From positions 1-43,841 of IMG/VR virus record IMGVR_UViG_3300005253_000384: a stretch of 43,841 bases of DNA. One strand, 5' to 3'. The stretch comes from a virus. Position 1 is the stretch's first letter. Each line of letters begins with the position of its first letter. A model generated the notes under the pieces. That model had not been told where the DNA came from. It made no database searches and worked only from the letters and a program-made list of their open reading frames with translations. A program made the position numbers and the translations under genes. Below, in pieces: positions 1 through 43,841 of the stretch.

Positions 1-2
1 AG

Positions 3-572
3 CGCTCCAGCAACACCTCGCGCACGCAGCCCGACGATGAGCCGGTAACAGTTGACGAGGTAAAGAGCGATCTGAAGATGAGGGGGATCAACGACTATGA
101 TGGCCACATTAAACCCTTGATTCAGGCGGCAACACAGTACGTCGAGGAACAGCGGCTATGGAAAGCGCTACTGACGCAGACCTGCATTGACAAGTTCGAT
201 GATTTTGGCGGCGAGTTCGAGCTAGCTTGGGAGCCCGTGCAGAGCATCACGTCGATCACCTACCAGGACACGGACAACGCTACGCAGACCTTGGCGACCA
301 GCGTCTACGAGTTGGCCACTCGCAACGGCGCTGGAATCGTGCGGCTGAAGTTTGACCAGGTGTGGCCCGTCGCGTTGTCACATCCCGACTCGATCACGAT
401 GACCTACGTGGCCGGCTTTGGCGATGATGCGGCGGACGTGCCGGTCTCGATTCGGCAGGCGATTCGCGTCTTGGCCGGTGATTGGCAACTGAACCCCGAT
501 GGTGACACGAGAATCCCAATACAAGTAGACGGCCTGCTGAGTGGCCAGGCGGCCATGAGGATCTTGGCATGA
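3..572 (+). CDS. Head-tail connector protein (phiE125 gp8 / HK97 gp6-like), 5' partial
   Basis: This protein would form the ring of adaptors under the portal that joins head to tail. The frame is open back to base 3, and the upstream residues EPVTVDEVKSDLKM match the usual start of this family, so the gene begins outside the window and the internal ATG at 78 is not its start. The N-terminal part is helical (LIQAATQYVEEQ), followed by beta-rich stretches and a C-terminal helix (IRQAIRVLAGDW), as in gp6-like connectors. It overlaps the next gene by 4 nt. The family call rests on this pattern and on gene order; the exact family name is inferred. Confidence 0.8.
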   Translation, partial: RSSNTSRTQPDDEPVTVDEVKSDLKMRGINDYDGHIKPLIQAATQYVEEQRLWKALLTQTCIDKFDDFGGEFELAWEPVQSITSITYQDTDNATQTLATSVYELATRNGAGIVRLKFDQVWPVALSHPDSITMTYVAGFGDDAADVPVSIRQAIRVLAGDWQLNPDGDTRIPIQVDGLLSGQAAMRILA

Positions 573-928
573 GCAAGCGGACGAAACGTATTGGCCGTTA
601 CGAGCCTGTGCGGTTCATGCAACAGGCGTCGGCCCGTACGGCCGATTCGTTTCGTGAGCGGACGGAGGTGGAGACGGAATACATCCGCCGCGACGCGCTG
701 GTGATGGAATTGCGAGGCACGGAGAAAGTGGTAGCCGGGCAACTGGAGGCAGACGCCACCCACCTGGTGTACATGCACAGCGACACGGCGGCCCGAGCAC
801 TGACGCCACGCAACTGGATTTTGCGAACCTCGCAGGGCAACGCCCGGCTGAACATCCTTTGGATCCGCGCGGTGGGCAACGACGGCATGGAACTGGAGCT
901 GCAATGTAACGAGAGGGATGAGCCGTGA
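569..928 (+). CDS. Head closure / head-tail adaptor protein (SPP1 gp16-like)
   Basis: A 119-residue, mostly beta protein. The size, the basic N-terminus, the central segment ending ATHLVYMHSDTAARAL and the terminal WIRAVGNDGMELELQCNE strand fit the head-tail joining family, whose C-terminal strand typically reports coordinates or units near the neck. It overlaps the connector gene by 4 nt (ATGA) and the next gene by 4 nt, so translation is probably coupled. Its role in closing the head after DNA packaging is inferred from the family and from its place between connector and tail completion genes. Confidence 0.7.
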   Translation: MSKRTKRIGRYEPVRFMQQASARTADSFRERTEVETEYIRRDALVMELRGTEKVVAGQLEADATHLVYMHSDTAARALTPRNWILRTSQGNARLNILWIRAVGNDGMELELQCNERDEP

Positions 929-1272
929 GCAGCCTGAACACCGCGCCTGAGCGACCCGTCTACGCCGAGGGTGAAGAGAACCTGGAGTCGGTGAGCTTCG
1001 ACGGCGTGTTGGATTCCGGCGAGTTGCTGGCCAGCGTGACTAGCGTAACGGAGCTGACCTCGACCGACCTGACGATCAGCAATGAGGCTGTTTCGACGGC
1101 GGCCTTGATTATCAACAACGTGACCGTCATCACCGGCCGGGCAATTCAATTCAAGGTGGTTGGGCAGTTGGTGGCCACGGGCAGTTACACGTTGAAGCTG
1201 ATCGTCGTGACCGACTCGTCGCCGGCGCAGAAGAAAGTGAAATTCGTGGAATTCGTAACGAAGGGATCATGA
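925..1272 (+). CDS. Beta-sandwich virion protein, possible tail or fibre adaptor
   Basis: A 115-residue protein starting at GTG, which overlaps the previous stop. It is dominated by alternating short beta strands rich in Ser, Thr and Val (LASVTSVTELTSTDLTISN, then IQFKVVGQLVATGSYTLKLIVVTD), which suggests an Ig-like or Gp6-type beta sandwich. No catalytic residues are evident. Sitting between head closure and tail completion genes, it is probably a small particle protein. I do not recognise the family with certainty. Confidence 0.5.
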   Translation: MSSLNTAPERPVYAEGEENLESVSFDGVLDSGELLASVTSVTELTSTDLTISNEAVSTAALIINNVTVITGRAIQFKVVGQLVATGSYTLKLIVVTDSSPAQKKVKFVEFVTKGS

Positions 1273-1275
1273 GCA

Positions 1276-1731
1276 ATGGCGTCCGAAGTTGTCCAATCAT
1301 TGTGCGCCAAGCTGTTGACCATGACGGCAGTGACGGACCTGGTGGGCACGGGCAACGACGCGCGGATTGAAAGTGAACTGGCGCAGGACGTAAGCGTGCC
1401 GGCCAACGGAACGATCGTGGTTGAGTTGGACTCGACGAATCCATCCAACGATCTAGGGGGACTCGGCGGCCTGGATTATCACGACGTGAACATCCTCGTA
1501 CGGGCGCCGACGCCTGCGGCCGCCACCGCACTGGCCGAGGCGATTCGCCGCAACGGCACGGACCCTGGCACGGGCCTGGCGGGATACAGCGGCACGCCCA
1601 TTGACACGAAAATTGATGCCACGCTGGGGGGGACTACTGGGCCCACGAAAATCACCCGAGGCGACGGCTCGGCGAGGCCCTGGTGGGATATCAATATGTC
1701 GTTTGAGGTATCGCACAACGAGGTGGTTTGA
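1276..1731 (+). CDS. Tail completion / tail terminator protein (gp17-like)
   Basis: A 151-residue protein with an N-terminal helix (VVQSLCAKLLTMTAVTDLVG), then strands and a loop with paired glycines, the arrangement of gp17/DUF3168-type proteins that cap the tail tube at the head-proximal end. The segment DYHDVNILVRAPTPAAATALAEAIR, a strand followed by a long helix, is also typical. AAGGGA lies upstream of the ATG. The stop overlaps the next start by one base. The function is inferred from fold pattern and synteny. Confidence 0.6.
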   Translation: MASEVVQSLCAKLLTMTAVTDLVGTGNDARIESELAQDVSVPANGTIVVELDSTNPSNDLGGLGGLDYHDVNILVRAPTPAAATALAEAIRRNGTDPGTGLAGYSGTPIDTKIDATLGGTTGPTKITRGDGSARPWWDINMSFEVSHNEVV

Positions 1732-2258
1732 TGGCGCCAAACATCCGGCTGGTCGGTGTCTCGGAACTAACCGCGAAATTGACCATGATCGAGGTGGTGG
1801 TGTCCAAGAGGGCGGCTAGGGCGGGCGTCAACGCGGGGCTCAATCCCATCATGCGAGCCATCAAGGCGGGTGTGAACAGTACGTCGGCGTCGGCCGAGGC
1901 CAAGGCTGCTGCTAGGCAAACTGTGGGTAAAAGGTTAGCGACCAGCAAGGGCGTCGTCACCGCAGCCAAGGTTGGATTCGGTGTAGGTACAAAGGGCCAG
2001 CGGCGGAGGTCAGAAGAGAAGGCGAAAGCAAGATCATCTAGTGGCGGCGTAGGTATCGGCGGGAGAAATATTCACTGGTTGGTCATTGGCGTTGCCTCAC
2101 GAACACAGCGGAAAACAGATAAGTGGACAGGAACTTTTAGTGGCTTGTTTTTGGGCGTGATTGCGAGTGCGACTCACGTGGCCGCCAACGCTGTAGTTCA
2201 GGCGGCGCGCCAAAAGTTTTGGCAAGTTATCAAACGGGAAGCTCTACGAAAGGGATAG
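1731..2258 (+). CDS. HK97 gp10-like neck/tail protein
   Basis: A 175-residue, highly basic protein. ATG at 1731 (overlapping the previous TGA by one base) is preferred over the TTG at 1728. The N-terminus MAPNIRLVGVSELTAKLTMI, followed by a long amphipathic helix and a Lys/Arg-rich loop, fits the HK97 gp10-like group that occupies this position between the head closure and tail tube genes. The middle (KGQRRRSEEKAKARSSSGG) is probably disordered. The C-terminal helix VVQAARQKFWQVIKREALRKG is amphipathic. Confidence 0.6.
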   Translation: MAPNIRLVGVSELTAKLTMIEVVVSKRAARAGVNAGLNPIMRAIKAGVNSTSASAEAKAAARQTVGKRLATSKGVVTAAKVGFGVGTKGQRRRSEEKAKARSSSGGVGIGGRNIHWLVIGVASRTQRKTDKWTGTFSGLFLGVIASATHVAANAVVQAARQKFWQVIKREALRKG

Positions 2259-2260
2259 TC

Positions 2261-2674
2261 ATGGCAAAAATCAAGGGCAAAGGTACCGTGCTCAAACAAG
2301 ACGTCGCCGGCCTGGTTGCCGTCGCCCAGATCATCAGCCTGAACATGGACGGCATCGAGTCGGAAACGTACGAGGCGGACACGCTGGACAACACGTCCGC
2401 GGGGATCCTCTACAGCCAAACAGGCCGAAGCGAGGGCGGCTCAACTTCAGGTGAACTGTTCTGGGATCCGGTTCTCGCCGGGCACCAGGCGATGACCGAC
2501 ATCATCATCACGCCGGTTGAGACGGCATGGGAGCTTAGCTTCGCGGACGCCGCAACCACCCTGTGGAGCATCCCTGGCGCTGGCCTCGGCCTGGGTTTGT
2601 CGTTCGTCTTGAACGATGGAGTCAAGGCGTCATTTGAGATTAAGCATTCCGGCCTTCCCGGATTTACCACGTAA
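2261..2674 (+). CDS. Major tail protein (tail tube)
   Basis: A 137-residue protein. I chose ATG 2261 over the earlier in-frame ATG at 2219, because 2261 follows the previous stop and has an AAAGGG site upstream. The sequence (MAKIKGKGTVLKQDVAG, then DGIESETYEADTLDNTSAG and GELFWDPVLAGHQAMTDII) has the strand-rich pattern of siphovirus tube subunits, with the Asp-rich loop before a Gly/Ser turn. It lies directly before the tail assembly chaperones and tape measure gene, the standard position of the tube gene. It would polymerise around the tape measure protein. Confidence 0.75.
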   Translation: MAKIKGKGTVLKQDVAGLVAVAQIISLNMDGIESETYEADTLDNTSAGILYSQTGRSEGGSTSGELFWDPVLAGHQAMTDIIITPVETAWELSFADAATTLWSIPGAGLGLGLSFVLNDGVKASFEIKHSGLPGFTT

Positions 2675-2697
2675 ACCTTTCATGACCGGAGGAAGCC

Positions 2698-3051
2698 ATG
2701 AAGTGCAAATTGGTCACGGAAATATCGGCGGGCGTCCACAACCCGGAGCCATACGGCACGCCCCTTTTGCCTGGGCATATCATCGATCTGCCAAAGGCGT
2801 TTCGCTTGGTACAAATGGGCGTCGCCGAGCCGGCCGACGATGAATGCCGGATACGGGCCAACAGGACTGAAGAGCAAATGGCCGAGGCGCAGCGACGATA
2901 CCCAGTCATTGCCAAGGGCATTTGTCCCAAGGATCGCGAGGACTTTTTCGCCGGCAAAATGGATGGCTACAATGACGATGGGTCGTCGATCCCCGGACCC
3001 AACGCAGGGCAAGACGAGGACGAGGAGGAAAATGAAGATGAAGATGAATGA
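2698..3051 (+). CDS. Hypothetical protein with acidic C-terminus, tail module
   Basis: A 117-residue protein of unknown function with a strong GGAGG site 6 nt before ATG. The N-terminus (MKCKLVTEISAGVHNPEPYG, then a proline-rich turn and a helix) resembles small accessory proteins in tail modules. The last 14 residues are almost all Asp and Glu. The DNA for this acidic tail also carries the ribosome site and start codons of the next gene, which overlaps it by 14 nt in another frame. Confidence 0.6.
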   Translation: MKCKLVTEISAGVHNPEPYGTPLLPGHIIDLPKAFRLVQMGVAEPADDECRIRANRTEEQMAEAQRRYPVIAKGICPKDREDFFAGKMDGYNDDGSSIPGPNAGQDEDEEENEDEDE

Positions 3052-3478
3052 TGCACCCTTAGCGGACGTGTCGGCGATGTTTCCAGGCAAGGTCAGGCGA
3101 CGGTACCTCGATATAGAACTGCCGGTTGCCAAGATCACGGTGCGAATCCGGTCGTTGCTTGCTGGCGAGGTCTCGCGGTTCCACGCTTCGCTGCTCTCGA
3201 AACGGAATCGCAAAATCATCCAATCGCGGCTGGAGGACTCGACGGCCCGGCTGATTGTGTTGTGCGCCGTTGACGCAAACGGGACGGTTTTGTTGAACGA
3301 AAGTCATGTGCTACAGATTATTGAGGAATGGGACAACGCCGATGTGGCCTGTCTTTCCGACGCATGCACAAAGCACTGCGGAATGGATCCCGACGAGTTT
3401 GAGGATCTGGCAAAAAACTCGGGGGAGATCTCGTTCGCCTCCGAGAGATCCGCATCGCCCGACAGCATCGCCGGATAG
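3038..3478 (+). CDS. Tail assembly chaperone, short form (gpG-like)
   Basis: A 146-residue protein. ATG occurs in frame at 3032, 3038 and 3044. I chose 3038 because AGGAGG at 3023-3028 is then 9 nt upstream. Strands plus helices (RRRYLDIELPVAKITVRIRS, later VLCAVDANGTVLLNESHVLQII) and the position between tube and tape measure fit a G-type chaperone. A slip site near its end makes a longer product (separate entry). It would keep the tape measure soluble and help the tube polymerise. The chaperone itself is not part of the finished particle. Confidence 0.7.
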   Translation: MKMNDAPLADVSAMFPGKVRRRYLDIELPVAKITVRIRSLLAGEVSRFHASLLSKRNRKIIQSRLEDSTARLIVLCAVDANGTVLLNESHVLQIIEEWDNADVACLSDACTKHCGMDPDEFEDLAKNSGEISFASERSASPDSIAG

Positions 3479-3744
3479 ATGTTGACGGGATGCTCGATTC
3501 GCTCACGGTTGAGCAATGGAATGAGCAACTGGCGTTCGATTCAATCGAGGGCGACTCGCTGGAACGCATCGCCGCGATCCTCAAGCTGGGTTTCGCTGCG
3601 ATCTGCCAGGTGTGGGGCGCCGACCTGACCGTTGACCATTTTGAGCCGCTTGAGAGCAGGAAGTCAGTGGAGTCGGACGGCTACACGCCGCCCAATGCCC
3701 AAGTGGCAGTATTGCGTACCCAAATTGATTCCACCGGGCGATAG
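3038..3744 (+). CDS. Tail assembly chaperone, -1 frameshift product (gpGT-like)
   Basis: The ribosome would read frame 1 to codon AAC at 3416-3418, slip back one base on A AAA AAC, and continue as LGGDLVRLREIRIARQ through MLDSLTVEQWNEQLAFDSIEGD to 3744, giving about 235 residues. The -1 frame has no stop between the slip site and 3744. The extension is helix-rich with a Trp/Gln-containing segment, as expected of a T domain that binds the tape measure. The internal ATG at 3490 could start a separate 84-residue protein, but it lacks a good ribosome site. Frameshifting here is known for most long-tailed phages; in this genome it is inferred. Confidence 0.72.
3412..3450 (+). promoter_or_regulatory. 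Programmed -1 ribosomal frameshift site
   Basis: The heptamer A AAA AAC at 3412-3418 is in the correct phase for the upstream chaperone frame (gcA AAA AAC). An imperfect hairpin can form just downstream: GATCTCG around 3427-3433 pairs with CGAG..ATC at 3442-3450 with a two-base bulge. Its spacing of about 8 nt from the heptamer suits stimulation. Confidence 0.7.
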
Positions 3745-3747
3745 ACC

Positions 3748-6075
3748 ATGGCAGTGATGGGTGATCTTGTCGTACGCTACGGCGCCACAACCGCGGGCTT
3801 TGATCGCGGCACGCGAAGGGTTCGCGGCGGGCTTGCGTTGATCACTCGGAGCGCCATGCGGATGATTAGCACACTGGCTCCGTTTGCCGGTGGATTCATG
3901 TTCATCCAAATGGCCCGATCGGCGGAAAAGTTCAACCAGAAGATGCGGCAGTCATTGGCGATCATGGGCGACGTCACGAGGTCGATGCAAAAGGAGATGT
4001 CGGCCGCCGCGTTCCAGGCTGCGAAAGATACACGGTTTTCCGCTGCTCAAGCGGCCGAGTCGTTTTTCTTCCTTGCCTCTGCGGGTCTCACCGCTGAACA
4101 ATCGCTAGCCGCTCTGCCCGCTGTCGCCGCGTTCGCGCAAGCCGGTAACTTCGACATGGCTCGGGCTACGGATCTTTTGACGGATGCACAATCCGCCCTT
4201 GGCCTAACAGTAGACGATTCAGCGCAGAACATGCGAAACATGATTCGTGTCTCCGACGTGTTAGTGAAAGCTAACACGCTAGCTAACGCATCGGTTGAGC
4301 AATTTTCCGAATCATTGACAAACAAGGCGGCGGCCGCACTTCGCATCGTGGGAAAGGAGATTGAGGAGGGCGCGGCCGTTCTTGCCGCATTCGCCGACCA
4401 GGGACGCAAGGGCTCGGACGCGGGTACGGCGTTGAATATCGTCATGCGCGATTTGCAAACCAAGGCGCTGCTGAACAAGAAGGCGTTCGAGGCGGCTGGG
4501 ATTGCGGTGTTTGACGCCGCGGGTGAGATGAACAATATCGCCGACATTATCGGCGATCTGGAGCGCAGACTCGACGGTATGTCGGACGCGCAGAAAAAGG
4601 CGACGTTGATGCAGCTCGGCTTTGCCGACAAGTCGGTGATTTTCATTCAGACGTTGATTGGGACGTCGGATAAGATCCGAGAATACGAGAAAGAGTTACG
4701 CAAGGCGGGCGGTACCACACAAGATGTGGCGGACAAGCAATTGACGCCCATGCAGAAAGCAATGGCGAAGATGGGCGCAGCGGCGACGAGGCTAGGGACA
4801 ATATTCAACGAGACCGTGGTTCCGGCCGTAACCGCTTTTTTGGGTGTTATCACGCGAATACTAGATGTTCTGGGCCCGCTCACGCCGACGATTTTGTTCA
4901 CAGCCGGAGCGGTGTTGGTCTATGCGGCGGCCGTCAAGGCAGCGGCCGTGGCGCAAGCGTTCTTGACGGCTCTAGCTGGGCCAAAGGGTTGGGTTGTCAT
5001 TGCCGGCGCCATCGGTGTCGCTAGCTTGGCGGTTGGGGTCATGGCGGCGGAGTTGAACACAGTCGCGCGCGAAGCCAGCGCGGCAAAACAAGAGATGGAG
5101 GGATTGGCGAAGGCGGCCGAAACCGAAGGAGCCCGCGCCCCAGGGGGTGGGCGCGGGCTCCTGTTAATCCCGCTGGCCGATGAATCCGGAAAAAGCTTCT
5201 TGAACGCCGGCGGCGCGGTTGGCTTTTTTGCCGCGAGGGTGCAGGCTGCACAGAATCGCATAACGAATCTCAACGCCAGTATAGCGAATGTACGGGCGGA
5301 AGGGGAACGCAGCGCCAGGCTAGCGAATGCACGGCCGGAAGGGGAACGCGTCGACATACTTGCCAATATGCGCCTCGGCATACGCGTGCAGTTAATGAAG
5401 CGACTCAATGCGGCAGCTCGGATAGAAGAATCCGCAGGTGCGGCGCTCCTCCAAATGATAAGGCGGCTAACCGACACGTTTGGTGATTATGCCACGGCGA
5501 TCCAATTTGTCGAACGCGGTTTAGCCTCTCTGGTAACGCCAGCGGAGGCTTTCCGCAGAGAACAGGAACAGATAGCCTTAGCCGTAAAATTGGGGCTTGG
5601 CGGACTGACAGAGGGGCAAGGGTTAGAGTTGTTGGCGCAAGCCGCCGAGCGACTCGATGCGGCGATCGGTGGCCCGGTGGCCATGATAGCCAAACTGAAA
5701 GACGAGCTGCGGTTGATGAATAAAGAGGTCACGGAGAGCGAATTGCTTTTAGAAAAATTGGCGAAGGCCGGCGCCAGTGAATCTCAGATCAACACTATAC
5801 GAGATTTGCAGCGCGAGATCGCCGGTCCCCCTAAGGACCTCGGCGGTATACGTGTGCCGGTATTCGAGGCGCCCGCACAAGCCCAGGGGCCGCAGTTCGC
5901 CGGCGCCGTGGAGAAGAGTAGCACGGGCGCGTTTAGCGCGGTGATCGCCACCTTGCGTGCGGACAAGGATCGACACCAGGCGCAGATCGCGAACAACACG
6001 GCGCGAGGGGCAGACGCAGGCGAAGAGGCCAACCGGAACCAGGAGGACAAAGTTCGCGTGGCATGGGAGCCCTAG
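3748..6075 (+). CDS. Tail tape measure protein (TP901 / PhageMin_Tail type)
   Basis: A 775-residue protein that sets tail length and is ejected ahead of the DNA. The N-terminal 300 residues show the core pattern of the family, including AQAAESFFFLASAGLTAEQS and GKEIEEGAAVLAAFADQG. Residues about 357-434 form a hydrophobic block with membrane-spanning potential, as usual. Long Ala-rich helices follow. Two oddities: a perfect 13-bp GC-rich inverted repeat inside the gene (5128-5161), coding a Gly/Arg/Pro segment, and a 39-nt near-duplication at 5282-5350. Residue count suggests a tail of roughly 110-120 nm by the usual 0.15 nm per residue rule. Confidence 0.9.
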   Translation: MAVMGDLVVRYGATTAGFDRGTRRVRGGLALITRSAMRMISTLAPFAGGFMFIQMARSAEKFNQKMRQSLAIMGDVTRSMQKEMSAAAFQAAKDTRFSAAQAAESFFFLASAGLTAEQSLAALPAVAAFAQAGNFDMARATDLLTDAQSALGLTVDDSAQNMRNMIRVSDVLVKANTLANASVEQFSESLTNKAAAALRIVGKEIEEGAAVLAAFADQGRKGSDAGTALNIVMRDLQTKALLNKKAFEAAGIAVFDAAGEMNNIADIIGDLERRLDGMSDAQKKATLMQLGFADKSVIFIQTLIGTSDKIREYEKELRKAGGTTQDVADKQLTPMQKAMAKMGAAATRLGTIFNETVVPAVTAFLGVITRILDVLGPLTPTILFTAGAVLVYAAAVKAAAVAQAFLTALAGPKGWVVIAGAIGVASLAVGVMAAELNTVAREASAAKQEMEGLAKAAETEGARAPGGGRGLLLIPLADESGKSFLNAGGAVGFFAARVQAAQNRITNLNASIANVRAEGERSARLANARPEGERVDILANMRLGIRVQLMKRLNAAARIEESAGAALLQMIRRLTDTFGDYATAIQFVERGLASLVTPAEAFRREQEQIALAVKLGLGGLTEGQGLELLAQAAERLDAAIGGPVAMIAKLKDELRLMNKEVTESELLLEKLAKAGASESQINTIRDLQREIAGPPKDLGGIRVPVFEAPAQAQGPQFAGAVEKSSTGAFSAVIATLRADKDRHQAQIANNTARGADAGEEANRNQEDKVRVAWEP
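5128..5161. repeat. Perfect 13-bp inverted repeat inside the tape measure gene
   Basis: GGAGCCCGCGCCC at 5128-5140 and its exact complement at 5149-5161 flank an 8-nt loop. No T run follows, so it is not a standard terminator. Confidence 0.85.
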
Positions 6076-6078
6076 CAA

Positions 6079-6936
6079 ATGACCGTTACCAGCGTAGCTG
6101 AAATAGCGGACGGCCGAGATACGTCGGAGGTGAGCATTGCCGGTGTCGCCGAGGCCCGGCATACGAGGGTGTTCCGCATCGTCACCAACAACCGGCACGA
6201 CGCCGACCTGGACATTCTCGGCGCGTCGGGCGTGCCGAAAGACGGCGACGTTCATCCCGACGATCCGATCGCGTTTATCCGTGCCCGCAACGCGGTGATG
6301 AAACACCCGCCGTTCGTGTGGGGGATGAAATGCCGCTACTCGACCGGCAGGGAGATTTCCAACAATCCACTCGCCGACCCGGCCATTATCACCTGGAATA
6401 CCGAGCAATTTCAGAAATCGTTTATCGAGGACACCAATGGTAACGCCGTGCTCAACTCAGCCGGTGATCCGTTCGACCCGCCGCACATTATCGACGATGC
6501 CCGATGGGCCGTGTCCGTTCGCAAGAATGTCTCGGGCGTGCCGCCGGCGATTCTTAGCTACCGCGAGGCGATCAACAGCAACGCGTTTACGATCCAGTCA
6601 ATTCCGGTTGGGATTCGGCGGGCAAAGATTTCGTCGATTCATATCGGCGAGGTTCAGTATCGCAACTCCAACCCCTTCCTGGTGTTTTCCTACATCTTGC
6701 AACTCAAGGACTCGACGGAGGACGACTGGCGGCCGCGACTGCTGGATCAAGGGTTGTACGAGATCGACGGTGTTGATCGCAAGCCAATTTTGGATAAGGA
6801 TAAAGAACCCGTGACAACCCCAAAGCAGCTTGATGGAGCGGGGGCGGCGGTCGCGGATCCAACGATATTGACCGCCGTGTTCGGCACCTTCCCCGGAAAC
6901 CGCGAACTGAATTTTAACGTTCTACCGATGACATAG
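6079..6936 (+). CDS. Distal tail or baseplate protein, unknown
   Basis: A 285-residue protein directly after the tape measure gene, where distal tail proteins are coded. It is beta-rich, with the segments IHIGEVQYRNSNPFLVFSYI and WRPRLLDQGLYEIDG, and ends in GTFPGNRELNFNVLP. No enzymatic motif is visible. Spacing to both neighbours is under 10 nt. The assignment to the tail tip is from position only; I do not recognise the family. Confidence 0.55.
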   Translation: MTVTSVAEIADGRDTSEVSIAGVAEARHTRVFRIVTNNRHDADLDILGASGVPKDGDVHPDDPIAFIRARNAVMKHPPFVWGMKCRYSTGREISNNPLADPAIITWNTEQFQKSFIEDTNGNAVLNSAGDPFDPPHIIDDARWAVSVRKNVSGVPPAILSYREAINSNAFTIQSIPVGIRRAKISSIHIGEVQYRNSNPFLVFSYILQLKDSTEDDWRPRLLDQGLYEIDGVDRKPILDKDKEPVTTPKQLDGAGAAVADPTILTAVFGTFPGNRELNFNVLPMT

Positions 6937-6945
6937 GAGTCGATC

Positions 6946-8031
6946 ATGCCAATGAGAACCGACACACTGAGAGTCACGGGCGCCTTCAATCATGCGAATG
7001 ACTTTCAGCCCGACATCGACCCGGGGCAGCTTGCGCAGCGGTCGACGCAGGAATACGGGATCGACCTGGCAAACCCGGTGGCCCACCAACAAACGGCCAA
7101 CGCGGCGGGCATTGGCATTACCGGCACCGCCGACAATTTCGTGACATCCGTCGAAAAAGTCGGGGCAATCATCAAGACGACAATCCTGATTGACGTGGAC
7201 GGCCTCAACAGCGGCGGGACACCCGATGATGTCATAGGCGCGGACGGCGCGGGCGTGGCTCATCTAGGGCAGATCACCGCCGCCGTGAACGGGACGATCT
7301 TCGCCGGTAAAGTCACTTGTCTCCAGACTCCCACCGTAGGGGAGCCCGACATCGATCTGTGGTACACGGATGACGCTACGGGCGTAGAGGACACGCTCAT
7401 TTCAGCCATGGCCAACCAGGTTCAAAGTACCAATCACGGAGATTGGACCGCCGGACAAGTAGCAGTCCTGACCGCGTTTCCGCCTGCCAATAAGTACCTG
7501 TATCTTGGCGGAGGGGCCGCGACGGACGCGACCTACACGGCCGGCATTCTGCTCATTGAACTCTGGGGGACCGATACGACAGGCGATCTGGCTATCATCC
7601 GCGGTGCGCTAGGAACAAACGCCCCGTCGCTCCAGACTGAGGATCTGCAAAAAGTCGGTGTCACCTGGCGATATCGACGCTATGAGGTGATCCTGCCGCC
7701 GGAGTACGTCATCGGCCAGACGGTAAAGATTCGGCTAATAGGCGGGATGATTACCACGGTTGCGGACACGACGGCTTTCGTGGATGTCGAGTGCTACGAA
7801 AACGAGGAAGATAATTCGGTTTCCGCCGACCTATGCACGACGTTGGAAACGACCATCAACGCGCTGATTGCCTCGCCCACGACCGTGGATTTTACAATCA
7901 CCTCGTCCACGTTGTCCCCCGGGACCGTGCTGGACGTTCGGGTAGGCGTAGAGGTGACGGACGCCGCTACGGCAGCCGAGGTGATTGGGTGCATCACCAA
8001 GGTCAGCCTGCTCTGCGACACGAAGGGTTAG
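6946..8031 (+). CDS. Virion structural protein, probable tail tip or fibre
   Basis: A 361-residue protein with the low Lys, high Thr/Gly/Asp composition of particle proteins. Two parts are visible: residues about 1-210 with many short strands (WYTDDATGVEDTLISAM, YLYLGGGAATDATYTAG), and a C-terminal part with repeated Thr-rich strands (STVVDFT-like, LSPGTVLDVRVGVEVTD). GGAG precedes the ATG. Probably assembled at the tail tip with the gene before it. Exact role unknown. Confidence 0.55.
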   Translation: MPMRTDTLRVTGAFNHANDFQPDIDPGQLAQRSTQEYGIDLANPVAHQQTANAAGIGITGTADNFVTSVEKVGAIIKTTILIDVDGLNSGGTPDDVIGADGAGVAHLGQITAAVNGTIFAGKVTCLQTPTVGEPDIDLWYTDDATGVEDTLISAMANQVQSTNHGDWTAGQVAVLTAFPPANKYLYLGGGAATDATYTAGILLIELWGTDTTGDLAIIRGALGTNAPSLQTEDLQKVGVTWRYRRYEVILPPEYVIGQTVKIRLIGGMITTVADTTAFVDVECYENEEDNSVSADLCTTLETTINALIASPTTVDFTITSSTLSPGTVLDVRVGVEVTDAATAAEVIGCITKVSLLCDTKG

Positions 8032-8035
8032 ATCC

Positions 8036-8701
8036 ATGGGCGGCCCTATAGTCGAGATCGACCTGGACCAGATATCGCGGATCATTCGCGCTGTCGAGCG
8101 AGTGGAGAAGCTGCCTCCGAACCCGCCGGCCGGCCGTCCCCGCGGGCCGGTCCCCAAGCCGAATCTGCGACACTTCGAGCTGGCCGCCCATCTCGTCCCC
8201 GGCGGATCGGCGCTGGCCTACCCTCGCGACTTCGACGGCACGGACGATTATACTACCAACCTGTCCGGTACGAAGTTCACCGTCCACGACCTGCTGGGCA
8301 TTCACCGCGGCCGAGCCCAAGGCGCCTACTCCTCGCCGCACGATGACGGTTCCCGTGGCATCGCCGAGAAACGCAACGGGCTTTGGCAGATCATCGCCAT
8401 GCAACCGCACGCGCTGAAAATCGAATGTTTGACGAATGGCGCGGTACTAACCACCGACGCGAATATCACGGTCGACAACGTGAAGATTCTCTTTCCCGTC
8501 GGCGCCATTTTCGCCGAGGGGTTGCCTACTGAAATCGTCAATCGCTTTAAGGACGAGGCCGACACCAACGCGATCGTCACCGCGTCCTGGGACGATGACA
8601 TCGCCGACGATGGGGTGGGCAGCGGCAGCGGTGGAACGGGCAGTGGCGGCAGCGGGGCCGACGGCCGGTATGCGTGCGACGACATTACATGCCCAGCGTA
8701 A
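8036..8701 (+). CDS. Hypothetical protein with Gly/Ser-rich tail, tail module
   Basis: A 221-residue protein. ATG 8036 is chosen because it follows the previous stop by 4 nt with AAGGG upstream; an in-frame ATG at 7985 would overlap the previous gene by 47 nt. The body contains FELAAHLVPGGSALAYPRDF and a Cys-containing C-terminus after a flexible Gly/Ser linker (residues about 194-210). The linker suggests a small terminal domain tethered to a particle protein. No family recognised. Confidence 0.55.
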   Translation: MGGPIVEIDLDQISRIIRAVERVEKLPPNPPAGRPRGPVPKPNLRHFELAAHLVPGGSALAYPRDFDGTDDYTTNLSGTKFTVHDLLGIHRGRAQGAYSSPHDDGSRGIAEKRNGLWQIIAMQPHALKIECLTNGAVLTTDANITVDNVKILFPVGAIFAEGLPTEIVNRFKDEADTNAIVTASWDDDIADDGVGSGSGGTGSGGSGADGRYACDDITCPA

Positions 8702-8715
8702 CAAGGAAGAAGCTC

Positions 8716-8952
8716 ATGACCCCAGCCAAACGTAGAGTACTCAGCATAACCGCCGTGGCGACGATCTTCGGGGTTGCGGTGGCGATCTTCGCCGCCGCCA
8801 TGCACGCCGGCCGGGGCATGGGCCAGGTCCAAGGCAACACGACTCGGATCGAAATCCACGAGAAGAAGATCGACGACATCGAGACCATCGTTGTCAAGAC
8901 TCACACGATAGTAATCCGCATCGACGAGCGAATGAACCGAGAGCATCCCTAG
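8716..8952 (+). CDS. Small single-span membrane protein, holin or spanin candidate
   Basis: A 78-residue protein starting at ATG 8716 with AAGGAAG upstream. An earlier in-frame ATG at 8689 lacks a ribosome site. A short basic N-terminus (MTPAKRR) is followed by one hydrophobic span (about residues 8-30) and then a charged helix with heptad spacing (RIEIHEKKIDDIETIVVKTH). This layout occurs in small phage lysis proteins and also in unrelated membrane anchors. No endolysin lies nearby, so the lysis role is a guess. Confidence 0.5.
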   Translation: MTPAKRRVLSITAVATIFGVAVAIFAAAMHAGRGMGQVQGNTTRIEIHEKKIDDIETIVVKTHTIVIRIDERMNREHP

Positions 8953-8954
8953 CC

Positions 8955-9449
8955 ATGGCGAAGCGACTCGTCAAACGCAGCGAGCTGTGGTTGCCGCCGC
9001 ATGTGCGACGCGGGCCGAGCATGCCACCGACGGGGCGGAGGTTCGTGAGTCGGCGGTGTTGCTGTGAGAAAATGCTTTGCGGTTCATGCACAGATTTCAC
9101 AAAGACGCCGCAAACCCTGAGCATTGTCATAGCCGGTGTTGTAGAAGGGACCTGTGGCAGTTGCGCATCGTTCAACGGCACGTTTATTTGCCCAGGGGAT
9201 CCCCTTTTTACTGGTAGTGGTTGTGATTGGGTGTTTTTATGGACCACTTGCGGGTCTCCCTATGTTCGGATTGAAATGGGCGGCGGCCCCGGTCCTATAA
9301 GCGTGTACTTTCCAGGGGCTACTTTCCGCCTGTTCTCCCCCCCTGAGGATTGCGAGACATGGTCTAATCTTAATATCCCGCAATTTGGTATTACGTCTAG
9401 GGCTGGGTGTGATTTCACTAATGCCACTGCGTTGGTAACGGCACTCTAG
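8955..9449 (+). CDS. Cys-rich secreted or virion protein with CGSC / FNGTF motif
   Basis: A 164-residue protein with a basic N-terminus, a CCC cluster and then paired cysteines (CGSC twice), FNGTF, a GCDW segment and a strand-rich remainder. A strand-CxxC-NGT pattern of this kind is one I associate with proteins encoded near tail genes in planctomycete and freshwater phage sequences. I cannot name a family. The cysteines suggest metal binding or disulfides. It starts 3 nt after the previous stop. Confidence 0.6.
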   Translation: MAKRLVKRSELWLPPHVRRGPSMPPTGRRFVSRRCCCEKMLCGSCTDFTKTPQTLSIVIAGVVEGTCGSCASFNGTFICPGDPLFTGSGCDWVFLWTTCGSPYVRIEMGGGPGPISVYFPGATFRLFSPPEDCETWSNLNIPQFGITSRAGCDFTNATALVTAL

Positions 9450-9457
9450 GTTCCCTA

Positions 9458-9913
9458 ATGGAAGCGAACTCACCTTGTATCGAGCATGTCGGCGATAACA
9501 CATATCGGTGCCGCAACCACGGTTGGGTTATCCGTACCGACACGCTGCCGATTCACTGCGCGTGCGGCCAACCCCACGGCGTCGGCTACCACCTCAAGCG
9601 GCTCCTCGCCCGCATCCTCCTGCTCGGCCGCGCCGGCTGCGGATGCGACGTCCACGCCGCCGAGATGGATCGCAACGCCCCCGACTGGTGCGAGGCGAAC
9701 ATCGACACGATCGTCGGCTGGATGCGGGCCGAGGCGAAGAAACGCAAGCTGCCGTTCTCCGTGCGAGGCGCCCGGCTCTTAGTTCGCGTGGCGATTCGCA
9801 ACGCGCGGCGGGAAGAAGCGCGAGAATCCAAGGCGCTTTCCCTGACGACGCCCCCCCGATTAGAGAAGCGCGAGAATCCGAAGAGCTTTCTCTGGGGACC
9901 ACCCCCCGATTAG
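9458..9913 (+). CDS. Cys-rich hypothetical protein whose 3' end runs into a repeat array
   Basis: A 151-residue protein. Residues 1-115 look like a real domain: CIEH...YRCRNHGW, HCACGQPHG, then AGCGCDVHAAEMDRNAPDWCEANIDTIVGWMRAEAKKR and a final helix LLVRVAIRNARR. The Cys/His pairs suggest zinc binding. From about residue 118 the protein is coded by repeat units (EARES..., PRLEKRENPKSF), so its native end was probably near position 9830 and the rest is read-through into the array. Confidence 0.6.
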   Translation: MEANSPCIEHVGDNTYRCRNHGWVIRTDTLPIHCACGQPHGVGYHLKRLLARILLLGRAGCGCDVHAAEMDRNAPDWCEANIDTIVGWMRAEAKKRKLPFSVRGARLLVRVAIRNARREEARESKALSLTTPPRLEKRENPKSFLWGPPPD

Positions 9914-10147
9914 AGAAGCGCAGAATCCCGTGGAACATTTCCGGGATGACGCTCCTCGCATAAAGAAATGGAAAATTCCAAGTCAGATTTAATTGAGTCG
10001 TCAGGCAGGACCCCCCGATTAGAGAAGCGCGAGAATCCGAAGAGCTTTTGCCAGAGGCAGCCACTCAGAAAAGAAGCGCGAGAATCTCAACAGCTTTCTG
10101 CAGCCACCACCCCCCGATTAGAGAATCGCGAGAATCTCAACAGCTTT
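9814..10147. repeat. Tandem array of about 50-nt repeat units
   Basis: Six clear copies and one degenerate copy of a unit built on CGATTAGAGAAGCGCG, AGAATCC and GAAGAGCTTT. The AGAAGCGCG core starts at 9814, 9864, 9914, 9964 (degenerate), 10023, 10072 and 10122, so spacing is 49-50 nt except one 59-nt step. Most units begin with a run of six or seven C. The first copy lies inside the 3' end of the Cys-rich gene, where it codes EEARES, so the array may have grown from that gene's end. Another isolated copy lies at 24794-24822. Confidence 0.85.
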
Positions 10148-10355
10148 GCGGGTCACTGGCGGCCAGCCTATCGTCCCCCACCTTTGGCACGAAAGTCAAG
10201 TCTTTGGGGCCGTTTCTGCACTCTCTAGAGTGTCCACTAAGTATTTCGGGAATTCTTTCTAGGAATATATACCGCCAAAAGCATACGGGGGGGTTGCTAG
10301 GTATGCCTGCCAGGGTACAATGCCAACAACCTACCCAGTAACCCACGAGGCGATC
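9914..10355. other. Non-coding stretch: repeat array end and promoter region
   Basis: No convincing gene. The first two thirds are repeat units. From 10148 on it is unique sequence with a likely promoter at 10294-10321 for the XRE gene. One open frame (9968-10228) is made almost entirely of repeat units. Confidence 0.6.
10294..10321 (+). promoter_or_regulatory. Sigma70-like promoter of the XRE regulator gene
   Basis: TTGCTA (10294-10299) and TACAAT (10316-10321) are separated by 16 nt and precede the XRE start codon by 34 nt. An inverted pair GCATAC/GTATGC (10281-10286 and 10301-10306) overlaps the spacer and could be an operator. Confidence 0.45.
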
Positions 10356-10598
10356 ATGGCGAAGAAACGCAAGAAAAAAGTTCACCCCGCGATTGAGACC
10401 GTCCCCGAGAGCCTGCACAGGCTCCGAGAGGCCCTTGGACTATCGAAGCGGGCAATGGCGGCTAGGTGCGGAATGCACCAGCCCGAATACCTGCGGTTAG
10501 AGAACGGGGTGCGGCCACCCAGGATTTCCACGCTCCAGCGAGTGGCGGACGGCGCGGGCGTGCCGTTGACGATCACGTTCGGTGATCCGCTCGCCTAG
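10356..10598 (+). CDS. XRE/Cro-type helix-turn-helix transcription regulator
   Basis: An 80-residue DNA-binding protein. ATG 10356 has GAGG 7 nt upstream; the in-frame ATG at 10320 falls in the -10 box and is rejected. After a basic N-terminus (MAKKRKKK), residues about 20-72 form the HTH domain: LHRLREALGLSKRAMAARCG, MHQPEYLRLENG and ISTLQRVADGAGVPL. It has no second domain, so it resembles Cro or a plasmid-type single-domain repressor. It is flanked by the only clear promoter and palindromic sites in this half of the window, so it probably controls the small-gene run downstream or itself. Confidence 0.85.
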   Translation: MAKKRKKKVHPAIETVPESLHRLREALGLSKRAMAARCGMHQPEYLRLENGVRPPRISTLQRVADGAGVPLTITFGDPLA

Positions 10599-10870
10599 GA
10601 AACTCACCCCCCCTTTGCCGAAAAACGGACTTACCCCCCGTACCCTCTAATGGAAACTCAGTTATTTTCCATATTTCTTTCGTGCTAGACAGGTATACCC
10701 AAAGCGGTATATACCCCGGGGGGCATGGCCTATAACACATTAGGTATAGTGGGAAGGATTTTGCTTGATATGCTTGTATATAACACTTTAAGAGCACCCC
10801 ACTAACGGGGCAATTTCCTTAAGGGTAGAGAGCCAAGACAAACAAAAACACGAACGAAGGAAACGAGACG
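10599..10870. other. AT-rich intergenic control region
   Basis: About 270 nt without a gene, clearly more AT-rich than its surroundings. It holds two palindromes (10692-10715) and several TATA-like stretches (TATAAC at 10731 and 10779, TATATA at 10777). It also holds TATGCTTGTATATA at 10770-10783, which resembles the inverted arms at the window end (43732-43820). I see no clear -35/-10 pair. Confidence 0.5.
10692..10715. promoter_or_regulatory. Pair of palindromic operator-like sites
   Basis: GGTATACC (10692-10699) and GGTATATACC (10706-10715) are both perfect palindromes with centres 15 bp apart. They lie about 95 bp after the XRE gene and before a run of co-directional genes, a sensible place for XRE binding. 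Confidence 0.45.
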
Positions 10871-11032
10871 ATGAAAAGCACACGACGAACCCTGAGCCGC
10901 GAAACACTGGCCAGCCTGGGACGCAGGGAGCTGGTAGCGATCCTCGCCGACCGACTGAACGCCCACATCGACGACAGCACGATGAGCGTGAGCTACCTGC
11001 GAACCTGGACGATCGAACTCTGCCACGGCTAG
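10871..11032 (+). CDS. Small hypothetical protein
   Basis: A 53-residue protein with GAAGGA 9 nt before ATG. The sequence begins MKSTRRTLSRETLASLGRRE and continues LVAILADRLNAHIDDSTMSV to a Trp-containing end. It looks like two or three helices. No family recognised. The dense spacing of real genes around it and the ribosome site support it. Confidence 0.6.
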   Translation: MKSTRRTLSRETLASLGRRELVAILADRLNAHIDDSTMSVSYLRTWTIELCHG

Positions 11033-11092
11033 GGACGAGGGGGAGCCCCGGGCACAAGCCCGGGGCAATTGGGATCTAACCAGGAGAAGACG

Positions 11093-11620
11093 ATGGCCGG
11101 ATACGCCGACGATTTCAGCCGATCGAGAAATGCTGAGTCCGCCGAGCGCCGCAACTGCTTTCCCGCTTCGCGCCTGGCGAAAAGGCTCGGCGTGCGGACT
11201 GGCGCGATCAAAGCAATTCTCAAGCCGAGTGAATGGCATCATACATCGGGCCGGTACAACACTACCGACTACTACGATGGCGACCTGTTGCTGGCAATTG
11301 ATATCAATGATGCGGCCGAATGGGGATATGACACCGATGAGATTGCCGAGGCGACGGAGCAACTCGGCCAACTGCGAGCTTGGAAACCGCCCGCCAAGCA
11401 GGAGCAGACTTGGACCGGCTGCGCCGTGACTTGGCTAGCCTGGGGCGGGACCCGCAAGCGGCCGACGGCCACTGAAGAGACGGCCGAGAATTGCGAGGTG
11501 ACGTGGAAGGGCGGCAAAATGTGTAGCATTACGCTCGCGACCGGCGTGAAGCTACGAAAGGGCGTCGAAACTCGAGGATTCGAGGTCCGCGACAGCGATG
11601 GCAATCGTCTCTCATTCTAA
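11093..11620 (+). CDS. Hypothetical phage protein with HTH-like N-terminus
   Basis: A 175-residue protein. ATG 11093 follows AGGAG by 7 nt; the upstream ATG at 11069 does not. The N-terminal half (FPASRLAKRLGVRTGAIKAI, then SEWHHTSGRYNTTDYYD) resembles a phage group I have seen with a helix-turn-helix-like core and a WHHTS.xYN.TDYY motif. The C-terminal half is strand-rich. A binding role is possible but not shown. Confidence 0.6.
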   Translation: MAGYADDFSRSRNAESAERRNCFPASRLAKRLGVRTGAIKAILKPSEWHHTSGRYNTTDYYDGDLLLAIDINDAAEWGYDTDEIAEATEQLGQLRAWKPPAKQEQTWTGCAVTWLAWGGTRKRPTATEETAENCEVTWKGGKMCSITLATGVKLRKGVETRGFEVRDSDGNRLSF

Positions 11621-11635
11621 CCAGGAGAACGGACA

Positions 11636-11875
11636 ATGACATTTACCCGTGAAAACACGACAGGTTACACCGACGCGCAACTCGACGAGATCAACGCCAA
11701 GTGGGCCACTATCGTCGAGACACTCGGCCTGGAATGCGAGACCGAGGAGTATGACGAGACTTACGGCCGGTTTTGCTCAGCCGTGTGCCGCTACGACTAC
11801 ATGACCGAGAGTGGCATCGACTGGGTCGCCGTCTTCGTACGGATGGACGTGGCTGTCGATTTACGAGGGCAATGA
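11636..11875 (+). CDS. Small acidic hypothetical protein
   Basis: A 79-residue protein with AGGAG 10 nt before ATG. Acidic, with DAQLDEINAKWATIVETLGL as a likely helix and then a Cys/Tyr-rich part (CRYDYMTESGIDWVAVFVRM). No family recognised. Confidence 0.55.
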   Translation: MTFTRENTTGYTDAQLDEINAKWATIVETLGLECETEEYDETYGRFCSAVCRYDYMTESGIDWVAVFVRMDVAVDLRGQ

Positions 11876-11897
11876 GGACCTAACAAGGAGCAAGACG

Positions 11898-12167
11898 ATG
11901 ACCCTACTCGATGCACGAGTGTTTTTGGACGCGGACGACCGCTGGCGAAATCCGTTAGACGTTGAAGGCCGGCCACGATCGTACATCACCCGCGAAGGCG
12001 CCGCTAGCGCCATGATAGACTCGGCTGAACGGTTGCTCGCGCTGGCGAAAAGCGAACTTACACGAGCAATCGCGTTGCTTGAGCCTGAGGTGTTTCAGGC
12101 CGTCGCTATGGCGCCGCATGGGCAGGTCCGCGTGCCGGTGGATGCCGAGGCGACGGATGACGCCTGA
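11898..12167 (+). CDS. Hypothetical protein
   Basis: An 89-residue protein. ATG 11898 is preceded by AAGGAG; an earlier in-frame ATG at 11811 lies inside the previous gene. It has an N-terminal part with DADDRWRNPLDVEGRPRSYI and a long helix (MIDSAERLLALAKSELTRAI). Unknown function, in the small-gene operon. Confidence 0.55.
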   Translation: MTLLDARVFLDADDRWRNPLDVEGRPRSYITREGAASAMIDSAERLLALAKSELTRAIALLEPEVFQAVAMAPHGQVRVPVDAEATDDA

Positions 12168-12225
12168 CCTACCGCGAAAACAATCACGATTGGGGCTTTC
12201 GGTTTTTACCCCCAAGGGAGACGAG

Positions 12226-12507
12226 ATGAGTAAATCAACACACTCGCCGGGACCGTGGAAGGTCGACCATGAGAATCGAATTATGGGGCCCGAAAGGCCG
12301 GTCGCAATTATTCAGTGGGGTGTGGACTGGAGAGCCAACGCCAGCCTGATTGCCGCCGCGCCGGATCTGCTGGCCGTCGTGCAGAAATTGGTCAAGTACA
12401 ACCCCCTTCACAGCGTTGCCACATGGGCGGAATGGGACGAGATGATCCGCGATGCCAGGGCTGCCATTGCCAAGGCCACGGGCGAGAAAGCCGAGGCAGG
12501 CTCATGA
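12226..12507 (+). CDS. Conserved phage protein, HSPGPWKV / ANASLIAAAPDLL type
   Basis: A 93-residue protein with GGGAGACGAG before ATG 12226. It shows the motif set HSPGPWKVDHEN, ANASLIAAAPDLL and a final helix. This is a very common phage and prophage accessory group of unknown function, usually found among replication and early genes. It overlaps the next gene by 4 nt. Confidence 0.7.
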   Translation: MSKSTHSPGPWKVDHENRIMGPERPVAIIQWGVDWRANASLIAAAPDLLAVVQKLVKYNPLHSVATWAEWDEMIRDARAAIAKATGEKAEAGS

Positions 12508-12671
12508 ACCCCCCACGCCGATCCCCTAGCGAGGATAAAAGGCCCCTGTGGTTCACGGAGGATGAGTTGCTGGGCAAGATCGCCAAAGAGGAAATCGACG
12601 AATACCTCCATCGACGAGGTAAACCTGGAGGTCGCGGCACACTCGTTCAACTAGAGTCGAGAACTGTCTGA
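12504..12671 (+). CDS. Small basic hypothetical protein
   Basis: A 55-residue protein whose ATG overlaps the previous stop (ATGA). The sequence contains WFTEDELLGKIAKEEIDEYL, likely a helix, between Arg/Pro-rich ends. Supported by translational coupling only. Confidence 0.5.
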   Translation: MNPPRRSPSEDKRPLWFTEDELLGKIAKEEIDEYLHRRGKPGGRGTLVQLESRTV

Positions 12672-12711
12672 GTAATCCTGTTTCACCCCTACCCCCCAAG
12701 GAGAACCTACC

Positions 12712-12915
12712 ATGTTTTTTCGCTCACTTGTCAATTGGCTCAAGCAGGCAGTGATTCGCACGGCGTTCGCCGAACTGTCGTCCGAGTTGGAGTCAGGTGG
12801 CGCCGTAGCCACGGACCCGCCCCTGTTGACGCTGGAGGTGCAGTCCACACCGGTGGAGCCCGAGAAGGCGGCAACGACCACCAAAGCGAAGGGCCGCAAG
12901 GCAGCGAAGAAGTAG
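12712..12915 (+). CDS. Small hypothetical protein with basic Ala/Lys tail
   Basis: A 67-residue protein with AAGGAG 9 nt before ATG. An amphipathic N-terminal helix (MFFRSLVNWLKQAVIRTAFA) could sit on a membrane. The end KAKGRKAAKK resembles histone-like tails and may bind nucleic acid. No family recognised. Confidence 0.55.
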   Translation: MFFRSLVNWLKQAVIRTAFAELSSELESGGAVATDPPLLTLEVQSTPVEPEKAATTTKAKGRKAAKK

Positions 12916-12934
12916 CGACTAGGAGGAAAAGTTG

Positions 12935-13477
12935 ATGGCCGGAGAACACGCGCAATACGAGTGCCCCGAGTGCGGGAAGCCGACGTTACACACCCGGCCC
13001 CTCGTGCCATTCAACGACATTCTCCATCTACTACTCTCGGCCTTCTTGTGCGGCGCCTGGATACCATTCTGGCTGCTCCTGTCGGCGTCTCACAACAAGT
13101 ATCCCGAGCCGTTTCGTTGCACCCAATGCGGCCACGTCCCCGGCCATCTGCCGGGCGCCATCACGATGAAACAGCACGCGGCCAGCGTCGCCGCGAAGCG
13201 CACGGCGAAGATCGACGCCTCAATCCGACGCGAGCAGAAACGCCGCGCACAAGAACCGTGGCGACGAATGCGGCAAGAGCGGCGGAGGGCCACCAAAGCC
13301 AAGCTAGCGGCCTTAGCCCGGCGGCTACCGGGCCAGGTCGACGCGGCCATGCGTGCGGCTGCTGGCAAGGGGAACGACATCCTCTATCACTTTTTCCAGG
13401 TCGCGCTGGGAGTGGTTGTGATCGGCGGCGCGGTGCTGGCGTGTTACGCGTTCCTTATCTGGCCCTGGACGAAGTAG
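12935..13477 (+). CDS. Zinc-ribbon membrane protein
   Basis: A 180-residue protein starting at ATG 12935, 8 nt after AGGAGG; the TTG at 12932 is less likely. CPEC near residue 10 and CTQC near residue 64 form a split zinc ribbon that flanks a first hydrophobic span (about 28-50). A long basic helical region (RREQKRRAQEPWRRMRQERR) follows, and a second span lies near the C-terminus (VALGVVVIGGAVLACYAFLI). It is probably an inner-membrane protein with a charged cytoplasmic domain. The job is unknown. A terminator follows at once. Confidence 0.6.
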   Translation: MAGEHAQYECPECGKPTLHTRPLVPFNDILHLLLSAFLCGAWIPFWLLLSASHNKYPEPFRCTQCGHVPGHLPGAITMKQHAASVAAKRTAKIDASIRREQKRRAQEPWRRMRQERRRATKAKLAALARRLPGQVDAAMRAAAGKGNDILYHFFQVALGVVVIGGAVLACYAFLIWPWTK

Positions 13478-13478
13478 C

Positions 13479-13512
13479 CAGGGCGTTAGACAGGCGCCCT
13501 GGGGGCATTTTT
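13479..13512 (+). terminator. Intrinsic terminator after the zinc-ribbon membrane gene
   Basis: CAGGGCG (13479-13485) pairs exactly with CGCCCTG (13495-13501); GGGGGCATTTTT follows. Confidence 0.65.
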
Positions 13513-13656
13513 CGGCCCCGTGAAGGCGATTTCAAAGAAATATCCACGTTGTAAATGGGTACTATAGTTAGACTTGCGGCGCCACTTGTTTGAATCTCGC
13601 CAAAAAAGGGCTTGCTATCTATTTTCTGATTGGCTAATTTCCAACCATGCGATACC

Positions 13657-13743
13657 GAGTGCGAACCTTCTGTGAAATTTCCGGGCCCCGAGCCGCCAGA
13701 TCCTGTTCGCACTCGATCATTCAGCGGTGCGGGGCCTTTTTTT
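13657..13743 (+). terminator. Strong terminator with a loop complementary to its own leader
   Basis: GGCCCCGAGCCGC (13684-13696) pairs with GCGGTGCGGGGCC (13724-13736), 13 positions with one mismatch, followed by seven T. The 10 bases GAGTGCGAAC at 13657-13666 are exactly complementary to GTTCGCACTC at 13705-13714 inside the terminator loop, so the two pairings interlock. This may be an attenuator controlling the next gene, or a terminator with a chance pseudoknot. Confidence 0.6.
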
Positions 13744-13760
13744 ATTGCCGGAGACTGTCA

Positions 13761-14153
13761 ATGCCCCAGCAAATCGTAATCAACAAATGCTACGGGGGCT
13801 TCGGCCTCAGCGACGAGGGGTATGCGCGACTGATTGAGCTAGGTGTTCCCGCCGGGCAGTACAGCCCAGACGAAGCCGGCGGAGAGGTTATCTACGACCG
13901 CTACTTGGAAGCTGACCCGGATGAAGTCAGCATAGCGATGCGACGGCTTGACGGCCGCTACTGGGAGACGTGGCTACGCGAAAAACGAGACCGTCCGCTG
14001 TTGGTCCAAGTTGTCGAGGAACTCGGCTCCACGGCCGCGAGTGGCCACTTCGCGGAACTGACGATCGTCGAGGTGCCTGATGGTGTGAAATGGCAGATCG
14101 AGGAATACGACGGGATTGAGCATGTAGCCGAAACGCATCGCACGTGGAGCTAA
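13761..14153 (+). CDS. Conserved hypothetical protein, VINKCYGGFGLS family
   Basis: A 130-residue protein. ATG 13761 follows the T run of the previous terminator and GCCGGAG. It opens with QIVINKCYGGFGLSDEG and ends with LLVQVVEELGSTAASGHFAE, a strand, and IEEYDGIEHVAETHRTW. These blocks mark a family scattered through phages and bacterial genomes with no known function. The gene stands alone between two terminators, so it is probably a single-gene transcription unit. Confidence 0.75.
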   Translation: MPQQIVINKCYGGFGLSDEGYARLIELGVPAGQYSPDEAGGEVIYDRYLEADPDEVSIAMRRLDGRYWETWLREKRDRPLLVQVVEELGSTAASGHFAELTIVEVPDGVKWQIEEYDGIEHVAETHRTWS

Positions 14154-14163
14154 CCCCCGCGTA

Positions 14164-14210
14164 GGTCCGCTCGTCTCGACCTCCCCGGCGAGGCGAGTGG
14201 GCCGTTTTTT
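14164..14210 (+). terminator. Intrinsic terminator after the VINKCYGGFGLS gene
   Basis: A 15-bp stem (14164-14178 with 14189-14203, three G-U pairs) and a 10-nt loop are followed by six T. Confidence 0.8.
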
Positions 14211-14230
14211 GACCGTCCGAAAGTGAAATC

Positions 14231-15121
14231 ATGCCGTACATCTGCTACCACGACAAGACATTCAGCCCGGCCCACGAGGTTATCATTGCGCAGGCCAACC
14301 AGATCATCGACGAGTACCTGGCTCAGGGTTACCGGCTGACACTGCGACAACTGTATTACCAGTTCGTCTCGCGCGACTGGCTGCCCAACGAGCAGCGAGC
14401 ATACAAGCGGCTCGGCGGCATTGTGTCCGACGCCCGCAACGCCGGCCGGATCGACTGGGCCGCGATCGAGGACCGAACGCGAGACCTGCGGTCACTGCCA
14501 CACTGGGACTCCCTGGCTGAAATCCTCGGTTCGTGCGCGTCGCAATTTCGCTTCGACGCATGGGCGGACCAGCCGAATCGTATCGAGGTCTGGATCGAGA
14601 AAGACGCGCTGCTCGGCGTGTTCGAACCTGTCTGTCAGGATCTGGACGTGCCGCTCTTCTCGTGCCGCGGTTACACCAGCCAAAGCGAAGTGTGGGCGGC
14701 CGGTCAGCGGCTGGCCGAGCACATCGCCAACGGACAACGTCCCGTCGTGTTACACTTCGGCGACCATGATCCGTCCGGCATGGACATGACGCGAGATATT
14801 GCCGATCGGCTCTCTCTGTACGCCGACTCTGTCGTAGAGATCCGGCGGCTGGCTCTTAACCGAGACCAGATTGACGAATATGAGCCACCGCCGAATCCAG
14901 CCAAGATGACCGACAGTCGATTTGCGGCCTACGTTGATCTGCACGGCGACGAAAGCTGGGAACTTGACGCTCTGGAACCCAGCGTGTTGGCCGAATTGGT
15001 CGACTCGGCCGTCCGTAGCCACCTCGACCCGGATCTATGGGAGGCGGCCCAATTACGTCGAGAAGCCGCTCGCGATCACCTCCGGAAGATTGCCGCGAAC
15101 ACGGAGGAACCCGGGTCGTGA
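14231..15121 (+). CDS. TOPRIM-domain protein, Top6A/Spo11-like phage family
   Basis: A 296-residue protein. The N-terminal half has LTLRQLYYQFVSRDW and YKRLGGIVSDARNAGRIDW, a winged-helix-like segment seen in phage proteins related to topoisomerase VI subunit A. The C-terminal half is a TOPRIM fold: catalytic Glu in WIEKDALL (about residue 122) and the metal-binding DHDPSG (about 178-183). It may nick DNA, join it, or act as a primase- or topoisomerase-like partner; no subunit B partner is nearby. It overlaps the next gene by 4 nt. Confidence 0.75.
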   Translation: MPYICYHDKTFSPAHEVIIAQANQIIDEYLAQGYRLTLRQLYYQFVSRDWLPNEQRAYKRLGGIVSDARNAGRIDWAAIEDRTRDLRSLPHWDSLAEILGSCASQFRFDAWADQPNRIEVWIEKDALLGVFEPVCQDLDVPLFSCRGYTSQSEVWAAGQRLAEHIANGQRPVVLHFGDHDPSGMDMTRDIADRLSLYADSVVEIRRLALNRDQIDEYEPPPNPAKMTDSRFAAYVDLHGDESWELDALEPSVLAELVDSAVRSHLDPDLWEAAQLRREAARDHLRKIAANTEEPGS

Positions 15122-15303
15122 CCGTTCCCGCCCCAATCCCATCGCGCAAAGAAATCCGCCGGCTCCGCGACGAAATCCGGGCAGGTTGGTCAGTGGGCGA
15201 GGAACGCAAACGTCGCGGCCTGCCAACCGAGCCCCGGCCCTACACGTTTCCGCGACTGACGACGCAACGGATCGCGGGAATGACACTTTTTAAGCCCGAC
15301 TGA
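15118..15303 (+). CDS. Small basic hypothetical protein
   Basis: A 61-residue protein starting at GTG 15118, which overlaps the TOPRIM stop, with GGAGG 12 nt upstream. The sequence holds PSRKEIRRLRDEIRAGWSVG, a basic helix, and RPYTFPRLTTQR. It may bind nucleic acid. No family recognised. Confidence 0.55.
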   Translation: MTVPAPIPSRKEIRRLRDEIRAGWSVGEERKRRGLPTEPRPYTFPRLTTQRIAGMTLFKPD

Positions 15304-15311
15304 GAAACATA

Positions 15312-15566
15312 ATGAGCAAAGCCACCTGCTTGGCGCCTGACTGTGAGGCCACCTCCCGTTGCCGAGGCAACTGCTCGCGTCATTACAACTCGCTACGCCA
15401 ACTCATCCTCCGCAGCAAAGAGAACGACGAGCCCGTAACGTGGGAGCTTCTGATCGACGCAGGGCTTGCCACGCCAGCGACGGTTGATCATCCGTTGTCT
15501 GGATTCATCACGGGCGTTCTGGCCACGCTGGCTGAACGTCGCAGGAGCAAGGAATCCACCTCATGA
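15312..15566 (+). CDS. Small zinc-finger-like protein
   Basis: An 84-residue protein with C-x4-C, C-x3-C and a nearby His (CLAPDCEATSRCRGNCSRHY), a small zinc-binding pattern common in phage accessory proteins. The remainder is helical (WELLIDAGLA). It overlaps the DUF1937 gene by 4 nt. Confidence 0.6.
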   Translation: MSKATCLAPDCEATSRCRGNCSRHYNSLRQLILRSKENDEPVTWELLIDAGLATPATVDHPLSGFITGVLATLAERRRSKESTS

Positions 15567-15955
15567 AACCATCAATCTACCTCGCCTCGCCCTACTCCCA
15601 TCCCGACGCAGCCGTGCGCCAGGGCCGCTACGAGGCGGTGTTCGCCGCCACGCGACGGTTGATGGCCGGGGGAAACCTCGTGTTTTCGCCGATCGTCTAT
15701 TCCTATCAATTCGCGCTGCTGGACAGACCGGAGGCCTGGGACAGTGGACAAGAATTCGGAATGGGAATGCAATTTTCGTTCAGGGAGTTGATGCTCTTGG
15801 CGTGTAGGGAGTTATGGATTTACACCTTGCCCGGGTGGCAGGAGAGCATGGGAGTGTCAGCGGAAAAGCGCATCGCCTTCGACACCGCGATTCCTCTCCG
15901 ATACGCCAAGCCGACCGACGCCGAGCTGGCCTTGCTAGAGGGGCCTACGCCATGA
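15563..15955 (+). CDS. DUF1937 protein, nucleoside 2-deoxyribosyltransferase-like
   Basis: A 130-residue protein beginning KPSIYLASPYSHPD, the hallmark of DUF1937. It continues with RYEAVFAATRRLMAGGNLVFSPIVYSY and the C-terminal KRIAFDTAIPLRYAKP. The fold belongs with nucleoside 2-deoxyribosyltransferases, which swap bases on deoxynucleosides, so a role in nucleotide salvage or modified-nucleotide handling is possible. The activity is not established for the family. A second protein of the same superfamily is encoded at 32568. Confidence 0.75.
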   Translation: MKPSIYLASPYSHPDAAVRQGRYEAVFAATRRLMAGGNLVFSPIVYSYQFALLDRPEAWDSGQEFGMGMQFSFRELMLLACRELWIYTLPGWQESMGVSAEKRIAFDTAIPLRYAKPTDAELALLEGPTP

Positions 15956-16161
15956 CCATCTACCCCCTGGTCGCCGCGGCGTGCTTGTTGCTCGCCGTGT
16001 TGCTCGGCGGCGCCGGGCTGGTGTACTGGATCGGTCAGGTGATCGATGATCGGCACAGGCGGCGACCATATGAGTCAATCAAGCCGGGACCACTCAACGA
16101 AATGCGAGGCAAACGGTGTACCTCGGGAAGTGCCGCGGCGCGAGGTTTGAAGACCGAATAA
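15952..16161 (+). CDS. Small single-span membrane protein
   Basis: A 69-residue protein whose ATG overlaps the previous stop. Residues about 5-27 form one hydrophobic span (YPLVAAACLLLAVLLGGAGL); the rest is basic and hydrophilic. No family recognised. The layout would also suit a small lysis or exclusion protein. Confidence 0.5.
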   Translation: MTIYPLVAAACLLLAVLLGGAGLVYWIGQVIDDRHRRRPYESIKPGPLNEMRGKRCTSGSAAARGLKTE

Positions 16162-16212
16162 GTCGCTGCCTAATGAGCCTTTCCTGCCGAAGTGAGCGTG
16201 AGGGCCCATCGG

Positions 16213-16218
16213 TATAAT
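16213..16218 (+). promoter_or_regulatory. Consensus -10 box upstream of the structured RNA
   Basis: A perfect TATAAT at 16213-16218 would start transcription near 16225, just before the structured region. No good -35 box lies at 16-18 nt, so confidence is limited. Confidence 0.4.
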
Positions 16219-16226
16219 CTTTCGCC

Positions 16227-16391
16227 GTGACAGCCGGGAGAGACCGGCATTTATGTGACGAAGGAACGGCAAGCGTCCGTTTAGCGGTGGACGTGTCGCG
16301 AGGGCTCAAACCCTCGGACAGCCAAAGCCGAGACCACGAAACACCCGGCTCTGCTCGTGGTGGCAGGTGCGACTCCTGCCCGTCACCTTTT
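16227..16391 (+). ncRNA. Structured RNA candidate with tRNA-like 3' end
   Basis: No protein frame fits this stretch. Base pairing is dense: GCCGG/CCGGC (16233-16248), CGTCC/GGACG (16274-16293), a 10-bp hairpin with loop CTCAAA (16294-16320), ACCACGA/TCGTGGT (16333-16361) and GGCAGG/CCTGCC (16362-16380) with the 7-nt loop TGCGACT. That last arm looks like a tRNA T arm (TGCGACT versus TTCGANT). The bases right after it, CGTCAC (16381-16386), pair with GTGACG at 16255-16260, like an acceptor stem. TTTT follows. The body does not fold as an ordinary tRNA. It could be a free RNA or the leader of the gene at 16415. Confidence 0.55.
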
Positions 16392-16414
16392 GCGGCGTGG
16401 AAAAAGGAGGAGTG

Positions 16415-16636
16415 ATGTTGACAAGAAATGAAGTGCGCAAGTTGGCTTGGCTCCAAATCTCCGGAGTAGTTGAAGCAATGGCCTTAGATTATGCATTTGG
16501 CGACGAACTAACTGATCTAGCTTTTGATGATGGATGCAGTTGGGTTACCGGCGTGCTGGAAGACGTACGATCGCAAGCGGCTAGACGCCTGACCCCAAAA
16601 CAGTTGAGAGGACGTGCAAATGATTGTCCTTCGTGA
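16415..16636 (+). CDS. Small hypothetical protein downstream of the structured RNA
   Basis: A 73-residue protein with AAAGGAGG 4 nt before ATG 16415. Mostly helical: MLTRNEVRKLAWLQISGVVE, then an acidic middle, then a Lys/Arg-rich end. No family recognised. The structured RNA ends 24 nt before its start codon, so the RNA may regulate it. Confidence 0.6.
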   Translation: MLTRNEVRKLAWLQISGVVEAMALDYAFGDELTDLAFDDGCSWVTGVLEDVRSQAARRLTPKQLRGRANDCPS

Positions 16637-16784
16637 ACTCACCTCCCACGGTCCTCATTATAGGTATTGCCAGTATCTCTTCATCGGTGCTCAGGTCTGG
16701 CTCGATTTCTTGGGCGATACGGATCATTGGGCCCGTTGTCCGAAAATTGAGGAGCGGGGAATCCGGCCCGCCTCTGCCGGGTAG
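16620..16784 (+). CDS. Small hypothetical protein
   Basis: A 54-residue protein overlapping the previous gene by 17 nt, with GAGAGGA upstream of ATG. Aromatic-rich (HYRYCQYLFIGAQVWLDFLG). No family recognised; the call rests on ribosome site and packing. Confidence 0.45.
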   Translation: MIVLRELTSHGPHYRYCQYLFIGAQVWLDFLGDTDHWARCPKIEERGIRPASAG

Positions 16785-16916
16785 GAATCGCTAAGACAGT
16801 GAGTAGGGTCACGACCGATTGGAGTCCTCCCTACGGCGTACAGATCACGCTCCCCGAGTTGATTCGAGCAGGTGGAAAGCCTGCCTTACGCAAGAAACGC
16901 AAGAGGATCCAAACCC

Positions 16917-17795
16917 ATGACCGACGGCCCCAAAATCAAGGCAATTGCCCCATGGTTCGGCAGCAAGCGAAATCTTGCGCCACTGATCGTAGACGCGATT
17001 GGCAATCACCGCGTGTACTGGGAGCCATTTTGCGGGTCGATGGCCGTGTTGCTGGCCAAGCCGCCATGCAAAATGGAGACCGTCAACGACCTACACGGCG
17101 ACTTGGTAAACTTGGCGAGTGTGATTCAGCACGAAAAATACGGACCAGGCTTGCATCGGCGATTATCCCAAACGCTTGCGTCCGAGGAGCTATTTTGGGA
17201 ATCGGTGACTGTTGTGCGGGCCAGCGAACCGTGTCCCGTGCTTGATATTGATCGGGCGTACCACTACTTCGTCGTCTCCTGGTTAGGCCTCAACGGCATG
17301 GCCGGCCGCGACGGATTGCGCGGAGATGCCTTCTGCGTCCGCTTCACTGCCACTGGCGGACAAACGGCTGTGCGATGGGTGAACGTCGTGGAGTCAATCG
17401 CCGCGTGGCGCACTCGGTTGCGGAACGTGACCATTTTGCGTCGCGACGGATTCGGCATAATCAGCAAAATCGCCGACGCGCCGCGGACCGCAATCTATGT
17501 TGACCCGCCCTACATCGTTAAGGGGGCTAGGTCCAACTACAAACACGACTTCGACACCGCCGATCACCAGCGTTTAGCTGATGCGCTGGGGCGATTTCAA
17601 CACGCCCGGGTAGTGGTCAGCTACTACGATCACCCCGACCTCGACAGGCTGTACCCAGGCTGGACGAGACGAACAAAAGAGGTCAGCAAGGCCATGGCTC
17701 ATCAAGGCAAACGCGGGAAGAACAATACCAAAGCGGTGGAAGTCCTGTTAATCAATCAACCGAAACTGCCGCTATTCCAGGAGCCAAACCTATGA
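16917..17795 (+). CDS. DNA adenine N6-methyltransferase, D12 class (Dam-like)
   Basis: A 292-residue enzyme that would transfer a methyl group from S-adenosylmethionine to adenine N6. ATG 16917 follows AGAGGA; an upstream in-frame ATG at 16872 lacks one. Motif X-like PWFGSKRNLAPLI is near residue 11, motif I-like EPFCGSMAVLL near 40, and the catalytic DPPY near 195. Length is normal for the class. The product may protect phage DNA or affect regulation. No cognate restriction enzyme is beside it. It overlaps the next gene by 4 nt. Confidence 0.88.
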   Translation: MTDGPKIKAIAPWFGSKRNLAPLIVDAIGNHRVYWEPFCGSMAVLLAKPPCKMETVNDLHGDLVNLASVIQHEKYGPGLHRRLSQTLASEELFWESVTVVRASEPCPVLDIDRAYHYFVVSWLGLNGMAGRDGLRGDAFCVRFTATGGQTAVRWVNVVESIAAWRTRLRNVTILRRDGFGIISKIADAPRTAIYVDPPYIVKGARSNYKHDFDTADHQRLADALGRFQHARVVVSYYDHPDLDRLYPGWTRRTKEVSKAMAHQGKRGKNNTKAVEVLLINQPKLPLFQEPNL

Positions 17796-17980
17796 CCGAT
17801 GTCGCCGACCTGCTCGACGCGCTAGAGTTCGCCGAGGGCGCATTGCTGGATTCGTTCGCGTCGGAAGACGGACTCGACGGCGAGGCTGCGCGGCGAGTCG
17901 CGCTCATGTGTAGTGATCTACTGACAAAGCATGGCCGCATATCGGCCTACGTCGAAACAGGCAAGGGGCCTGTGGTATAA
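17792..17980 (+). CDS. Small acidic hypothetical protein
   Basis: A 62-residue acidic, helical protein (DVADLLDALEFAEGALLDSF) whose start overlaps the methyltransferase stop. No family recognised. Confidence 0.5.
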   Translation: MTDVADLLDALEFAEGALLDSFASEDGLDGEAARRVALMCSDLLTKHGRISAYVETGKGPVV

Positions 17981-17992
17981 GGAGCTACCCAA

Positions 17993-18106
17993 ATGAAACC
18001 CAAAAAAAGCCACCGGATGAGTCAGTACCAACGGACACGCCTTGTTATCGAGATGGCCAGTCGCGTACCCAGCAGGGGAATCGGACGACACATGCCCATA
18101 CCCTAA
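17993..18106 (+). CDS. Short basic peptide, possibly the 5' half of a frameshifted gene
   Basis: A 37-residue frame with AAGGAG 8 nt before ATG 17993 (MKPKKSHRMSQYQRTR...). It has the better ribosome site of the two frames here, but its end overlaps a second frame that reads as a recognisable motif and stops exactly on the next gene's start. It may be the true start of that gene with a +1 shift between them. Confidence 0.4.
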   Translation: MKPKKSHRMSQYQRTRLVIEMASRVPSRGIGRHMPIP

Positions 18107-18206
18107 ACATGGCGGGCGCGCGGGATGGCTTAGCGGCTGGATCAACGCGAGGCTGAACGCCAAACTTGCCCATATTTTCAAGCTACACGGAGTGAAACCA
18201 TTATGA
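18042..18206 (+). CDS. Rmf/CrpP-like small protein, CPY...GWLSGW motif, start uncertain
   Basis: This frame is open from 18021 to 18206 and reads AYPAGESDDTCPYPKHGGRAG followed by WLSGWINARLNAKL. The spacing G-E-S-x-x-x-C-P-Y then R-x-x-W-x-x-G-W-x-x-A-R is that of ribosome modulation factor-like phage proteins. Its stop overlaps the next ATG (ATGA at 18203-18206), as elsewhere in this genome. The only start is TTG 18042 without a good ribosome site, so either it starts there or a +1 shift joins it to the ATG at 17993. It may bind ribosomes or be inactive. Confidence 0.5.
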   Translation: MLSRWPVAYPAGESDDTCPYPKHGGRAGWLSGWINARLNAKLAHIFKLHGVKPL

Positions 18207-19294
18207 CCAGCGCACAGGATGAAATCGCCCGGGAAATCGCCGAATCCAACGAGCAGACCCGCCGCCAATGGAGGGTTAGTGGCGACACTTGGAATATGGG
18301 CGGTCGCCAGGATCGTCACGACGCGATCGTCGCGCAGCTTCAGCTGTGCGGAAGTATCGTAGGCGATTTATCGCGAGCGTTGGGGTTTAACCCCGATGAA
18401 GTACGCCTCCTGGCCGCGACTAGTAGCGATCTAGTCTGGTTTCATCTGCTCGATGGGCGAGAGTGGGTTCGGCTATCGAGGATGTTTGCCAACGGGAGGG
18501 CCGAAGCGACGGAGGGGGAACGGACGCCACCCATCAGCACGGATGACAAGGACCGGCCAGGGGTGCCGGGAGTCGCGCCGGCAATCGACGACGAGGTCCG
18601 TGAGTTTTACGACGCGATGGACGGGGTGTTAGGGTGTCCCGACTCGCCTGCGAAGGAGAAGGGCGAAAGGAAGTCGCCTGATTGCACGGAAGCTCGTAGC
18701 CCGGTCGACCGCACGGAGGCGGCCGGCCGGATTGAGGAGGGCGCGAAACAGGGGGCTGCGCGACGTGAAAAGACGGTTAAGCGGTACCTGGGCGACGGCG
18801 TGTTTGCCGAGTACGACGGGCACAGGTTGAACCTCACAGCAAAGTTCGGCGGGGCCGACGGGCTTGTATTCCACACCATACACCTTGCACCTGATGTAAT
18901 GGACGAGATGGTACGATTCAACCGCGATCTGGCGAGCGAGGTGGGCGGTCTGATTTGCTCGGTTTGCAATTCCCTGGCGAAGACGAGATGGGGGTATCTG
19001 GCCGGCGACCTTAGCCCGTGCTGCGGGAAGGGGCGATTGAAGAAAGCAGAGGATGCGGAAGACGCAGACGGCCGCCAAGCAGGCACATTGCCATTGTCTT
19101 CGCTCTCCGAATCCGACTACCTCTTCATGGCCGGCGCCGTCGGCCTGTCTCTGCGACAACATACCCAAGCAACGCTGTCAGACTTGGCGACGGTGGCCGT
19201 TGTCACAGAGGGTCAGATTCGCGCCTACGTCGGGGAGGTCGATCACCTTTCTTTTGGGCCTTGCGGTCATTGTGTACGGCGAAGACCAGAATGA
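18203..19294 (+). CDS. Multi-part phage protein with YLGDGVFAEYDG motif and zinc-ribbon-like pair
   Basis: A 363-residue protein. Residues 1-90 are helical. Residues about 90-190 are low-complexity and charged. Then comes KRYLGDGVFAEYDGHRLNLTA, a small beta domain common in phages and of unknown role. After it, CSVC and CC suggest a metal site, and the C-terminal part ends in CGHCVRRRPE. It looks like several small accessory domains fused in one gene. Function unknown. Confidence 0.6.
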   Translation: MTSAQDEIAREIAESNEQTRRQWRVSGDTWNMGGRQDRHDAIVAQLQLCGSIVGDLSRALGFNPDEVRLLAATSSDLVWFHLLDGREWVRLSRMFANGRAEATEGERTPPISTDDKDRPGVPGVAPAIDDEVREFYDAMDGVLGCPDSPAKEKGERKSPDCTEARSPVDRTEAAGRIEEGAKQGAARREKTVKRYLGDGVFAEYDGHRLNLTAKFGGADGLVFHTIHLAPDVMDEMVRFNRDLASEVGGLICSVCNSLAKTRWGYLAGDLSPCCGKGRLKKAEDAEDADGRQAGTLPLSSLSESDYLFMAGAVGLSLRQHTQATLSDLATVAVVTEGQIRAYVGEVDHLSFGPCGHCVRRRPE

Positions 19295-19446
19295 TCTGTC
19301 AACACTGTCAGGGCGAAACGTCCAACTGCGATCCTAGCGATCATTTTTGCACGATCTGCAAAGCCGATCCGGATAACCCGGAATGGCTTGCGGAGAAGGA
19401 CGAGGCGGCGGATAACAGACGACGGGATAAGGAGTTGAGGAAATGA
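19291..19446 (+). CDS. Small zinc-binding protein
   Basis: A 51-residue protein whose ATG overlaps the previous stop. CQHC and CTIC with flanking Cys/His form a compact zinc site; the end is highly charged. It overlaps the next gene by 4 nt. Confidence 0.6.
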   Translation: MICQHCQGETSNCDPSDHFCTICKADPDNPEWLAEKDEAADNRRRDKELRK

Positions 19447-19886
19447 CCCGACAAGCAATATTTACGATATTTGGTGACCCGATTCCGGGGGCGCTGGAAG
19501 ATCTTGCGGACGCGGTAAATAGCGCACTGGAGGACGCAGAGCGCTCGACGGAAAAGAATACAGAGTTCCAGCGGCGTATACAGTGCCAGGCCGGCGAGCT
19601 GACCCGACAGGAGCGACTGCTTGCGGACGCCACGTACCTCAAGCCGCGAAATCACGGAGGACACTTCTATCCATACCTCGGATACGGGCCCTCTGGTTGT
19701 GACTACTGCGAGTGCTGCGTGGGTGGTTTCAGTAACAGCGCGCCTAAGGGAGTCGACCAAAACGGCGACTGTCCGGGCAACCCCAAACTGCGAACGGCGT
19801 ATGCGCTGCTAAAGAAGCAGGCGGAAGCCTCGGTGGCGGCGGCTGATAACGAGCTACAAAACAACGAACTAGGCGAGGTGAAGTGA
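19443..19886 (+). CDS. Hypothetical protein with helical arms and Cys-rich middle
   Basis: A 147-residue protein. Helices at both ends (LEDLADAVNSALEDAERS and AYALLKKQAEASVAAADN) flank a middle with GYGPSGCDYCECCVGG. The helices could pair as a coiled coil. No family recognised. Confidence 0.5.
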   Translation: MTRQAIFTIFGDPIPGALEDLADAVNSALEDAERSTEKNTEFQRRIQCQAGELTRQERLLADATYLKPRNHGGHFYPYLGYGPSGCDYCECCVGGFSNSAPKGVDQNGDCPGNPKLRTAYALLKKQAEASVAAADNELQNNELGEVK

Positions 19887-20317
19887 TGGCGAAAGATCGT
19901 TACAGCCACGAAGCGCCGACTATCCCCGGTTGGTATTGGTGCCGAATTCAAGCATGGGAAGGGGTTGTGCATGTAGATCATCACATGATATTCGAGAGCG
20001 AGGGCCCAGAGCCTGACGGTCTGGACGTTAGCTGGATGACTACACCCGGCAGAACCGCGATTCTGCATGAAAGTGAGTGGTCAAGCGAAACAGAGTGGGC
20101 CGGTCCAATCGCACCGCCCGCCAAAGACGAGGTCGACCACCTGATTCTCGACCGCATTCACATGCGGCTGATGGCGCTACACGACATTGTCGCCCAAGAG
20201 TACGGCGCAACGCCCATATACCGCGAGATAGTCCGGAAAAGTGAGTCTATCGAGTTCATCGACGACGACGGCGTTTGGAAGATTGTCGTCAGGCCGATTG
20301 AGGGAGGCCGAGATTAG
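19886..20317 (+). CDS. Hypothetical protein with PGWYWCR motif
   Basis: A 143-residue protein. ATG 19886 overlaps the previous TGA; GTG 19883 is also possible. The opening IPGWYWCRIQAWEGVVHVDH resembles a common phage small beta domain that starts with PGWYW. The C-terminal half is helical and acidic. Directly followed by the SNF2 helicase gene. Confidence 0.55.
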   Translation: MAKDRYSHEAPTIPGWYWCRIQAWEGVVHVDHHMIFESEGPEPDGLDVSWMTTPGRTAILHESEWSSETEWAGPIAPPAKDEVDHLILDRIHMRLMALHDIVAQEYGATPIYREIVRKSESIEFIDDDGVWKIVVRPIEGGRD

Positions 20318-21736
20318 ATGGAGACGACGCTTGAAATTCACCAGCCGCCGATCCGAGTGCTTGAATGCAAGCGACACCAGGTCGCCGCCTATTGGTTCGC
20401 GTTCGACAAGCCGGCCACAATGCTAGCGATGGACATGGGCACGATGAAGAGCAAGGTGGCTATCGACCTGATGGCGAACTGGGACTGCCAAACCGCGCTG
20501 GTTATCTGTCCCAAGAGCGTGCTGGGCGTCTGGCGGCGTGAATTCGCCAAGCACGGTGGCGGCCGATTTGATGTCTGCATCCTGGACAAGGGGACCGTCA
20601 AAGAGAAGACGGCGCGGGCTGCGGATCACATCAACAATAGACGCGGGCCCCGTGTTGTCGTCGTCAATTACGAGTCGGCCCGAGTGAAGGAATTTGCCCA
20701 ACGAGCGCTGCGCCCTCGCTGGGACTGTGTGATTCTCGACGAGTCGGCGCGAGTAAAAGCACATAACACAAAGCAATCAAAGTTCGTCGCGAAACTTGGA
20801 TTGCACGCGAAACGGCGGTTGTGCTTAACCGGCACGCCAATGCCGAACACCCCGCTGGATCTATTCGGGCAGTTCAAGTTTCTCGATCCGAGTATTTTTG
20901 GCACGTTGTGGACGCCGTTCAAGGCACGCTACGCGGTTACAGGCTGTGCGGCCATCCCGCAGATGATAACTGGGTATCAGAATCAGGACGAACTCAAGTA
21001 TCTGATGAACACGATTAGCTTTCGCGTCGGGGCCGAGGTACTCGATTTGCCGCCCGAGCAGCACCATGTACGCACGTTCGCTCTCTGCCCCAAGGCAATG
21101 CGGCATTACCGCGACCTTGAGCAGGAGATGATTACCGCGGTTGCCGACGGCGTCTGTACTGTGGCTAACTGTCTGGTGAAGACGATACGGCTACGGCAGG
21201 CGACCAGTGGGTACGTTGTCGAGGATGACACGAAACGGATTCACAGGATAGACGACGGACGTCAAACCGAGTTGATGGACACACTGGCGACTATCGACTT
21301 GATGGACCCTGACGAGCTCCATCCTCCGATTGTCGTCTTCGCCCACTTCACTCATGATTTGTCGCGTATCAGCGAGGTGGCCGAGGGCCTCGGCCGACGA
21401 TACGGAGAGATCAGCGGCGCCAACAAGGACGGTTTGACGTCCAACGCCACCATGTCGCCTGACATCGACCTCCTAGGCGTGCAGATTCAGGCTGGCGGCG
21501 TGGGCGTCGACCTGACGCGGGCAAGGTACGCGATCTACTACAGCCAGACCTACAGCCTGGGCGACTACCTGCAATCGCTGGCCCGCCTCAACAGGCCCGG
21601 CCAAACGCGGCCCGTGAGCTACTACCACCTTGTCGCCGAGAACACGATCGACGTCAAGGTGCGCGAGGCGTTGGAGAAGAAACAAAAGGTTGTGGACGTA
21701 ATCCTGGACGTTTTCAAAACGAAAGGAAGAGCGTGA
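20318..21736 (+). CDS. SNF2-type helicase/ATPase, Walker A altered
   Basis: A 472-residue superfamily 2 protein that would move on DNA using ATP. The order is motif I DMGTMKSK (about residue 38), motif II LDESAR (about 139), motif III LTGTPMPNTPLDLFGQ (about 169), and motifs V-VI with AGGVGVDLTRA and ARLNRPGQTRP (about 390-425). The length suits phage-type minimal SNF2 proteins. The oddity is motif I: phage homologues usually have GTGKS or GTGKT, but here Met replaces the second Gly. The Lys and Ser are present, so it may still bind ATP. It starts one base after the previous stop. Confidence 0.85.
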   Translation: METTLEIHQPPIRVLECKRHQVAAYWFAFDKPATMLAMDMGTMKSKVAIDLMANWDCQTALVICPKSVLGVWRREFAKHGGGRFDVCILDKGTVKEKTARAADHINNRRGPRVVVVNYESARVKEFAQRALRPRWDCVILDESARVKAHNTKQSKFVAKLGLHAKRRLCLTGTPMPNTPLDLFGQFKFLDPSIFGTLWTPFKARYAVTGCAAIPQMITGYQNQDELKYLMNTISFRVGAEVLDLPPEQHHVRTFALCPKAMRHYRDLEQEMITAVADGVCTVANCLVKTIRLRQATSGYVVEDDTKRIHRIDDGRQTELMDTLATIDLMDPDELHPPIVVFAHFTHDLSRISEVAEGLGRRYGEISGANKDGLTSNATMSPDIDLLGVQIQAGGVGVDLTRARYAIYYSQTYSLGDYLQSLARLNRPGQTRPVSYYHLVAENTIDVKVREALEKKQKVVDVILDVFKTKGRA

Positions 21737-21930
21737 TGTCAAAAACGAAGCAAGAAAAAAGGGTTCGGCAAATCGCGTATTATCTGTGTAGCGGCGAATT
21801 GAGTCTTGGGGTCGCGAATGAAATCGCCGCATTAGTGGAGATGGCGGAAAGCGGTGGGATTGACGTTTGTACGCTGGAAGAAATCGACCGTTGGCTAGAA
21901 ACACACCCCAAAAGAAAGGCGAGACCGTGA
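21736..21930 (+). CDS. Small hypothetical helical protein
   Basis: A 64-residue protein; ATG 21736 overlaps the helicase stop. Helices include VRQIAYYLCSGELSLGVANE and a C-terminal basic tail. No family recognised. Confidence 0.5.
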   Translation: MSKTKQEKRVRQIAYYLCSGELSLGVANEIAALVEMAESGGIDVCTLEEIDRWLETHPKRKARP

Positions 21931-22082
21931 TGCCAGTTGAACGTGACGAACTACTGACGATCGAAGAGGCCAAGGCGAGACTCGCCGTGCTGGAGGCGGG
22001 TTATCGGGCTAAGTCCAAGGCACTGCGGGCCTATATCCGCGTGTTGGAGGCCGACGGAAAGGAGCACGCGAACGATGAGTAG
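21930..22082 (+). CDS. Small coiled-coil protein
   Basis: A 50-residue protein whose ATG shares one base with the previous stop. Almost all one helix (IEEAKARLAVLEAGYRAKSK). It overlaps the next gene by 8 nt. No family recognised. Confidence 0.5.
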   Translation: MPVERDELLTIEEAKARLAVLEAGYRAKSKALRAYIRVLEADGKEHANDE

Positions 22083-22545
22083 AATCGCAACCATAATGCA
22101 GTTTGAGCAAACCGCAATTGTGCCGTTCGGAAACGATAGGTTCATTGTCCGAACTACGTTTCGTGAAGGCTGCTTTATCTACCAAAGCTTTGGGTTTCAG
22201 GAAGCGAGCTTCGGCGATAAGATTATCATCCCTCACGTTTCGTTCCTGGCGGATAGTGGTCGCGGGACGGCGGCCGAGTGGGAGCCACGATACGGCCCCA
22301 TTCAGGTCTGGAGAGAATGCACCGAGGAATGGGAGGGCGAAACAGTATGCGGGTCGCGACCTGAACCGCGACAGCACTGGCATTTTCCGTTCGTCGAAGA
22401 TGAAGGCGCCAAGTGCTCTCAGCTTGCGGTCGACAACGAGGGTTTGAAGGATATGCTTGTGCGTGGCGATCTTGATGGTGTGTTTCGCGTTTTGATACAG
22501 TGGGCAGGCTGTCACGCAGAAAGGGAGGACGCGGACGATGAGTAA
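22075..22545 (+). CDS. Hypothetical beta-rich protein
   Basis: A 156-residue protein with strands up to residue 100 (IVPFGNDRFIVRTTFREGCF) and a helical end. It overlaps both neighbours by 8 nt. No family recognised. Confidence 0.5.
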   Translation: MSRIATIMQFEQTAIVPFGNDRFIVRTTFREGCFIYQSFGFQEASFGDKIIIPHVSFLADSGRGTAAEWEPRYGPIQVWRECTEEWEGETVCGSRPEPRQHWHFPFVEDEGAKCSQLAVDNEGLKDMLVRGDLDGVFRVLIQWAGCHAEREDADDE

Positions 22546-23002
22546 CGCTTCCGACTACATCGGCCAAATGCCCGACGATTTCGTGGACTCGTTCGACGAG
22601 GCGGCGGGCGACGATCTGCTGGTTGAGTTTGTCAACCTCGGCAGAGAGAAAGCCGAGATCGAAAAGCGGCTCGACAAAATCAAGGAACGGGCCAGCTTGA
22701 TCGGCGAGTTGTTGCTGGAGGATTGGGCCAACCGGGGCGTGCAGTCAGTCAAGCTGCAAGATCGCACCGTTTACATCCGCCACGATTTCTATTGCTCGAA
22801 GAAGGGAGGTATCGAGACACAAAAAGTTTGTGACGCGCTCAGGGCTAATGGTTACGGCGACATGGTTAATCCATCCTACGCCCCGGCGTCGCTGAAGGCC
22901 CTGGTCCGCGAGATGGTGGACAGCGATCAGCCTGTGCCAGTTGAGCTAGGCGGCCTGATCCGATTCGACACGATCCCTAGACTCATGACGCGGGCAAGCT
23001 AG
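22538..23002 (+). CDS. Phage accessory protein with coiled coil, recombination-type context
   Basis: A 154-residue protein. A coiled coil (LGREKAEIEKRLDKIKERAS) is followed by GVQSVKLQDRTVYIRHDFY and a helical domain ending SLKALVREMVDS. This arrangement recurs in phage proteins next to ssDNA-binding or annealing genes, and the next gene is one such candidate. No enzymatic residues are visible. Confidence 0.55.
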   Translation: MSNASDYIGQMPDDFVDSFDEAAGDDLLVEFVNLGREKAEIEKRLDKIKERASLIGELLLEDWANRGVQSVKLQDRTVYIRHDFYCSKKGGIETQKVCDALRANGYGDMVNPSYAPASLKALVREMVDSDQPVPVELGGLIRFDTIPRLMTRAS

Positions 23003-23043
23003 CCCGCATTCCCCAACCAACAAACACGAAACGAGAAACACAA

Positions 23044-23787
23044 ATGGCGAAGAAAGAAAACGCACTTGCGACAATTGATGAGGCGCAGTATCCGGCCCTG
23101 ACGTCGGGCAGGAACATCAATGCGGTAATGAAGGTCAACTTCGGCGGTGACGACGTGAAGCCGGAAGACCTGATAACCATCAAGCTTCCGACCGGCGGGA
23201 GCATAACCTGGTTGATACCGACCACCGAGGGCGAAACATCCACGCTCGTGTTGGAGGGCATCCTCGTGCATATCGCGATGCGAAGAGCGTATTGGAAAGA
23301 AGGAAACGAGGGGTTCCCCGATTGCCGTGCGATCGATGCGCGTATCGGAGTGGGTGATCCCGGTGGCGATTGTTCGGCCTGCCCGAACGCCGTCTTCGGT
23401 ACCAAGATCAACAAGGACGGATCAAAGAGCGGCGGGCAAGCCTGCAACTTGCGTCGGCTGCTATTCATGGTGCGGGAAGGCGACCTCTTGCCGATCGTCA
23501 TCGACACGCCCGCCACGTCGCTCGTGCCGGTAAAAAACTGGCTGATCGCGATCACGAGCAGGGGGCTGTTCTACTATCAGTTCCTCACGCGGTTGGAACT
23601 CACGGCAGCCGGGTCGGGCCAGGAGAAATACGCGATCGTCAAGCCGTCTTGTGGTCCGCTGCTGTCGCCCGAGGCGACGGAGAAGATTCTCAATTACGCC
23701 AAGACACTGCAAGAGGTTTTTTCCGCCGTCGAAGTCAGCGTGCAGGATGGGCAGCGAGAGGAGAACTTCACCCCGCAAGAGATGTAG
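23044..23787 (+). CDS. Putative ssDNA-binding protein with CxxC pair
   Basis: A 247-residue protein. The middle holds GDCSACPNAVFGT followed by GGQACNLRRLLFMVREGDLL, then VIDTPATSLVPVKNWLIAIT, a pattern I associate with phage proteins that act as single-strand-binding or recombination helpers with a Cys metal site. The C-terminus is acidic (QDGQREENFTPQEM), as is typical of SSB-like tails. The function is inferred and could be otherwise. Confidence 0.5.
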   Translation: MAKKENALATIDEAQYPALTSGRNINAVMKVNFGGDDVKPEDLITIKLPTGGSITWLIPTTEGETSTLVLEGILVHIAMRRAYWKEGNEGFPDCRAIDARIGVGDPGGDCSACPNAVFGTKINKDGSKSGGQACNLRRLLFMVREGDLLPIVIDTPATSLVPVKNWLIAITSRGLFYYQFLTRLELTAAGSGQEKYAIVKPSCGPLLSPEATEKILNYAKTLQEVFSAVEVSVQDGQREENFTPQEM

Positions 23788-23796
23788 CGAATCGGT

Positions 23797-23890
23797 GGCC
23801 GCCGATGGATGGCAGTGGTTTTTTTGGGCTCGGGCTTTCCACTGCTTGGCCTGAGTGAACGTCGGTTCGATCCCGGCGGGCGGCCCTTTT
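23797..23890 (+). ncRNA. tRNA-like hairpin structure with canonical T-loop and T run
   Basis: GGCCGCC (23797-23803) pairs with GGCGGCC (23879-23885). Directly inside the 3' side is CGTCGG/CCGGCG (23860-23878) with the 7-base loop TTCGATC, the canonical tRNA T-loop. An internal stem GCAGTGG/CCACTGC (23812-23845) has a 20-nt loop. TTTT follows. Total size is about that of a long-variable-arm tRNA, but no 5-bp stem with a 7-nt anticodon loop can be found. It may be a decayed tRNA, a tRNA mimic, or a terminator with coincidental likeness. Confidence 0.5.
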
Positions 23891-23919
23891 GGAAGTGTTT
23901 CTCGAAGAGGAGTGACGCC

Positions 23920-24780
23920 ATGACAACGCTGCACGGAACGTGCGAAACGTGCAAGAAGCCGATCATCCGGATCAATCAAGCAGTGATCGGATGCGCCAAT
24001 CTGGGATGCAAGGTGCGGTGCATGCACGTCACGGAGGCGGAGTGTTATCGGAAAATGATAATTGAGCCATTGCCTTTGGCGAGCAAAGAGGGCAAGGTGC
24101 GAATCAACCCCCCGTCATCCCTTGAGGCCGCCGAGAGACGCATGAGCCTCAAGGCTCCTAAGACACGCATGAGTTATTCGATCTCCGGGTGCGTCGGCTA
24201 TTACACGATGAATCCTGGCGGAAAGAATGGGCTCGACGAAGTCCTACACAAGGATTCGCTGGACCCCGAGTTCGCCTCTGAGTTTGTGGCCGCCAAGATC
24301 GTCACAAGCACGGGCCAGTCGATGGGGCGATTGTTCGCGTCACTAGATGAACAGCGGATCGTCCCCGTCAAGTTGGATGCGTTTTGTGTACAAGAAGAGT
24401 TGAGATCTTTCCCTGGTCTGGTTAAGCCGTTTCAACTCCCCAACGATCCCTGGCTGTATGCCACGGAGGGCATGATTGCCGTGCGTGTTCCGGCGGATGC
24501 GCAAGAGGATCCGACCACGGGGCGCGTCCCCCGGGGCGTCGCCGATCTGCCGTGGCATCCACCGGACGACGCGAAGTGGGCGACGTGGCCGCGAAAGTCA
24601 CACTACGACGACGATGGGGCAACGCGGCAAAAAATCGGCGATGCAGTAATCGACGCACACTACGACCGGCTGATCCGAAAACTCCCCGCGGTTCGTTGGA
24701 CAACCGGGCGCAAACCGGGCGCGGCAATTGTCTTTCGGTTCGCCGGCGGCGAAGGCGTACTAATGCCATTGGCGAGATAA
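23920..24780 (+). CDS. Hypothetical protein with N-terminal zinc finger
   Basis: A 286-residue protein. ATG 23920 is preceded by AGAGGAG; the upstream ATG at 23809 lies in the tRNA-like element. C-x2-C at residues 8-11 and two further Cys pairs suggest zinc binding (CETCKKP, CANLGCKVRCMH). The C-terminal part has DPWLYATEGMIAVRVP and PAVRWTTGRKPGAAIVFRF, resembling phage proteins that read as two small beta domains. Role unknown, next to the replication genes. Confidence 0.55.
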   Translation: MTTLHGTCETCKKPIIRINQAVIGCANLGCKVRCMHVTEAECYRKMIIEPLPLASKEGKVRINPPSSLEAAERRMSLKAPKTRMSYSISGCVGYYTMNPGGKNGLDEVLHKDSLDPEFASEFVAAKIVTSTGQSMGRLFASLDEQRIVPVKLDAFCVQEELRSFPGLVKPFQLPNDPWLYATEGMIAVRVPADAQEDPTTGRVPRGVADLPWHPPDDAKWATWPRKSHYDDDGATRQKIGDAVIDAHYDRLIRKLPAVRWTTGRKPGAAIVFRFAGGEGVLMPLAR

Positions 24781-24793
24781 GGGCAGCACGACT

Positions 24794-24822
24794 ACCCCCC
24801 GATTAGAGAAGCGCGAGAATCC
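24794..24822. repeat. Isolated copy of the 10-kb repeat unit
   Basis: CCCCCC followed by GATTAGAGAAGCGCGAG and AATCC at 24794-24822 match the array units at 9850-9880 over the same length. It sits in the leader of the prim-pol gene, 31 nt before the start codon. Confidence 0.8.
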
Positions 24823-24852
24823 GCGGATTATCACGGATGAACTGAGGACTTC

Positions 24853-26412
24853 ATGAGCAACCCGATCCTTGAAGCGGCGATCGCCTACGCCGACCGTGGT
24901 TGGCCGGTGGTGCCGCTACGCCCCAAGGGCAAGGCGCCCTGGCTGGCTGAGTGGCAAATTAACGCCACGAAGGACAGCGAGACGGTTGTGGAGTGGTGGA
25001 ACGGGCGGCCGGCGTCGAACGTGGGAATCCAGCTGGGCCAGCGAGGCGGGTTGATTGATATCGAAGGCGACGAGGCAGATAGTGAAAAAGAGATCCTCGC
25101 CCTGTTCGGTGGCCAAATCCCCCACTGCCCCACGTTCAAGTCGGCCCGATCCATTCACCGAATTTTCCAGTGGCACGAACGGCTGCCGGGTGGCGCCGTG
25201 ATTCACATTGGCGCCATTGAAATCAGGATCGGAAATCACAGCAAAGGCGCCCAGTCCGTTTTCCCGCCGTCGATCCACGCTAGTGGGGCCACGTATACCT
25301 GGCTGGAGGGGCTAACGCCTGACGACGTTGAGCCACCCGAACTAACGGCGATCCTGCTGGCACGCATCTACAACGCGGCCGGCGAAGAAACGGCCGTGGC
25401 TCCGGAAGAACACGGGCCCGGGGCATGGCGAAAATTCTTCGACCAAGACAACGTACTGGAAACGAAGGACGGCCGTGACAACGCCCTGTTGAGCCTGGCA
25501 TGCAAGCAAGCGGCCCGCATCCCAAACATCGGCGACGCCCAAGAGCAGGCCGATCTGTACACGATGATGGTTGCAATGAACTTAGCCAAGTGCAAGCCGC
25601 CGCTGGAGGACAAGGACGTCGAGCGAATCCATCGTCAGGCGATCAACTACACTCGCGGCGACACCAGCAGGGAGGCCAGGGAGGCCGCTGGGTTTACCGA
25701 GTTGGGGCTGCAATTCGAGAACGGCCTCTGGCTGCCCGGATCGTGGGAACTTGTTACCGTGCTCAGCGACCCACCTGAATATCGGTTGCATGTGCCCCAG
25801 TGGGAGGAGCTTACTAGCGACGGTCGAGGTATCGTGCCGCTTTCGCTAGAGGAGCTTCGCGACTCAAACAAGGTCGCAGCCAAGGTGCAGGCTATCACGC
25901 GGATCGTAGTACTGGACGACAGGCCGCGGAAGTGGCCCAACATCTGGCACGGACTGCCCGGCAACCTAAAGGACAAGCGAAAGTCGACGCGAGGTTTGAT
26001 GGCCCAGCTCGTGGCGGCGTCTGAACTGGAGCAGGCCCCAAGCGTCGAGAAGCGATACGTGGTGGTGGCAGAGATTTTCCAGGAGATCGTGGTAGACCGG
26101 GCAAAAGCGGCCCGCGACGACGACAAGCCGAACCAGTACTGGCCGACGAAGATGTCAGACGGCACGATCTGGTTCCGCTGGGCTGAAGCCTGGAAGGAAC
26201 CGCTACGCGATAAGCTGTTGACAATCGCCGAACGATCTGAGCTACGGCGAAGATTGGGGATCGACAACGCCGACTTTGCGCTGCACGGGGCGGACCGCAA
26301 GCGGTACTGCATACTCAAGCCCCGCCACGCCAATACATTACAACAGATCATCGACGCCGAATCGCGGGGCGCGCAAAAAGAAACGAAGAGCCCAGAGACG
26401 TACCCCCCATGA
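24853..26412 (+). CDS. Bifunctional DNA primase-polymerase (prim-pol) with PriCT-like region
   Basis: A 519-residue replication protein. The N-terminus (IAYADRGWPVVPLRPKGKAP) is typical of prim-pol proteins. The metal site DIEGD is near residue 68, followed by SIHRIFQW and IRIGNHSKGAQSVFPPSIH. A PriCT-like helical part follows (GRDNALLSLACKQAARI, KPPLEDKDVERIHRQA). No helicase domain is fused; the SNF2 or UvrD protein or a host enzyme would supply unwinding. It would make primers and may extend them. It lies directly before the palindrome and repeats proposed as origin. Confidence 0.85.
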   Translation: MSNPILEAAIAYADRGWPVVPLRPKGKAPWLAEWQINATKDSETVVEWWNGRPASNVGIQLGQRGGLIDIEGDEADSEKEILALFGGQIPHCPTFKSARSIHRIFQWHERLPGGAVIHIGAIEIRIGNHSKGAQSVFPPSIHASGATYTWLEGLTPDDVEPPELTAILLARIYNAAGEETAVAPEEHGPGAWRKFFDQDNVLETKDGRDNALLSLACKQAARIPNIGDAQEQADLYTMMVAMNLAKCKPPLEDKDVERIHRQAINYTRGDTSREAREAAGFTELGLQFENGLWLPGSWELVTVLSDPPEYRLHVPQWEELTSDGRGIVPLSLEELRDSNKVAAKVQAITRIVVLDDRPRKWPNIWHGLPGNLKDKRKSTRGLMAQLVAASELEQAPSVEKRYVVVAEIFQEIVVDRAKAARDDDKPNQYWPTKMSDGTIWFRWAEAWKEPLRDKLLTIAERSELRRRLGIDNADFALHGADRKRYCILKPRHANTLQQIIDAESRGAQKETKSPETYPP

Positions 26413-26718
26413 CTTAACCCTTGTCCCTGTAGATACTTAACTACCTCGCGCAAAAAGAACACAGCGCCCATGATGAGACCCTATTTTGCGCCACCTAACT
26501 CCTATCCCTGCAACGACTTAACTGCCCTCGCGCAAAAACAAAACCCATATCAACCGGCTGGGAGTTTCCCGTTCTCCAGAAACAGTTTTGTTTTTGCGCG
26601 AGGGCAGTTAAGTCGTTGGTATGATTAGACTTAGGTGCCGCAAAATAGGTTCAATCGGGTTTTGTGTTGTATGCAGGAGCTACGCATGAAGGTCGGCGCG
26701 CGGGGGGTAGCGCAAAAA
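26371..26718. other. Candidate replication origin: iteron-like repeats around a long palindrome
   Basis: GCGCAAAAA occurs at 26371, 26448, 26530 and 26710, and inverted at 26591. Two direct repeats of about 45 nt (around 26412-26457 and 26494-26539) carry ACTTAACT and GCGCAAAAA. A perfect 34-bp inverted repeat (26511-26544 with 26585-26618) has a 40-nt spacer and continues outward with partial pairing to 26480 and 26649. It follows the prim-pol gene and is not coding. Confidence 0.6.
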
Positions 26719-26788
26719 GAAACGCGAAAAACGGCCCCCTCCTGAGAGAGGGTGGTATAAAACGAGGTTTTGACACGGAGGTGAAGGG
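26413..26788. other. Non-coding region between prim-pol and ParB/MT-A70 genes
   Basis: About 375 nt with no gene. It holds the repeats and palindrome described above, and then TATAAA at 26756-26761 and the ribosome site of the next gene. Confidence 0.7.
26480..26649. repeat. Long imperfect palindrome, perfect over 34 bp
   Basis: Inner arms 26511-26544 and 26585-26618 are exact complements. Outer arms 26480-26490 with 26639-26649 (11 bp) and 26492-26498 with 26631-26637 (7 bp) are also exact. The loop is 26545-26584. Confidence 0.9.
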
Positions 26789-27994
26789 ATGAGTGAAGTG
26801 CTACATGAGTTCACGATTGACGAGGAATTCGAGTCGCTGATTCTGCCATTAACGGACGGCGAGTACCAGTTGCTCAAGACGAGCATCGAAGCCAACGGGT
26901 GCCTCGATCCAGTGATCGTCTGGCAGGAGGAGCAAATCCTCCTGGATGGCCACAACCGGGTAGAAATCTGCGACGAACTCGAAACACAGTTCGACGTCCG
27001 CGAAATGTCATTCGAGAGCCGGGCCGCCGCGAAGGAGTGGGTGATCCTGCATCAATTGGGGCGGCGCAACCTGCCGGTGTATCATCGCTGCGAGCTGGCG
27101 TTGGCGCTGGAGCCGAGCATTCGAGCAAGAGCGAAGGCAAATCAGTCGGTGGCGGGGGGTAGCGGAGGTTTATCCCCATCGCTGGGGGGAGAGAAGCTTT
27201 CCCCGACATCGGGGAAAGCGCTCGACACTGAACGGGAACTGGCCCGCATCGCCGACGTCGGGCACGACACGATGCACAAGGTGATGCACATCCGCCCCAG
27301 GATCGACGACAAGACGAGGGAGCAACTGCGGGCGAGGCCACCCGAGAAAACCGTCAACGGTGTCTACAAGCAACTCACGAAAGCCGCCAAGAAGGCCAAG
27401 CAAATCGCCGCCACGGAGACGGCCGAGTTGCCTGACGGCATCTTCAACGTGATCGTGGCCGATCCCCCCTGGCAGTATTTCAACCGCGAGGATGATGCGG
27501 AACACAGGGCGGCCAATCCGTACCCTTCGATGTCAATCGAGGCAATCACCAACTACGGCAAACAGCCGGACGAGAACGGCGGCTGGATGGACGGAACCGG
27601 CGTGCAGACCATCGCGGACGAGAACGCGATCCTCTGGCTCTGGACAACCAACGCCCATATCGAGCATTCGTTCGGCATCGCCCGGGAATGGGGCTTCGAA
27701 CCGAAAACGATTCTGACTTGGGCCAAGGACCGCATGGGCATGGGGGAATGGCTCAGGGGACAAACGGAGCACTGCTTGATGTGCGTCCGCGGGAAGCCAG
27801 TCGTTCGCCTCACGAGCGAAACGACGCTCATCAAGGGGCCGATGCGAGAACACAGTCGCAAGCCGGACGAGTTCTACGCGATGGTTGAGAAGCTTTGCCC
27901 GGGCAAGGCAAGGGCAGAATTGTTCTCTCGCACGGAACGCGAGGGGTGGACGACCGCCGGAGCCGAAAAAGGGATGTTCAATGACAACGAGTAA
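26789..27994 (+). CDS. ParB-like domain fused to MT-A70 adenine methyltransferase
   Basis: A 401-residue protein with GGAGGTG just before ATG. Residues about 15-120 resemble the ParB N-terminal nuclease/CTPase-like domain, including LLDGHNRVEICDEL (near residue 50). A low-complexity linker and a helical DNA-binding-like segment follow. Residues about 215-395 are an MT-A70 domain with NVIVADPPWQYF (catalytic DPPW near 224), WLWTTNAHIEHSFGIAREWGF and EHSRKPDEFYAMVEKL. It would methylate adenine N6 at a short site. It lies directly after the proposed origin. It overlaps the next gene by 14 nt. Confidence 0.88.
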   Translation: MSEVLHEFTIDEEFESLILPLTDGEYQLLKTSIEANGCLDPVIVWQEEQILLDGHNRVEICDELETQFDVREMSFESRAAAKEWVILHQLGRRNLPVYHRCELALALEPSIRARAKANQSVAGGSGGLSPSLGGEKLSPTSGKALDTERELARIADVGHDTMHKVMHIRPRIDDKTREQLRARPPEKTVNGVYKQLTKAAKKAKQIAATETAELPDGIFNVIVADPPWQYFNREDDAEHRAANPYPSMSIEAITNYGKQPDENGGWMDGTGVQTIADENAILWLWTTNAHIEHSFGIAREWGFEPKTILTWAKDRMGMGEWLRGQTEHCLMCVRGKPVVRLTSETTLIKGPMREHSRKPDEFYAMVEKLCPGKARAELFSRTEREGWTTAGAEKGMFNDNE

Positions 27995-28604
27995 CGAGAG
28001 GTTTCAGACGCAACTGGCGTTCGGAAAAATCGCCGAACAACAGATCATTATGTGGCTGCGTCGCCGGTGTGGTTATGCAGTTCTGCCCGTGTACGAATTG
28101 GAAATGAGCACGGGCAAGGGGCCGCAACTGTTTTTCCCAGACAGTGAATGCGTCGCGCCGGACGTCTTGGCCATTCGCGGAGAAGACACGAAGTGGATTG
28201 AAGCCAAACGAAAGACCGTCTTTACGTGGCACCGATACTCACGAGCATGGACGACCGGCATAGATCGTCGGCATTTCCGCGAGTATCAGCGGATTGCCGA
28301 GCAAACCCCGTTCCCGGTTTATCTCCTATTTTTGCACGAGTCTAGCAGGCCAAGCCAAAACGACCGGGATCACAATTGCCCCGACGAGTGTCCGTCGGGA
28401 CTGTTTGGTGATGATCTCGCCCTCCTGGTCGAAAGGGTGAACCATGAAAGCGATGAATGGGGCTCTAACGGCATGGTGTATTGGCGACACGATGACTTGC
28501 CGCAAATTGCCACGCTTGAAGAAGTGCAAAGCGTCTTTAGTGCTTTTCTGAAAGAGCGAAGAGACAAGTTCGCCGGCCAACCCATGCCGGGATTCGAGGA
28601 TTAG
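27981..28604 (+). CDS. PD-(D/E)XK nuclease-like protein
   Basis: A 207-residue protein; ATG 27981 is chosen since the upstream in-frame ATG at 27885 sits deep in the previous gene. GKIAEQQIIMWLRRRCGYAVLP, then CVAPDVLAI (PD near residue 59) and KWIEAKRK (EAK near residue 73), give the E, D and ExK set of this nuclease fold, like Holliday junction resolvases. Later TGIDRRHFREYQRIAEQTPF follows the pattern of phage homologues. The substrate is unknown. Confidence 0.7.
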   Translation: MTTSNERFQTQLAFGKIAEQQIIMWLRRRCGYAVLPVYELEMSTGKGPQLFFPDSECVAPDVLAIRGEDTKWIEAKRKTVFTWHRYSRAWTTGIDRRHFREYQRIAEQTPFPVYLLFLHESSRPSQNDRDHNCPDECPSGLFGDDLALLVERVNHESDEWGSNGMVYWRHDDLPQIATLEEVQSVFSAFLKERRDKFAGQPMPGFED

Positions 28605-28609
28605 AACCC

Positions 28610-30265
28610 ATGCCCCAGATAGCCAGACTGATCGGCGGCGCCGGGACCGGCAAGACTACCGAGTCCCTACGCATCATGGACGGCGTGCTTGAACGCGTCC
28701 ACGATCCGCACCTGATCGGCTTCGTGTCCTTCACCAGGGCCGCACGGCGCGAGGCGTCCAGCCGAGCCGCCGATCGGTTCGGCATGAAGCCCCAGAAGCT
28801 CGAGACGGAAGGTTGGTTCAAAACCCATCATGCGATCTGTTACAAGCAGTTGGGCGTGGGCAAGGAGCTAATCACAGACAACGCCGAGTCAAAAGCATGG
28901 ATTCGTAACAATGTGGACGAGGACGCCGCTCAGGTGATCGACGACTCGGCCGATATGGCTGAGGCATTTGCCGGCAAGGCGACCGACGCCGACAAGGCCC
29001 TGGCAATCTGGGGCGAGGCCCGCAACCGCCTAGAGCCGCTGGAGAATGCCTGGGGCCGGGCCGAGGCGACCAGCGAGCGGACGCCGAGCTACCTGGACGT
29101 CGAAGAAATCGTGCAACGCTACGAGCAGGCCAAGCGGTTGGACGGCCGTGTGGACTTCACCGATATTCTGGCCCGCTTTTCAGGTTGGCATCTCGCTGTC
29201 CGTGGTGGGGCCGAGAAATGCGAGCCCGACGGCGAGGTCCCGGCCGTCCCCTGCTGGTTTTTTGACGAAGCCCAGGACAACTCGGCCCTAACGGACGCCG
29301 TCGCCCGTCGGCTAATTTCCCACGACGATTGCGAGTACGCCTACGTCGTCGGAGACTTTTTCCAATCTATCTACGGCTTCGGAGGGGCGTCGCCCCACTA
29401 CTTCATGGGGTGGGACGTGAGCAAGGAGCGAACCATGCCCAAGTCGTACCGGTGCCCGCCGGCCATCCTGGACGTCGGTGAGGAGATCCTTCGTGACTGT
29501 ACCGACTACTGGGACCGCGGCATCCAGCCGGCGGATCACGAGGGGGTTGTCGACACGGCCGAAATGGGTAGGGGTATCGTGGCCGATGTCGATCCCGCCG
29601 AATCCTGGCTACTGCTGGCCAGGACCAACCTGCTAGCCCGCAAGTGGGGCCGTTTATTGGACGCCAGCGGCGTGCCCTGGACGCCCACGCGAGGCGGGGG
29701 CGGATGGGCGGCCCCTCGACGCAACGCCGCCATACGCGGCCTGATGGCCATTCAGGCGGGGGCGCCGATCGACGGGGCGGTATGGCTGGACATTCTGAAA
29801 TACGTGCCCAGTAGGTTTGAGGGACAGGAAACCATCGTACGGGGGACGAAGACGGACTTCGCTGGCTGCGACGCGGACGAGGCCGAGGATGAATGGCCGT
29901 TCTTGCTGCCCGACTCACTGCATGAGGTAGGTGCTACGAAAGCGTTCGTCGTGTTCGCGCGCGCCGGCGCGTGGATGCAGTGGATACCCAAGTCTCGCGA
30001 GTACGTCGCCGCCGTCGGCCGCTGGGGCGAGGAGGCAATCCAGGCCGCCAATGTTCGGGTGGGGACGATCCACTCGGTCAAGGGTTCCGAGGCGGACAAC
30101 GTGGCTGTGTTGACGACGCTGAACGAGGCGACGGTCAAGGGCATGCGGACGGACGCCGGCACGGACGAGGAACTGCGGGTATGGTACGTGGCCGCCACGC
30201 GGGCGCGGCGGCGGCTGATTTGGGTCCGTGAGAACACCAGATATCGAAAGAGGGTGCCGGCATGA
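28610..30265 (+). CDS. UvrD/PcrA-type superfamily 1 helicase
   Basis: A 551-residue ATPase. Motifs in order: GGAGTGKT near residue 9, FVSFTRAARREA near 38, DEAQD near 218, GDFFQSIYGFGGA near 247, SYRCPPAILDV near 278, GTIHSVKGSEADNV near 484 and VWYVAATRARRRL near 523. Shorter than cellular UvrD because of compact 1B and 2B parts. It would unwind DNA 3' to 5' during replication or repair. Its stop overlaps the next gene by 4 nt. Confidence 0.9.
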   Translation: MPQIARLIGGAGTGKTTESLRIMDGVLERVHDPHLIGFVSFTRAARREASSRAADRFGMKPQKLETEGWFKTHHAICYKQLGVGKELITDNAESKAWIRNNVDEDAAQVIDDSADMAEAFAGKATDADKALAIWGEARNRLEPLENAWGRAEATSERTPSYLDVEEIVQRYEQAKRLDGRVDFTDILARFSGWHLAVRGGAEKCEPDGEVPAVPCWFFDEAQDNSALTDAVARRLISHDDCEYAYVVGDFFQSIYGFGGASPHYFMGWDVSKERTMPKSYRCPPAILDVGEEILRDCTDYWDRGIQPADHEGVVDTAEMGRGIVADVDPAESWLLLARTNLLARKWGRLLDASGVPWTPTRGGGGWAAPRRNAAIRGLMAIQAGAPIDGAVWLDILKYVPSRFEGQETIVRGTKTDFAGCDADEAEDEWPFLLPDSLHEVGATKAFVVFARAGAWMQWIPKSREYVAAVGRWGEEAIQAANVRVGTIHSVKGSEADNVAVLTTLNEATVKGMRTDAGTDEELRVWYVAATRARRRLIWVRENTRYRKRVPA

Positions 30266-30522
30266 CTACTCCGAAACGGTACGCAATTATCAAACGAGAC
30301 TTCCCCGGATCACTGTTGTTGGTTCGTACCGGCGACTTTTACGAAGCGTTTCATGAGGACGCAGTTACGGCCGCGCGAATACTTGGGTTGGTGGTCACCA
30401 CACGGATCAACGGCAAAAAATCTATGCCAATGACAGGCTTTCCGTGCCACTCTCTGGATCAATACATCGACAAACTCAAGGCGGCCGATATCAGGGTTGC
30501 GATAGTTATGAATTACGAATGA
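30262..30522 (+). CDS. Free-standing MutS domain I (mismatch-recognition) protein
   Basis: An 86-residue protein that covers only MutS domain I. LLVRTGDFYEAFHEDAVTAARILG matches the mismatch-reading wedge region, with the Phe-x-Glu (F-Y-E, near residue 24-26) that in MutS stacks on the mispair. KKSMPMTGFPCHSLDQYIDK and VAIVMNY follow. The clamp, lever and ATPase domains are absent. It is coupled to the UvrD-like gene and followed by a nuclease gene, so it may guide repair or recombination; this is inference. Confidence 0.8.
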   Translation: MTTPKRYAIIKRDFPGSLLLVRTGDFYEAFHEDAVTAARILGLVVTTRINGKKSMPMTGFPCHSLDQYIDKLKAADIRVAIVMNYE

Positions 30523-30531
30523 GGTAAACGC

Positions 30532-30861
30532 ATGACTCCCGAAGGCAAGCTCGCCAAGCAGATCAAGGATTATCTCGACGGGCGAAAAGCAAAGCACGAG
30601 CTCTGGTGGTTTAAGGTCCACGGCCACCCCATGCAAGAATCGAAGATCCCCGACACTATAGTCATTATCCACGGGCACGTACTGTTTCTTGAGGCGAAGG
30701 CGGGCGGAAAGAAACCGGACAAGGGGCAGCTTCAAAAGATGCGACTTATTGAAGAAGCCGGCGGTACGTGCCGCGTGGTGTGGACGCTGGACGACGCAAA
30801 AGACGCCGTGAACGAGGTCATGGACCGACGAACCGCCGAAATTGGTAAGGAGAAACCATGA
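30532..30861 (+). CDS. VRR-NUC family nuclease
   Basis: A 109-residue protein of the size of phage stand-alone VRR-NUC domains. E4 of TPEGK, ESKIPDTIVI (PD near residue 42) and LFLEAKAGG (EAK near residue 54-56) form the active site; RVVWTLDDAKDAVNEV closes the fold. Family members cut branched or flapped DNA. It lies right after the MutS domain I gene. Confidence 0.85.
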   Translation: MTPEGKLAKQIKDYLDGRKAKHELWWFKVHGHPMQESKIPDTIVIIHGHVLFLEAKAGGKKPDKGQLQKMRLIEEAGGTCRVVWTLDDAKDAVNEVMDRRTAEIGKEKP

Positions 30862-31031
30862 GCGACGTGAAAACACAAGCTATCGAGACCCGCATCGACG
30901 CGGCACTGTTCGGCCGGCGTTACTGGACTACGCCTGGTCTACGGAAGGCAAAGCGGTCCAGCGTCAACGCGATGGCTGACCTTAGCGTGTGGCAGATAGA
31001 GGTTACCCCCGCCTCGGCGGCAAACCCCTAA
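30858..31031 (+). CDS. Small hypothetical protein
   Basis: A 57-residue protein whose ATG overlaps the nuclease stop. Amphipathic start and a basic middle (GLRKAKRSSV). No family recognised; coupling supports it. Confidence 0.5.
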   Translation: MSDVKTQAIETRIDAALFGRRYWTTPGLRKAKRSSVNAMADLSVWQIEVTPASAANP

Positions 31032-31059
31032 CCGCGGAACCCCTATTAAGGAGAAACAC

Positions 31060-32100
31060 ATGAGCCCCCAGACGATTGAGGATCGCGACGTAAAAGACCC
31101 GGCCGAGGAAACGCAGATTGTCTACGTGGTGGAGATTCCGATCCCCATCACGTCGGACTCGCTGAAGTGCGGTGTGCGACTGGCGCCCGAGGGCGACAGC
31201 GAAGGCTACTACTTGAGCGACTGGTGGGCCGAGAAGGAGGGCGAGGGAAGTTTCGAGAAGGAGGGCGAACTGGGATACGACTACGCCGAGAACGGTGATG
31301 TGTTCCCGTTTTCGACGCACCGGTCAGCCGCTTTGGCGGCCGCCCATCGGTTGAGGAACAAGCTGGCGGAAATCGATCCCGATGACGACTTGAAAGCCCA
31401 AGATGACGTGAGGCGATTCATGGTCGCCGCCGAGATTGGCGAGGTCCCCGAGCTGAACGAACCAGAACCGGAAGGCGACTCGCTGCCGTCCGGGGAGAGC
31501 CCGTTGTCGGAAGAGGACGAGCTGAAGATCTCGCGGCAGTTCATCGCCGAGAATCATGCGCAGGCGAAAGAGGCCTTACGGCTGAAAGCCATCTGGGTCG
31601 ATTTGAAAGCAGAAACATCGGTGGCCAAGAAGAAGATGGAGAACGCCCAGGATGCCCACGCGGAAATGTCCCTGACTCGCGTCGCCGACCTCCGCGAGAT
31701 CTTCCAAAATGACGTAGCGTCCAGGCCGTTGATTGACCCCACGCAGAATCCGGCCATCGACGACAACCAGCCCGAGCCGGCCTTGGCAGAGCCCTGGCGG
31801 GCCGTGCTGATCTCGGAACTCAGTTTGTCCCAGTCCATCGTGGGCCATCTGGCGAAGAATCCGGGCCATGCAATCACCACGCTGGGCGAACTGGCGGACT
31901 TCGAGGCCGACATGTGCAACAAGGGGTTCGCCAACCCGCTATGCGGGATCCCAGAAATCGGGGCCAGCGCGGCCGCGAAAATCTGCGAGGCGAGGCTGGA
32001 GTACTTCCGATATTCGGCTGGGTGGTGCAGAGTGACGAAGAGGCTCATGTGGCGTGCGTGGAAACGTCATTGCCACCGGTGGCGGACGGCGAGGAGTTGA
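31060..32100 (+). CDS. Hypothetical protein, C-terminus probably frameshifted
   Basis: A 346-residue frame with AAGGAG 9 nt before ATG. Residues about 90-115 and 165-210 are helical and charged; residues about 250-310 hold ISELSLSQSIVGHLAKNPGH and GIPEIGASAAAKICEARLEY, resembling a helical HhH-like or tandem-helix module. After about position 32010 this frame becomes Arg/Trp-rich and unlike coding sequence. The -1 frame instead reads VVQSDEEAHVACVETSLPPV to 32144 with normal codon use. A -1 slip or mutation near 32010-32030 is likely. Confidence 0.55.
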   Translation: MSPQTIEDRDVKDPAEETQIVYVVEIPIPITSDSLKCGVRLAPEGDSEGYYLSDWWAEKEGEGSFEKEGELGYDYAENGDVFPFSTHRSAALAAAHRLRNKLAEIDPDDDLKAQDDVRRFMVAAEIGEVPELNEPEPEGDSLPSGESPLSEEDELKISRQFIAENHAQAKEALRLKAIWVDLKAETSVAKKKMENAQDAHAEMSLTRVADLREIFQNDVASRPLIDPTQNPAIDDNQPEPALAEPWRAVLISELSLSQSIVGHLAKNPGHAITTLGELADFEADMCNKGFANPLCGIPEIGASAAAKICEARLEYFRYSAGWCRVTKRLMWRAWKRHCHRWRTARS

Positions 32101-32184
32101 GACTCTCCAAGGAAACGCCGAAGCACTGGGAAATTTGGGGCTGATCGGCGAATACCCCAAGGCACTAATGAGGGAAAACCGCGA

Positions 32185-32571
32185 ATGAACGCGAACGAAC
32201 GCGGCGAGGAACTAGCGGACTTTGTCGAGGGCCACATTGACGAGTATGCGGAGAACCACGCGGAGCGGCTAATCATGGCCCGGCGAGTGGTGGACAAGCT
32301 GGTCTCGCTGGGGCTTTACACCCCGCCGCCCAAGCAGGCCGTGGCTAAGTTGGTCGAGCCGATGTCGGATGTGCAGGTCCGGTTGTTCCGGATGTCGAGG
32401 ATACCCGTCGGGAAATATTTCGGACAACTGGTTGGGGATGTGTCGTTAGGGTACTTCTGCCGGCTGACCGATCCCAGCGAGTCGAGGGACGAAATAGACA
32501 GGTTTATGCACGACGTGCGGCGGTATCTAGCCAGCGAGCAAATCCAGCGGGAAATCGAGGCGGAATCATGA
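32185..32571 (+). CDS. Hypothetical protein with DUF3820-like end
   Basis: A 128-residue protein. The helical N-terminus is followed by MSRIPVGKYFGQLVGDVSL, similar to the PFGKYKGK...D core of DUF3820-type small domains found next to nucleases in phages. The C-terminal helix RFMHDVRRYLASEQIQREIE ends the frame, which overlaps the next gene by 4 nt. The family call is tentative. Confidence 0.5.
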   Translation: MNANERGEELADFVEGHIDEYAENHAERLIMARRVVDKLVSLGLYTPPPKQAVAKLVEPMSDVQVRLFRMSRIPVGKYFGQLVGDVSLGYFCRLTDPSESRDEIDRFMHDVRRYLASEQIQREIEAES

Positions 32572-33326
32572 ACACGGAACTGATCGAACAATTGGAAGCC
32601 GGCTTCTGCATGCACAAGAAACGCTGGTCTGGCGACGTGCATGGCGACAGAGAGTGCGGGCCGCTCGACGAACAGGCCACGAATGCGTTGATGGCGCGGG
32701 CGGTGGACGAGATCAAGGAATTGGAGGCGAGACTAAATCACAGTGGAGCAGTAAAACGAAAGATCAATCGGGAGGTGCTCGCAGAGTTGCACGAAATGAG
32801 TCCGACCAACCCCAATGAGCACTACATTCCGCCCGTGACGTTGGCTAGGCGAGCAGCAAAGGCCGAGGCCGAGATCGAGCGACTGCGGGCCCTCCAGTTT
32901 TTACCTAGCGGGGAGCCGTTGCGGAAGGCGCTAGACGAGATCGAACGGCTACGAAAATTGGAGCGCCCGAAGGATTTCCCCGCGGTTGTCTGCCTGTGTG
33001 GTTCTACGCGATTCATGGACGAGTTTCACGCCGCAGGATGGCGGCTTACGCTCAACGGCTGCATTGTGCTAACCGTTGGTGTCTGCAAGCACGCCCAAGA
33101 TCACGGCGGCGAGGCGCTGGGCCAGGACGTGGCGGATCGGCTCGACGAACTCCACAAACGCAAGATCGACCTAGCAGACTTGGTCTACGTTTTGAACGTT
33201 GACGGCTATGTGGGCGACAGCACGCGGGGGGAAATTGAATATGCGCTGGCGATCGGGAAGCGGATTCAGTATTTGGAGCCCGAGGCCGCCGAAGCGGCAA
33301 ATCAACGCCAAGGAGGTGAAACGTGA
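32568..33326 (+). CDS. Two-part protein with C-terminal nucleoside deoxyribosyltransferase-like domain
   Basis: A 252-residue protein. Residues 1-130 are helical and charged (a phage accessory part with a coiled coil). Residues about 142-240 begin VVCLCGSTRFMDEFHAAGWR and continue with DLADLVYVLNVDGYVGDSTR and GEIEYALAIGKRIQYLEP. This is the pattern of the nucleoside 2-deoxyribosyltransferase superfamily, also seen in the DUF1937 gene at 15563. It may act on nucleotides. It overlaps the next gene by 4 nt. Confidence 0.7.
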   Translation: MNTELIEQLEAGFCMHKKRWSGDVHGDRECGPLDEQATNALMARAVDEIKELEARLNHSGAVKRKINREVLAELHEMSPTNPNEHYIPPVTLARRAAKAEAEIERLRALQFLPSGEPLRKALDEIERLRKLERPKDFPAVVCLCGSTRFMDEFHAAGWRLTLNGCIVLTVGVCKHAQDHGGEALGQDVADRLDELHKRKIDLADLVYVLNVDGYVGDSTRGEIEYALAIGKRIQYLEPEAAEAANQRQGGET

Positions 33327-33505
33327 GTAAATGTGTCGACTGCAAACGCCGCATCCCCGACAGCGCGAAGCCCGGATGGTGCTACGACTGTGGGGACGAC
33401 CTATGCGAGAAGTGCTGGCTCAAGGGCGGCGGGCTGTGTAAGAAGTGCCTGGAGGCGGCGGACCTGGCAGACGAGGAATACTTGGAAGATCAAGAAAACG
33501 ACTGA
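33323..33505 (+). CDS. Small zinc-ribbon protein
   Basis: A 60-residue protein starting at GTG 33323 with AGGAGGTGA upstream. Eight cysteines (CVDCKRR, WCYDCGDDLCEKCW, LCKKC) can hold two zinc ions in a rubredoxin- or ribbon-like fold. A strong terminator follows at once. Confidence 0.65.
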   Translation: MSKCVDCKRRIPDSAKPGWCYDCGDDLCEKCWLKGGGLCKKCLEAADLADEEYLEDQEND

Positions 33506-33508
33506 CAA

Positions 33509-33568
33509 CCCGGCCGGCGGACGGAGTCAGCACACGGGCTTCGGAGCATGCCGCCGGCCGGGCTTTTT
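33509..33568 (+). terminator. Strong intrinsic terminator
   Basis: CCCGGCCGGCGG (33509-33520) pairs perfectly with CCGCCGGCCGGG (33551-33562); a C and five T follow. Confidence 0.85.
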
Positions 33569-33589
33569 GATTTGCGTGAGATGGAGATC

Positions 33590-34000
33590 ATGATGACTGG
33601 CCGACGGATCGACCCTGAAGTGATCACGACAATCGAGCATCTGCTGCGCACCACGAAATGGTCGAACCGCCGCATTGGGAAAATGACAGGCGTCGGCCGC
33701 GGGCTGGTCGACGACCTAAAGTCGGGCGAGAGAGCGGACAAGCATGCAGCCGCAGAGGTGGCAGTAGCCGAGCGACGCATCGAATCGCCCACTAGATTGC
33801 CGATCGGCGCGGATGTGTGCCTGGCCTGCGAATTGCGCCGTCGGCAACGTCAAGGCACGCCGGCCGACGATGATTCGCTGGCCCTGGATCTCGCCGACGA
33901 ACACCGCAAGGCGTACTTGGCGATGCGGATCCGGGCGAAGGCCAGGCACGAGGCCCGTGACAAAAATCCGAAAAGGGGTTCTTTGTCGACAAACCTGTGA
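33590..34000 (+). CDS. Helix-turn-helix protein with CxxC motif
   Basis: A 136-residue protein. GGAG precedes the ATG pair at 33590/33593. WSNRRIGKMTGVGRGLVDDL (about residues 23-43) looks like a helix-turn-helix. CLACELRRRQRQG (about residues 80-92) could bind zinc. The end is charged and helical. A DNA-binding role, such as a late-gene regulator, is possible. It follows a terminator and precedes the protease gene by 4 nt. Confidence 0.6.
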   Translation: MMTGRRIDPEVITTIEHLLRTTKWSNRRIGKMTGVGRGLVDDLKSGERADKHAAAEVAVAERRIESPTRLPIGADVCLACELRRRQRQGTPADDDSLALDLADEHRKAYLAMRIRAKARHEARDKNPKRGSLSTNL

Positions 34001-34004
34001 TAGA

Positions 34005-35615
34005 ATGAATTCGCTCCGAGCCGCAGACCGAAAGTTTTTTGTGCAAACCTATTCCGATCCCGGCGACGTGTGTCCGCCCCCCCCGCGCGGACCCGCTCTT
34101 TTTCTCGGGCTCTGCCTGCTCATCTGGGCGTCCAGCGTCCAGGCCCAGTGTCCACCGGGGCAGGTCTGCCCCCCCGGGACGGTATGCCCAACGGGCCCCG
34201 GCGGATTCTTTTCGATGGATTGGAGGGCGTCGCCTCCGTCAGGGGAGGCATGGGCGAGGCTGCGTCAGTTGCCGGGAGCGCTTGCGAGCGAGTTTCAGCC
34301 CGCTATCAGACCAGCGGGCGTGGCCGCCACATCTCCCCAGCCGGCTGTTGTGCGGGTCATTTGCACGACAGAAGACGGGCTATGGATGGGAACTGGTGTC
34401 CTGGTGCGACCGCCCGTAGAATGCAAGGTTGGCATCGTCTTAACTGTCGACCACGGCATTCCGTCGCGACCAGATAGCGTGGTGGTGGTGTTCCACGATT
34501 GCCGCGTAACCGGGATCGTTCTTGGCAGGGACGCCTCCCTAGACTTGGCGGTTCTGTCGATTCCCATGCCTCGTACCTTGTCATACGAAATTGCGACCGA
34601 GCCCCCTCGGGTCGACGATGTGTTATGGGCGGGCGGATACGCCGGGCCCAAGGGGGGATTTCAGGTGGTGTCGGGCAAGTTGCTGGATTACGTTACTCCA
34701 GATGACCCACCTGGTCCAGAGGGTTCCGTGTTGATGCTCACCGGGTCTGTTGAGACGGGTGTCTCGGGCGGTCCGATCGCCGACTACCGTGGGCGGCTGG
34801 TTGGCATCGTATCGGGTGGAGATCATGAAGTTGTAGTCGGAACCCACTGTGTCTTTATTCGCGAATTCTTGAACCGGGTTTTGTCGCCGGCCACGCCCAA
34901 GCGAATGTCGCCGATGAACCCGATGGTTCCGCCACCAGCTACCGAGCCGCCCGCTGCTGAACCGTCTCGGCCGCCCACGGTGGCCGATCACCTGGACAAG
35001 ATTCGGGGTCAGGGGATGGAGAAACCAGAAGCCGAGACACTTCCCCCTCCAGTGGACCCTACCGAGGCGATCGGCGCCAATGATAAACGAGTCGCCGAGA
35101 TTCAGGCCGGTATTGCCGAGGCGATCGGCGCCAATGATAAACGCCTGGCCGCCATCAAGTCGAGATTCGAGGAAGCGGCAGCAGAAACCCGTGAGCGAAT
35201 GGAGTCGATTGCCACCAGAAAAAGCGCGTTGGAGCTAGCCGTGCCCAGTTTGTTCGCGGCCCTGGGCTGGACTGGCCCGCCCTCGGTGGTGGCCCTGCTG
35301 GCCGCCCGCTTCGGCCTGGCCGCCTGGCGTCGACGAAAGGCCCGTAAGGCGACGAAGCCGGACGTCCAACCCCCGCCGCCGCCCACCTACGACGACTACG
35401 CCACGCAATTAGCCGAGGTCTACGCGCTCTCCGGCCGCAGTCCCATGTCCGACCTCACCTTGGGTCGCGAATACGACCAGGAGCTTCGACAAGCGGCCAC
35501 TAGCAGCGACGGCGATTTGGCCCGCTGGGCCCAAGAACTACGCCAGCGGGTGGCCAACCGGCTACAGCGAATTCATAACCCCATGCCGACGGCCGTGGAG
35601 CCGATCGGCGCGTAA
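34005..35615 (+). CDS. Secreted, membrane-anchored trypsin-like serine protease
   Basis: A 536-residue protein. A hydrophobic signal or anchor segment lies at about residues 31-44, with a likely cleavage after VQA (residue 47). The peptidase domain has all three catalytic blocks: LTVDHGIP (His near 150), ASLDLAVLSIP (Asp near 179) and ETGVSGGPIAD (Ser near 254), as in HtrA-like trypsin folds. Then come a Pro-rich linker, two tandem EAIGANDKR repeats (about 354 and 372), a helix, a hydrophobic span (about 408-440) and a basic, Pro-rich tail. The start has a weak ribosome site. The target is unknown: host envelope, lysis or particle maturation are possible. Confidence 0.75.
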   Translation: MNSLRAADRKFFVQTYSDPGDVCPPPPRGPALFLGLCLLIWASSVQAQCPPGQVCPPGTVCPTGPGGFFSMDWRASPPSGEAWARLRQLPGALASEFQPAIRPAGVAATSPQPAVVRVICTTEDGLWMGTGVLVRPPVECKVGIVLTVDHGIPSRPDSVVVVFHDCRVTGIVLGRDASLDLAVLSIPMPRTLSYEIATEPPRVDDVLWAGGYAGPKGGFQVVSGKLLDYVTPDDPPGPEGSVLMLTGSVETGVSGGPIADYRGRLVGIVSGGDHEVVVGTHCVFIREFLNRVLSPATPKRMSPMNPMVPPPATEPPAAEPSRPPTVADHLDKIRGQGMEKPEAETLPPPVDPTEAIGANDKRVAEIQAGIAEAIGANDKRLAAIKSRFEEAAAETRERMESIATRKSALELAVPSLFAALGWTGPPSVVALLAARFGLAAWRRRKARKATKPDVQPPPPPTYDDYATQLAEVYALSGRSPMSDLTLGREYDQELRQAATSSDGDLARWAQELRQRVANRLQRIHNPMPTAVEPIGA

Positions 35616-35638
35616 CCATTCTCAGGAGAGGGAACCTC

Positions 35639-36310
35639 ATGTCGTTACCCGGACAAGACACGTTTGAAGACGCGATCACACGATTCCGCAACCGCTCCAT
35701 TCACGCCTACGTAGGCCATCTGCTGTTGTTTCGCGGCCAGATTCTCCAGGATGGCGAATTCGGTGTGCAGAGCGGCTGGGACACGGCCACCAACCAGTTC
35801 ATTCAGGAACACCTAGTCTACCTCGACTACTGGCGTCGCAAGATCACCCATAATCCGCAGGACGTGAACATCAAGACGCTGGAGGATCGAGCCAAAGACC
35901 TGACGATATCGTTGCCCGACGAGCAAAACCTGAAAAGCCCGGCTGGCGACGAAGTGCCCCGGCCGGCCGGCCGCGAGTTCGACTTGCGCCATCGACTGGA
36001 CGGCAGCGATCCCAACATCCCGCTGTTAAACGGCGTCGATCTGCGCAATGTGGACGCGCGAACCTTCATGGTTGCTTTGGATCAACACATTGTCGAGTCG
36101 ACCCGGTTGGACAGCCGCTACGCCACCTATCGCATCACCACCCGCGAGTCGCTCACGCTGTACAGCTCGTTGCTGGAAATGTTCGACTTGACCGTCAGTT
36201 TTGGTGGCGACGAAAACCGTGTGCCGGTACCGCACGGCGTACGGCCCTCGGAAGAGCCCCGCGGCCCCAGCGCTAGTCCTAATCGCGAGGCGCCGCCGAC
36301 GAACACTTAA
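35639..36310 (+). CDS. Hypothetical protein downstream of the protease
   Basis: A 223-residue protein with GGAG 12 nt before ATG. Helical N-terminal half (EDAITRFRNRSIHAYVGHLL), then a Pro/Asp-rich middle (LDGSDPNIPLLNGVDLRNVD) and a strand-rich end with a disordered Pro/Ser tail. The pairing with the protease may be functional. No family recognised. Confidence 0.5.
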   Translation: MSLPGQDTFEDAITRFRNRSIHAYVGHLLLFRGQILQDGEFGVQSGWDTATNQFIQEHLVYLDYWRRKITHNPQDVNIKTLEDRAKDLTISLPDEQNLKSPAGDEVPRPAGREFDLRHRLDGSDPNIPLLNGVDLRNVDARTFMVALDQHIVESTRLDSRYATYRITTRESLTLYSSLLEMFDLTVSFGGDENRVPVPHGVRPSEEPRGPSASPNREAPPTNT

Positions 36311-36358
36311 CACGCGGTACGAGTCTCGAATCGAATACCTCGAATAAGGAGATGCGTG

Positions 36359-36697
36359 ATGCCGGACAAACCGGAAAAGCACGCGGTTTTTAGCGACCGT
36401 ATGAAAAACTGGTTTAACGCCTTCCAGGGCGCGCGGGACGAACTGGCCCGGCTGGACGAGATCTACACCAACGAGACGGTCAGCGGGGCCCACGCGGATT
36501 TCGTGGACACGCCCAACGCCAGCAAGCAGGAGCACATCGACGGTATCGTGTTCATGCGGGGGTTGGTTGACTTCGTCAAAGGCGGCGTCGTGCCCACCTT
36601 GGATCGGCGCGAATTCTTGAACCGGGTTTTGTCGCCGGCCACGCCCATTGGTCCGGCCGCCGCTGCCGCGATCGATAAAATCTTGAGGCTGCCATGA
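36359..36697 (+). CDS. Mosaic hypothetical protein, paralogue of the gene at 39180
   Basis: A 112-residue protein; ATG 36359 follows AAGGAG. Residues 9-83 are close to the protein at 39180 (EKHAVFSDR...DFVDTPNASKQEHIDGIV). Its first 8 residues and leader are instead shared with the gene at 37508, and residues 84-96 (REFLNRVLSPATP) match the protease at 34861 in DNA and frame. It therefore looks assembled from three sources. Function unknown. Confidence 0.6.
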   Translation: MPDKPEKHAVFSDRMKNWFNAFQGARDELARLDEIYTNETVSGAHADFVDTPNASKQEHIDGIVFMRGLVDFVKGGVVPTLDRREFLNRVLSPATPIGPAAAAAIDKILRLP

Positions 36698-37014
36698 ACG
36701 ACCTAGCTCAGGATTTCGAGCGACGGGCCGAAGAGCAACTGAAGGCAGCGATCGGGATCTATGAATCCGTCGACTTCAATACCAATCCTAAGAAGCAGGC
36801 GACGTTTGTGGTCGGCAAGACGACCGCCAACCTGTTCAGCATGCTGGCGGAATTGGCGGCGTACCTCCAGGCGACGGACGAGATGACCATTCGTCGCAAG
36901 GAAATCATGGAGCAAAACAATGCCATTCGGATCGCAGCCGCCGAGTGGGACGAATTCGACCGACTCGTCGCGGGCTTCAGCGGCGGAGACGGTTCAGGAG
37001 GCGCTGGAGCGTAG
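36694..37014 (+). CDS. Hypothetical helical protein
   Basis: A 106-residue protein overlapping the previous gene by 4 nt. Two long helices (DLAQDFERRAEEQLKAAIGI and TANLFSMLAELAAYLQATDE) and a Gly-rich end suggest a small bundle or chaperone-like partner. No family recognised. Confidence 0.5.
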   Translation: MNDLAQDFERRAEEQLKAAIGIYESVDFNTNPKKQATFVVGKTTANLFSMLAELAAYLQATDEMTIRRKEIMEQNNAIRIAAAEWDEFDRLVAGFSGGDGSGGAGA

Positions 37015-37226
37015 CGCGGGAATCACTCGCATTAGTCGCTGAACCACGTGACGGAATTAGTATGGCTCTGACACCGATAGGCTGGAGGAATCCTTAATGG
37101 CAGGAACCCCTGATTTTCAAACGTCAACGGGTCCAAACCGTTGTGGTTCAGCGGCTGTATCTACATCTGCCCGTTGACGCCGACACGCGGTACGAATCGA
37201 GAATCGAGTTGAGGTAACACGAAACG
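37015..37226. other. Non-coding stretch with a long hairpin
   Basis: No convincing gene. CGTCAACGGG (37122-37131) pairs exactly with CCCGTTGACG (37170-37179), a 58-nt hairpin. A 26-codon frame at 37097-37177 has GGAGGAA before its ATG but no recognisable content and may be a gene remnant. Part of 37181-37217 repeats the leader at 36310-36346. Confidence 0.4.
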
Positions 37227-37496
37227 ATGGATGATCTTGATGATTTCGTCGCCTACCTGAAGCGCGCCGCGGCTACAGCGGCGACACAGTCCCCTTGCAC
37301 GGCTCTGCTGATCGACGAGGAAGGGAGCTGCGTCGACCTGGTCCTGGACACAAAGCGAGCCACGACCAGCGAATGGATCAAGGGAGAAGGGGCAGACATT
37401 TGCCTGTACCGAGATAGGGATACAGGTAAAGTAGTAGGGGTGCCGCCTGCCTCTCTACCACAAAGAGTTGAGAGTTTCCAGAATAACCTTGAATAA
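37227..37496 (+). CDS. Conserved hypothetical protein, GADICLYRDRDTGKVVGV type
   Basis: An 89-residue protein. After a helical start (DDFVAYLKRAAATAATQ) come EEGSCVDLVLDTKRATT and WIKGEGADICLYRDRDTGKV, a short motif I have seen in many bacterial and phage small proteins (DUF2283-like). It may be an antitoxin-like or regulator-type beta domain. Role unknown. Confidence 0.55.
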   Translation: MDDLDDFVAYLKRAAATAATQSPCTALLIDEEGSCVDLVLDTKRATTSEWIKGEGADICLYRDRDTGKVVGVPPASLPQRVESFQNNLE

Positions 37497-37507
37497 GGAG
37501 AAGCGTG

Positions 37508-37747
37508 ATGCCGGACAAACCGGAAAAGCACGACGAGGATTGTTACGAGGTGTCCCTGACACTCCGGGCCAGTAAGAACGGGCGGGAAATCATCAACGCG
37601 CCAATACACTATCCCAACACAAATCTAGCAGTGGTCGTCATTGTCGAACAACTGGCGATCGAGGTGATGCAGAAGTTGGGGGATGTTGGCAAGGCGTTGG
37701 CTAAACAAAAGGGGTTTGAGGAACACCTGAAGCTGGCGGGATTCTGA
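37508..37747 (+). CDS. Hypothetical protein sharing leader and N-terminus with the gene at 36359
   Basis: A 79-residue protein. Positions 37491-37532 are 41 of 42 identical to 36342-36383, including ribosome site, start and MPDKPEKH; after that the two differ completely. The remainder has a helix (EQLAIEVMQKLGDVGKALAK). The shared 5' end points to recombination. Confidence 0.55.
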   Translation: MPDKPEKHDEDCYEVSLTLRASKNGREIINAPIHYPNTNLAVVVIVEQLAIEVMQKLGDVGKALAKQKGFEEHLKLAGF

Positions 37748-37761
37748 CAAGTACCCCAGCC

Positions 37762-38352
37762 ATGATTCCCATCACCATCACCGCCGCCAACACGCCCGGC
37801 CAAATGCGGGCCGTCCACCGGCTGACTTACGAAGCCTACCTCGCCAAGGGGCTTTGCCGAGCCGACCCCAGTGAGCGGTTGCAACACTACTCGCACCTGG
37901 ATTACATAGCCGAGACAACAGTATTGACGGCAATGGTGGGCGACAAGCTGGTCGGCACGGTGTCGATCACGCTGGACGGGCCGGCGGGACTGCACGTCGA
38001 CGAGGATTTTCCGGATAACATGCGGTGGTTGCGGCGACGCCAGACCCGCTTGGCTGCCGCGTGGCGGATTGTGACCGACCCAGCGTATCGTGGCGACCGG
38101 CGGCTCATCACGCGGTTGATGCGGGCCGGCTTTGAGGAGGCGATCGCCCACAAGGCGGATTGGTTGGTGTGCAGCTTTCACCCACGGCGACAAAAGGTCC
38201 ATGGGAAGTTGGGATTTGAAACATTGGCGCGGAGCCATTGCCGAGCGCTGAACAGCGCGCCGGTGGTGTTGATGCTGTATGACATGAGGCAGGGGATTCC
38301 GGAGCAGTTGAGACGGGAAGAGAAACCGCTGATACACGCCAACAACCCCTAA
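37762..38352 (+). CDS. GNAT-fold N-acyltransferase, FeeM-like
   Basis: A 196-residue enzyme. ITAANTPGQMRAVHRLTYEAYL and later AAWRIVTDPAYRGDRRLITRL, WLVCSFHPRRQKVHGKLGFE form the GNAT core found in N-acyl amino acid synthase (FeeM) type proteins, which join long acyl chains from acyl carrier protein to amino acids. The conserved RI(V)TDP and FHPR blocks are present. A phage copy could make a signal, a surfactant-like lipid, or act otherwise. The start has a weak ribosome site. Confidence 0.7.
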   Translation: MIPITITAANTPGQMRAVHRLTYEAYLAKGLCRADPSERLQHYSHLDYIAETTVLTAMVGDKLVGTVSITLDGPAGLHVDEDFPDNMRWLRRRQTRLAAAWRIVTDPAYRGDRRLITRLMRAGFEEAIAHKADWLVCSFHPRRQKVHGKLGFETLARSHCRALNSAPVVLMLYDMRQGIPEQLRREEKPLIHANNP

Positions 38353-38367
38353 CTCCGGAGGCCCAGC

Positions 38368-38640
38368 ATGGATTATGTCTATCCACAAGACGCGCTGCCT
38401 GAGATGGGATATGAAGAGCCAAAGATAAAGCCTAAAAGGTGTGGCACTTGTACGCACGGGTACGTCACCAATGCGGGGGCCGTCATTCCAGGTTATCACT
38501 GTCACTTGGCAGAGCGTTTGTACAAAGAAAAAGATATCGACAATGGGAGTACTTGTGTGGATAGATCGCTTGGGAGCTGCAACCGTTACAAATACTGGAA
38601 AGCCGCCGAAGCAGAAAAGGCAATTGGCGCGGCGATCTAA
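38368..38640 (+). CDS. Cys-rich hypothetical protein
   Basis: A 90-residue protein with CGTCTHGYVTNAG, HCHLAER and two further Cys, a likely metal site. GGAGG from the repeated leader lies 6 nt upstream. No family recognised. Confidence 0.55.
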   Translation: MDYVYPQDALPEMGYEEPKIKPKRCGTCTHGYVTNAGAVIPGYHCHLAERLYKEKDIDNGSTCVDRSLGSCNRYKYWKAAEAEKAIGAAI

Positions 38641-38664
38641 AACCCCTAACCCCGGAGGCCCGGC

Positions 38665-38952
38665 ATGATAACGATATACGCCGATGCGCTGATAGCTGCC
38701 ATAGGGGGGGCCTTCGCGATGGGGCTTCTGGCGGGAGTTCTGGCGTGCAAATGGGCCGACTGGGGTCGGCTCAAACATCTCCGGGGGGTCGGCGACTGCC
38801 TGCGAAAGGACCGCGATGTGATGAGGGCGAGACTGCATGCCACGGCGAATCGGGCGGACAGAGAAGGCCAGCGGCGAAAAGAGTGCGAGGCCGTGATAGC
38901 AGATTTCCAGTCAGCGGTTCGTGAGTTTGAGGAGAAGTACGATTACCCCTAA
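38665..38952 (+). CDS. Single-span membrane protein with coiled coil, spanin-like layout
   Basis: A 95-residue protein. Residues about 8-28 form one span (ALIAAIGGAFAMGLLAGVLA), then a long charged helix (RLHATANRADREGQRRKECE) to a Tyr/Pro end. A short N-terminal tail, one span and a periplasmic coiled coil is the layout of inner-membrane spanins. No outer-membrane partner with lipobox is visible nearby, so this is only a possibility. Confidence 0.5.
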   Translation: MITIYADALIAAIGGAFAMGLLAGVLACKWADWGRLKHLRGVGDCLRKDRDVMRARLHATANRADREGQRRKECEAVIADFQSAVREFEEKYDYP

Positions 38953-38967
38953 CCCCGGAGGCCCGAC

Positions 38968-39147
38968 ATGGACACCACATGCTCGTCCGCCAACCAACAA
39001 CAGATGGACAAAGTCGTAACGGTGTTGGGTAAGATCTTCGACGAAGTGTTGCAGTCAGGGTTTCACGGATCGGCTGCCGTGAAAATCGAAATCACAGACG
39101 GCACGATCCAGCACATCCGACGCAAGGTGGAACGGATTGAATGTTAG
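38968..39147 (+). CDS. Small hypothetical protein
   Basis: A 59-residue protein after the third leader copy. A helix (MDKVVTVLGKIFDEVLQSGF) is followed by two strands (AAVKIEITDGTIQHIRRKVE), an alpha-beta-beta outline. It resembles a common small phage protein (helix, GF.G...V.I..G.I). Function unknown. Confidence 0.6.
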   Translation: MDTTCSSANQQQMDKVVTVLGKIFDEVLQSGFHGSAAVKIEITDGTIQHIRRKVERIEC

Positions 39148-39179
39148 CCGTCCTAACAGACTAACCCCGGAGGCCCAGC

Positions 39180-39458
39180 ATGGCCTATTCAGCGGAAAAG
39201 CACGCGGTTTTTAGCGACCGTGAGAAGAACTGGTTTAACCAATTCCAGAACTTGCGGGATGAAGCCGGTCGCTTGGATGAGATCTACACCAACGAGACGA
39301 CTAGTGGGGCGGACGCGGACTTCGTGGACACGCCCAATGCCAGCAAGCAGGAGCACATCGACGGCATCGTGTTCATGCGACGGTTGGTTGACTTCGTCGA
39401 AGGCGGTGTCGTGCCCACGTTGGATCGGCGGAGTAACATTACCGCGTTTACTCAGTAG
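39180..39458 (+). CDS. Hypothetical protein, paralogue of the gene at 36359
   Basis: A 92-residue protein after the fourth leader copy. Most residues match the protein at 36359 (RLDEIYTNET, DFVDTPNASKQEHIDGIVFM). The ends differ: this one begins MAYSAEKH and stops soon after TLDRR, so it is the simpler and perhaps parental form. Helical; function unknown, just before the fibre genes. Confidence 0.6.
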   Translation: MAYSAEKHAVFSDREKNWFNQFQNLRDEAGRLDEIYTNETTSGADADFVDTPNASKQEHIDGIVFMRRLVDFVEGGVVPTLDRRSNITAFTQ

Positions 39459-39467
39459 AGGTGAAGC

Positions 39468-40781
39468 GTGACAGTCAGATACGTTGACAGCAACGCCATC
39501 GGCGCCAACAACGGAACCTCCTGGACGGACGCCTGGACCGCCTTGGCTTCGGCGGACGCGGCGGCCAGTACGGCTGGGGACGAAATCCGTATCGCCTATA
39601 ACCACGTCGACGCCACCGGCGGGGCCCTCGTTTTCAGCGGCGGCACGCTGTTCAATCCCGTCAAGTTGGTTTCCACCGATCCGGCCGACGACACCTACAG
39701 AACGGGGGCCCTGTTCGCCAACAATACGGGCACAATCAGCATTACAGGCGACGTGAACGCTTGGGGCATGACGATCCGGGGGACGTCGGACGGTAACACT
39801 GAGATCAACCTGGGGACCAATAAACAGCGGCAGTACTATTGCGATTGTGATTTCCTCTGGGACGATCGGCCGAGTTTTTGCATCGGCTGGGGAACGTTTA
39901 ATGAGTTTGTCAATTGCACCTTCGACCGCAATCATGCCAACGGTGAGGCCATGCGGATGTCTGGCCGTGGGGCGTCGATGTTGTTTCGCAATTGCACGTT
40001 CCTAAAAACTCTGGGCGAGGATGTTTGTTTCGGCACTTGGACTGATTACCTTAATAAGGTGACGCTGGAGGATTGTGACTTGTCGGCCTTTAGCACAATT
40101 AAAGGATCGATATCGACTAGCCTCGATCTGATTCTGCGACGATGCAAAGTGAAGGCTGGTTATACACTAGTTACCACCATACCCACCACCTGGCCACACT
40201 GGCGGGCCCTCATGGAAGGCTGCACCGACGGCACGATCACGGTCCCCGAGCTGGGTTTGACGGAAATCCAAACCCACTACGGCACGATCAAGTCCAGCTT
40301 GTCGAGATATCGCACGGGCGGGGCGGACGACAGCGAACAGGCCAACGCTCATTCCTGGGAGATGGTTTCCTCGGCCAACGCCCTGGAACTGCAACAGTGG
40401 ATCAAAACACCGCCCATGGTGCGATGGGTGGACGGCGGCGCCTCAATCACAGTAACGGTCTTTATCGCCGGTGGAGCTACGTTGCAAGATGACGAATTTT
40501 GGATCGAACTGTCGGGCCCCGACGACGCCGGTTCGGCCACCTCGCGTGGCTTTTTCGAGCGGTCCAACGATACGGCCCTGGACGTGCCCATGACGCCTCG
40601 CGACACGCCCGCCAACCTTACCACCGATGGCTCATCCACTTGGAACGGCACGGGCGTGGGCACGAAACAGAAGCTGTCCGTCACCTACACGCCTACCACC
40701 GCCGGGCCGGTAACAGTGCGTGCATTGTTGGCCAAGGCGTCCACCACGCTCTACGTCGATCCCAAGCTGGAGATCAGCTAA
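39468..40781 (+). CDS. Virion adhesion protein with beta-helix-like region
   Basis: A 437-residue protein starting at GTG 39468 with AGAGGTGA upstream. It opens RYVDSNAIGANNGTSWTDAW, the usual first strand and cap of right-handed beta-helix proteins in fibres, and continues with short repeating strands (FVNCTFDRNHANGEAM, LFRNCTFLKTLG, VTLEDCDLSAF). The end is an Ig-like Thr-rich domain (LSVTYTPTTAGPVTVRALLA). It probably binds or trims host surface sugars. No catalytic residues could be assigned. Confidence 0.7.
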   Translation: MTVRYVDSNAIGANNGTSWTDAWTALASADAAASTAGDEIRIAYNHVDATGGALVFSGGTLFNPVKLVSTDPADDTYRTGALFANNTGTISITGDVNAWGMTIRGTSDGNTEINLGTNKQRQYYCDCDFLWDDRPSFCIGWGTFNEFVNCTFDRNHANGEAMRMSGRGASMLFRNCTFLKTLGEDVCFGTWTDYLNKVTLEDCDLSAFSTIKGSISTSLDLILRRCKVKAGYTLVTTIPTTWPHWRALMEGCTDGTITVPELGLTEIQTHYGTIKSSLSRYRTGGADDSEQANAHSWEMVSSANALELQQWIKTPPMVRWVDGGASITVTVFIAGGATLQDDEFWIELSGPDDAGSATSRGFFERSNDTALDVPMTPRDTPANLTTDGSSTWNGTGVGTKQKLSVTYTPTTAGPVTVRALLAKASTTLYVDPKLEIS

Positions 40782-40933
40782 TGGCCGACCGCGAATGGCT
40801 GGTGGATAACACGCAAGTCTATGAGAGTGGCGAGGAAGAGTACTTCGTCAACGGCGTGCAGATCAACGAGGATCAAGCGGCGGCCCCGGCTGCCGGGATC
40901 GCAGTTCTTCGGCGACGAATGGAGGCGGCATAA
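40781..40933 (+). CDS. Small hypothetical protein between fibre genes
   Basis: A 50-residue protein whose ATG overlaps the previous stop by one base. It reads MADREWLVDNTQVYESGEEE, then FVNGVQINEDQAAAP. Short proteins with this opening sit between fibre genes in related layouts; it may be a linker or assembly factor. Confidence 0.5.
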   Translation: MADREWLVDNTQVYESGEEEYFVNGVQINEDQAAAPAAGIAVLRRRMEAA

Positions 40934-43036
40934 ATGCAGGGCATGCATCTACGTAAGTACGGCGTCGAGGCTACGATTCCCTTCGAGTTGTATGAGGTGG
41001 ACGGCGTGGACTTCCGCGTTGACGCCGTTCATGCAGCGGGGGACTCCACGAGAGTGAAAGACGGGGGGGCCGAGCAAAACACCAGCAACGGGTTTGTTGA
41101 TGAGGGCAAGGGCTACTCTATCACCCTAACTGCGGGCGAGATGCAGGCCGCAGAGATCGTCATTTACATTGTAGACCAAACCGCGACGAAGGTGTGGCTG
41201 GACAAGGCGATCATCATCGAGACGTACGGACACGCGGCCGCGATGCACGCGATGGACTTCGACGACGCTGTGCGCGGCGGCATGACTGCACTGCCCAACG
41301 TGGCCGCCGGCGCGGCCGGCGGCTTGCCGGTCAGCGCTGCGGGCGGCCTGGACCTGGATACCCTTCTCGGCACGCTTACTAGCTTGGCCGCGGAGACGCG
41401 TGACGCGAACGTTCTCGACCAATTCAGGCGAACGCTCGCAATCATCGAGTCGCAACGCGGAGCCCATAGCCATCAGCCCATTGGCGTGATCGTGTTCGTG
41501 GATCCGGTAAACGGAGCCACACATGCCAGCGGGGCACGTGGCGGAATCACCGATCCCTACCTCACGATCCAGGATTGCCACGACAACGCGGTGACGGATA
41601 GCAACCACGACGTCATTTTGCTGCTAGCTGGAGCGGCGGCGGGAGTGACTACGCATACAGTGGCGGCTACCACCACGATCAGCAAACGATACTGCCTTAT
41701 CCGTGGGCCCGGGCGTGATTTCGTCGTCACGCGAACAGGAAACGGAGACACTTTTGCGATTACAGGCGATGGCGTTGAGATCAGCGGTGTGCAAATCGGC
41801 ACGGCGGCTACAGGCAGCGGAAACGGGATTACAATCACGGATGTTGATTTTCACCGTATACATCACTGCTGGTTCCTGGACACCCAAGGTGACGGAATTA
41901 GCATTCTTAGGGGTGAGAATACCCGCATCCATGATAACCACTTCCTCGGGACGGGAGTGGCGGGCAGCGGGCAGGGGGTTCATATCTCCGGAACGTCTGG
42001 CGCCGCGAGCAATAACGCGATATTCGACAATGAGTTCGCCGACACTGCCGGAACGGCCATCTTGATCGATAATGGCACGATCCTGAATACCCAGATTTAC
42101 GGGAACACGATCCACGGAGCCACGGGCTGGGGGATCGACATCCAGGCGGCCTCGACCGATGCGATGGTGTACCAAAACGTTCTGGGCGGAAACAGCAGCG
42201 GAAACATCAACGATTCCGGCACGACGAGCGTGGTGAAGAACAACACCGACTGGCTATATTCCACTACAGAGGGTCGGGCTCTGGATGTCACGGCCACCGG
42301 AGCGGCTGGCATCGACTGGGCAAACGTCGAGAACCCAACGACAGTTTTGAACCTATCCCAGACGGATATCCAGCTTGTAGACACGGCGACAGTGAATACG
42401 GACTTTGCTACATGGTCGGCGGGGATTACTCTGCTAGCCGAGTGGCTTGGTATACTAGGCGGAAAGCAGGCTGGCGATGCTACCGCACAGGCTGAGATGA
42501 GGGCTACGGGGGCTGGCTCGGGGACGATCGACCCGACGACCGATTCGGGTGAGGCCGTCAGGGATAGAGGCGACTCAGCGTGGACAACCGCGACGGGATT
42601 CAGTACGCACGCGGCCACGGACATCGTTTCGGCTGGGGCTATCACCACGCTGAGCGGTGCGGTCGTGAACGTGGATCTGGTTGACGTTCTCGCTACGTAC
42701 ACCGGCAACACGCTGCAAACGGGTGACAGTTTCGCCCGGATCGGGGTAGCGGGAGCATCGCTGAGCGATCTAGGCGGCATGAGCACGGCCATGAAGGGTG
42801 AGGTCAATACCGAGGTGGTTGACGTCCTCCGAACCGATACGGCTACCGAGTTGGCCGCGACGCCGGCTGCATCGCCAGGACTGCATACCATGGTCCAGTT
42901 CGTTTATATGAGCGCTAGGAATAAGCTGACATCCACTGCGTCTGCGAGCACGATAAACAACAGCGCTGGCTCAGCAATCGGCACGAGTGTGGATAGCGAC
43001 GACACCACCACGTTTACCCGTGGGAAGTTTTCCTGA
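40934..43036 (+). CDS. Tail fibre/spike with right-handed parallel beta-helix
   Basis: A 700-residue protein. Residues 1-105 form a beta domain resembling particle-binding N-termini (TIPFELYEVDGVDFRVDAVH). Residues about 180-435 form the beta-helix: FVDPVNGATHASGARGG, then runs of ISGVQIGTAATGSGNGITI, FHRIHHCWFLDTQGDGISIL and NTRIHDNHFLGTG, as in NosD- or pectate-lyase-like folds. A linker EGRALDVTATGAAGIDWANV and a Thr/Ala-rich C-terminus follow. It may degrade a surface polysaccharide; active-site residues cannot be assigned here. Confidence 0.8.
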   Translation: MQGMHLRKYGVEATIPFELYEVDGVDFRVDAVHAAGDSTRVKDGGAEQNTSNGFVDEGKGYSITLTAGEMQAAEIVIYIVDQTATKVWLDKAIIIETYGHAAAMHAMDFDDAVRGGMTALPNVAAGAAGGLPVSAAGGLDLDTLLGTLTSLAAETRDANVLDQFRRTLAIIESQRGAHSHQPIGVIVFVDPVNGATHASGARGGITDPYLTIQDCHDNAVTDSNHDVILLLAGAAAGVTTHTVAATTTISKRYCLIRGPGRDFVVTRTGNGDTFAITGDGVEISGVQIGTAATGSGNGITITDVDFHRIHHCWFLDTQGDGISILRGENTRIHDNHFLGTGVAGSGQGVHISGTSGAASNNAIFDNEFADTAGTAILIDNGTILNTQIYGNTIHGATGWGIDIQAASTDAMVYQNVLGGNSSGNINDSGTTSVVKNNTDWLYSTTEGRALDVTATGAAGIDWANVENPTTVLNLSQTDIQLVDTATVNTDFATWSAGITLLAEWLGILGGKQAGDATAQAEMRATGAGSGTIDPTTDSGEAVRDRGDSAWTTATGFSTHAATDIVSAGAITTLSGAVVNVDLVDVLATYTGNTLQTGDSFARIGVAGASLSDLGGMSTAMKGEVNTEVVDVLRTDTATELAATPAASPGLHTMVQFVYMSARNKLTSTASASTINNSAGSAIGTSVDSDDTTTFTRGKFS

Positions 43037-43335
43037 TGGCCATCGACACCGAGAACAAACGGCGATCGGCTCTAGGCTGGTTTGTCTTGCCGGCCCCAGA
43101 CGGTACGATCTCGGATGCCGACAGACAGCACAAGGTGTGGAAATATTCGGGTATCGCCGCGACAGTTGCGGCGGCTCCTACACAGCCCGGCATCGAACAC
43201 ACGTTGCCCACGAACAGGCCGCACCACGCGCTGCCAGGCAACCTGACGCACCATACGTTGAGAGAGAACCGTGGGCACCATACGTTGAGAGAGAACCGTG
43301 GGCACCATACGATACCGCAGGAGGGGAATCAGTAG
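43036..43335 (+). CDS. Small protein after the tail fibre, with His-rich tandem repeats
   Basis: A 99-residue protein starting one base into the fibre stop. The N-terminus MAIDTENKRRSALGWFVLPA and a short YSGI segment are shared with small proteins often found after phage fibre genes. The C-terminal third has two exact HHTLRENRG units and a partial third, coded by 27-nt tandem repeats (43249-43302). It may be a fibre chaperone or a small virion part. Confidence 0.6.
   Translation: MAIDTENKRRSALGWFVLPAPDGTISDADRQHKVWKYSGIAATVAAAPTQPGIEHTLPTNRPHHALPGNLTHHTLRENRGHHTLRENRGHHTIPQEGNQ
43249..43312. repeat. 27-nt tandem repeat
   Basis: Two identical 27-nt units (43249-43275 and 43276-43302) and the first 10 bases of a third. 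The unit starts CACCATACGTTGAGAGAG. It keeps the reading frame. Confidence 0.9.
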
Positions 43336-43692
43336 ATGCCCAACAAGCCCAAGGTTCGCTGCCAATGCGGCAAGATACGGCGGCCCGACGCCAAGTGCGG
43401 CTGTGGCCGAGGCGGTGCTCGGCGATCGGGATGGGCAGACAAGCAGCGAGGATCGGCGGCAAGTCGAGGGTACGGCGCTGACTGGACACGCTTCCGTAAC
43501 GCATACCTGAAGCGTAATCCATTGTGTGCCGAATGCGAGAAGGAAGGCAGAGTAGTCATAGCCGAGGAGCTACACCACCTCGTGCCGATCGCAGTCGATC
43601 CGTCGCGCCGGCTGGATCCGACGAATTGCGACGGGTTGTGTGAGCGGTGTCATAGCGACGCGACCAGGGCATCGAGTCACGCCAACCCTTAG
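43336..43692 (+). CDS. HNH endonuclease
   Basis: A 118-residue protein. A Cys-rich, basic start (CQCGKIRRPDAKCGCGRGG) leads into CAECEKEG, ELHHLVPIAVDPSRRLDPTN and GLCERCHSDAT. The HH, N and final CxxCH are the HNH metal and catalytic residues. Small HNH proteins of this type usually sit just before the terminase genes and help packaging cuts. It directly precedes the window end, so terminase probably follows. Confidence 0.85.
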   Translation: MPNKPKVRCQCGKIRRPDAKCGCGRGGARRSGWADKQRGSAASRGYGADWTRFRNAYLKRNPLCAECEKEGRVVIAEELHHLVPIAVDPSRRLDPTNCDGLCERCHSDATRASSHANP

Positions 43693-43731
43693 AGGGAAGA
43701 GTGAGCCGAGGAGGAGGGAAAACGGCGTATA

Positions 43732-43841
43732 TGCTTGCATATAGGCACGAAACGACACGGCATAGGGGTATAAAAGACGAGCAAGAAAAACCCATATCAT
43801 GAAACGCCTATATACAAGCACGAAACGACATGCGATAGGGG
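43732..43841. repeat. Inverted arms and a direct repeat near the window end
   Basis: TGCTTGCATATAGG (43732-43745) and CCTATATACAAGCA (43807-43820) are complementary at 13 of 14 positions. Next to each arm lies a direct repeat: GCACGAAACGACACGGCATA followed by GGGG (43745-43768), and GCACGAAACGACATGCGATA followed by GGGG (43818-43841). TATAAA lies between them at 43769-43774. No gene fits the last 149 bases. It could be a promoter/operator or packaging-site region. Confidence 0.6.

Follow-up and report, generated by a model that had tools for sequence, protein, structure and literature searches.

Organisation of the locus

The stretch of DNA analysed here, referred to as the window, is a 43,841-base IMG/VR virus record. 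It codes for tail components, among them the tape measure protein, as well as for a Prim-Pol primase and for two adenine methyltransferases. A structured RNA region fills the gap 5' of a gene of 73 residues, for which no PHROGs family was found. The first-pass annotation had described positions 16213-16391 as one undescribed structured RNA. The stems that it placed there are present, and the interval folds with -71.9 kcal/mol (z -2.5; 2 of 200 shuffles equal it). Its most conserved part, the first hairpin at 16229-16248, belongs to a separate widespread element. The interval as a whole is read as the junction of two noncoding RNA modules within one phage RNA locus. The claim of structure stood, but that of a single RNA gives way to two modules, the annotated 5' boundary cutting through the first. 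The following features were assigned:

16113-16118, plus strand: candidate 5' strand of stem P1 (ACGGUG), pairing with 16223-16228 in the minimum-energy fold of 16105-16252
16223-16228, plus strand: 3' strand of P1 (CGCCGU), ending in the conserved GU
16229-16232, plus strand: linker GACA, fixed across the family
16233-16248, plus strand: hairpin P2 (GCCGG-GAGAGA-CCGGC, loop at 16238-16243), identified by exact recurrence of a 20-mer and by covariation
16249-16254, plus strand: spacer of 6 nt from P2 to the tRNA-like structure, with an RNase P cut predicted at its 3' end
16255-16260, plus strand: acceptor-like 5' strand (GUGACG), pairing with 16381-16386 in the fold of 16251-16391
16274-16293, plus strand: D-arm-like hairpin (CGUCC-GUUUAGCGGU-GGACG), read off the sequence and uncertain
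16294-16320, plus strand: anticodon-type arm (UGUC, bulged G, CGAGGG, loop CUCAAA at 16305-16310, CCCUCG, GACA), present in the minimum-energy and centroid folds
16326-16361, plus strand: variable region with a possible H-type pseudoknot, from comparison with shuffles and tiles
16362-16380, plus strand: T-arm-like hairpin (GGCAGG-UGCGACU-CCUGCC), from the fold and the acceptor/T stack analysis
16381-16386, plus strand: acceptor-like 3' strand (CGUCAC), followed by C and UUUU; CCA is absent
16415-16636, plus strand: gene of 73 residues with its own AAGGAGG, a neighbour of the RNA lying outside it

In agreement with the earlier description of the region as noncoding, the best phage relative of a 120-codon minus-strand frame running through it was no better than E 0.7. 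A promoter at the TATAAT box is not supported: the box has no supporting -35, and a search found no promoter-like site. ARAGORN reported neither a tRNA nor a tmRNA in the window, and Rfam 15 returned nothing at its curated cut-offs. At weak thresholds the window gave tRNA-Sec (RF01852) with 23.4 bits against a cut-off of 47, plus two weaker matches. In the window and its relatives only ordinary tRNAs reached the Rfam 15 cut-off, and the P1-P2 element was left without a family even at weak thresholds. The RNA can still be called undescribed with respect to Rfam.

A two-hairpin element with covarying stems

A methyltransferase search led to a record (L001) in which part of the sequence of the first hairpin recurs upstream of the same gene. 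A search for relatives via the Prim-Pol protein gave no pattern match. The exact 20-mer GACAGYCGGGAGAGACCGGC is present in at least 119 IMG/VR stretches, a recurrence far beyond chance. The element follows the consensus R-[AC NNN]...[NNN GU]-GACA-[G NNN G]-GAGAGA-[C NNN C]-A, which is absent from Rfam 15, and an open-licence literature search on the sequence and on phage RNA motifs yielded no description of it.

In the window, GACA and the 5-bp hairpin with loop GAGAGA at 16229-16248 form the 3' end of the element, and the covariance model scores this copy, which has GACA and the 5-bp P2 with its GARAGA loop, at 38 bits (E 8e-9). According to the folding model, P1 may reach back to 16113, and with this partner the closing A-U and C-G pairs agree with the family rule AC...GU. 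The fold of 16105-16252 is no better than shuffles (z -0.2), and the covariance model pairs another, imperfect P1 5' strand at 16209-16213.

Base pairing of P2 was assessed by an IMG/VR scan with an open stem (pattern GTGACAGNNNNGAGAGANNNNCA), which returned 79 further copies; 72 of these pair at all four open positions, using 32 different stems. For P1, the rule AC NNN...NNN GU holds in 130 of 230 copies compared to 62 +- 6 after permutation of the 3' strands across the copies, and the two bases before GACA are G in 94% and then T in 90% of 262 copies. A covariance model alignment of 119 copies has 98.9% of cells paired (99.7% for P2 alone) and 147 double-changed cells against 28 in the shuffled control, but as it was fitted to the structure and its seed rows were picked for having P1, the permutation count for P1 and the open-stem scan for P2 are the fair tests. 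The first-pass annotation had looked to compensatory changes in its stems; these are found in P2, whereas the tRNA-like structure of the window has no close homologue among the relatives collected.

GACA, GARAGA, the A-U and C-G pairs closing P1 and the G-C pairs at both ends of P2 are fixed while the other pairs vary freely, the invariance of linker and loop being partly imposed since GACA and the loop GAGAGA/GAAAGA were built into the search patterns. Many alphaproteobacterial loci carry a GAGTAGG motif at about -53 upstream of the element (16 against 0 on the opposite strand), which may be a further part of the element RNA.

Spread and genomic setting of the element

The element is carried by phages and prophages. 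Isolated phages with the element come from Enterobacteriaceae, Acinetobacter, Stenotrophomonas, Pseudomonas, Rhodobacter, Phaeobacter and Cyanobacteria, and include mEp390 (E. coli), P7641 (Klebsiella) and Alexa (Acinetobacter). A scan of species genomes from bacteria and archaea, 84,980 in all, for one version of the element matched 63 stretches, spanning Proteobacteria, Chloroflexota, Bacillota, Cyanobacteria, Planctomycetes, Acidobacteria, Verrucomicrobia and others; whole-genome runs of the covariance model confirmed 13 of the matches in bacterial and archaeal genomes. Among genomes of the Anaerolinea and Roseovarius classes the element occurs in 1 of 150 and 2 of 241, respectively, the starting genome counted in each case, and such rarity in random genomes is expected for a mobile element. 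Phage records mostly hold one locus, with 1-5 tandem copies. No covariance model match was found in vB_EcoM-ep3. A 1.9 kb "noncoding gap" in Pseudomonas phage PAKlein3 was rejected as a candidate, being apparently unannotated coding DNA and devoid of a model match. In the same record (L320), positions 1960-3829 before the terminase small subunit are unannotated and apparently coding.

One 36-nt spacer in a CRISPR array of Anaerolinea thermophila (L179, 37-4400) has exactly the sequence of the element in a different Anaerolineae genome (L170), and judging from this sequence identity the element is a natural CRISPR target. The same array holds a second, element-like spacer.

tRNAs, tRNA-like units, further element copies or unrelated genes follow the element in relatives, and a start codon lies within 45 nt behind it in 36 of 91 copies compared to 25 of 91 on the opposite strand. 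With these variable followers and start codon counts, the earlier proposal of a leader for the 73-residue gene in particular is not supported. The gene after the element is co-oriented with it in most annotated phages seen. This would suit a cis-acting RNA that modifies RNA polymerase before structured or late regions, that is, processive antitermination resembling that of HK022 put, as would the two hairpins with their short linker, the dispensability of a dedicated protein and the broad host range; put is likewise a two-hairpin RNA and acts on the conserved RNA polymerase (PMC9378689). We nevertheless consider this explanation improbable. The element model has no significant match in HK022 (best E 0.19), co-orientation is about equally frequent for upstream and downstream genes (95 and 98 of 133), and the genes downstream of the element in Alexa as well as all flanking genes in RcCWillis run the opposite way. 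The opposed next gene in these two phages suits a role of the RNA in trans.

tRNA and tRNA-like units directly behind the element in many phages

Besides its base pairing and its spread, the element is characterised by its placement before tRNAs or tRNA-like units. In the zone 0-30 nt behind the element, the start sites of units composed of an acceptor stem and a T arm have a density of 1.94 per kb, compared to 0.02-0.04 per kb at distances of 600 nt or more, which amounts to an enrichment of about 50-100-fold over elsewhere. A second peak of 0.31 per kb lies 200-400 nt upstream of the element. Behind the element, tRNAs recognised by ARAGORN mostly start 4-7 nt after P2, and the acceptor strand of the tRNA-like structure in the window begins 6 nt after P2. 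The occurrence of such units right behind the element in many phages implies that the tRNA-like reading of the window is no accident. In a strict non-redundant set obtained with a harsh filter, a tRNA or tRNA-like unit lies within 40 nt of 8 of 91 copies; since most copies have none, tagging by tRNAs cannot be the sole mechanism of 3' end formation.

The near-fixed, close spacing to tRNA 5' ends could alternatively reflect a ribozyme that, by cleaving itself, trims phage tRNAs at their 5' ends, as a counterpart of the theta ribozymes found 3' of tRNAs, and tRNA-associated ribozymes of phages do exist, mostly beside tRNA-Met, Sup and Leu (PMC10879173). However, the element has no similarity to Rfam ribozymes, its flanks do not form a third helix joining P1 and P2 (mean best helix 5.48 compared to 5.39 +- 0.10 after permutation), and most copies have no adjacent tRNA, which leaves this possibility with very little weight.

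Many of the units behind the element are tRNA-Met and others are unable to decode. The anticodon CAT is found in 12 of the 21 ARAGORN tRNAs directly behind the element compared to 19 of 91 others, and CAT-type arms are approximately 10-fold enriched in the first 150 nt behind it. Non-decoding or minimal units are exemplified by L065 (loop TCGCT), L081, L118 (loop GAAA) and L167 (3-nt loop). In Anaerolineae (L170, L180, L193, L207 and L208), a minihelix of acceptor and T arm, the two separated by only 12-13 nt, lies about 205 nt upstream of the element. Behind the element, the tRNA-like units of this group go unreported by the Rfam tRNA model; their T-loop, TGCAAGT or TGCAAAT, resembles TGCGACT of the window.

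Several units of unusual build were observed. L118 and L186 carry related tRNA-like units directly behind the element, with an arm YYGGC...GTCRR and the loops GAAA, GCAACCC and ACATT; with such different anticodon-arm loops they are unable to decode in the usual way. On the minus strand of L156 (about 622-722 on that strand), a Met-type tRNA with an insertion of about 30 nt in the anticodon loop is situated between the element and the next gene. In L245, a long hairpin GGG CTCATA CCC, with a Met-anticodon-like loop outside any tRNA, starts at 7531 right behind the element.

The prevalence of CAT anticodons and CAT-type arms would be in line with a tRNA-like unit that serves as a decoy or nuclease-resistant imitation of a host tRNA, often the initiator or Met tRNA, and absorbs or escapes the tRNA-cutting defences of the host, with P1-P2 as a stabilising leader. 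Altered anticodon loops in phage tRNAs have been proposed to evade VapC, PrrC and colicins (PMC10264068), and on inspection GGG CUCAAA CCC of the window equals the initiator-tRNA-type Met loop CUCAUAA minus one base. However, the upstream units of Anaerolineae have no anticodon arm, so that an anticodon decoy is not general, and the loops vary widely in length with no common sequence on inspection. We therefore regard this explanation as unlikely, if still worth serious consideration.

The tRNA-like structure in the window

The second module (16255-16386, 132 nt) folds as a tRNA-like structure. Taken alone, 16251-16391 adopts a closed multi-arm fold with z -2.48, equalled by 1 of 200 shuffles. 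The two acceptor-like strands pair next to a 6-bp T-type stem, which bears out the tRNA-like T arm and acceptor closure noted before. The resulting acceptor/T-arm stack comprises 12 bp as a contiguous 6 + 6 (7 + 5 in a normal tRNA) and is capped by a 7-nt T-type loop, UGCGACU, that departs from UUCRANY at position 55 only. For an acceptor/T stack of 12 bp with such a loop to start within 40 nt of the conserved hairpin, the probability by chance is about 1e-4 per element.

The anticodon-type loop CTCAAA has 6 nt, as previously described, and a 7-nt decoding loop is absent. Size and ARAGORN results likewise uphold the earlier view of a structure that exceeds the size of a tRNA and does not resemble tmRNA, and its suggestion of a tRNA mimic was largely right, given the tRNA and tRNA-like units behind the element in many phages, except that the region comprises two modules. 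The downstream module is a tRNA-like structure unable to decode. Its inner arms, drawn from folding energy and from analogy with tRNAs, are uncertain: the minimum-energy fold favours a pairing that competes with the D-arm-like hairpin. The putative pseudoknot joins AGCCG (16326-16330) to CGGCU (16346-16350) and ACCACGA (16333-16339) to UCGUGGU (16355-16361), and equal pseudoknot potential was found in 2 of 1000 shuffles and 5 of 4380 window tiles. The T-arm-like and anticodon-type arms resemble those of initiator tRNA (GGG CUCAxAA CCC; T stem GCAGG/CCUGC), and this sequence likeness suggests descent of the structure from tRNA-Met.

As no homologue of the window structure was found and its inner arms derive from energy, the tRNA-like resemblance might be attributed to chance folding of a GC-rich gap beside a real element. 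The z of -2.48, the low chance expectation for the acceptor/T stack at this position and the family-wide enrichment of such units render this quite unlikely. A bacterial Y RNA of the YrlA type, with a Ro-binding stem and the tRNA-like domain known in Y RNAs (PMC7790460), was also considered, and CUUUCG does pair with CGAAGG in one fold of the stretch. That stem competes with the acceptor pairing, CGAAGG forms no part of the element in relatives, and the virus record, which may be incomplete, contains neither a Ro/TROVE gene nor an Rfam match of that kind, so that we find a Y RNA barely credible.

A proposed mode of RNA processing and action

An acceptor/T-arm stack is nearly all that RNase P requires, and an RNA that precedes a tRNA can have its 3' end defined by that tRNA. 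We propose that the element and the tRNA-like structure are transcribed together and that RNase P would recognise the acceptor/T-arm stack and cut 6 nt after P2, where the stack has its 5' end. The upstream RNA would thereby receive a defined 3' end, with the tRNA or tRNA-like unit as a processing tag. Relatives may use ordinary tRNAs, frequently tRNA-Met, or other tRNA-like units for the same purpose, and the other end of the RNA could be set by an upstream tRNA or tRNA-like unit. The freed RNA would probably act in trans, binding a conserved host factor through the unpaired GACA and GARAGA. These segments look like a recognition site, since they are fixed and framed by fixed pairs while other pairs vary, and the occurrence of the element in many phyla suggests that the host partner is a conserved one. 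As an explanation of the whole, a two-module locus with an RNase P-tagged tRNA-like structure and a trans-acting upstream RNA is the one that we provisionally favour, without rating it quite as high as even. A tendency of phages to group their noncoding RNA genes could be an alternative reason for the association with tRNAs.

In its general form, our proposal is of a previously unrecognised phage RNA family in many phyla, whose transcript is punctuated for RNase P by tRNAs and non-decoding tRNA-like units and which targets a conserved host factor; we advance this with reserve, as a plausible proposition that falls short of probable. A compact signature that phages keep across many phyla, that shows strong compensatory changes and that lacks an Rfam entry, is a pointer to an unknown interaction between phage and bacterium at the RNA level. 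The adjoining units bear on the question of why phages carry odd tRNAs, some of which are here suggested to be processing marks. With the element in the isolates mEp390, P7641 and Alexa, direct testing is possible.

Comparison with known systems

The HDV-like theta ribozymes of phages (PMC10879173) are, like the element, small structured RNAs in noncoding phage DNA beside tRNAs, with tRNA-Met prominent. They lie 3' of the tRNA and form an HDV double pseudoknot, whereas the element lies 5' of the tRNA and consists of two plain hairpins; none of the HDV-type Rfam families matches the window or its relatives. HK022 put RNA (PMC9378689) shares with the element two adjacent hairpins in phage RNA and the lack of a partner gene, but there is no match in sequence or model, and placement and orientation of the element do not demand a cis role. 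Y RNA/YrlA resembles the RNA of the window as a noncoding RNA with a tRNA-like domain and differs in its conserved core, apart from the missing Ro gene and Rfam match.

Among tRNA-related families, tRNA-Sec (RF01852) is the best sub-threshold Rfam match and likewise has a long variable region, but it aligns to the window only with a 32-nt insertion and with the D arm left out, and the loop of the window structure has 6 nt. The canonical tRNA shares the 12-bp acceptor/T stack and the 7-nt T loop, but has about 70-95 nt and a 7-nt anticodon loop, compared to 132 nt and a 6-nt loop here. A tmRNA, which combines a tRNA-like domain with a tag frame, is found by neither ARAGORN nor Rfam. tRNA tags for RNase P occur outside tRNA genes in the mascRNA of MALAT1 and in mitochondrial tRNA punctuation. 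As in our proposal, a tRNA-like fold there defines the 3' end of another RNA; these cases are eukaryotic or organellar, whereas that of the window would, by analogy, be a phage counterpart.
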